DNA of 33,920 nt from Oligoflexia bacterium (GTDB lineage Bacteria > Bdellovibrionota > UBA1018 > CAIMNF01): the NCBI GenBank assembly GCA_903845155.1, contig CAIMWN010000116.1:1-33920 (forward strand), in the 5' to 3' direction. Under the pieces are notes generated by a model, which saw nothing but the letters and a program-made list of their open reading frames with translations, made no database searches and was not told where the DNA came from. How positions within the stretch are numbered: position 1 is the stretch's first letter; each line of letters opens with the position of its first letter. Shown piece by piece: positions 1 to 33,920 of the stretch. Made by a program: the position numbers and the translations under genes.

Positions 1-537
1 GGGTTGAGTGCTTAAATCAGTATCGGTATCAGCGGTGAGTGTTGGCGTTGTGGTCAACACCAATTGAGTCGCAGTTCCCACTGTTCCTGTTGCGTGAAAA
101 GTAACAGAGAATGCAGTGCCACTTACAGTGGCGGTAATCGTTGTTGCACCTAAAATACTTCCTAAGGTAAGAGTTGAAGATGCGAGACCATTGATATTGC
201 TTAAGTTAGAAGCACTCGATAATGTTCCGCCCCCTGATGTAATTGCCCAGTTTACAGCAGCGCCAGCGAGCACCGTATTGCTTGCGTCTTTTACCACCAC
301 AACAAAAGGAGATGCCAATATCGACCCTGCCGTACCGCTTTGTGAATCACCACTGACGATGGCAATACTTGCGGGTTCAATTACTGGAGCTAAACTTTTG
401 GTCTGAGATGCATTATATAAAACTGAATTAAACCGTGGTTGCCCGCTACATGCTAAAAGCGATAAGCTAAGCGCAATCGAAATGAATTCTGTAAAATGTT
501 TGAAATGTAAAACTTTGAAATTAATTTTACTTTTCAC
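1..537 (-). CDS. Ig-like (Big_1/invasin-type) lipoprotein, partial
   Basis: This gene is absent from the ORF track because it starts with GTG and runs off the left edge. Translating the minus strand from 537 gives 179 open codons. The N-terminus is lysine-rich, then hydrophobic, and ends in the lipobox SLLAC, so it is a predicted lipoprotein. From about residue 55 to 150 the sequence (AGAAVNWAITSGGG, then NGLASSTLTLG, then TTITATVSGT) has the pattern of the bacterial Ig-like domain group 1 found in invasins and intimins. The GTG lies 2 nt after the stop of the giant lipoprotein gene and is preceded by a modest TAGGA ribosome site, so it is probably the next gene of the same operon. The + strand ORF 116-406 is its antisense shadow. 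The C-terminus is unknown. Function is inferred as a surface or periplasm-facing adhesive lipoprotein. Confidence 0.8.
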   Translation of the reverse strand, partial: MKSKINFKVLHFKHFTEFISIALSLSLLACSGQPRFNSVLYNASQTKSLAPVIEPASIAIVSGDSQSGTAGSILASPFVVVVKDASNTVLAGAAVNWAITSGGGTLSSASNLSNINGLASSTLTLGSILGATTITATVSGTAFSVTFHATGTVGTATQLVLTTTPTLTADTDTDLSTQP

Positions 538-539
538 TG

Positions 540-3500
540 TTATGGTCCTACTTGGCCCGAGCAGCGAAGTGATACGGGGTTATTCCCAAGAGTAGGAGAA
601 CCTGAATAAGTTATATTGTTTAATCCAAAATTATATCTAGATGTACCATTATCGTAGTAGCCAGAATTTGGACCCGCCAACTGGCCAGTTATTACTCCAT
701 TAGTAGCAGCACCCCCAGCCGAAATATACGTCGTTTGGACATTTGGAATAGTTCCGTAGTCTATGTTTGACATTGTTATCGTTTTTGATCCTAAAATAGC
801 ATCTACTGAAACGGCTCTCACGCCAAACAAAGGTAAAAATATATTTGAACTAGAAGTCGTACCAAAAAAAGTATTGTTAGTGGTGTTACTAAAAACTTGT
901 GTTGGGCCAACGGTTCCATTCATTAAGTAGCCAGCTAGTAAACTATCTCCAGCATCAAGAGCACTTTGAATAAAGTATCCTCCACTTGCGGATGGCCCAT
1001 AATATTGAGTTGAAGCCCATTCATAAATATTATCTACTAAATTTGAAACTTCATAACGAGAGTAACAGTTTGCGCTGAGATAAGTCCCATTCATAAGTCC
1101 TGAATTAGTAAGAGAAGAAGTGCTTGGATTTGGAATCGTTACACCATATAAATAGCCTCCCGATGCATTATTGGACCCAGGCGTATTGCACGAGCCATTA
1201 GTCGGTAATGCGCTTCCATTAAAAATGGTAGCGAGCACACCCGCATTGCGATTATTCACATTTACGCCCTGAGGTGCTCTTGCAATGACAAACTCATGTA
1301 ACCTCATAAGCCTAAGTTTAGTATTTCCATTTCCATCCACTACTCCGGCGTAGTTACGTGTTTGACAAGTATTGTATGCTTGAGACTGAGTTAACCCCGT
1401 TGAGTTATACCCAGGATAATTGGTGCGAATAAGTGATCGTGATGTATTTGAAATTGCTGCCGTTTCTGCACTCCAGCCCAATGTAACATCTTTTATATAG
1501 CAACTTGCTATAGTCGAGCCGGCAGTCGTCCCCGCCCCCGTTTTCAAATAAACCTGATTATTTGAACCACCTGAAGGAGCAGCGGACCCATAAGCTGCAG
1601 CAACTGCACTTATTTTACAACCATTCTGCCATCGGTCGACAATTAAACTATAGCCTAAATCCCATTTGGTTTGATCATATCCGCTTGATGCTCCATAAGC
1701 ACTTGCCCCCGTCCCACCCCAAGCATAAGCACAAGAGTAGTTCGTAGATCTACTCACGCCAGTTGAAAACGTAAACCCTAAGAGAGTAGTACATGCTTCA
1801 CGGTTCACAATCCATCTATGAAGTAGCGACATATTTGTTGGTGGAACATAAACTTGAATATAGGAATCATTCACAACCGTTGGATTCACTTCTACACCAG
1901 TTACCACCGGTTTAATTTGATAATAATAAGTAGTTTGAGTTGCAGGAGTCCAATCTGAAAACGACTGTGTGGTGCTGGTGCCAACGAGAGTAGAAGTGGT
2001 AAAACTCGCAGAGGTATCACGATAAATATTATAAGAACTCGCAGAGCCGCTTGGAGTAAAAGTAAATAATTCCCATCCCAGTTTTACTACTGCTGTTGGC
2101 ATCAGAGTCATGTTCCCAGTACCCGCTGATGAAAACACAATAGCCGTACCTGCCGCTGCATTTGCAGCAGTACTTGCGAGTTGCATCGTCGTAGAATTTA
2201 CTTTAATCACCCAATAATTGCTTGCATTCGTGAGCCCACCAGGAGCGGTACCATCCGTGTTAAACGTAACTTGCACACCGGTCGCAAAAACAGTATTTGA
2301 GGTAATTTGATTGGTGGTAGTGTTCACAGCAGTGTTTATAAAACCAGCAACCGCCCCTAAATTCTCGTCCCAGCGGTTTGCGCCAGTATTTCCATAAGCA
2401 GTATCAACAGTACCAATATCTGTATAAACCGGCCCCAGTGCTACAACATCACTCCAACCATTGAAAGTTGCAGCAGTAACGTTTGGCGTAGTAATCGAAA
2501 CGCTGTTGGTATTCCCATCGGATTCATCGATGGAATCATAGGCATTCACTTTTAATTGGTAAGTGGTGCCCGGAGTGAGGCCCGTGATGTTGTAACTTGC
2601 AAGTGAAGTGGGCGCGATGTGAGCAGAAGTGATCACCGTAGCGCCGGCTGTTGCGCGAACAATATAATAAGTAGCAAGAGTTTGCGCCGTCCACTGCACG
2701 GTTGCACCGGTTGCAGTTAAATTGGTGTAACCTGTCGCTCCGCCAAAAGAGAACGAAGTAATAGGCGTGATTCCTGTTCCACCCAATGTGTCGGTCGCGG
2801 TATAACTGATTGATTGAGAACTGGTGTATGGAACAGTGAGAGTACCACTCACCGCTCCTGTTGCAGTAGGAGTGAATTTCACCGTGATGGTGCAGTTTTG
2901 TGCAGCACCGAGTACTACGCTTGTGCAAGTACTAGCTGAAATTGAATAGCCCGTACCACTCACTGTTGGAGTACCAATTGTAGCACTCACAGTGGTGTTG
3001 TTGCTTACTTGAATGACTTGACTTCCGTAAGTGTTGGTCGCCACATTCCCAAAATTATAAGGCGAAGGAGAAAGCGTAAGTGTAGGCTGCGGAGCATTCC
3101 CTACACCTGAGATAGAAATGCTCGTAGTTTGAGCAGCACCTTGTGCATTGGTATAATTTAAAGTGAGTGCACCGAGAACTGATCCAGGGATAGTCGGCGC
3201 AAACTGAACGGTGATGGTGCACGTTGCGGGGCTGGAGGTAGATGAAAGTGTAGTCGCTGTAGGCGTGGTATAACATCCGTCACTAGTAACACTGAAGCCG
3301 GTACCCGTAATCGTGGACGATTGAAAAGTAGCCGCCCCACTCGAGTTATTGGAAATAATAAAACTATTACTTGCGGTTGATCCGGCAGCAGTAAGCGGAA
3401 ATGCATAGGTACTAGGCGCACTGGTAATGGAGGGTTGGGGTAAAATCGCAGTTCCCGAAAGTGATTCCACATAAGTATACGGCGTATTCACAGAATCTTT

Positions 3501-6500
3501 GTAGCTCACCGTCACGTACCCAGTATCACTCCCTGCAGTTGTCGGAGTGTATAGGACAGTGACATTACAACTCGCACCCACCGCTACACTATTACCTGCA
3601 CAGGTATCAGCAGTAATGGAATAACGTGCTCCGCTCGCGACGTCAGTATTCATGGTGGCTGTCGCAGTGCCCGCATTAGTGATCGTAAAAGTTTGACTTG
3701 AAGTGGCTCCAATATTCACATTTCCATATGCAAGAGTACTGGGCGATGTGATCACAATCGGACGAAGAGTGATTGCAGCAGTACCGGTTAAACTTACTGT
3801 TGTGGTCATCGCTGTAGACGATGCATTGGTGTAATTCAAAGTGAGTGTACCAATCATTGAGCCTACGTTGGTTGGAGTATAAACCACAACAATGGTGCAA
3901 GTAGAAGGAGTGCTTGTGGAGGTAATCACTTTTCCGCTGCAATTATCGCTTGCGGCTTGAATACTAAAGCCACCGCCTGTAATCGTTGCCGCCTGAAAAG
4001 TTGCTTGCCCAGAACTAGAATTGGAAATGGTAAAAGTTTTAGTCACACTTGAACCAGGATTCACAGTACCAAAATCCCAAGACAGAGGCGCAGAAACCAC
4101 TACAGGTTGTGGAAGCGTTGCGGTTGCGGAATACGGTACCGTAATAGTGTACGAAGGCGACGAGCTCGTGCCAGTATACGGAAAATTTACATATCCTGAA
4201 TAACTACCCGCACTGCTTGGAGCGAATTGCATCACTACTGAACAAGATGCTCCTGAAATGAGCACATGGCTCGAACAAGTATCAGTGGTGAACGTAAACG
4301 GTGTCGTCGTGCCAGTAGATGCGGTTAAACTTGCAGTCGAGATGCTCGCCAAATCCGTACCCGAATTAATAATGGTAATACTGAGTGAAGACGATGAACT
4401 AGTAGACGTAGTTGCATAGGTTAAACTACTTGCTGCTGCAATAAGGATCGGCCTCACGGCTGAATTTGGAGTTCCCGTACCGCTTAAACCTTGTGTGGTC
4501 GAAAGAGCGGTTCCATCAGGTGAAGTATAAGGAATGGTAAAAGTGCCCGTATAAACAGCAGTAGTAGCGGGAGTAAAAGTAACATCCACTGAGCACAAAC
4601 CGCCCACAGCAATGGTTTGCCCGGCACAAGTATTGTTAGAAAGGCTAAAGGTGGTTGATCCCGTAGTCGTCCACGGTGTTGCACCAATGGCTGCGGCGGC
4701 AGTTCCAAGGTTGGTATAAGTAATGGTCTGAATCTGAGAAGTGGTCGTTTGAACATTGCCAAAGTTATAAGTACCCATTCCAGAATAAATAATGGGACGT
4801 AAGGTTCCCGCCATTCCACCGGTGAGCGAAATAGAACTGGCAGCTGTAGCGCCTGCAGAATTGGTGTAATTCAAGGTCAATGTTGAGAAGCTCGTTGCTA
4901 GCGCTGTCGGTGCAAACCGTACCGTAACTGTACACGAGGTTGGTGCAGATGAAGAAACGGTTTTAGATACGCAGGTATTTGAAGTAATCGTATACTGCGT
5001 GGAATTTGAAAGTGTTGCAGTGCCCGCTGCTGCAAACGTGATTCCACCCACAGATGAATTAGTAATGGTAAAGGTTTGTGAAGCATTACTGCCTTGAGCG
5101 ATCAATCCGAAATCATTCGATGCAGGAGATACGGCAATCGTTGATGGAACCACTACCCCAGTTCCTGTTAATGCTTGTGAAACAGTAAACGAAGATGAGT
5201 CGGGCGCGGCGTACGTCATTTGCAGAGTACCTGTGTGTGAACCCGTTGCAACAGGCGCGTAAGTCAAAACAGCTGTACAACTGGATCCAACGGTTAAGGA
5301 CTGACTGCTGCAATTATCGCTAGAAGTGGTAAAAAAAGCTGAATTTGTTCCACTAAAACTAAACGCTCCCAGAGTTGCAGTTGCAGTGCCAGAGTTTGTT
5401 AAAGTGAGTGTTGCTGTTGAAGTTGCGTTAACAAAGGTACTTGCAAACGATGTCAATGCCGGCGAAAGCGAAAGTACAGGTCTGAGCGTTCCCGCCATTC
5501 CACCTGTGAGCGAAATATTGCTAGCTGATGCTACTCCTGAAGAATTGGTATAATTTAAACTGAGAACTGAAAAACTAGTCGCAACCGCAGTAGGCGCAAA
5601 TCGCACCGTGACCGCACAAGACGTAGGCGCTGATGAAGAAACGGTTTTAGACACGCAAGTATTTGCAGTAATGGTATACTGAGTAGAATTAGAAAGTGTT
5701 GCCGTTCCTGATGCCGCAAAAGTAATTCCACCAGTAGATGGATTCGTAATCGTGAATGTTTGGGAAGCATTCGCTCCTTGTGCAATTAATCCATAATCAT
5801 TTGAAGCTGGTGAAGCTGCAATCGTAGATGACGCAACCTCAGCCGTACCCGAAAGCGATTCAGAAACAGAATAAGAACTTGAGTCGGGCGCAGTGTAGCT
5901 CAATTGTAACGATCCTGAATGTGTCCCTGCCGAAACCGGTGCGTAAGTGAGTTGCACCGTACAACTTGCCCCAACCGAAAGGGACGCAGAACTACAGGTA
6001 TCACTAGAAATACTAAATAGCGCAGCGTTGGTGCCCGCTACACTGATCGTTCCTAATGTTGCTGCAGCACTACCGGAGTTGGCCATCGTCAATGTGGTGG
6101 AAGCACTCATTCCCGCAGTCACTCCTGAAAACGAAGCTATCGACGGAGAAAAGGAAAGCACTGGCCTCAGTGTTCCTGTCATTCCGCCCGTGAGCGACAC
6201 TGAGGAAGTTAAGCTCGTTGCTGATGCATTGGTGTAATTTAAGATCAAGCTCGAAAAACTGGTGGCAATTGCAGTGGGAGCAAATCTTACACTCACCGCG
6301 CACGACAATGGCGAAGAGGAAGAGTTTAAAGTGAGCCCCGTGCAAGTATTGGAAGTAATCGTATAATTTGTAGTATTTGCGCTGATCGATGCGCCCGTAA
6401 ATGTAGCATTACCAATGGAAGGATTCGTGATCGTGAAAACTTTGGTCCCACTTGCTCCTTGTGCAACTAAACCATAATCCCATGATCCAGGTGCCACCGT

Positions 6501-7673
6501 TACTGCCGGTGGCGCAATCACCCCTGCACCACTTAAGCTCTGAGTGTAAGTATAACTAGTTGCATCGGGCGCTTGGTAAGGAACGCTAATTTGCCCTGTA
6601 TTAGAACCCGTTGCACTCGGTGAATATCGAATACCCACCACACAGGAAGATCCAACTGCAAGCGTTGTACTTGAACAAAGATCAGAAGTAATTGCAAAAG
6701 CAGATGAGCCTGTTAATTGCAAATTTTGAATACTTGCGGTGGCAGAACCTGAGTTAGTTAAGGTAAACGATGAGGCGGACGTCGTGCTCACAATCTCATT
6801 ACCAAATGAATTTGAACCTGGTGCTCCCACCAAAACGGGACGAGCAGAAACCGAGAGACTTCCCTGAAGAGCAATATCGGTTTGTAATGTGGTATTTGAT
6901 AAATTTCGATAAACAAGACTTAAGGTTCCTGGCGTGAGACCAATCGCCGCTGGTGAAAAGGTAAGCGTAATCGCACAAGTACTCGGGCTACTCGCACTCG
7001 AAAGAGTAATGCCAGAACAAGCATCAGAAGTGACAGTGTACCCGGTGCCCAGAGAAATAGATGCGGCATTAAAGGTAACTGCACCTAAAGAGTTATTACT
7101 GATCACGAACGTTTTAGAAACAATACTTCCTTGCGGGATGGACCCATAACTATAACTTGAGGGATTAGACGCCACCTGTGCCTGCGGCAAGCTTGCCGTA
7201 CCGCTGTAAGGAATCGAAAGTGTTTTGGTAGTGCCCGATGGAGTTTGATAGGAAATTACAAATGAACCTTCATCCGTACTGGAACTAACAGGTGCATACG
7301 TAAGACCGACCGTACAAGATCCACCCGATAACAAGGTGGTGCCATTACAAAGATCACTCACTATGCTAAAATCAGCTGCCGACCCAACGGAAGAAGTCAG
7401 CGCTTCCCCGCTCACTACCGCAATGTCCTGCCCCACATTCGTAATGGATAAACTCACAGTTTGGGGAGTACCCACCACAGTGGCAATATATGAAGCAGAA
7501 CTAGGAGCTGCAATTAAAATAGGAGGCGTGTTGGCTACAGTACCACCAGTGCTCGTATTTGCAGTCGTGGTTGGCGAAAAAGCAGCGTCAACTCCTGAGG
7601 AAGGGTTTTGACACGCAGAAAGTGCCATGAAAAATAAAATCAATTGAGGATACTTAAAAATAAATTTCATCAT
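540..7673 (-). CDS. giant multidomain lipoprotein: 14 Ig-like (choice-of-anchor D) repeats, FN3, FGE/C-lectin-like C-terminus
   Basis: About 2,377 residues. The N-terminus MMKFIFKYPQLILFF ends in lipobox ALSAC. Residues ~50-1636 form 14 domains of ~113 residues, each with a Y/FG strand near its start, a T(I/L)TN strand and two cysteines in the pattern DxC...SC(x)V, which probably form a disulfide. This resembles choice-of-anchor D/ASH-type Ig folds. An FN3-like domain follows (~1638-1725), then a second FN3-like segment interrupted by a Gly/Thr-rich module. The ~430-residue C-terminus has EVSNLVDNIYEWAS and LFGVRAVSVD, like the formylglycine-generating-enzyme/C-type-lectin fold, here probably for binding. 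The start is ATG at 7673, not the tracked TTG at 7679: GGAG is 8 nt before this ATG but only 2 nt before the TTG. It is the sixth gene of the motor operon. A surface adhesin role is inferred. Confidence 0.9.
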   Translation of the reverse strand: MMKFIFKYPQLILFFMALSACQNPSSGVDAAFSPTTTANTSTGGTVANTPPILIAAPSSASYIATVVGTPQTVSLSITNVGQDIAVVSGEALTSSVGSAADFSIVSDLCNGTTLLSGGSCTVGLTYAPVSSSTDEGSFVISYQTPSGTTKTLSIPYSGTASLPQAQVASNPSSYSYGSIPQGSIVSKTFVISNNSLGAVTFNAASISLGTGYTVTSDACSGITLSSASSPSTCAITLTFSPAAIGLTPGTLSLVYRNLSNTTLQTDIALQGSLSVSARPVLVGAPGSNSFGNEIVSTTSASSFTLTNSGSATASIQNLQLTGSSAFAITSDLCSSTTLAVGSSCVVGIRYSPSATGSNTGQISVPYQAPDATSYTYTQSLSGAGVIAPPAVTVAPGSWDYGLVAQGASGTKVFTITNPSIGNATFTGASISANTTNYTITSNTCTGLTLNSSSSPLSCAVSVRFAPTAIATSFSSLILNYTNASATSLTSSVSLTGGMTGTLRPVLSFSPSIASFSGVTAGMSASTTLTMANSGSAAATLGTISVAGTNAALFSISSDTCSSASLSVGASCTVQLTYAPVSAGTHSGSLQLSYTAPDSSSYSVSESLSGTAEVASSTIAASPASNDYGLIAQGANASQTFTITNPSTGGITFAASGTATLSNSTQYTITANTCVSKTVSSSAPTSCAVTVRFAPTAVATSFSVLSLNYTNSSGVASASNISLTGGMAGTLRPVLSLSPALTSFASTFVNATSTATLTLTNSGTATATLGAFSFSGTNSAFFTTSSDNCSSQSLTVGSSCTAVLTYAPVATGSHTGTLQMTYAAPDSSSFTVSQALTGTGVVVPSTIAVSPASNDFGLIAQGSNASQTFTITNSSVGGITFAAAGTATLSNSTQYTITSNTCVSKTVSSSAPTSCTVTVRFAPTALATSFSTLTLNYTNSAGATAASSISLTGGMAGTLRPIIYSGMGTYNFGNVQTTTSQIQTITYTNLGTAAAAIGATPWTTTGSTTFSLSNNTCAGQTIAVGGLCSVDVTFTPATTAVYTGTFTIPYTSPDGTALSTTQGLSGTGTPNSAVRPILIAAASSLTYATTSTSSSSSLSITIINSGTDLASISTASLTASTGTTTPFTFTTDTCSSHVLISGASCSVVMQFAPSSAGSYSGYVNFPYTGTSSSPSYTITVPYSATATLPQPVVVSAPLSWDFGTVNPGSSVTKTFTISNSSSGQATFQAATITGGGFSIQAASDNCSGKVITSTSTPSTCTIVVVYTPTNVGSMIGTLTLNYTNASSTAMTTTVSLTGTAAITLRPIVITSPSTLAYGNVNIGATSSQTFTITNAGTATATMNTDVASGARYSITADTCAGNSVAVGASCNVTVLYTPTTAGSDTGYVTVSYKDSVNTPYTYVESLSGTAILPQPSITSAPSTYAFPLTAAGSTASNSFIISNNSSGAATFQSSTITGTGFSVTSDGCYTTPTATTLSSTSSPATCTITVQFAPTIPGSVLGALTLNYTNAQGAAQTTSISISGVGNAPQPTLTLSPSPYNFGNVATNTYGSQVIQVSNNTTVSATIGTPTVSGTGYSISASTCTSVVLGAAQNCTITVKFTPTATGAVSGTLTVPYTSSQSISYTATDTLGGTGITPITSFSFGGATGYTNLTATGATVQWTAQTLATYYIVRATAGATVITSAHIAPTSLASYNITGLTPGTTYQLKVNAYDSIDESDGNTNSVSITTPNVTAATFNGWSDVVALGPVYTDIGTVDTAYGNTGANRWDENLGAVAGFINTAVNTTTNQITSNTVFATGVQVTFNTDGTAPGGLTNASNYWVIKVNSTTMQLASTAANAAAGTAIVFSSAGTGNMTLMPTAVVKLGWELFTFTPSGSASSYNIYRDTSASFTTSTLVGTSTTQSFSDWTPATQTTYYYQIKPVVTGVEVNPTVVNDSYIQVYVPPTNMSLLHRWIVNREACTTLLGFTFSTGVSRSTNYSCAYAWGGTGASAYGASSGYDQTKWDLGYSLIVDRWQNGCKISAVAAAYGSAAPSGGSNNQVYLKTGAGTTAGSTIASCYIKDVTLGWSAETAAISNTSRSLIRTNYPGYNSTGLTQSQAYNTCQTRNYAGVVDGNGNTKLRLMRLHEFVIARAPQGVNVNNRNAGVLATIFNGSALPTNGSCNTPGSNNASGGYLYGVTIPNPSTSSLTNSGLMNGTYLSANCYSRYEVSNLVDNIYEWASTQYYGPSASGGYFIQSALDAGDSLLAGYLMNGTVGPTQVFSNTTNNTFFGTTSSSNIFLPLFGVRAVSVDAILGSKTITMSNIDYGTIPNVQTTYISAGGAATNGVITGQLAGPNSGYYDNGTSRYNFGLNNITYSGSPTLGNNPVSLRCSGQVGP
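2766..7529 (-). repeat. 14 tandem Ig-like domain repeats with a two-domain (684 bp) higher-order unit
   Basis: Domains alternate between two subtypes. Odd domains carry a VGASCTV-type second cysteine and a Y(T)APDSSS strand. Even domains carry NSTQYTIT, SSSAPTSCAV and LNYTN. The string GTTCCCGCCATTCCACC recurs at 4804, 5488 and (diverged) 6172, spaced exactly 684 bp apart, or 228 codons. The domain pairs in this central part are nearly identical, which points to recent duplication or gene conversion. Outer copies are more diverged. Confidence 0.85.
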
Positions 7674-7675
7674 TT

Positions 7676-8296
7676 TCAAAGCTCCATGGGAATACTGATT
7701 TTTAAGAAAAATGCTGAAAACGATTTGCCATTCGAGCTAAAACTACCCGCACGAAGCTGAGTTGCAATCCAATGACTGAAAACTGGAAAACCATAGGTAA
7801 GTTGTGCTGTGATTCCGGAAGCTGGATAGATCTGAGAATTGCCCGTTAGTAATAATTCCTCAGCCCCAACGCCAATAGAGAGCGTTTTCTCCCGGGCTTG
7901 TGACTCACTTTGAATCACTCCTTCAGGGTTCCGTAGCTCATGGGTTTCATAGATAAAGGAACCTAAAATTGCGTAATGGGCAGCGAGCACGAATCCGGTG
8001 TATAAACTTCCAAAATTTGTATTAAACATTTGTGCGAGCGATCCTTGAAACCCCCACGACCTGGAAAAACCATATGCATACCCCAAACTCACGCCCATTC
8101 CCGACAGCGGAACCAAAGTGCTGAGATTCGCATATTCCGCTCCAATCGAAAACGCACTCTTCTTCACATCATCTATCACTGAAATATTAAGTTTTTGTGC
8201 GTTACCCGCCAGCTCTGCAAATGCTGATTCATTGAGTGCCCAAAATAAGAAAATAAGTCCCAAAGAGTAGATCAACTTAAGCCGCGCGCTTTTCAT
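7676..8296 (-). CDS. predicted small outer-membrane beta-barrel protein
   Basis: 206 residues with a clear signal peptide, likely cleaved after ESAFA (~residue 27). The mature part is a run of alternating polar and hydrophobic segments (AFSIGAEYANL, GMGVSLGYAYGF, GITAQLTYGF) typical of short antiparallel strands of an outer-membrane barrel of about eight strands. No named family was recognised. It starts at an ATG behind a strong GGAGGAG site and overlaps the end of the FliF/FliG-like gene by 20 nt. Its stop lies just before the giant lipoprotein start, so the three are probably translated from one message. From context it may be the outer-membrane partner or anchor of the stator-linked assembly. 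The barrel call is an inference from composition, and the C-terminus lacks the usual terminal aromatic residue. Confidence 0.65.
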   Translation of the reverse strand: MKSARLKLIYSLGLIFLFWALNESAFAELAGNAQKLNISVIDDVKKSAFSIGAEYANLSTLVPLSGMGVSLGYAYGFSRSWGFQGSLAQMFNTNFGSLYTGFVLAAHYAILGSFIYETHELRNPEGVIQSESQAREKTLSIGVGAEELLLTGNSQIYPASGITAQLTYGFPVFSHWIATQLRAGSFSSNGKSFSAFFLKISIPMEL

Positions 8297-9779
8297 CGCT
8301 CTCCTCCATTTTCTCTTCGTATTGATGCAGCGATTCTTTCACCAAGAAACGAAAAGCAGATGAATCACGGTTCGGCCTGACTTTTTGAGAATACTCCCTC
8401 ACTAAGTTTCGCTTCTTCTCAGGCAAGGACTCAAGCAAACTTTCTAAAATAACAGTTGGTCCCACCATCGCTTGAGCCAAATCCTGAGCATTCAATTTAT
8501 CCGTGAAACCTTGCCTTACCTCTAACGGCAGGAGCGCAAACCAAACCAAACTTTGAACTTGCCTGCGAAACGACGAAGGAATAGAGGATGGATCATTGAA
8601 GATGGAAAGCTCATCCTCAGAAGACAGAGTACCCAACTCAAATCCACTTTCGAACACACGTTTTTGCGAGTGGACTTCAGGGAATGATATATGAAGTGAC
8701 TTTTCGCGAGAGGACTTGGCCTCACTCATCACATGAATCTTCTCTAGCAAAGAAAGTGGCGAGTCCTTTAACCTCATCGGTGTCAACTTTGAATAATCTC
8801 CGGAATTATTTTTCAATGACTGAAACAAATCCTCTTGTGAAAGGTGCGAAAATGCGGGCGCTTTTAGATATGCAGGATGCTGATGATAAGCCTCGGCCGC
8901 AGGCTCAAGTTTGGAAACATAAGCCGCATATTCCTCGCCGTGTGTGAAGTTCTTTAGTATGGCCTCACACTGTGTTGTTGAAAAGTTCTTCCAAAGCCAG
9001 GCACCATACTGGTCCAATTTGCACCAATAGCAATCAGAGAAAAGCGCAAGCACCGACTGATCAGACAAGGCATGAAGGCGATCTAAACCTGCACCTTGCA
9101 CCGCCCCCTCTGAACTTCTTTGAATGACCGGAGCAGGTATAGAGGCAAACTCTGGTGCACGCTCAACAGAAGAGCCCTGATGACTGGTCACTTGCTGAAT
9201 CAGTTTCTCGTTTCTTTTACCCGCTAAAAGTGAAAACCCCGAAACCAATAAAATGGAAAGCACGCCCAGGGCGAGAAGACCGATTAAAAAAGTCCTCAGA
9301 TCTAAATTCATTCTATCCAAAACATCCGCAACCCCCTGCCCTGATTGCTGCTTTAAGCGCGATAAAATCAGGTTTGACGTTACTTCGTCCATCTTCTTAT
9401 ACTCAAAATGTTTTTTTGAAATTGGGAAATCAAGCGCACTCTCTAAATTTGACTTTAACTCTTTCGACAACTCGGCTTCCCTGCTTACAATCGTAACATA
9501 AACTGAATCCACATCTTCAAAATCAAGTGCGTCTTGTTTTGATGAAGAGAGCACATTGACCACTTCCGTATCAACACCCGGCAATTCGGTTTTAATAGTC
9601 TTTAACTTTGCATTCACAATGATCTGAGCCGCGGGATCAACTGGAGCAATAATAGAATGTAATTTATCCTGAATGCGGGCCTCAAGATCCATCTTTAGCG
9701 TCACATTTCCAAACGCGCTTGGTTGCAAACTAAGAACCAGGCCGAAAATACCGATAAAGGTTCTAAATAGTTTACTCAT
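8277..9779 (-). CDS. FliF/FliG-like membrane protein (rotor-like component)
   Basis: 500 residues. It has a signal peptide (to about SAFG, residue 24), a periplasmic part (~25-155), one membrane helix (~161-186) and a ~310-residue cytoplasmic part. The periplasmic segment DLEARIQDKLHSIIAPVDPA, followed by a strand rich in V/I/A, resembles the second ring domain of the flagellar M-ring protein FliF. The segment with TIVSREAELSKELKSNLESA continues that likeness up to the membrane helix. After a linker, LDRLHALSDQSVLALFSDC and later GPTVILESLLESLPEKKRNL resemble the helical armadillo-like repeats of the switch protein FliG. The neighbours are a MotA/MotB pair, so a rotor-like partner of the stator is a reasonable inference. 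There are no other flagellar genes in the window. The similarity is by eye and distant. Overlaps of 8 nt and 20 nt with its neighbours indicate coupling. Confidence 0.6.
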   Translation of the reverse strand: MSKLFRTFIGIFGLVLSLQPSAFGNVTLKMDLEARIQDKLHSIIAPVDPAAQIIVNAKLKTIKTELPGVDTEVVNVLSSSKQDALDFEDVDSVYVTIVSREAELSKELKSNLESALDFPISKKHFEYKKMDEVTSNLILSRLKQQSGQGVADVLDRMNLDLRTFLIGLLALGVLSILLVSGFSLLAGKRNEKLIQQVTSHQGSSVERAPEFASIPAPVIQRSSEGAVQGAGLDRLHALSDQSVLALFSDCYWCKLDQYGAWLWKNFSTTQCEAILKNFTHGEEYAAYVSKLEPAAEAYHQHPAYLKAPAFSHLSQEDLFQSLKNNSGDYSKLTPMRLKDSPLSLLEKIHVMSEAKSSREKSLHISFPEVHSQKRVFESGFELGTLSSEDELSIFNDPSSIPSSFRRQVQSLVWFALLPLEVRQGFTDKLNAQDLAQAMVGPTVILESLLESLPEKKRNLVREYSQKVRPNRDSSAFRFLVKESLHQYEEKMEESDEKRAA

Positions 9780-10464
9780 GAGGTTTCCCCCATGGTCGAA
9801 TCACGAGTGAAAGCGTGCGTGATTGTCTCACATTACCCGCTGAACCTTGAGCCGTAAGATGCTCAGGCATAAAGCCAGAATGTACGGCGTACTGAAGTAC
9901 CCGTGTTGCGCGCAGTGAACTTAAATCGAAATTGTCATTCAAATATTGTCCATGACTTTTTGAAACCGGAGTAAGATCGGTATGGCCTACAAAAGTGATT
10001 TCAATACTTCCTTGATAGGGCTTGAGCTTGGTTAAGGTTTCATTGAGAACTTTTAGATCAGACTGATGGGTGGGAAATACTTCTCCCTTTTCATACATGT
10101 TTTCACCCAAAAGAAGTGTGAGTGTTTCACCGTTAGCTGAAAGCACCACGGGAAGGTCCGCCAAGGCAGATTTAACAGCATTTTGAACTGATGTTGCGGA
10201 CTGGGGCGCTGCCGAACCAGCTTTTGCAAGTGTTCCTGTTTGAGTTTCCCCCGCACCGAGAACCTGCGTGATTTGGCCAATACGCTTTAGTACGGAATCA
10301 CGCTTTCCTTCATCAGTAGAAAAGAACAAAATAAAGAAGCACATGAGTACCATCAAAAAGTCGGCATAGGACACTGCCCACAGGTGAGCACCCTCATCTT
10401 GGATTTCGACCGAGCGAGTGACCGGCAATCTTACATGTCTGATTTTTTTAGTTTCAGGCTGCAC
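9772..10464 (-). CDS. MotB-like stator protein with OmpA-type peptidoglycan-binding domain
   Basis: 230 residues, GTG start. A short basic cytoplasmic tail leads into one membrane helix, HLWAVSYADFLMVLMCFFIL. Asp35 in SYADF matches the conserved ion-binding Asp of MotB/PomB (Asp32 in E. coli MotB). A linker follows, including a predicted plug-like stretch, then an OmpA-like domain (~110-225) with FVGHTD, DLSSLRATRVLQY and LTAQGSAG, the motifs that bind peptidoglycan. MotB anchors the stator to the cell wall and provides the ion path together with MotA. The gene overlaps motA-like by 11 nt and the FliF/FliG-like gene by 8 nt. It could drive flagella in trans, but its place next to surface lipoproteins suggests a dedicated machine. 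Confidence 0.9.
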   Translation of the reverse strand: MQPETKKIRHVRLPVTRSVEIQDEGAHLWAVSYADFLMVLMCFFILFFSTDEGKRDSVLKRIGQITQVLGAGETQTGTLAKAGSAAPQSATSVQNAVKSALADLPVVLSANGETLTLLLGENMYEKGEVFPTHQSDLKVLNETLTKLKPYQGSIEITFVGHTDLTPVSKSHGQYLNDNFDLSSLRATRVLQYAVHSGFMPEHLTAQGSAGNVRQSRTLSLVIRPWGKPHE

Positions 10465-11158
10465 GGTGATTCATCTCCTCTCGAATAAGAGACATCGGTT
10501 CGTCGCGATTAATTAAAAGTAAAATTTCATAAATATTTTCAAGATAGCGCTGCTCCTGTAAATGATGCACGTGCAATCGATCCGCCAGCGGAGAAATAAT
10601 TCCGTTGGTGAGAATCAAACCTAAAAATGTGGCCGTCATTGCCATGGAAAGGCTAGTACCCAGATGATCTTTGTTCTGATCTAATTTTGCAAAAAGTGAA
10701 ATCATTCCAATAACGGTACCTAACATACCGAGCGCTGGCGGGTACTTGGCTAGATTCTTCAAAGCCTGAACTGCATCTAGAGTTTTTGACTCAAGCTCTC
10801 TTTTCTTTTGTGAAACGAGCACAATAAATAAATCAGGATCAACCCCCTGCTCCCAAAGGTCCACGCCGTAGAGAATGAGCGGGTCATCACAGGGTGAACT
10901 GAGTTTACGACTCTTCATTAGCTCCATTAAGGACACTTTGTTTTCATTGAAATCACGTTCCCGCTGACTGAGTATTTTTAAGGAGCGCAAAATAGATTTC
11001 AATACCCCGATCGGATTCGCAACCACCATAATGGCAATTGATCCACCGAGCACAATAATCAGGGAGTGAGCCTGCAAATATCCCTGTAAGTTGCCCTTTT
11101 CAAGAGCACCTAACATCACCAGAGACATCAAGATAAAGCCAAGAAGTAAACCCTTCAT
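10454..11158 (-). CDS. MotA-like stator protein
   Basis: 234 residues, slightly short for MotA/PomA (~250-295). Four membrane helices fit: ~1-20, ~31-50, then after a ~90-residue cytoplasmic loop ~142-162 and ~175-195. Typical family strings are present: SLIIVLGGSIAIMVVANP (helix 2), YPPALGMLGTVIGMISLF (helix 3, with the conserved proline) and TATFLGLILTNGIISPLADR (helix 4), followed by NRDEPMSLIREEM at the C-terminus. In the family, MotA surrounds the MotB helix and its cytoplasmic loop pushes on FliG. The ATG overlaps the upstream stop as ATGA, with GGAGG just ahead. The next gene is MotB-like. The FliG-like domain two genes on would be the natural target of the loop. Confidence 0.9.
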   Translation of the reverse strand: MKGLLLGFILMSLVMLGALEKGNLQGYLQAHSLIIVLGGSIAIMVVANPIGVLKSILRSLKILSQRERDFNENKVSLMELMKSRKLSSPCDDPLILYGVDLWEQGVDPDLFIVLVSQKKRELESKTLDAVQALKNLAKYPPALGMLGTVIGMISLFAKLDQNKDHLGTSLSMAMTATFLGLILTNGIISPLADRLHVHHLQEQRYLENIYEILLLINRDEPMSLIREEMNHRAA

Positions 11159-11763
11159 TCGCCTTTACCTCCGTTGATCTCTTTTAAGAAACGCTTCCCC
11201 TCTTCATAATCAGGGTGAGCCTTTAGGCCACTTATTACCGCGGATTTCGCTTCCACACGGTTTCCCTCCAAGAACAACAAACTTGCTCGAATAAAATTTA
11301 GAAATGCAACCTCCGGATATCGGGCCTGAAGTGCGCTGAGTTTACTTTTAGCTTCGTCTAGTTTACGTTTTCTAATCAGCATTTGAATTCCAGTGACTTC
11401 CACCATCACCACCGACAAAAGGCGACTCACCTCTGCTTGATTCAATTCCCCAATCACACTTTTCAATGAAGGCGCAGAAATATCAACCGTCGAAGAGGAG
11501 GCATGAAGTGGAATTAAAAGGACCGGAATCTTGCCCGGAGATGACAGTAGTACCGGTTCACTCACATCGCCAGAGAATGTGGAGTTCGACTCTAGCTGAT
11601 TTGCTTTCTTTGATTTTAGAAACTCTAGCAACGTTGAATCAGTTACATGAAGTAAGGTTTCAGCGGAAGCAACTGGAGCTTGAAAAACTGAAAATACACG
11701 TGGACTTAATCTGGCGTTCACGAATGTAATTGCAATTAAAACTACGAATAATCTATTGTTCAC
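11155..11763 (-). CDS. secreted TPR-like protein, first gene of the motor operon
   Basis: 202 residues, GTG start behind a good GAGGGG site. The hydrophobic N-terminus (FVVLIAITFVNA) is a signal peptide or anchor. The middle ~100 residues have no recognised fold. The C-terminal ~75 residues (LIRKRKLDEAKSKLSALQAR, then ASLLFLEGNRVEAKSAVISG) read as two tetratricopeptide-like helical hairpins. It would lie in the periplasm, possibly organising the stator or the surface lipoproteins. That role is inferred only from its position at the head of the operon and the 4-nt overlap with motA-like. A strongly palindromic upstream region suggests that transcription of the whole set is controlled here. Confidence 0.65.
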   Translation of the reverse strand: MNNRLFVVLIAITFVNARLSPRVFSVFQAPVASAETLLHVTDSTLLEFLKSKKANQLESNSTFSGDVSEPVLLSSPGKIPVLLIPLHASSSTVDISAPSLKSVIGELNQAEVSRLLSVVMVEVTGIQMLIRKRKLDEAKSKLSALQARYPEVAFLNFIRASLLFLEGNRVEAKSAVISGLKAHPDYEEGKRFLKEINGGKGE

Positions 11764-11828
11764 AGTTTCCCCTCAAGTCACATTTCGGCCATCTTGATGA
11801 TTAACTGTTGGTATATCCGGGGAAATCT

Positions 11829-11863
11829 GCGGAATTTCTAAAAGCACTTCACCGCAAATACTC
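11829..11863. repeat. 35-bp dispersed intergenic repeat, copy A
   Basis: Begins GCGGAATTTCTAAAAGCACT and ends in AATACTC, running into palindrome copy 1. It matches 17483-17517 at 31 of 35 positions by eye, in the same orientation. The partner lies upstream of the sensor kinase gene. Confidence 0.65.
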
Positions 11864-11874
11864 CATTTTGAGTA
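11859..11874. promoter_or_regulatory. operator-like palindrome, copy 1 (gene-proximal)
   Basis: TACTCC-ATTT-TGAGTA, with one mismatch between the core arms. Read as ATACTC-CATTTT-GAGTAT (11858-11875) it is a perfect 6-6-6 inverted repeat. It is ~96 bp before the GTG of the operon's first gene. The cognate regulator is unknown. Confidence 0.6.
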
Positions 11875-11900
11875 TAAAAGGTCCCTAAATTCAAAATAAG

Positions 11901-11916
11901 TACTCCATGCGGAGTA
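11901..11916. promoter_or_regulatory. operator-like palindrome, copy 2
   Basis: TACTCC-ATGC-GGAGTA, perfect 6-bp arms with a 4-bp spacer. It starts 42 bp from copy 1, which is four B-DNA turns, so the two copies would face the same side of the helix. Confidence 0.65.
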
Positions 11917-11963
11917 ACTACAAATTGACGGATTTACCGCTAAAATGGGGCGTTATTTTGGCA

Positions 11964-11979
11964 TACTCCATTCGGAGTA
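11964..11979. promoter_or_regulatory. operator-like palindrome, copy 3 (distal)
   Basis: TACTCC-ATTC-GGAGTA, perfect 6-bp arms. It starts 63 bp from copy 2, which is six turns. It is the farthest upstream copy relative to the motor operon. Confidence 0.65.
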
Positions 11980-12073
11980 GGTACGAACAAACGAAACTTA
12001 TCCTCAATACTGGCAGAAATAGCGTGCTCAGAATTATCGATGCTAACAGCCCTAATTCCCAACCGATCGAGAA

Positions 12074-13333
12074 TTATCCTTCCACGTGCCTACCAGCAAG
12101 AAATTGGTAGAGAGGTGTTGGCATCATCCACTTCCCTATAGCGTGCGAAAGGAATGCTGCGATCATAAACGGTAAAATAAGAATATGTTGATCCGTCATT
12201 TCCATTACAATTACAACTGCCGTCAGCGGTGCCTGAACCGCACCTGAAAAGAAAGCCACCATACCCATCAGTGCGCATGCACGAAAGTTTTCAAAATGCA
12301 TTACTTTTGCAACTGTTAGGCCTATCCCTGCACCAATTGACAATGCCGGAGAGAAAATTCCACCCGCCATTCCAGAAAGATAAGAGAGAATGGTTGTAAT
12401 CAATTTTAATATTGGAAAATAAACACTCACTTCTCCTGTATCGTTTGCGGACAAAGCCCTTTTGGTGACTTCATATCCCGATCCAGCTGTATCTCCATGA
12501 GTAAGTAATCCAATACCCGCGCACGCAATCCCACAAATGAGTGCTCGTGGCCACCATTTCTCCGGCAATTTTGTAAAGCGTGGATAAGCTAAAATCTTTG
12601 CAAATCCCCCTCCAAAAACTCCTCCAATGAGTCCCAAGAGCAGAGCCTCAGGAAGCAGCCACAGTGTTGGCTTTGTAAAAGTTGGCTGACCGAAGTAAAG
12701 ATAATCACCGAGTATCGCTTGTGCTGTGATTCCTGAAATGATTACTGCGAGCATCAACGTTTGTCTAAATGCACTCAATGCCCCTTCCATTACCTCTTCA
12801 AGTGCAAAAGTAATGCCGGCTAGTGGTGTATTAAATGCAGCCGCAACACCAGCGGCAGCACCAGCAACCAGATATGATTGCAGATCGAGTGCAGGCACCC
12901 ACTTTCTTGTTTTGCGCCCAACCCAAGCAAAACCTGAAGCAGCGATCTGAACCGTCGGCCCCTCCCTTCCAATGGAAGCCCCACCCAGTATACCAACGCT
13001 AGATGAGAGAATCTTAACGAGCGCTGTACGAACTGAAATAAGGCCAGAATGCCAGGCGCGTTCGGACTTTCCCGACTCTTCGATCACTTCAAGGACTTGA
13101 GGAATTCCACTGCCCTTTGCATGAGGCGCAAATCGTCTGACCAAAAATGCTGCAACAATAAAAGCGAGAGGTGAAAGAGCCGACAACAAATACCCATGAC
13201 CGCTGAACCATAGAAAATAAAGACCTTGAATGGCGCCGATTAACTTAGCATACGCCACCGCCGCAGCGCCAACGATGACTGCACCGATCCAGACCGATGC
13301 ATGTCGATAGGAAGACTGTCGTAATTTAAGCAT
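12074..13333 (-). CDS. CLC-family chloride (anion) channel/antiporter
   Basis: 419 residues with many hydrophobic helices and the CLC selectivity motifs in order: GSGIPQV (~74-80), GREGP (~122-126, with the gating glutamate at ~124), GIFSPALSIG (~330) and a late Tyr in TPLYQ (~409). FALEEVME (~179-180) places a glutamate where E. coli ClC has its internal proton glutamate (E203), so an H+-coupled antiporter is more likely than a passive channel. No CBS domains, as usual for bacterial CLC. The ATG lies 3 nt after the pal stop, so it is the last gene of the LysR-lipoprotein-DUF3014-pal-CLC cluster. The link between anion transport and Pal is unexplained. Confidence 0.93.
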   Translation of the reverse strand: MLKLRQSSYRHASVWIGAVIVGAAAVAYAKLIGAIQGLYFLWFSGHGYLLSALSPLAFIVAAFLVRRFAPHAKGSGIPQVLEVIEESGKSERAWHSGLISVRTALVKILSSSVGILGGASIGREGPTVQIAASGFAWVGRKTRKWVPALDLQSYLVAGAAAGVAAAFNTPLAGITFALEEVMEGALSAFRQTLMLAVIISGITAQAILGDYLYFGQPTFTKPTLWLLPEALLLGLIGGVFGGGFAKILAYPRFTKLPEKWWPRALICGIACAGIGLLTHGDTAGSGYEVTKRALSANDTGEVSVYFPILKLITTILSYLSGMAGGIFSPALSIGAGIGLTVAKVMHFENFRACALMGMVAFFSGAVQAPLTAVVIVMEMTDQHILILPFMIAAFLSHAIGKWMMPTPLYQFLAGRHVEG

Positions 13334-13336
13334 GAT

Positions 13337-13837
13337 CTATTTTGAAGTGATGACTAGATTATCGCGTCTGTTTTTTGCGTACGCTTCTTCCGTATCACCC
13401 ATCGCAAGTGGCTTTTCCTTACCAAAACTGATGACGGTGATGCGATCAGCACTGATCCCAGATTCAATCAGAAATTTCTTCGCAGAATTTGCGCGCGTCT
13501 CACCGAGAGCGACATTATACTGAACACCACCACGAGCATCGCAATGGCCCTCTATTTGAACCTTAACGCGTGGCTTGTCTTTCAATATTTTAGCGTTGGT
13601 TGCCAAAACGTTTTTTGCTTCAGAATCAAAAAGAAATGAATCCAAGGCAAAATGGACTGTCTGAAGGCCCATTGCTTTCCCGCTGTCAGAATCACCACTC
13701 AAGTTCTCATCAGCATTGGCCGCAGTTGGAATGGCATTTTCATCAGCCACTTTTTTCTTCGAGCACGCAGGCAACGCCAAGCTCCCTAGGGTTAATAACG
13801 CCAACAGTAACATTGATAATTTATTCATATTTTTCAT
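13337..13837 (-). CDS. pal: peptidoglycan-associated lipoprotein Pal
   Basis: 166 residues. Signal peptide with lipobox ALPAC (Cys25), a short Asn/Asp/Ser linker, then an OmpA-like domain (~58-165) with IEGHCDARGGVQYNVALGE, RANSAKKFLIESGI and ISFGKEKPL, the Pal signature for binding peptidoglycan diaminopimelate. Pal normally works with TolB and the TolQRA complex to tie the outer membrane to the wall during division. No tol genes are next to it here; it sits between DUF3014 (7 nt gap) and a CLC gene (3 nt gap). It could be an extra Pal paralogue rather than the Tol-Pal one. Confidence 0.9.
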   Translation of the reverse strand: MKNMNKLSMLLLALLTLGSLALPACSKKKVADENAIPTAANADENLSGDSDSGKAMGLQTVHFALDSFLFDSEAKNVLATNAKILKDKPRVKVQIEGHCDARGGVQYNVALGETRANSAKKFLIESGISADRITVISFGKEKPLAMGDTEEAYAKNRRDNLVITSK

Positions 13838-13844
13838 AGTCTCC

Positions 13845-14588
13845 TTAATGACTTAGTTTAGTAAGATAGCCACGAAATTCTCGTAATCTATCTTTCATTA
13901 TTTTTTCCGAATCCGAACCAATTCGAATCAGCATCTTTTGACCCACCGAAAGCGCTTCCAACTCGGGGTCTAAAAATTTGTAGCTTGAATTAAACTCAAG
14001 TAACTGAACAGTATCCTTTGGCGTTGGAGTCTTTAACAAGAGATCAACGACATGCACTAGTTTGTCATTAAACTCACCGGATCCACCCACTTCAATGTAG
14101 GCCGACTGAAAGAGCGGGTAAAAATGCACATAAATACCAACCACTCTCTTTAGATCAACTTCTTCTGCGAAATGAAGATAGGGCGAATATCGCTTCAATT
14201 TTTTCGAATCAAGGGTAACTACATTGCCATTCTTAATTACCCTAAATCGCCCATGTACTGGGCGATACGGCAGAAAATCCTGCGACCAAGTTGCTTCGCT
14301 CGCATTTTCTACAGTGATGACCAGCCTGCGAATGATATTTTTGAAATCAAATATATCTTGAATTTCCAAAGGATCAAACAAGGTGGACAACTCTTCTTCA
14401 AATGAAGGATCACTTTGATCTAAAATAGGTAATGGCTTTTGATTTGGATTTACTGCAACCGTAACCGGATAGTGGTCTTCGGATTTTACTGGTGCTATTG
14501 GTGGAATTACGATTACACGAGGCGACTCTTGCGTTATTTTTCCTTTAAAATAATAAACCACGCCCCCGACAAGACCAAGTAGAAGCAA
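13845..14588 (-). CDS. DUF3014 family membrane-anchored protein (possible 5' frameshift)
   Basis: 247 residues from a TTG. The body matches my knowledge of DUF3014: an early LDQSDPSFEEEL, then IIRRLVITVEN, HFYPLFQSAYIEVGG, FNDKLVHVVDLLL, DPELEALSVGQKMLIRIG and RLREFRGYL. A hydrophobic N-terminal segment anchors it in the inner membrane. The function of the family is unknown. The tracked TTG start has no clear ribosome site and lacks the basic N-terminus. An ATG at 14611 in another frame reads MIKK, then meets an A7 run (14600-14606). Adding one A, or a -1 slip there, gives MIKKIFYALLLLGLVGG and joins the main frame. The true start is therefore probably 14611 with a frameshift, slippage or sequence error. 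Neighbours: 7 nt before pal. Confidence 0.82.
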   Translation of the reverse strand: MLLLGLVGGVVYYFKGKITQESPRVIVIPPIAPVKSEDHYPVTVAVNPNQKPLPILDQSDPSFEEELSTLFDPLEIQDIFDFKNIIRRLVITVENASEATWSQDFLPYRPVHGRFRVIKNGNVVTLDSKKLKRYSPYLHFAEEVDLKRVVGIYVHFYPLFQSAYIEVGGSGEFNDKLVHVVDLLLKTPTPKDTVQLLEFNSSYKFLDPELEALSVGQKMLIRIGSDSEKIMKDRLREFRGYLTKLSH

Positions 14589-14623
14589 AGCATAAAATAT
14601 TTTTTTATCATATCATGCTCATA

Positions 14624-14947
14624 TTACTTGCACTGGTACCCAGATTTTTCGAGATTCCTACGCATTTTAAATTGCTTTGCTTCGCAACGTTTTTTTGAGC
14701 TGGAAGAGCTGTATGCGGCATGAGTTTTACCGCCTTTGCTATAATTCAAAACACAACTTTTGCCAGTGATTACAATCGCCAATGTTCGACTATCGTTTCC
14801 TTTTTCGCACGAAACCAAGGTCGGATCTACTGGAGCAGGAACTGGGGTGGCCGCTACCGGAACACTGCTTGCATTGCTCATCGGCTGCACTTTTGCTGTA
14901 GAACAACCCGCCAATATCACGATCATCACTAATACTATTTTATTCAT
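14624..14947 (-). CDS. small lipoprotein of unknown function
   Basis: 107 residues. A short signal peptide ends in lipobox ILAGC (Cys15). A Pro/Val/Ala-rich linker (to ~45) precedes a compact basic domain of ~60 residues with four cysteines (VSCEKG, KSCVLNY, KKRCEA, GYQCK), which could form two disulfides. I do not recognise the family. It starts 14 nt after the LysR gene behind AAAGG, and is followed within ~12 nt by the likely DUF3014 start, so it belongs to the same transcript. Role unknown; an envelope protein from context with Pal. Confidence 0.8.
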   Translation of the reverse strand: MNKIVLVMIVILAGCSTAKVQPMSNASSVPVAATPVPAPVDPTLVSCEKGNDSRTLAIVITGKSCVLNYSKGGKTHAAYSSSSSKKRCEAKQFKMRRNLEKSGYQCK

Positions 14948-14961
14948 ATTCGGAACCTTTC

Positions 14962-15867
14962 TTATATCTGAATCATTTTCTTAACTTCTTTGCCGATAAA
15001 ATCTCCGTGCTCACCTTCGCGAGTAGCCAACATGATGGCACTTTTGGGTAATGGAAATGGAAGTTTTACTTCAATCAATTGATTTGTTTTTAACTCACTC
15101 AAGACAAGCGATCTCAAGATAAATGCTCCACCGCCTCCGCAGCCAATTACTAACTTTAAAGCATCGGCGCTATTCACTGAAAACGTTGTTTTAAATTTAA
15201 GTTTTTTCTGAAGACACAGCTGATCAACGAGAGCTCTCATGGGGGCCTCTCTTGGGTAGGTAACTAAAGGAATGTTCTCAAGGCAAGCTGGCCAAAACTG
15301 AGGCTGCACCGTCTTTGCATGAGAGCGTCCTACCACGAAGACTATTTGATCTTCCAAGAGCTTCGTAAATTTTAAGCCACTGCCACTTACATCGTCTGGG
15401 ACAATTGCGGCATCCAAACTACCCTCTAATACACCTTTAAGTAGTGAATAGGTGCTGTCGGAGCTCAGCTCCAACTCAACGGGACTTTTTTCTTTAATCG
15501 CGGCAGTACACGCACTTAAAAGTGGAACAAAGCCTACCGACAATGCAGTTCCAATTCTCAAACAACGCCTTACCGCGAACTCTTTAGATTCGAAATTCCC
15601 TACCATCGACTTGAGTGAATGTTCAAGTTTTTGACAAAAATTAAATACAGCCACACCTTCTTGAGTCAATGCAAACTGACGAGATTTTCGGTCAATCAAT
15701 ACGGCACCTAAAGTCTTCTCTAATTTCTGCAGACCCAATGAAAGCGCTGGCTGGGAACTTCCAGTTGCCCTTGCTGCTTTAGAAAAACCGCCACAGGAAG
15801 CGACCGCATAGAAGTGCTTGAGTGAAGCAAGATCCTGGAAAACACTATTTAAATTTTTTATAGACAT
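14962..15867 (-). CDS. LysR-family transcriptional regulator
   Basis: 301 residues. The N-terminal winged helix-turn-helix (~14-72) shows FYAVASCGGFSKAARATGSS, QPALSLGLQKLE and GAVLIDR, the LysR pattern. The rest (~95-300) fits the two-lobed effector domain. No effector can be read from the sequence. It is divergent from the beta-propeller gene at 16176 across a 308-bp gap, which suggests it may control that gene. It is also the first gene of its own cluster (lipoprotein, DUF3014, Pal, CLC), only 14 nt before the next start, so autoregulation would control that set. No clear ribosome site is seen. Confidence 0.9.
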   Translation of the reverse strand: MSIKNLNSVFQDLASLKHFYAVASCGGFSKAARATGSSQPALSLGLQKLEKTLGAVLIDRKSRQFALTQEGVAVFNFCQKLEHSLKSMVGNFESKEFAVRRCLRIGTALSVGFVPLLSACTAAIKEKSPVELELSSDSTYSLLKGVLEGSLDAAIVPDDVSGSGLKFTKLLEDQIVFVVGRSHAKTVQPQFWPACLENIPLVTYPREAPMRALVDQLCLQKKLKFKTTFSVNSADALKLVIGCGGGGAFILRSLVLSELKTNQLIEVKLPFPLPKSAIMLATREGEHGDFIGKEVKKMIQI

Positions 15868-16175
15868 ATATTGTTCTATTTAATTATTAAATGATTTTAT
15901 TTTTTTCGCAATAAAAATCAACTAAAAAGACAAGGGTCAAACAAGTGGCATTGAAATATTTCTCACTGGAATCCTATCATCTAACCTCAAATCTTTGATC
16001 AGAACTCGGTGCAACATAATGCCGCCATTAGGGAATTCGCATTTAGATATGGGGCAAGAATGCACATCCCTGATTCTCGCTCATCACTTACATGGCCATA
16101 CAGCAGGGCATGGTTCGTGCTACGTACTCACTCTGAATGGCTATAATTAGGCTCAAACGAGCAAAGGATACTAAA
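15868..16175. other. 308-bp divergent intergenic region
   Basis: Lies between the LysR gene (minus) and the beta-propeller gene (plus). It is very AT-rich near the LysR start. It contains a good candidate + promoter at 15951. An open frame 16019-16150 (43 codons, His-rich end) has no ribosome site and is not called. No terminator or RNA gene recognised. Confidence 0.5.
15951..15980 (+). promoter_or_regulatory. candidate sigma70-type promoter for the beta-propeller gene
   Basis: TTGAAA (-35, 5/6 match) and TATCAT (-10, 5/6 match) separated by 18 bp. This implies a long leader of ~190 nt. An alternative promoter nearer the gene cannot be excluded. Confidence 0.35.
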
Positions 16176-17447
16176 ATGAAACAAGCTATGAATTGCAGAT
16201 CACTCAAACTTACCCAAAAATTTATATTACTCCTGGCTACTACATTGAGTGCGTTCAACACGAACTCATATGCAAAGATAAGCTCGACAACAAATCTCAG
16301 TCTCGTCGACGCTAAAATTCCCCCAAACTACATCTACACCGAAAGCAACATCGCCACTCCTCTGGGAAATTCTATTCTGGCTTATCGGACTCTCGACGAC
16401 GGAACATTGCAGCCATTAATGGGCTCGCCATTCATGACAGGCGGAGCAGGCTTTGTGGATCCTTCATTTTCGCTTGGACCTTTTGATTCAGATCAGAACA
16501 TCATCGTTAACCCAACACACACACTGCTCTTTGCAGTCAACTCCGGGTCTAACTCAATCGCAGTATTTCACATCGCAAACGATGGAAGCCTCACTCCCGT
16601 GCAGGGTTCTCCATTTTATTCTGAAGGAGTTCAACCCGTGAGCTTAGGTTATGAAGACGGTATTCTGGTTGTAGTAAACAAGCATGGTGACCCCGCTCAA
16701 AATACTGATAAAAGCCTCCCCAATTATACAACATTTAGGTTGAACGACGACGGCACTTTAACTCACATCAGTCAATCCACGATTGAAGTTGCTGCGGGGT
16801 CATCTCCAAGCCAAGCACTGGTTCATGCCGGTCTTGTTTTTGGTGCCGATTTCCTGGGTGGAATGATTGAAAGTTTTTCACTCGATTCAGGATACCTTTA
16901 CCAAAAAACCCCCCTTACGTTACCCGACTCTGAGTTTGCAGGAATCAATGCGCCTCATGTTCCACTCGGTCTTGCCGTGAATCCAATTGCACCTGTCCTT
17001 TATGTCGGCTATCCAACGGTAAGCAAGGTTGGCGTATATTCCTATGATATGAACGGCAATCTGACGTTTTTGCAAACTGTCTCAAATTCAGGAAAGGCAG
17101 TGTGTTGGTTTAAATCAAATGCGACTGGAAGCCGTCTCTACACTGCAAATGCCGGCGACCATAGCTTATCAGTATATGACACGAGCGACCCATATCATCC
17201 ATTCGAAATACAAAGACTGGTACTCAATGCCGAAGGCGGTTTATATCAATTCGCACTAGATCCTAGCGAGACGATGCTATATATTCTTGAGCAACGTGAC
17301 CATGCATCCATTCCGATGGGCATGGGTAATGCGCTTCATGTGTTAAGTATCGATCCCAGCACAGGAAAACTTGCTGAAATAAATAGCGACATGATTCAAC
17401 TACAGCTTCCAGGCGACACTCGCCCCGAGGGAATGGCTGTTTTTTAG
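16176..17447 (+). CDS. secreted seven-bladed beta-propeller protein (lactonase/YncE-like)
   Basis: 423 residues from ATG 16176, which follows AAAGGA by 7 nt and begins a proper signal peptide (cleavage near SYA, ~35). The tracked ATG at 16137 has no ribosome site. The mature protein repeats a blade pattern: NPTHTLLFAVNSGSNSIAVF, then DGSLTPVQGSPF, DDGTLTHIS, NPIAPVLYVGYP, GSRLYTANAGDHSLSVYD and DPSETMLYILEQ. This is the 6-phosphogluconolactonase-like/YncE-type propeller. Many exported members are not lactonases, so no reaction is assigned. It is divergent from a LysR gene. Nothing follows in the same orientation until the histidine kinase ~200 bp on. Confidence 0.8.
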   Translation: MKQAMNCRSLKLTQKFILLLATTLSAFNTNSYAKISSTTNLSLVDAKIPPNYIYTESNIATPLGNSILAYRTLDDGTLQPLMGSPFMTGGAGFVDPSFSLGPFDSDQNIIVNPTHTLLFAVNSGSNSIAVFHIANDGSLTPVQGSPFYSEGVQPVSLGYEDGILVVVNKHGDPAQNTDKSLPNYTTFRLNDDGTLTHISQSTIEVAAGSSPSQALVHAGLVFGADFLGGMIESFSLDSGYLYQKTPLTLPDSEFAGINAPHVPLGLAVNPIAPVLYVGYPTVSKVGVYSYDMNGNLTFLQTVSNSGKAVCWFKSNATGSRLYTANAGDHSLSVYDTSDPYHPFEIQRLVLNAEGGLYQFALDPSETMLYILEQRDHASIPMGMGNALHVLSIDPSTGKLAEINSDMIQLQLPGDTRPEGMAVF

Positions 17448-17482
17448 CCGGAGGCGATCGACAGCCAAAGGCGCTAGAGTTA

Positions 17483-17517
17483 GCGGAATTTCTAAAGTCA
17501 CTTCACGGCCAATACTC
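17483..17517. repeat. 35-bp dispersed intergenic repeat, copy B
   Basis: Begins GCGGAATTTCTAAAGTCACT and matches copy A (11829-11863) at 31 of 35 positions. The palindrome next to copy A is degraded here (AATACTC followed by AAATTTG). It lies 128 bp upstream of the sensor kinase start. Confidence 0.65.
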
Positions 17518-17644
17518 AAATTTGTTAAACTCTCATTAAGTTTTCAAAATAAATGGATTTTACATTCGTAACTCACTCTCATGACATTTTCAAATTGACG
17601 TACTTCACTGAGCAACGATAGAAAATGAAGCAAAGGGGTACCGC

Positions 17645-19810
17645 ATGTTTTTAACTGGTCCAAGAGTCGAAACAAAGACACCCTTTAATAAAACGAGATC
17701 TCTGATGAACTCTGCAAAGATTTTTTTTGGGATATTTATTTTATTGGTGGTGAGCCTTTTACTTGCAGGACACTCAATCTATCAACGTTACAACAGAACA
17801 CACCGCTCCCAGGTAGAACAACAGTTATCGAGCATTGCTAACCTAAAAATAGCTGAACTCCGACAGTGGCGAAATGAACGCCTGGGAGATGCTGAAATGC
17901 TTCACTCCAATTTTAACCTAGCTAGTTCCGTGCACCAATTTATAAATCATTCCGAAAACAAACAGGCAAAAGAAGATTTGCAAAAGTGGTTCCATGCCTA
18001 TTCTTCCCATTATGACTATAACCAAGTCCGGTTATTTGACACGCAAGGCAACGCTCGCATGGTGTATCCCATTGAAGAGGCCCCCACTCCGAACGAAGTC
18101 TTAAAACAGATACCAGAAGTCATCCATTCAAAGAGGATTATATTCGTTGATCTCTACAAGTACGATTATGATCGCCAGATTTATCTATCCATTCTTGTAC
18201 CAATCCTCGCACGATCAAATCAAAATCTAGTTATTGGAGTGATTTCATTGCGAGTAAATCCAAAAAAATGGCTTTATCCCATTATTTTAAATTGGCCCAC
18301 ATGGAGCAAGACTGGCGAAACGTTACTCGTTCGCCGCGACGGCGACGACGCACTCATTCTGAATGAAACTAAGTTTGCAGAGAATCCGCCACTCAATGTA
18401 CGTATCCCGCTGACCAATGTTAAATTTCCTGCAGTAGCGGCGGTTCTTGGCAGCTCGGGAATTGTAAGCGGCTCCGATTATAGTGGAACTCCTGTTATTA
18501 CGGATATCCATGCCGTGCCCGACACTCCCTGGTTTCTTGTTGTTAAAATGAGTAGTGCTGAGGCCTATTCATCGATGCGTCCCTATTTATTTGGTTTAGT
18601 TGCGCTTATTGCGAGCGTAATTTTTGGATTAACCATGATGCTGATTTTTTTATGGAGAAGGCGGAGCGCTGAGTTTTATCGCCGTGAGTTCCAGGCGACA
18701 GAATTGATCAAAGAAAATGAAGCGAAGCTACGTGCAGTATTTGAAAGCTCGATGGATGCAATCGGGGTATCAAAGGCTGGGGTACATATGTTTGCAAATC
18801 CTGCATATCTTAAACAATTCGGATTCAAAGACAACGAGCAAATTGTTGGAACCCCCATTACCAACTGCATTGCCGCTAGCCATCGAAGCGAATTGCTTGA
18901 AAATGTCAATCGTCGAGCCAAAAGAGAACCGGCTCCCACCATTTACGAATCAAGAGGGCTGCGGTCGGATGGCACTGAGTTTGACATGGAAATCAGCGTC
19001 TCGACTTTTGAGTTCGGTGGTGAAGTTTATTCGGTAGCGAGTCTTCGTGACATTACTGATCGCAAGCGCTATCAGGAAGGACTGTTGGCTGCAAAACTGG
19101 CCGCTGAACGAACCTTAGAGGCCAAATCAAGGTTCTTAGTTTTGGCCGCTCATGAACTACGAACCCCAGTTACTGCGATTTCCCTCTTGCTTGGGCTCGC
19201 TCAAAAACAGTCTCAAAAGGGGCAGACTTTCGATAACTCTGCTTTAACGCGACTTCAAGACCCTGTGAATCGACTTACCCGCTTAGTCGTCGACCTACTT
19301 GATGTATCAAGACTAGAACGAGGGCTATTATTACTGGAGCCCGTACGCACTAATATTGTCACACTAATTTTAAATTGCATTGAGGAGTTTCAGCTTCAGT
19401 TTCCCAATCGTAGAATTACTTTTATCAAACCAGCAAACACAATCGAGATGGAAATAGATCCACTCAGGGTAAATCAAGTATTATCAAACTTGCTCGATAA
19501 TGCTACTAAGTATACACCAAACGACACACCAATTGAAGTTGAAATTGAAGCCAAAATAAACACCATCCGAATTTCTGTAATCGATCATGGGCCGGGCATT
19601 ACTAAAGAGCAACAGGCTGAACTTTTTACCCCGTTCATACGAGGGCGTTCCGACAAGGTCATTAGGACCAGCGGTCTGGGCTTGGGCCTCTCTCTATGCA
19701 ATCAAATTGTAAAATTGCATGGAGGAACCATCGCCGTAAGCAGTAAAGAGGGACACGGAAGCACTTTTTATTTCGAACTGCCCAGAGCGTTTTCTACAAA
19801 GGACAGCTAA
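17645..19810 (+). CDS. membrane sensor histidine kinase with PAS domain
   Basis: 721 residues. Helix 1 (~26-43), a ~270-residue extracytoplasmic sensor (Cache-like by size and layout), helix 2 (~314-338), a PAS domain (~358-480, ending RDITDRK), a HisKA dimerisation helix with AAHELRTPV (His503) and a HATPase domain with NLLDNATKYTP (N box, ~613), DHGPGI (G1) and GLGLGLSLC (G2). All catalytic motifs are intact, so it should autophosphorylate. The start is supported by AAGGGG. No response regulator is adjacent; the nearest is the receiver-only protein at 23144, so the partner is unknown. A copy of the repeat found before the motor operon lies upstream. Confidence 0.93.
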   Translation: MFLTGPRVETKTPFNKTRSLMNSAKIFFGIFILLVVSLLLAGHSIYQRYNRTHRSQVEQQLSSIANLKIAELRQWRNERLGDAEMLHSNFNLASSVHQFINHSENKQAKEDLQKWFHAYSSHYDYNQVRLFDTQGNARMVYPIEEAPTPNEVLKQIPEVIHSKRIIFVDLYKYDYDRQIYLSILVPILARSNQNLVIGVISLRVNPKKWLYPIILNWPTWSKTGETLLVRRDGDDALILNETKFAENPPLNVRIPLTNVKFPAVAAVLGSSGIVSGSDYSGTPVITDIHAVPDTPWFLVVKMSSAEAYSSMRPYLFGLVALIASVIFGLTMMLIFLWRRRSAEFYRREFQATELIKENEAKLRAVFESSMDAIGVSKAGVHMFANPAYLKQFGFKDNEQIVGTPITNCIAASHRSELLENVNRRAKREPAPTIYESRGLRSDGTEFDMEISVSTFEFGGEVYSVASLRDITDRKRYQEGLLAAKLAAERTLEAKSRFLVLAAHELRTPVTAISLLLGLAQKQSQKGQTFDNSALTRLQDPVNRLTRLVVDLLDVSRLERGLLLLEPVRTNIVTLILNCIEEFQLQFPNRRITFIKPANTIEMEIDPLRVNQVLSNLLDNATKYTPNDTPIEVEIEAKINTIRISVIDHGPGITKEQQAELFTPFIRGRSDKVIRTSGLGLGLSLCNQIVKLHGGTIAVSSKEGHGSTFYFELPRAFSTKDS

Positions 19811-19836
19811 TACTGTTTGCTAGCACCACTATTGCT

Positions 19837-21384
19837 CTATAAATACATCGTATCCTCAAAAGCCGCCAGCGCAACCTTTGCACCCTCACCCATCGCAATA
19901 ATAATTTGTTTATAAGGAATGGTGGTCACGTCACCCGCAGCATAAATACCAGCCACATTCGTTCTCCCTTTTTGATCCACCACAATCTCGCCAGTTTTGG
20001 TGAGGTCCACTGTGTCTTTCAAAAATTGACTGTTGGGAACTAGACCAATTTGAACAAAGATCCCATCTAAATCAATTGAAACATCAAGGCCGGTTTTTCG
20101 ATCTTCATAAATAATCTTGTTTACGGCTTTCCCGTCACCGACGACCTCTTTCGTACGAGCAGAAGTAACCACTGAGGCATTCGGTAAGGACTTTAACTTA
20201 TTAATCAACACCTGATCAGCTTTCAGTTGATCGTTAAACTCAAACAGAATTACTTCTTTGACCATTCCCGCTAGATCAATCGCTGCCTCCACCCCGGAAT
20301 TCCCTCCGCCGACGACTGCCACTTTTTTTCCTTTATAGAAGGGGCCATCACAGTGCGGACAAAACGCAACCCCCCTCCCGAGGTATTCCTTTTCGCCGGG
20401 GATTCCTAGCTCTCTCCACTTCGCACCACTCGCTACAATGATTGATTTAGTGGTGAGAAACTCACCACTCTCTAGCTCAATCCGATGCAAATCACCTTTC
20501 ACGATGGATTTCACACGACGGTGCTCAAGAATGCTCACTGGATAGCTTAAAACATGTTGCCTTAGCTGAGCTGCAAGTGTCGGCCCTTCGGTATATAAAA
20601 CAGAAATCAGATTCTCGATTCCTTTGGTTTCTTGAACTTGACCGCCTACTTTTTCAGCAATCAGTATAGTTTTGATTCCTTTTCTAGCGCTATAAATTGC
20701 GGCCGATGCCCCGGCAGGACCGCCTCCAATGACGGCCATTTCAAACTGACCCAAATCAAGCGACTCTTGAGCTATTTTTTTTACGCCAAAGGTCGTTTCC
20801 AATTTTAACAATAAATCCGCAACCGAGATTTTCCCCGAATGAATGAGCTTACCATTCGCAACCACGCTCGGAACGCCTTGGATGCCCAGATTTTCGATTT
20901 CGTCTGGTACATAGGCACCGTCAATCATGGTGTGCTTAAACTGCCCATGCGCCAAAGCCATTTGATTTAAAGCTTGAACGACGTCAGGACAATTTTCGCA
21001 AGTAAGTGAGACGTAGGTTTTAAGCTCGATCGGTGCATTTAAATTCTTTATTCGCGACACCAAGCCTTGGTCAAAGCGCTTTCCTTTTTCGTCTGCATGT
21101 AAAATAGCGAGCACCAGGGAACTAAACTCATGCCCGTTCGGAATACCCTTAAATTCTATTCCGGTATGCAACCCGCCCTTTAGAATTTTAAATTCAGGAA
21201 AGGGCGCTGACCTAAGTAAGTCTTCATGAACTGAAAGCTTGCTAGAGACTGAACTCACTTCGGTCAGCATCTCCACCAATTGCCCTTGATCGGGGTGATC
21301 GCTTTTTGCAAAGGAGAACTCAATCGTGCTTTCTAATGAAATAAACAGATCCTGTAATTGCTGCTTTAAATTTTGATCTAACAT
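19837..21384 (-). CDS. ahpF: alkyl hydroperoxide reductase subunit F (NADH-peroxiredoxin reductase)
   Basis: 515 residues from ATG 21384, 18 codons inside the tracked ORF. This start has AAAGGAG ahead and gives MLDQNLKQQL, matching the known AhpF N-terminus (E. coli 521 residues). The N-terminal double thioredoxin-fold domain carries CENC (Cys129/Cys132). The flavoprotein part has the FAD motif GGGPAGASAAIYSARKG, the redox pair CPHCDGPF and the NAD(P)H motif VVGGGNSGVEAAIDLAG, ending with GIYAAGDVTT. It moves electrons from NADH through FAD and both disulfides to AhpC, in the cytoplasm. It lies 31 nt downstream of ahpC in one operon. Confidence 0.96.
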   Translation of the reverse strand: MLDQNLKQQLQDLFISLESTIEFSFAKSDHPDQGQLVEMLTEVSSVSSKLSVHEDLLRSAPFPEFKILKGGLHTGIEFKGIPNGHEFSSLVLAILHADEKGKRFDQGLVSRIKNLNAPIELKTYVSLTCENCPDVVQALNQMALAHGQFKHTMIDGAYVPDEIENLGIQGVPSVVANGKLIHSGKISVADLLLKLETTFGVKKIAQESLDLGQFEMAVIGGGPAGASAAIYSARKGIKTILIAEKVGGQVQETKGIENLISVLYTEGPTLAAQLRQHVLSYPVSILEHRRVKSIVKGDLHRIELESGEFLTTKSIIVASGAKWRELGIPGEKEYLGRGVAFCPHCDGPFYKGKKVAVVGGGNSGVEAAIDLAGMVKEVILFEFNDQLKADQVLINKLKSLPNASVVTSARTKEVVGDGKAVNKIIYEDRKTGLDVSIDLDGIFVQIGLVPNSQFLKDTVDLTKTGEIVVDQKGRTNVAGIYAAGDVTTIPYKQIIIAMGEGAKVALAAFEDTMYL

Positions 21385-21415
21385 GACGAAGTTCTCCTTT
21401 GCTAAAAAGTTTAAA

Positions 21416-21982
21416 TTAAATTTTTCCGACGAGATCAAGCCCAGGCTTTAGAGTTTGCGCACCTGGCTTCCACTTTGCGGGACACACCTCACCCGGATGG
21501 CTCGCGACAAATTGCGCAGCTTGAACTTTGCGCAAAAGCTCATTTGCATTACGACCAATGCCATTGTCATGAATCTCGGCAATTTTAATTTTTCCCTCAG
21601 GGTCAACCAAAAAAGTCCCACGGTATGCAAGGCCTTCCTCCTCAATATGAACACCAAATGCACGCGTGAGCATTCCGGTAGGGTCTGCTAACATCGGGTA
21701 TTTAATTTTCTTGATCGTTTCTGAGGCGTCGTGCCAGGCTTTATGAACAAAATGGGTGTCAGTACTGATGGAGTATACTTCCACCCCCATTTTTTTAAAT
21801 TCCGCATATTGATCCGCCATGTCCCCTAATTCAGTAGGGCAGACAAAGGTGAAATCGGCTGGATAGAAGAAAAAAATGGACCACGCACCATGGAGGTCAT
21901 TCCTTGAAATCGTTTTAAACGCGCCCTCATGATAGGCCTGCACCTTAAAATCCTGTAACTTGCTGTTAATAATAGTGTTCAC
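21416..21982 (-). CDS. ahpC: alkyl hydroperoxide reductase subunit C (2-Cys peroxiredoxin)
   Basis: 188 residues, full length for AhpC, with a GTG start behind AAAGGAG. The peroxidatic cysteine is Cys48 in FVCPTE and the resolving one is Cys167 in EVCPAKW. ADFTFVCPTELGD, STDTHFVHKAWHD and RGTFLVDPEGKI are typical of the family. It reduces H2O2 and organic peroxides and is recycled by AhpF, the next gene. The operon is divergent from oxyR, with an OxyR-like operator ~80 bp upstream, so peroxide induction is likely. Confidence 0.97.
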   Translation of the reverse strand: MNTIINSKLQDFKVQAYHEGAFKTISRNDLHGAWSIFFFYPADFTFVCPTELGDMADQYAEFKKMGVEVYSISTDTHFVHKAWHDASETIKKIKYPMLADPTGMLTRAFGVHIEEEGLAYRGTFLVDPEGKIKIAEIHDNGIGRNANELLRKVQAAQFVASHPGEVCPAKWKPGAQTLKPGLDLVGKI

Positions 21983-22061
21983 TCTGGTCTCCTTTCCGCT
22001 GCGTGCTCCAGGGCACCTTGCGGTCTACACACAGAATCGCCTATTTTTAATGATTCATAAA

Positions 22062-22097
22062 TTCGATTAAATCTATTATACTATAGATAATAACTAT
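22062..22097. promoter_or_regulatory. OxyR-type operator between ahpC and oxyR
   Basis: The right half (22083-22097) is ATAG-N7-CTAT and matches ATAGnTnnnAnCTAT exactly. The left half (22062-22076) matches the same 10 defined positions at 8. The halves are 6 bp apart, one less than the usual 7. The site ends 1 nt before the GGAGG ribosome site of oxyR, so binding could repress oxyR while activating ahpCF. Confidence 0.75.
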
Positions 22098-22109
22098 CGG
22101 AGGTTTGCC

Positions 22110-23063
22110 ATGACTAGCTTGACCCAATTGGAATACGTAATCGCCGTGGATCAGCACCGGCACTTTGGAAAGGCCGCAAAAGCAGTACACATTTCACAGC
22201 CCACTTTAAGTCAGCAAATTCAAAAACTCGAGGATGAGCTCGGGCTGATTATTTTTGATCGACTACAAAAACCGATTATTCCAACCGAAGAGGGGCAACG
22301 GTTTATTACTCAAGCACGTAACGTCATCAAGGAACACCAAAAGCTACTTCACATCGCTGCAAAAAAACCAACAGGGGTAAGCGGTAAATTTCGACTCGGC
22401 ATCATTCCCACAGTGGCAAGTCACCTCTTACCACTTTTTATTGGAAATTTCTCAAAGAAGTACCCCAATGTCGATCTCTATATTGAGGAGATGAAAACTG
22501 ATACGATCATTCAAGATCTAAAAAACGATCGTATTGATGGAGCAATCCTTGCCACTCCTTTGGAAGAGCCAAGCTTGAAAGAGCACCCACTTTACTATGA
22601 ACCATTTTATTTATACCTTTCTGAAAACCACCCACTCCTTTCCAAACCAACACTTACTTCACAGGATCTAGATGAAAATGAAATGTGGCTCCTCCAAGAT
22701 GGACATTGCTTCAAATCACAAATGGCGCATTTTTGCTCACTCAACGTCGAGCACGACACTGTTTTCAAAAACATTCATTTTCAAAGTGGAAGTTTGGACG
22801 CACTTCGCGCGTTGGTTAAAAACAATCGCGGGTATACGATGATTCCAGAGCTCATGGTCGAATCGCTCTCTGACGCCGAAATTAGAAAACAAGTGCGGGC
22901 CTTCAAGTCGCCGATTCCTACTCGCGAAATCAGCTTCGTTTATCGACGCGACCATTGGAAACTCGACATCATCCGTGCGCTCGAGGATTGCGTGAGCGAA
23001 TCTCTTCCTGAAGCCATCAGTAGAAAAAGGGAGAAGTCTGGACGTGTTCTAGCCCCAGAGTAA
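22110..23063 (+). CDS. oxyR: hydrogen-peroxide-sensing regulator OxyR
   Basis: 317 residues. LysR-type HTH near the N-terminus (RHFGKAAKAVHISQPTLSQQ). The effector domain contains LLQDGHCFKSQMAHFC, in which Cys200 and Cys209 have the same 9-residue spacing as the redox pair Cys199/Cys208 of E. coli OxyR. Oxidation of these forms the disulfide that activates transcription of peroxide defence genes. Good GGAGG site, 6 nt from the ATG. Divergent from ahpCF over a 127-bp gap that contains the operator. Ends with a short charged tail. Confidence 0.95.
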   Translation: MTSLTQLEYVIAVDQHRHFGKAAKAVHISQPTLSQQIQKLEDELGLIIFDRLQKPIIPTEEGQRFITQARNVIKEHQKLLHIAAKKPTGVSGKFRLGIIPTVASHLLPLFIGNFSKKYPNVDLYIEEMKTDTIIQDLKNDRIDGAILATPLEEPSLKEHPLYYEPFYLYLSENHPLLSKPTLTSQDLDENEMWLLQDGHCFKSQMAHFCSLNVEHDTVFKNIHFQSGSLDALRALVKNNRGYTMIPELMVESLSDAEIRKQVRAFKSPIPTREISFVYRRDHWKLDIIRALEDCVSESLPEAISRKREKSGRVLAPE

Positions 23064-23143
23064 CAATGGCGCAATGCGTATTTTCTAAACAATTATTAAA
23101 CATTCTGTATTGAGTTTTGCTTCTGCATCTCCGATAGGAAGAC

Positions 23144-23638
23144 ATGGCGGATGTTCCTCTATTGGTACTCATTGTAGACGACGAACCAGAAATTCGGGAT
23201 ATACTCAAGGAAATGCTAAACGAAAATGGAATCGCGTCCATTACTGCCGCCTCCGGAAATGAAGCGATCCTTCGTTTAAGAAATCGTTCTGTTGTGGCAG
23301 TATTGAGTGATATTCGTATGGCGGAAGGAACTGGAATGCAATTATTGCGCACGATGAGAGCAGAAGCCATTCGCACGCCAGTTATTTTTGTCTCATCGAG
23401 TGATGATCGAGACAGCATGCGAAGCGCAATTCAATTAGGGGCATTCGATTTTATTACGAAACCTTTTACCGAAGCCGAAGTGATTAAGGTGACTCGAGCT
23501 GCGATTGAAGAAGGCATTCGAATTAAAGAAATTGAATATGAGCTTTCGATGAATGCCCCCAGTGAAAAGCAAAATGAATTAATCCTTGAGCACATGGATA
23601 AAGTCACTCAAATGAAGGCAAAACGGGGAAAGGGATAA
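23144..23638 (+). CDS. receiver-only response regulator
   Basis: 164 residues. One receiver domain (~5-125) with the complete phosphorylation set: Asp12/Asp13 in VDDEPE, phosphoacceptor Asp56 in LSDIRM, Ser84 in VSSSDD and Lys106 in ITKPF. A ~40-residue charged helical tail follows, with no DNA-binding or enzymatic output domain. It would act by protein contact, as CheY or Spo0F do. The transporter gene begins 6 nt downstream, so the two are probably translated together. The cognate kinase is not adjacent; the orphan kinase at 17645 is a possible partner. Confidence 0.9.
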   Translation: MADVPLLVLIVDDEPEIRDILKEMLNENGIASITAASGNEAILRLRNRSVVAVLSDIRMAEGTGMQLLRTMRAEAIRTPVIFVSSSDDRDSMRSAIQLGAFDFITKPFTEAEVIKVTRAAIEEGIRIKEIEYELSMNAPSEKQNELILEHMDKVTQMKAKRGKG

Positions 23639-23644
23639 GCCATT

Positions 23645-24610
23645 TTGTGGATCACCACTTTAAAACAGAAGTATTCTGATTTTGTTTTTTTAGCCTGTGC
23701 ACTCGCCTGTCTCCTGCCTTTCGTGAGCAGCGCTACTGCATTAGTCATCGGCATCACCTTTACCCTCTTTTTCCAAAGCACTTTTCTTGTTCATGCTAAA
23801 ACCACCATCAGGCCGCTTCTTGCTGCGTCCGTGATGGGCCTGGGTGCCGGCATGAATTTAATAGAAGTTGCCAAAGTGGGTACTCACGGCTTTGCTTATA
23901 CCTTCATCGGAATTTCATTCACTCTCCTTTTAGGATGCTGGATCGCTAAACTTATTCAAGCTGATGATGAAACATCAATGCTCATATCAGTAGGCACAGC
24001 TATTTGCGGCGGTAGCGCTATTGCGGCAGTCGCGCCAGTGATCGGTGCAAAAAGTCAGTCCATCACGGTTGCGCTCGGAGTGGTCTTTATTTTGAATGCC
24101 GTCGCCTTGATTTTGTTTCCTATCCTTGGTCACGAACTCCAACTTTCCCAATCGCAATTTGGACTGTGGTCTGCGCTCGCTATTCACGACACGAGTTCAG
24201 TCGTCGGAGCTACACTCCAGTATGGTAGCGAAGCACTCAAAGTAGGCACCACTGTAAAATTATCAAGGGCACTTTGGATTGTACTGATCACCCCTTGCTT
24301 CGCATATTTAGCTAACAGAAAACAAAAATCTGATCATGAGGTCAAACAGCAAAAGCCCTGGTTCATTTTAGGATTCCTAGTCTTCGCCGCGATTTTTACT
24401 TATATACCAACCCTCGCACCTCTCGGAAACTCCATTGAATGGGGGGCGAAACGAATCTTAACCCTCACGCTCTTTTTAATCGGATCACAACTCAGTTTAA
24501 AAACAATAAAAACAGTGGGAGCCCGTCCGATCATTCTCGGAGTTTGTTTATGGATTTGCGTTGCAAGCGCCTCACTCATTTCCATTCTCCATGGGTGGAT
24601 TGAGATTTAA
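23645..24610 (+). CDS. UPF0324/YeiH family membrane protein, putative anion (sulfate) exporter
   Basis: 321 residues with about ten hydrophobic segments. Family strings include LLAASVMGLGAGMNL, SVGTAICGGSAIAAVAPVIGAK and LWSALAIHDTSSVVGAT, as in YeiH/UPF0324 (Cons_hypoth698). The family is labelled a putative sulfate exporter, but the substrate is not firmly known. Start TTG 23645, ~10 nt after AAAGGG; a nearby ATT is the only in-frame alternative. It follows the response regulator by 6 nt and converges on the XRE gene with a 2-nt gap. Confidence 0.88.
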   Translation: MWITTLKQKYSDFVFLACALACLLPFVSSATALVIGITFTLFFQSTFLVHAKTTIRPLLAASVMGLGAGMNLIEVAKVGTHGFAYTFIGISFTLLLGCWIAKLIQADDETSMLISVGTAICGGSAIAAVAPVIGAKSQSITVALGVVFILNAVALILFPILGHELQLSQSQFGLWSALAIHDTSSVVGATLQYGSEALKVGTTVKLSRALWIVLITPCFAYLANRKQKSDHEVKQQKPWFILGFLVFAAIFTYIPTLAPLGNSIEWGAKRILTLTLFLIGSQLSLKTIKTVGARPIILGVCLWICVASASLISILHGWIEI

Positions 24611-24612
24611 AT

Positions 24613-25278
24613 CTATTTTGAATAGATGACTGACATCAAGCGCGAGCAATATTCAAAGTAATTTGCCTCGCAATCCTCGAGTATGGACGACAAGTATACC
24701 GAAATAAATGCTGGTGAGCGCCCCTTACTGGCCAAAATCAAGGTGGGATGGCACCTTAAAAATATGATCTCACCCGTTTTAGGGTTCTTTCTAGCCATGG
24801 TGTAGGGGTAAGCAAAGCCATTTTTCTCGGCAGCCATTTGATTCCGTAACAAACCTGCCCCATCGCCTGAAAGACTTTCAATCATATCCACCGGACCATT
24901 TTGAAAACTAATTCCTCCATTTATTTTCTCGGCACTTTTATTACCCCAGAGGATGACACCTTCCAAGTTTCTCAGTCCAACCGCGGTTCGCTCTGATTTG
25001 AAACTAGCTTTATAACGATCGAGAAATTCAGTGTCTCCTTTGGCAATTCTCAGATAGGAAAGCGATAAGAGGTCCTTTACAGAAATTTTGAAAGCAAAAG
25101 CGATTTTAAATAAAGTCTCTAAGGTAGGGTTCCCCGTGCCCGACTCAATTTCTTGAATCAACCGGTAACTGACACCTGTTAATTTGGCGACTTCCTTCTG
25201 AGTCAAATCTAATTCATCACGATGAAACCGAAGATTGCTTGCTACCGTGATTTGGGTCCAGCTTTTATTGAGATTCAT
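24613..25278 (-). CDS. XRE-family regulator with PAS-like C-terminal domain
   Basis: 221 residues from ATG 25278; the tracked GTG at 25296 is an alternative six codons upstream. The N-terminal HTH (~12-70) reads LDLTQKEVAKLTGVSYRLIQ, then EIESGTGNPTLETLFKIA, a Cro/C1 fold. The C-terminal ~130 residues include VGLRNLEGVILWGNKSAEKI and GEIIFLRCHPTLIL, which look like a PAS sensor fold with a conserved-looking cysteine; no ligand can be assigned. It is divergent from the small ORF and hemerythrin gene, so control of these is plausible. Confidence 0.8.
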   Translation of the reverse strand: MNLNKSWTQITVASNLRFHRDELDLTQKEVAKLTGVSYRLIQEIESGTGNPTLETLFKIAFAFKISVKDLLSLSYLRIAKGDTEFLDRYKASFKSERTAVGLRNLEGVILWGNKSAEKINGGISFQNGPVDMIESLSGDGAGLLRNQMAAEKNGFAYPYTMARKNPKTGEIIFLRCHPTLILASKGRSPAFISVYLSSILEDCEANYFEYCSRLMSVIYSK

Positions 25279-25378
25279 TACTCTCATCCATATCACGCAT
25301 TTCAGATGCTCACTACACGCAATATACTGCGCACAGACAATCTTTTAGGTTGATATGGCGCAGATCATCAGGAGGAAC

Positions 25379-25423
25379 ATGCCATTCACCGCTCATAAAC
25401 ATGGGGATATGGTCAGTTTTTAA
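25379..25423 (+). CDS. possible 14-residue peptide/leader ORF with strong ribosome site
   Basis: ATG 25379 to TAA 25421-25423 encodes MPFTAHKHGDMVSF. It is preceded by AGGAGG with 3 nt before the ATG, the strongest ribosome site in the neighbourhood though closely spaced. It is too short for the ORF track. It lies in the 275-bp gap between the XRE gene and the hemerythrin gene, 130 nt upstream of the latter. It could be a leader peptide, or a relic of a decayed gene. Confidence 0.35.
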   Translation: MPFTAHKHGDMVSF

Positions 25424-25553
25424 AAATACCGTTGAGCCATTCGATCAGTGACTTCATTTAAGAGGCGTATTAAAATAGGTATATGGACTCTACTTTGCAC
25501 ACGACTCGCCTACAGACTAATTCACAATTTACTCATAATTTGAGAGTGCCGTC

Positions 25554-25964
25554 ATGATACCGAATACCTTGTTGAATCAATTAGAGTGGCACGAAGAATA
25601 CTCCGTGAAAGATCAGGCGATTGATCTCAACCATCAACATCTGCTTATTAAGATGAAAACATTAATGGTGAGTGCCTACGCAACACCTAATAACAGCAAT
25701 CTATCTGTTGCGCTTTCTGAAATGATTGGCGCCCTCAAGATTCACTTCGAAACGGAAGATCATCTCGTCAATCAACTCAACGTTTCAAAAGAAGCGTCGG
25801 CTGAACACACCAAGCATCATCAAGAATTTTTAGAGATAGTGGGAAACTACAAAAAAGATCTTGTCGCAAATGCAGCGGTGAGCTCCAAAACCATCTTGAA
25901 TATGATAGCGCGTGATTTGATCGAACATATCAAAATCGAGGCTGCGATCTTAAAACAACCTTAA
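25554..25964 (+). CDS. bacteriohemerythrin-like protein with altered iron ligand
   Basis: 136 residues, a single hemerythrin four-helix bundle. It starts with LEWHEEYSVKDQAIDLNHQH, the family's W...Y.V....ID..H pattern. Ligand candidates are His29, His64 and Glu68 (HFETED), His85/His89 (HTKHH) and His125 (EHIKIEAAIL). The usual final carboxylate (HIxxxD) would fall at residue 130, which is Ala here; Glu129 is next to it. It may bind iron differently or use Glu129. Hemerythrins carry or sense O2, or deliver it. The 3' end overlaps the convergent gene 25961 by 4 nt. Confidence 0.88.
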   Translation: MIPNTLLNQLEWHEEYSVKDQAIDLNHQHLLIKMKTLMVSAYATPNNSNLSVALSEMIGALKIHFETEDHLVNQLNVSKEASAEHTKHHQEFLEIVGNYKKDLVANAAVSSKTILNMIARDLIEHIKIEAAILKQP

Positions 25965-26608
25965 AATTCAGCCTGAGTAATAGAAGGCAGATCCTGCATC
26001 TTGAGAGCCTTCACTAATTTACCCGCCTTGGATAGATTCATTTTGGTCACCGCACCCATAGCGTTGATTTGAATTTCTATCCCATCAATTTCAAATTGAT
26101 CAAGATAAAACACCTTCCACTTCACGTCACCATTTACGTGCGTCGCCGTAATAAATGTTTTCTTAAAAATATGCTGCAAAAATGAAGCTCTAAATTTAAA
26201 ATCCACTGGGTAAACATCTCGCAGATGAGCAACGTCGAAAACGGGCGGATAGAATTTAGCTTTTAAGAGATCGGTGTCGAGAATGCCATTGAGATTCTCT
26301 TTGGGGATGAATACGGCCTGGCCATTTGCGGGATTAAAATGGTCTTTTTCAGTTCCATTTTCAGCGTATATAAAATTAAGAATGACTTCGTAAACCTCAG
26401 TGGAACTGGGCACTCTTGCGGCATTTTCAGCGTGCTCCAGCAGAATTTCTCCCTTGATGCTTTTTCCGAAAACCGGAGGCAAGGTCACCGTGAGATCGAG
26501 AATTTTCTCTTTCATACTGAAATCACTTTGTTCCAAGGCTGCTGAACAATTCTCTGCGCTTGAAATCATTGCCAACCCAAAAACCACAAACATCAATATT
26601 TTTAACAT
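25961..26608 (-). CDS. exported protein of unknown function
   Basis: 215 residues with a signal peptide (MLKILMFVVFGLAMISS, cleavage near CSA, ~24). The mature part is mixed alpha/beta with no motif I recognise; FYPPVFDVAHLRDVYPVDFK and KWKVFYLDQFEIDGIEIQIN suggest beta strands. Probably periplasmic or secreted. It is convergent with the hemerythrin gene and divergent from the cytochrome lipoprotein over 87 bp. No strong ribosome site precedes the ATG. Confidence 0.75.
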   Translation of the reverse strand: MLKILMFVVFGLAMISSAENCSAALEQSDFSMKEKILDLTVTLPPVFGKSIKGEILLEHAENAARVPSSTEVYEVILNFIYAENGTEKDHFNPANGQAVFIPKENLNGILDTDLLKAKFYPPVFDVAHLRDVYPVDFKFRASFLQHIFKKTFITATHVNGDVKWKVFYLDQFEIDGIEIQINAMGAVTKMNLSKAGKLVKALKMQDLPSITQAEF

Positions 26609-26695
26609 CTACGTACATTGGAACCTGGAAGTCGATCTTTGACAAGAACGCTTTTCTCCTTGAGTTTTTCAAGCAATCGTTCGACGCTAATTCCC

Positions 26696-27031
26696 ATGAA
26701 AACACTAAAAATACGGTTAACCGGGCTTCCAGTGAGCTTTTTTGTTCTTTTTGTTTTAACGTCATGCGGCAGTCGTGAACTAAAAATTCCTATTCATCCC
26801 ACCTACCAGTCTATTCAAGCGATTACGATCAGCCAGAAATGCCTAATGTGCCATGAATCTATTTCAAGCTATGAAGGGTTATTACAAACCGTCCAGCCAG
26901 GTAACCCGGCGGGAAGCGATCTCTACAAACAAATCACCAATGGCAGTATGCCGCAGTGGTCTCCTAAACTTTCGGATGCCGAAATTCAAGCGATTTACAC
27001 CTGGATTTTGAACGGAGCACAAAATGACTAA
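26696..27031 (+). CDS. monoheme c-type cytochrome lipoprotein
   Basis: 111 residues from ATG 26696 (27th codon of the tracked ORF), the only start that gives a signal peptide: MKTLKIRLTGLPVSFFVLFV with lipobox LTSC (Cys24). A heme c site CLMCH lies at 49-53, and Met85 in NGSMPQWSP is the likely sixth ligand. LSDAEIQAIYTWILNGA is the usual C-terminal helix of small class-I-like cytochromes. The ribosome site is weak. It overlaps the next gene by 8 nt, so the two are coupled. Role inferred: electron carrier for the cytochrome-porin fusion downstream. Confidence 0.85.
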   Translation: MKTLKIRLTGLPVSFFVLFVLTSCGSRELKIPIHPTYQSIQAITISQKCLMCHESISSYEGLLQTVQPGNPAGSDLYKQITNGSMPQWSPKLSDAEIQAIYTWILNGAQND

Positions 27032-28118
27032 GCTACTGGTGATTCTTTCTATTTTAGCTTCCTCAACTTCTTTTGCATTTCCGGGAATGATTCGGCATGG
27101 ATATGTAAACTGCACCACTTGCCACGTTTCTCCCTCCGGCGGCGGCATTCTCACTGAATATGGCCATGAACTTTCGGCAGAAGTACTGAGCACCTGGTCT
27201 AAAGATGGTGAAGAAAAATTTCTTTACGGTTCGGTAGCCAAACACCTCTCGAAGGATCTTTTGCTAGGAGGAGACACTCGAGTCATCCAGACCTACCAAG
27301 ACAATCCAATGTTCACTGAAAAACGTTTTTTTCTAATGCAGGCTGATTTGGAAGGAGCTTATAAAATGGGTAAGCTCACCATTGACCTCGAAGCGGGCTA
27401 CCTTGACTCCGACACTTTTCAGTCCCTTCGACATTTCTTCTTATATCAATTCAATGATGTCGATGCGCTTCGCTTGGGTAAATTTAAGAACAATTACGGC
27501 ATCAATACCGACGAACACATGCTCTCCATTAAAAGTAATTTAGGATGGAATGATGAAACGGAAACTTATAATTTGGAGTATTCCCGCTTGACCGGGAAAT
27601 ACAGCATTTTTGCCACGGCCATTTTTGGTGCTCCTGAAAGCATTAGTCAAAAACGCAATCTGACCGTCGGTGAGATTGGTGTAGTTGATCACGGTGGGTC
27701 GCTTCGCGCGTCGTTTTCGGTGGCGGAGAAATATGAATTCGGAGTGAGCTACTTCTACGGTAAGAAAGCATTTGAGGATTGGCGATCGGTTGCAGGCCCC
27801 TTCGTCATTTTGGGATTCACGCCCAACTTCTTTTACATGGGGGAACTTGATTTCCAAGCTCAAAATGGAACCGGGGTTTATGATTACCAAAGACTCACTT
27901 ATGAACCCATACAAGGTCTACAATGTTATGTGACCCAGGAAATAGCTCATCCAAATAATGGTGACACTGCCATGCAACTCTCGCGTTATGGTTTGGGTGT
28001 GCAATTTTTCCCAAGACCGCATAGTGAAATTCATGCTCAGTGGAAATGGGAAGAAGATGTGTATGATGAATCTCAATACCATCCTGTCGCCTCATTACTC
28101 TGGCACTACTATTTGTAA
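27024..28118 (+). CDS. cytochrome-porin fusion protein (CxxCH plus beta-barrel), Cyc2-like architecture
   Basis: 364 residues. Signal peptide (to about SFA, ~18), then a short heme-binding segment GYVNCTTCHVSPSGGG (Cys30, Cys33, His34) and a stretch LTEYGHELSAEVLSTW. From ~65 to the end the sequence alternates like an outer-membrane barrel (FFLMQADLEGAYKMG, KLTIDLEAGYLD, HAQWKWEEDVYD) and ends in WHYYL with terminal aromatics. A single c heme fused to a porin is the layout of Cyc2, the iron oxidase of neutrophilic and acidophilic iron oxidisers, though the sequence may be only distantly related. It follows the cytochrome lipoprotein with an 8-nt overlap and a GGAG site. Transfer of electrons across the outer membrane is inferred. 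Confidence 0.75.
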   Translation: MTKLLVILSILASSTSFAFPGMIRHGYVNCTTCHVSPSGGGILTEYGHELSAEVLSTWSKDGEEKFLYGSVAKHLSKDLLLGGDTRVIQTYQDNPMFTEKRFFLMQADLEGAYKMGKLTIDLEAGYLDSDTFQSLRHFFLYQFNDVDALRLGKFKNNYGINTDEHMLSIKSNLGWNDETETYNLEYSRLTGKYSIFATAIFGAPESISQKRNLTVGEIGVVDHGGSLRASFSVAEKYEFGVSYFYGKKAFEDWRSVAGPFVILGFTPNFFYMGELDFQAQNGTGVYDYQRLTYEPIQGLQCYVTQEIAHPNNGDTAMQLSRYGLGVQFFPRPHSEIHAQWKWEEDVYDESQYHPVASLLWHYYL

Positions 28119-28269
28119 TTTAGCTTACTCACCGCTCTGCGAACGTCATCATTTAATTGCAGTTTATTGTTAACAAAACTTGTTTTGAGTTTTAAACCAA
28201 TACATTTCTAACGCAGCAAAAAAATTCAATTGGACGACTAAATAATAAAAAAACCTGTAAATTTCCAAT

Positions 28270-28299
28270 ATCCACCGTTACGAGGTCCACGCGGTGGAT
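28270..28299. other. perfect 8-bp inverted repeat in the 28338 gene leader
   Basis: ATCCACCG and CGGTGGAT separated by 14 nt, 38 nt before the ATG of the next gene. There is no T-run, so it is not an intrinsic terminator. It could be an operator or a leader hairpin. Confidence 0.4.
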
Positions 28300-28337
28300 G
28301 TTGGAGTTTAAATGCGAGAGGATCTTTCTGGAACTTT

Positions 28338-28838
28338 ATGTCAAACAAAATACGATCGTTTATTGCAATGTTCATGAGTCTAATCGCAGCTAGCTCTTCA
28401 AGCGCTGCACTTCCAAGCGGGCTCTTTACAGGGACTATTTCAAACAACCCCTTGAATGAGCTTTGTCAACTCAATCAAGCAAGTATTGAATTCATCGAAA
28501 CGGGGAATCGTGGAGTAACTGTAAACTGGATCGAACAAGGACTCGACCGGAATACATCGTATTGCGAAAATCGCTTTGATCTTACCCTCACTCCGAGCAG
28601 TACCGCAAATTCCTGGGATGCTAATTTTCTTTGGAATTATAATTTATATTTCGGTAAGGCTACTCTTGCCAATCATGTGCTCACGATTACCGCAAATTAT
28701 AGCGCTAGCACCACTCACTTGAACTTTGAAACTAAACTCACCATTAATCAGAACACGACTTCTCTCGATTACGAACGGAGGATTGAACGTTGGAATGGAC
28801 CTACGCTCATCGCGACTGGGGCACTCTACCAACACTAA
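28338..28838 (+). CDS. small secreted protein of unknown function
   Basis: 166 residues. Signal peptide MSNKIRSFIAMFMSLIAASS, cleavage near SSA (~22). The mature part is rich in Thr, Asn and Ser with alternating beta pattern (LTITANYSAS, NFETKLTINQNTTS) and two cysteines (ELCQL, SYCENR) that may pair. No family recognised. It stands alone, convergent with the peptidase gene 12 nt away, with a short inverted repeat in its leader. Probably periplasmic or exported. Confidence 0.7.
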   Translation: MSNKIRSFIAMFMSLIAASSSSAALPSGLFTGTISNNPLNELCQLNQASIEFIETGNRGVTVNWIEQGLDRNTSYCENRFDLTLTPSSTANSWDANFLWNYNLYFGKATLANHVLTITANYSASTTHLNFETKLTINQNTTSLDYERRIERWNGPTLIATGALYQH

Positions 28839-28850
28839 TTTTTTACAGGT

Positions 28851-30224
28851 TCAATCAAATCCTTCTTCAGCAGCCAAATAAGAAAACACCGCCATTGCGG
28901 CCGCACCCATCGTCAGATCATCTGCCGAAACTACACTCAATTGATCCAGGGCAGAGTGGTGAAAATCGAAATAGTGTTTTGACTCGGGAACAAATTCAAA
29001 CTCGGGTATTCCTGCTTCACCCAGGGCTTCCGTGTCAGTACCCCCACTTTTGGTAGCGAAAAGTTGATCAGCATGCGCCAGTGCAAGACTCGATTGCCAC
29101 AATTTAATTTTATTCATCACAGCTGGTTTCGCATGAATACTAAACCCCCGTGGCGCAAATCCTCCACGATCAGACTCCAATGCACCAATAATCCGCTCGT
29201 GATGGTTACTTAACGCTTTTTTATTATATTGATCAGACCCCACTCCACCAAACTCTTCACTCATATATAATACCACGCGAATAGTACGCTTTGGCCTGAT
29301 TTTTAAATGTCTGAGCGCACGAATGACTTCAAGACTTTGGACCACACCTGCACCATCGTCATGATCACCAGGCCCTAAATCCCAACTATCCAAATGTCCG
29401 CCCACGATGAAAATATCTTCTGGAAAAGTACTTCCGGTAATTTCACCTACCACATTATGTGACTGCGTTTCGGTGATTTCACTTCCACTGAGTTCAAGCT
29501 TCAAATGCAGACTCGGATTTTTCTTTAGTAAATCCGATAGCACATTGGCTGCATGAGTGCTTAATGCGCCCGCAGGAATTTTCTCATATTGGTCTTGGTA
29601 GTGCATCATCCCCGTATGAGGATGATCATCATCGGGTAGACTGGAGAGTGATCGAAGGAGAGTCGCGATCGCCCCAAATTTCGAAGCAGCCGACGCTCCC
29701 TCACTCCGCAGGGAAAAAATATTGCTATACGCTTCGAAGCTATCTTTCAAGCTTGCGTCCATAGGCTGATTATAAAAAACAATTTTTCCTTTTAATGATT
29801 TGCCGAGCTTTTCCACCTCCTTTAAACTGTGAACTTCAACCACTGCCCCTTCCACACCGCCTGGGATGGTCCCCTTGCTCCCACCTAAAGCAGTAACTTT
29901 TAAATCATATCTTTGAGTCGCTAGCACTACGGTCGCCTTTTCCAATTTTCCTCGCGTCCATTTTGGCACTGTGCAAGGATCGAGCGTTACTCGATCAAAT
30001 CCGTACGATTCCATTTTTTTCTTAGCCCATTGAACAGCGCGTTCTGCTTCACTTGACCCACTGATTCGAGCACCAATAGCATCGAGTAAGGTCAGATTGG
30101 GAAACACTTGTTTCGCGTGAATTACTTCATTCACGATTAACTTCGGCGCTTCTTCCAGGGTTGTAGCAAATACTGTTGCAGACATAAAAACGGTCAGTAC
30201 CATAATCAAGTTCATATTTTTCAT
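28851..30224 (-). CDS. secreted M28 metallopeptidase (carboxypeptidase Q-like)
   Basis: 457 residues from ATG 30224 (codon 26 of the tracked ORF), giving a signal peptide that ends near FAT (~21). A PA-like insert (~90-250, with LKGKIVFYNQPM) precedes the peptidase core. Two-zinc motifs: GGHLDSWDLGPGDHDDGAGV, then YMSEEFGG (catalytic Glu and zinc Glu), LESDRGG and FDFHHSALDQ. Vertebrate carboxypeptidase Q and bacterial M28 homologues share these (SGHLDSWD..., DDGGG). It should cut dipeptides or C-/N-terminal residues in the periplasm or medium, useful for peptide scavenging. Alone on its strand, divergent from the 30485 gene. Confidence 0.92.
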   Translation of the reverse strand: MKNMNLIMVLTVFMSATVFATTLEEAPKLIVNEVIHAKQVFPNLTLLDAIGARISGSSEAERAVQWAKKKMESYGFDRVTLDPCTVPKWTRGKLEKATVVLATQRYDLKVTALGGSKGTIPGGVEGAVVEVHSLKEVEKLGKSLKGKIVFYNQPMDASLKDSFEAYSNIFSLRSEGASAASKFGAIATLLRSLSSLPDDDHPHTGMMHYQDQYEKIPAGALSTHAANVLSDLLKKNPSLHLKLELSGSEITETQSHNVVGEITGSTFPEDIFIVGGHLDSWDLGPGDHDDGAGVVQSLEVIRALRHLKIRPKRTIRVVLYMSEEFGGVGSDQYNKKALSNHHERIIGALESDRGGFAPRGFSIHAKPAVMNKIKLWQSSLALAHADQLFATKSGGTDTEALGEAGIPEFEFVPESKHYFDFHHSALDQLSVVSADDLTMGAAAMAVFSYLAAEEGFD

Positions 30225-30424
30225 TCTAGCTTTATTTTGACGCAAAAAACGAAAATAAAATCTGTCTTTATGAGCGGTTTCCCCTTTTGCCCCGATCAAA
30301 TACTCTAAATGGAACGCTCCGCTCTACCTTACTCACCCACAGCCCATAAAACTCAGCACTGCTCGCAAATCGCTTGGCATTACCGTTGCTATATAAGGAA
30401 GAAATATAATCAGGGCTTTGCGGG

Positions 30425-30456
30425 TAGCACCCGAGAAGTCATCACCGCAGGTGCTA
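30425..30456 (+). other. leader inverted repeat before the 30485 gene
   Basis: TAGCACC and GGTGCTA (7 bp) separated by 18 nt, 16 nt before the AAAGGAG ribosome site. No known riboswitch consensus could be matched. Possible leader hairpin. Confidence 0.35.
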
Positions 30457-30484
30457 TGGAGCACGATGCGCAAAGGAGCTTCAT

Positions 30485-31156
30485 ATGAAAGATAAAAAAA
30501 CTTTGGGTCTATTACTAACCGTGTCACTTTTCTCCCTTCCGGGTTTTGCACTCGCTCAATCTGCTACGAATCAATCGGTAGGGATGAATACTTATGAAAA
30601 GGAACAAACACTCAAGGATGAAATCATTGGGTTTAGTCCCCAAGTGGGCGTATTGAATTATACTGGCATGAATGGCTCAAAACAAAGTCGTGCGCTCACG
30701 GGTTTTGGCGTAGACTTTAATATCTCGCCACTTCTCAGTGAATCGGCAAAAGATTATTTCTTAGGAGTTTCAGTAGGTGCCTTCTATTCCCATATGGGGG
30801 CATCAAACTCAAATTTATTTGGAGCAAATCCGGATACAATGCCTGACACTGGAGGCGCAAATTTATTATTACTTCCGGCAGATGTAAAACTGGGAGTGAA
30901 CATCACTCCCTCATTCCGCACTTCCATCCGTGCGGGCGGAAATGTAATTTACCGCAGTCTTGCGAATTCTGCATATTTGGACTCAGGCACCGCTTCAAAC
31001 AGCTCACTTTGGAGATTGTATCCCAACGCAGGAGTTGATCTGGAATGGCAAGTAAGTAAATACATCAGTCTGATTGCCCGTCCTGACTTGACCTTCACTA
31101 CTGGCGACAAAATGTTCACTGCCACCCTAGGCGCAACCATTATTCCTTCCATCTAA
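30485..31156 (+). CDS. predicted outer-membrane beta-barrel protein
   Basis: 223 residues. Signal peptide ends at ALAQ (~25). The mature part alternates as barrel strands (FLGVSVGAFYSHMG, DVKLGVNITPSFRTSIRAGG, ISLIARPDLTFTTG, ATLGATIIP), a layout of about eight strands. No named family. Very good AAAGGAG site 6 nt from the ATG, a leader inverted repeat and a strong terminator directly after the gene suggest an abundant, monocistronic product. Confidence 0.7.
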   Translation: MKDKKTLGLLLTVSLFSLPGFALAQSATNQSVGMNTYEKEQTLKDEIIGFSPQVGVLNYTGMNGSKQSRALTGFGVDFNISPLLSESAKDYFLGVSVGAFYSHMGASNSNLFGANPDTMPDTGGANLLLLPADVKLGVNITPSFRTSIRAGGNVIYRSLANSAYLDSGTASNSSLWRLYPNAGVDLEWQVSKYISLIARPDLTFTTGDKMFTATLGATIIPSI

Positions 31157-31179
31157 TCACCAACCACTCACCCACACCT

Positions 31180-31212
31180 GCAGGCTCCATTTAAAGTGGA
31201 GCCTGCTTTTTT
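31180..31212 (+). terminator. Rho-independent terminator after the 30485 gene
   Basis: A perfect 10-bp stem (GCAGGCTCCA / TGGAGCCTGC), a 7-nt loop (TTTAAAG) and six T residues. It starts 24 nt after the stop codon. Confidence 0.95.
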
Positions 31213-31258
31213 CATTCAAACTGAGTCAAATCTCACTGAAACATGCTAACCTCTAGTT

Positions 31259-32452
31259 ATGACAAAGCAAGCTCAAGCAATTCGTGACGTTCAAGACTTC
31301 GGCGAAGAAGGTGGCGTAGTTCCCGTCATTGATATCGCATCTACTTCTACTTTTTTAGATCCGCTCGACATGGAGAAAACTTTTCATGGTGACCTCCAAG
31401 GTTGCTATCTCTACAGTAGACATTCGAATCCAACCGTAAATGCATTTGGAAGAAAATTTGCAGCGCTCGAAAACATGGAGGCGGCGCTTGGCGTTTCGAG
31501 CGGAATGGCCGCAATTGCTTCGAGCATCGAACAACTCGTTCCTCACGGTGGACATATTGTTTCTTCTCGAACTGTTTATGGCGGAACGTACGCTTTTTTC
31601 AAAAACGTGCTCCCCAAAAGAGGCGTTCGAGTTACCTTTGTAGATACCGATGACTTAAGAGCTGTTGAAAATGCCATCGAGCCCAATACTAAAATCATTT
31701 TCACAGAGACACTCAGTAATCCTCTCCTCAGGATCGCGCCCTTAAAAGAACTAAGTGACTTGAAGAAAAAATATGGCCTACAACTGGTAGTCGACAATAC
31801 CTTCACTCCACTCATTATCTCACCTGCTGATTTCGGAGCCGATGTGGTCATCCACTCTTGCACAAAATACATTTCTGGCTCAAGCGACATGATTGCGGGA
31901 GTGGTCACTGGAAGCAAAGACTTCATTCAGAGCCTCATTGATGTGAATTCCGGAGTGGTGATGCTCACTGGTCCAGTCATGGACGCAAAAATTGCCCATG
32001 AACTTTATTTAAGGCTCGACCACCTTCCCATCCGAATGGCAGCCCATTCGAAATCTGCCGCCTTTCTTGCCACTCGAATGGAGGACTTAGGCATACCCGT
32101 TATTTATCCCGGCCTAAAATCGCACGAACACCACACACTGATGAGCTCAATGATGAACGAAGGGTACGGGCATGGAGGAATGATCGCGATCGATTGCCTT
32201 ACCTCCACTCAGGCAATGAATCTTGCCTCTCAACTCCAAAAGGTGCGATTTGGCCTTTATGCTGTTTCTTTAGGATTTTCGCGGACCTTGATGAGTTGCC
32301 CTTCCGTCAGCACTTCGAGCGAAATCCCGGCCGATGAGCAAAAGGAAATGCACCTTTCTCCCGGCCTCCTTCGCCTAAGCGTGGGCTATACCGGTGACGA
32401 CGAAGTCCTTTGGCGACGATTCAAGGATTGCTACCAGCAACTTTTAAAGTAA
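31259..32452 (+). CDS. Cys/Met-metabolism PLP-dependent enzyme (trans-sulfuration family)
   Basis: 397 residues, the usual size. Key residues in order: Tyr52/Arg54 in YSRHSNPT (phosphate contacts), Tyr107 in VYGGT (stacks on PLP), Asp179 in VVDNTF (pyridine N) and Lys203 in HSCTKYISG (Schiff base). The family includes cystathionine gamma-synthase, gamma-lyase, methionine gamma-lyase and O-acetylhomoserine sulfhydrylase. The residue two after Tyr107 is Gly109, where methionine gamma-lyases have Cys, so that activity is less likely. The exact reaction is not decided. No strong ribosome site; it follows a terminator, so it has its own promoter. Confidence 0.9.
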   Translation: MTKQAQAIRDVQDFGEEGGVVPVIDIASTSTFLDPLDMEKTFHGDLQGCYLYSRHSNPTVNAFGRKFAALENMEAALGVSSGMAAIASSIEQLVPHGGHIVSSRTVYGGTYAFFKNVLPKRGVRVTFVDTDDLRAVENAIEPNTKIIFTETLSNPLLRIAPLKELSDLKKKYGLQLVVDNTFTPLIISPADFGADVVIHSCTKYISGSSDMIAGVVTGSKDFIQSLIDVNSGVVMLTGPVMDAKIAHELYLRLDHLPIRMAAHSKSAAFLATRMEDLGIPVIYPGLKSHEHHTLMSSMMNEGYGHGGMIAIDCLTSTQAMNLASQLQKVRFGLYAVSLGFSRTLMSCPSVSTSSEIPADEQKEMHLSPGLLRLSVGYTGDDEVLWRRFKDCYQQLLK

Positions 32453-32519
32453 TCATTGAAGTATTTGTTAAACTAAATATGTTGATAAATGAAAATGTAC
32501 GTGCTAACATCCGCTTGAA

Positions 32520-33392
32520 ATGCGCTTACTGAACATCCTATTACTACTGGTCCTGATAGCCCCGCCAGCTCACGCCTCTAATGGCGACCGAATTGATATT
32601 ACGCAAGCACCTTGGCAAGTTTCCGTGCAAGCATTAGGCTGGCTTCGACCCGACGGCTCTATCGTACCGAGTTTCCACGGTTGTGGCGGAAGCATCATAG
32701 GCACCCGTTGGATCGTCACCGCCGCACATTGCTTAGAGTGGATGAACTTAAAAGCGCCACCGTATAAACAGATTCGTGTAGCGGCAGGTGCAAGCATCCT
32801 ATCGGACCTCACGCAACTTCCCCTCGTAGAGAGGGTCTACCTACATCCAAAATACTTTCATAAAGAACACTACGTTTTTCCTAAACACAAATTCCTTTTC
32901 CTATATGAGGAATTCGACAACGATATTGCACTCATCGAACTCAGTAAGGATATAATTTTCGGCGACACCATTCAAGCCATCGCACTCGATGGAGCAGAAC
33001 TAAAAGAAAACGACGCGCTCTTTTTCAGCGGCTGGAGCATGCAAAAAGCTAATGACGAAGAAGTGGATCCAAATCTCAGAGGATTTTCCATTCCCTACCA
33101 CAGTAATAATAATCTGATTGAGATGATGAAGGAAAAAGAGCCCTTGATGTCAGATCAACTCACCCATCCCGATACCTTAGGAATATACAGCACGTTTAAA
33201 GGCTGTCCGGGTGATAGCGGCGGTCCGGTGGTTCGTTTACCTCAACACTCCGCAAATGCAGAAGTGCCAGTTTTAGTGGGAATTCCGCGCACCGGAACTG
33301 CAGATTGTAGCAATGATGGCGAGCTGAGTGTGACCACCAATACCCGCGTATCCATGTTTCGTACGTGGATTAAAGAAGTCACTGGCATATAA
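32520..33392 (+). CDS. secreted trypsin-like serine protease (S1A) with atypical S1 residue
   Basis: 290 residues. Signal peptide to about AHA (~19). A short propeptide ends at Arg24, with the mature chain IDITQAPWQVSV in place of the usual IVGG. The triad is intact: His70 (TAAHC), Asp135 (DNDIALIEL) and Ser233 (GDSGGP). The Cys55-Cys71 pair and Cys229 are in place. The residue six before the catalytic Ser, at chymotrypsin position 189, is Lys227; trypsin has Asp there. This would favour substrates with acidic or polar P1. It lies after the PLP gene by 67 bp. Likely an extracellular protease. Confidence 0.93.
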   Translation: MRLLNILLLLVLIAPPAHASNGDRIDITQAPWQVSVQALGWLRPDGSIVPSFHGCGGSIIGTRWIVTAAHCLEWMNLKAPPYKQIRVAAGASILSDLTQLPLVERVYLHPKYFHKEHYVFPKHKFLFLYEEFDNDIALIELSKDIIFGDTIQAIALDGAELKENDALFFSGWSMQKANDEEVDPNLRGFSIPYHSNNNLIEMMKEKEPLMSDQLTHPDTLGIYSTFKGCPGDSGGPVVRLPQHSANAEVPVLVGIPRTGTADCSNDGELSVTTNTRVSMFRTWIKEVTGI

Positions 33393-33449
33393 GCCATAGC
33401 ATCCGCCTAGCAAACTCCATCTTTATTAAATTAATTTAATTTAAAAACA

Positions 33450-33478
33450 TTGACTCCACTATCTCGCTTTGTTACGTT
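33450..33478 (+). promoter_or_regulatory. candidate promoter for the right-edge gene
   Basis: TTGACT (-35) and TACGTT (a weak -10) at 17-bp spacing, just after an AT-rich tract that includes the palindrome TTAAATTAATTTAA (33426-33439), which may act as an UP element. Confidence 0.35.
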
Positions 33479-33498
33479 GCGCGCGACTGGAGAGAGTC

Positions 33499-33920
33499 AT
33501 GAAGAGAGAAAAGACCTATATAGCTTTAATGCTAATGAGCTACGTGCCGCTATTTCAAACTACCATAGTGCGCGCTGACCAATTTGATATCATGGTGACG
33601 AGCGCCCATGGAGGAGATTTGATTCAGGCGAAGAACTGTGTCGACTATACGATGTGTGGAAAAACTTCCACTTCGCTTGCTTTATCCTATCCAGAAAATC
33701 GCTTTCATACTTATGTCTCCATGGACTCGACAGAAGAGCTTCAGTTGACACTGAATTCCTGTCATTTTCGCCGCCATGGCCTGAATGTTACTATTTTCAA
33801 TACCACTACGCATCAGATGATTCCCTATACCGACTATTTCCCGAATTTCATGGACTACCGCACTTTACTGCCTGAAGTTTTTCTAAGAAATCTTACTCCG
33901 GCTGAGAAGAAAAATAAGTA
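33499..33920 (+). CDS. exported protein of unknown function, partial at right edge
   Basis: Absent from the ORF track because it stays open to the window end (140 codons plus 2 nt). Starts at ATG 33499 behind GGAGAGAG. The N-terminus (MKREKTYIALMLMSYVPLFQ) is a signal peptide, cleavage near VRA (~26). The mature start is DQFDIMVTSAHGGDLIQ, then three cysteines (KNCVD, TMCGK, NSCHF). No family recognised. The last codons are Lys/Asn-rich and the final TA may begin a stop. The + ORF 33654-33875 is in another frame and is a shadow. Confidence 0.7.
   Translation, partial: MKREKTYIALMLMSYVPLFQTTIVRADQFDIMVTSAHGGDLIQAKNCVDYTMCGKTSTSLALSYPENRFHTYVSMDSTEELQLTLNSCHFRRHGLNVTIFNTTTHQMIPYTDYFPNFMDYRTLLPEVFLRNLTPAEKKNK

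Follow-up and report, generated by a model that had tools for sequence, protein, structure and literature searches.

Two overlapping genes in the analysed window (33,920 nucleotides of DNA from an Oligoflexia bacterium) are interpreted here as encoding a two-protein outer-membrane electron conduit, similar to Cyc2 but representing a distinct family, and this interpretation is given a probability slightly above one half. It is built on the anatomy of the gene pair, its conservation, the distribution of the family, the linkage of the genes and the relatedness of one heme segment to that of Cyc2-like proteins, all of which were established in this work.

Anatomy of the two-gene unit

The pair comprises the following features, all on the plus strand.

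26696-27031: gene of a monoheme c-type cytochrome lipoprotein (ATG at 26696, TAA ending at 27031, 111 aa)
26756-26767: lipobox codons L-T-S-C of the lipoprotein (residues 21-24, LTSC24)
26840-26854: CxxCH heme site of the lipoprotein, CLMCH (residues 49-53)
Residues 85-86 of the lipoprotein: conserved Met-Pro, likely distal ligand
27024-28118: cytochrome-porin fusion gene (ATG at 27024, TAA ending at 28118, 364 aa) with signal peptide, N-terminal heme segment and predicted 16-strand barrel
27075-27164: heme segment AFPGMIRHGYVNCTTCHVSPSGGGILTEYG (residues 18-47 of the 364-aa protein), aligned in register with the heme motif of Cyc2
27111-27125: CxxCH heme site of the 364-aa protein, CTTCH (residues 30-34)
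27258-28112: 16 predicted beta strands (residues 79-363; AlphaFold, equal count in homologue L027)
27336-27338: Met105, unchanged in all 75 homologues; it may ligate the heme or lie on the electron path
27489-27560: long loop with a helix between strands 5 and 6 (residues 156-179; AlphaFold model), at the position of porin loop L3
27516-27518: His165, situated in the strand 5-6 loop and likewise unchanged in all 75 homologues; it may be the distal heme ligand or bind a metal

The original prediction of a monoheme lipoprotein gene overlapping a gene for a heme-bearing barrel protein was confirmed, both genes being present on the same strand with an overlap of 8 bases. The lipoprotein belongs to the Pfam family PF13442 (Cytochrome_CBB3; 31 bits, cut-off 27, E 3e-7), and its nearest NCBIfam family is LIC11213 of Leptospira (NF047812; 46.1 bits, E 5e-12, below the cut-off of 100). 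The lipobox Cys24 is invariant among 14 aligned lipoprotein homologues, and a CxxCH followed by Met-Pro was present in all 38 lipoproteins checked. The signal peptide of the 364-aa protein ends in ...SFA. Pfam and NCBIfam scans assigned this protein to no family, with weak Porin_O_P matches in 6 of 22 homologues (best E 0.005), and searches of PDB sequences gave no useful match. Since the two genes are the only ones with CxxCH among about 27 genes of the window, and since both sites are kept across homologues, their pairing is not due to chance. The scan for promoters and terminators at the pair showed no excess over shuffled sequences. The genome from which the window comes, a 4.29 Mb draft in 337 contigs, also encodes a cytochrome c assembly protein.

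Distribution and conservation of the family

The distribution data cover Bdellovibrionota genomes plus plasmids and viral contigs. Homologues of the 364-aa protein were found in 37 of 58 genomes of relatives and, across the phylum Bdellovibrionota, in 252 of 369 genomes; in one genus, probably Bdellovibrio, a family member was present in 23 of 24 genomes. The named homologues come from metagenome-assembled genomes labelled Oligoflexia and Bacteriovoracaceae, and the nearest one (G005) is 64 % identical to the window protein. The plasmid search for the heme segment of the family revealed no convincing relative, and nothing was found by a DNA pattern scan of the viral contigs. Cytochrome-porin genes do occur on IMG/VR contigs: on 3300010403_000013 (L032; 2487-4074 and 6066-7019) YceI and cytochrome-porin genes lie about 2 kb from an ORF that by eye resembles a RecT phage recombinase, and further copies are present on contigs L030, L031, L113 and L119. 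These copies represent either host contamination or phage-borne genes.

Eleven positions never vary in 75 distinct homologues, namely C30, C33, H34, G39, Y46, G47, M105, G152, G159, H165 and G298. R86 is kept in 96 % and R48 in 97 % (73/75) of them; at the latter position, which directly follows Y-G in the heme segment, the window protein has His (27165-27167).

Gene partners of the cytochrome-porin

The neighbourhoods were analysed with profiles made in this work for 47 distinct members with scores of 280 bits or more (closer homologues), YceI genes being counted if they lay within 1.5 kb and on the strand of the cytochrome-porin; the counts are lower bounds, as some flanks are incomplete. 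A recurrent cassette emerged, consisting of a lipoprotein with one or two hemes, a YceI gene and the cytochrome-porin. A YceI lipocalin gene stands beside the cytochrome-porin in 41 of the 47 members, mostly immediately upstream and often with a 4-base overlap, a cytochrome lipoprotein gene in 37, and at least one of the two adjoins in all 47. Adjacency of YceI by chance has a probability well below 1 % because a genome holds only about 3.1 YceI genes (94 in 30 genomes). In one of the 37 members (L024, 2595-3533, minus strand) a single gene directly upstream of the cytochrome-porin encodes the cytochrome lipoprotein fused to a YceI domain. Pfam confirmed YceI in this fusion, in L028 and at the second copy in the window's genome (contig C74). 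Among the more distant family members belonging to the probable Bdellovibrio genus, a nearby YceI gene is still frequent but lies on the other strand.

The prediction of a two-gene unit thus held for the adjacency of lipoprotein and porin but overlooked YceI, the usual partner. At the window's locus the lipoprotein and porin genes adjoin on the same strand and no YceI gene adjoins the pair, whereas the second copy on contig C74 has one; the nearest homologue G005 and four other members likewise have the lipoprotein and lack an adjacent YceI. The minus-strand neighbour at 25961-26608 was considered as a YceI candidate and dropped, having no Pfam match.

YceI proteins bind ubiquinone-8 and related isoprenoids, and in defence against lipid peroxyl radicals the YceI lipocalin BcnA cooperates with LcoA, a cytochrome b561 (PMC9113575). 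The window itself carries a peroxide-defence locus at 19837-23063, where ahpC and ahpF, on the minus strand, are accompanied by a divergently oriented gene for an OxyR-like regulator of the LysR type. An antioxidant or quinone-linked role is the strongest rival to the conduit, owing to the quinone binding of YceI and the role of BcnA/LcoA, and all the more so to the ahp locus 4-5 kb from the pair. In such an envelope system the YceI of most relatives would carry quinone or scavenge lipid radicals, the cytochromes would trade electrons with YceI and the pore would pass small oxidants or radicals, with no extracellular respiration. The frequent YceI linkage and the L024 fusion are in line with this explanation, but neither the window's pair nor G005 has an adjacent YceI, the ahp genes do not run co-linear with the pair, and a heme fused to a barrel is not obviously needed for such systems. 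It is considered possible but unlikely.

A gene for a hemerythrin-domain protein (25554-25964, plus strand; Pfam E 1.5e-7) lies one gene from the pair. Paraburkholderia OLGA172 (L035) also has a hemerythrin gene close to its Cyc2-like gene.

The predicted barrel

The structure of the window protein was modelled with AlphaFold from only 7 sequences, its own and those of homologues from genome and viral contigs, and that of homologue L027 from only 10. Both models show 16 strands and place a helix in the same loop, with a mean pLDDT of 63 and pTM of 0.66 for the window protein, and 69 and 0.72, respectively, for L027. The best Foldseek matches in the PDB were the 16-strand porins Omp38, OmpU, DcaP and VhChiP (best E about 5e-11, TM 0.5-0.6), and a phosphate-selective porin was the best structural match of the barrel model in the viral library. 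The barrel, a guess in the original prediction, is supported by the two models and the Foldseek matches with moderate confidence. The amphipathic-strand moment did not set the barrel apart from shuffled sequences: the barrel gave 67 windows, and the shuffles averaged 50 and reached 98.

Residues 1-72, which include the heme site, have a pLDDT of about 24-45, and the proposed plugging of the pore by the heme concerns this segment of low model confidence. In the OmpU and VhChiP porins the N-terminal segments reside in the pore. In the model of the window protein Met105 belongs to strand 2, and His165 is part of the long loop at the L3 position; in known porins loop L3 folds into the channel and constricts it. 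One of these two residues may complete the heme site.

Alternatively, the protein could be a porin of specialised type whose heme serves as a sensor or structural plug, the redox or gas state of the heme gating the pore for a nutrient with no net electron transfer. Such gating would suit the fold, shared with general solute porins, and the invariant His165 in a channel-constricting loop, but the cytochrome lipoprotein adjoining in 37 of 47 closer homologues suggests electron exchange over gating alone. This is the least probable of the explanations weighed.

Relation to Cyc2

The comparators were six Cyc2-like proteins encoded on plasmids of Caballeronia, Methylocystis, Paraburkholderia, Ideonella, Polymorphobacter and Acidithiobacillus ferrooxidans; they were found with a query derived from the published motif and are distinct from the biochemically tested Cyc2 proteins. 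In most of these plasmids a c-type cytochrome gene directly follows the Cyc2-like gene, and a cyc2-cyc1 arrangement has been reported in Acidithiobacillus (PMC10654088).

In a profile comparison with Cyc2, as proposed alongside the original prediction, the heme segment alone aligned: hhalign of the family against the six proteins paired AFPGMIRHGYVNCTTCHVSPSGGGILTEYG with AIPAFAAQTGEPCSACHIGFPQLTPYG at 95 % probability and a score of 68.2, while the barrels showed no sequence relation (probability 0.2 %). Shuffled sequences with CxxCH fixed reached at most 40.0 (200 global shuffles) and 49.6 (200 local shuffles). With 75 family members instead of 22 the score was 58 at 92 %, and the heme segment scored 30 against the lipoprotein family. 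The shared register reads A-x-P-x-x-x-R-x5-C-x-x-C-H ... L-T-x-Y/F-G.

The 364-aa protein has the signal peptide and the single N-terminal CxxCH by which Cyc2 is recognised and, in the two AlphaFold models, a C-terminal 16-strand barrel of moderate confidence. As to the Cyc2 motif AxPxFAR[QK][TY], the window's AFPGMIRHGYVNC has A, P and R in register and lacks F, A, Q/K and T/Y. In place of the PxL motif, FPxLTPYG in the comparators, it has GGGILTEYG, in which only L-T-x-Y/F-G is retained, and it is one residue shorter than the minimum length of 365 aa. The profile of the six Cyc2-like proteins scored the window protein at 11 bits (E 0.014), and in a ranking of 1871 ORFs by this profile the family members came directly after the Cyc2-like proteins. 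By the published criteria the 364-aa protein is not Cyc2, and at the sequence level its heme segment is recognisably related to those of Cyc2-like proteins. The predicted Cyc2 architecture therefore stood as regards the N-terminal heme, the 16-strand barrel, the cytochrome partner and the relatedness of the heme segment, but did not extend to the motifs, the length or the barrel sequence.

Contig C80 of the window's own genome (L069) carries on its minus strand two tandem cytochrome-porin genes (8256-9557 and 9707-10900) and a class I cytochrome c gene (7889-8140); one of the two porins is nearer to Cyc2 than the window protein is (Cyc2 profile E 4.5e-9), and the other is an intermediate matching both families. 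In G005 a fragment of a Cyc2-like gene lies about 1.7 kb from a pair of the window type. All these proteins are read as a single superfamily in which a heme segment is joined to a 16-strand barrel; the window's family would be a separate branch of it.

The Cyc2 barrel has been described as 16-stranded (Keffer 2021, PMC8406198), and together with the shared architecture and the related heme segment this would suit a true Cyc2-type Fe(II) oxidase, in which extracellular Fe(II) enters the pore and reduces the heme and the lipoprotein passes the electrons on to respiration. The motifs, the length and the low Cyc2 profile score speak against such an enzyme, as does the closer Cyc2 relative on contig C80. 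YceI as the usual genomic partner also points away from plain Fe(II) oxidation. The host phylum, Bdellovibrionota, is mostly predatory or heterotrophic. A true Fe(II) oxidase is regarded as improbable.

Proposed electron path

In the preferred reading, the outer-membrane electron conduit, the 364-aa protein would form a 16-strand porin in the outer membrane, its N-terminal heme c segment closing the periplasmic mouth of the pore. The lipid-anchored lipoprotein would be a class I (His/Met) monoheme cytochrome swapping electrons with the porin heme on the periplasmic side. A small external redox partner, such as a metal ion, a small organic compound or a quinone, would reach the heme through the pore, so that the path would lead from the external partner via the pore, the fused heme and the lipoprotein heme to the periplasm. 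This mode would be like that of Cyc2 with its adjacent periplasmic cytochrome, in a separate family; the YceI lipocalin of most relatives would add a quinone-carrying step, and the window's version would work without YceI. The position of the heme, the direction of the electrons, the substrate, the physical contact of the two proteins and the role of Met105 or His165 in the heme site are inferred.

The conduit is favoured by the adjoining, overlapping CxxCH genes, the Cytochrome_CBB3 match of the lipoprotein with its conserved lipobox and Met-Pro, the eleven invariant positions of the 364-aa protein, the porin fold of the barrel, the Cyc2-related heme segment, the like gene order in the plasmid comparators and in cyc2-cyc1 of Acidithiobacillus, the lipoprotein linkage (37/47), the Cyc2 relative beside a class I cytochrome c on contig C80 and the cytochrome c assembly protein of the same genome. 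Counting against it are the low pLDDT of the heme segment, the lack of sequence relation between the barrels, a usual YceI partner that would suit an antioxidant system too, and the shortness of a chain of one heme plus one heme for a membrane-wide path; moreover, no terminal oxidase or quinol-cytochrome c reductase was found among the neighbours of the pair in the window.

A broader version, in our judgment unlikely, would be a phylum-wide and so far undescribed redox system at the outer membrane of predatory bacteria and their relatives, made up of heme-plugged porin, lipoprotein cytochrome and YceI quinone carrier, in which electrons carried by quinone pass through the periplasm and exit or enter via the outer membrane, the barrel supplies the distal ligand (Met105 or His165) and the window's pair is a reduced two-gene form.

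Novelty and significance

In the open literature, to which most subscription papers do not belong, no description was found of an operon of YceI, c-type cytochrome and porin or of YceI with a cytochrome in Bdellovibrio, and the accessible parts of the open literature on extracellular electron transfer and cytochromes in Bdellovibrionota do not discuss such a system. The pair is probably a route for electrons across the outer membrane that has no description in that literature.

Cyc2 is the well-studied fused cytochrome-porin and serves as a marker of iron oxidation. A second widespread family, alike in plan but with other partners, would make fused cytochrome-porins a general device beyond iron oxidation, and it would be a family hidden by the usual length and motif filters, the window member missing the length by a single residue. 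Bdellovibrionota, known for predation, would gain a possible route by which electrons are exchanged with prey or the surroundings, and YceI lipocalins would gain a defined redox partner, making their function testable.

Comparison with known systems

The predicted barrel fold resembles that of general 16-strand porins (OmpU, DcaP, VhChiP, OmpF), which contain no heme. The window lipoprotein shares its small size and lipid anchor with the LIC11213 family of Leptospira and matches it at E 5e-12, but its 46 bits are far under the family cut-off of 100. MtrAB, PioAB and MtoAB likewise combine a barrel with a cytochrome to move electrons across the outer membrane, but they use a 26-strand barrel and a separate decaheme cytochrome, unlike the 16 strands and one fused heme found here; a multiheme porin-cytochrome complex of this kind was dropped as an explanation in view of the single CxxCH per gene and the 16 strands. 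As in BcnA/LcoA (PMC9113575), a YceI lipocalin is genetically coupled to an envelope cytochrome in most relatives of the pair, although the cytochrome there is a b561 whereas c-type cytochromes and a heme porin are present here, and the window's pair has no adjacent YceI.

Cyc2 differs in its partner, which here is a lipoprotein cytochrome, frequently joined by YceI in the family, and Met105 and His165 have no obvious counterpart in the six comparators, with which the barrel alignment is unreliable. With Cyc2 of Mariprofundus and Acidithiobacillus the pair nevertheless shares a signal peptide, one N-terminal CxxCH, a fused 16-strand barrel (predicted in the window protein) and an adjacent c-type cytochrome gene.
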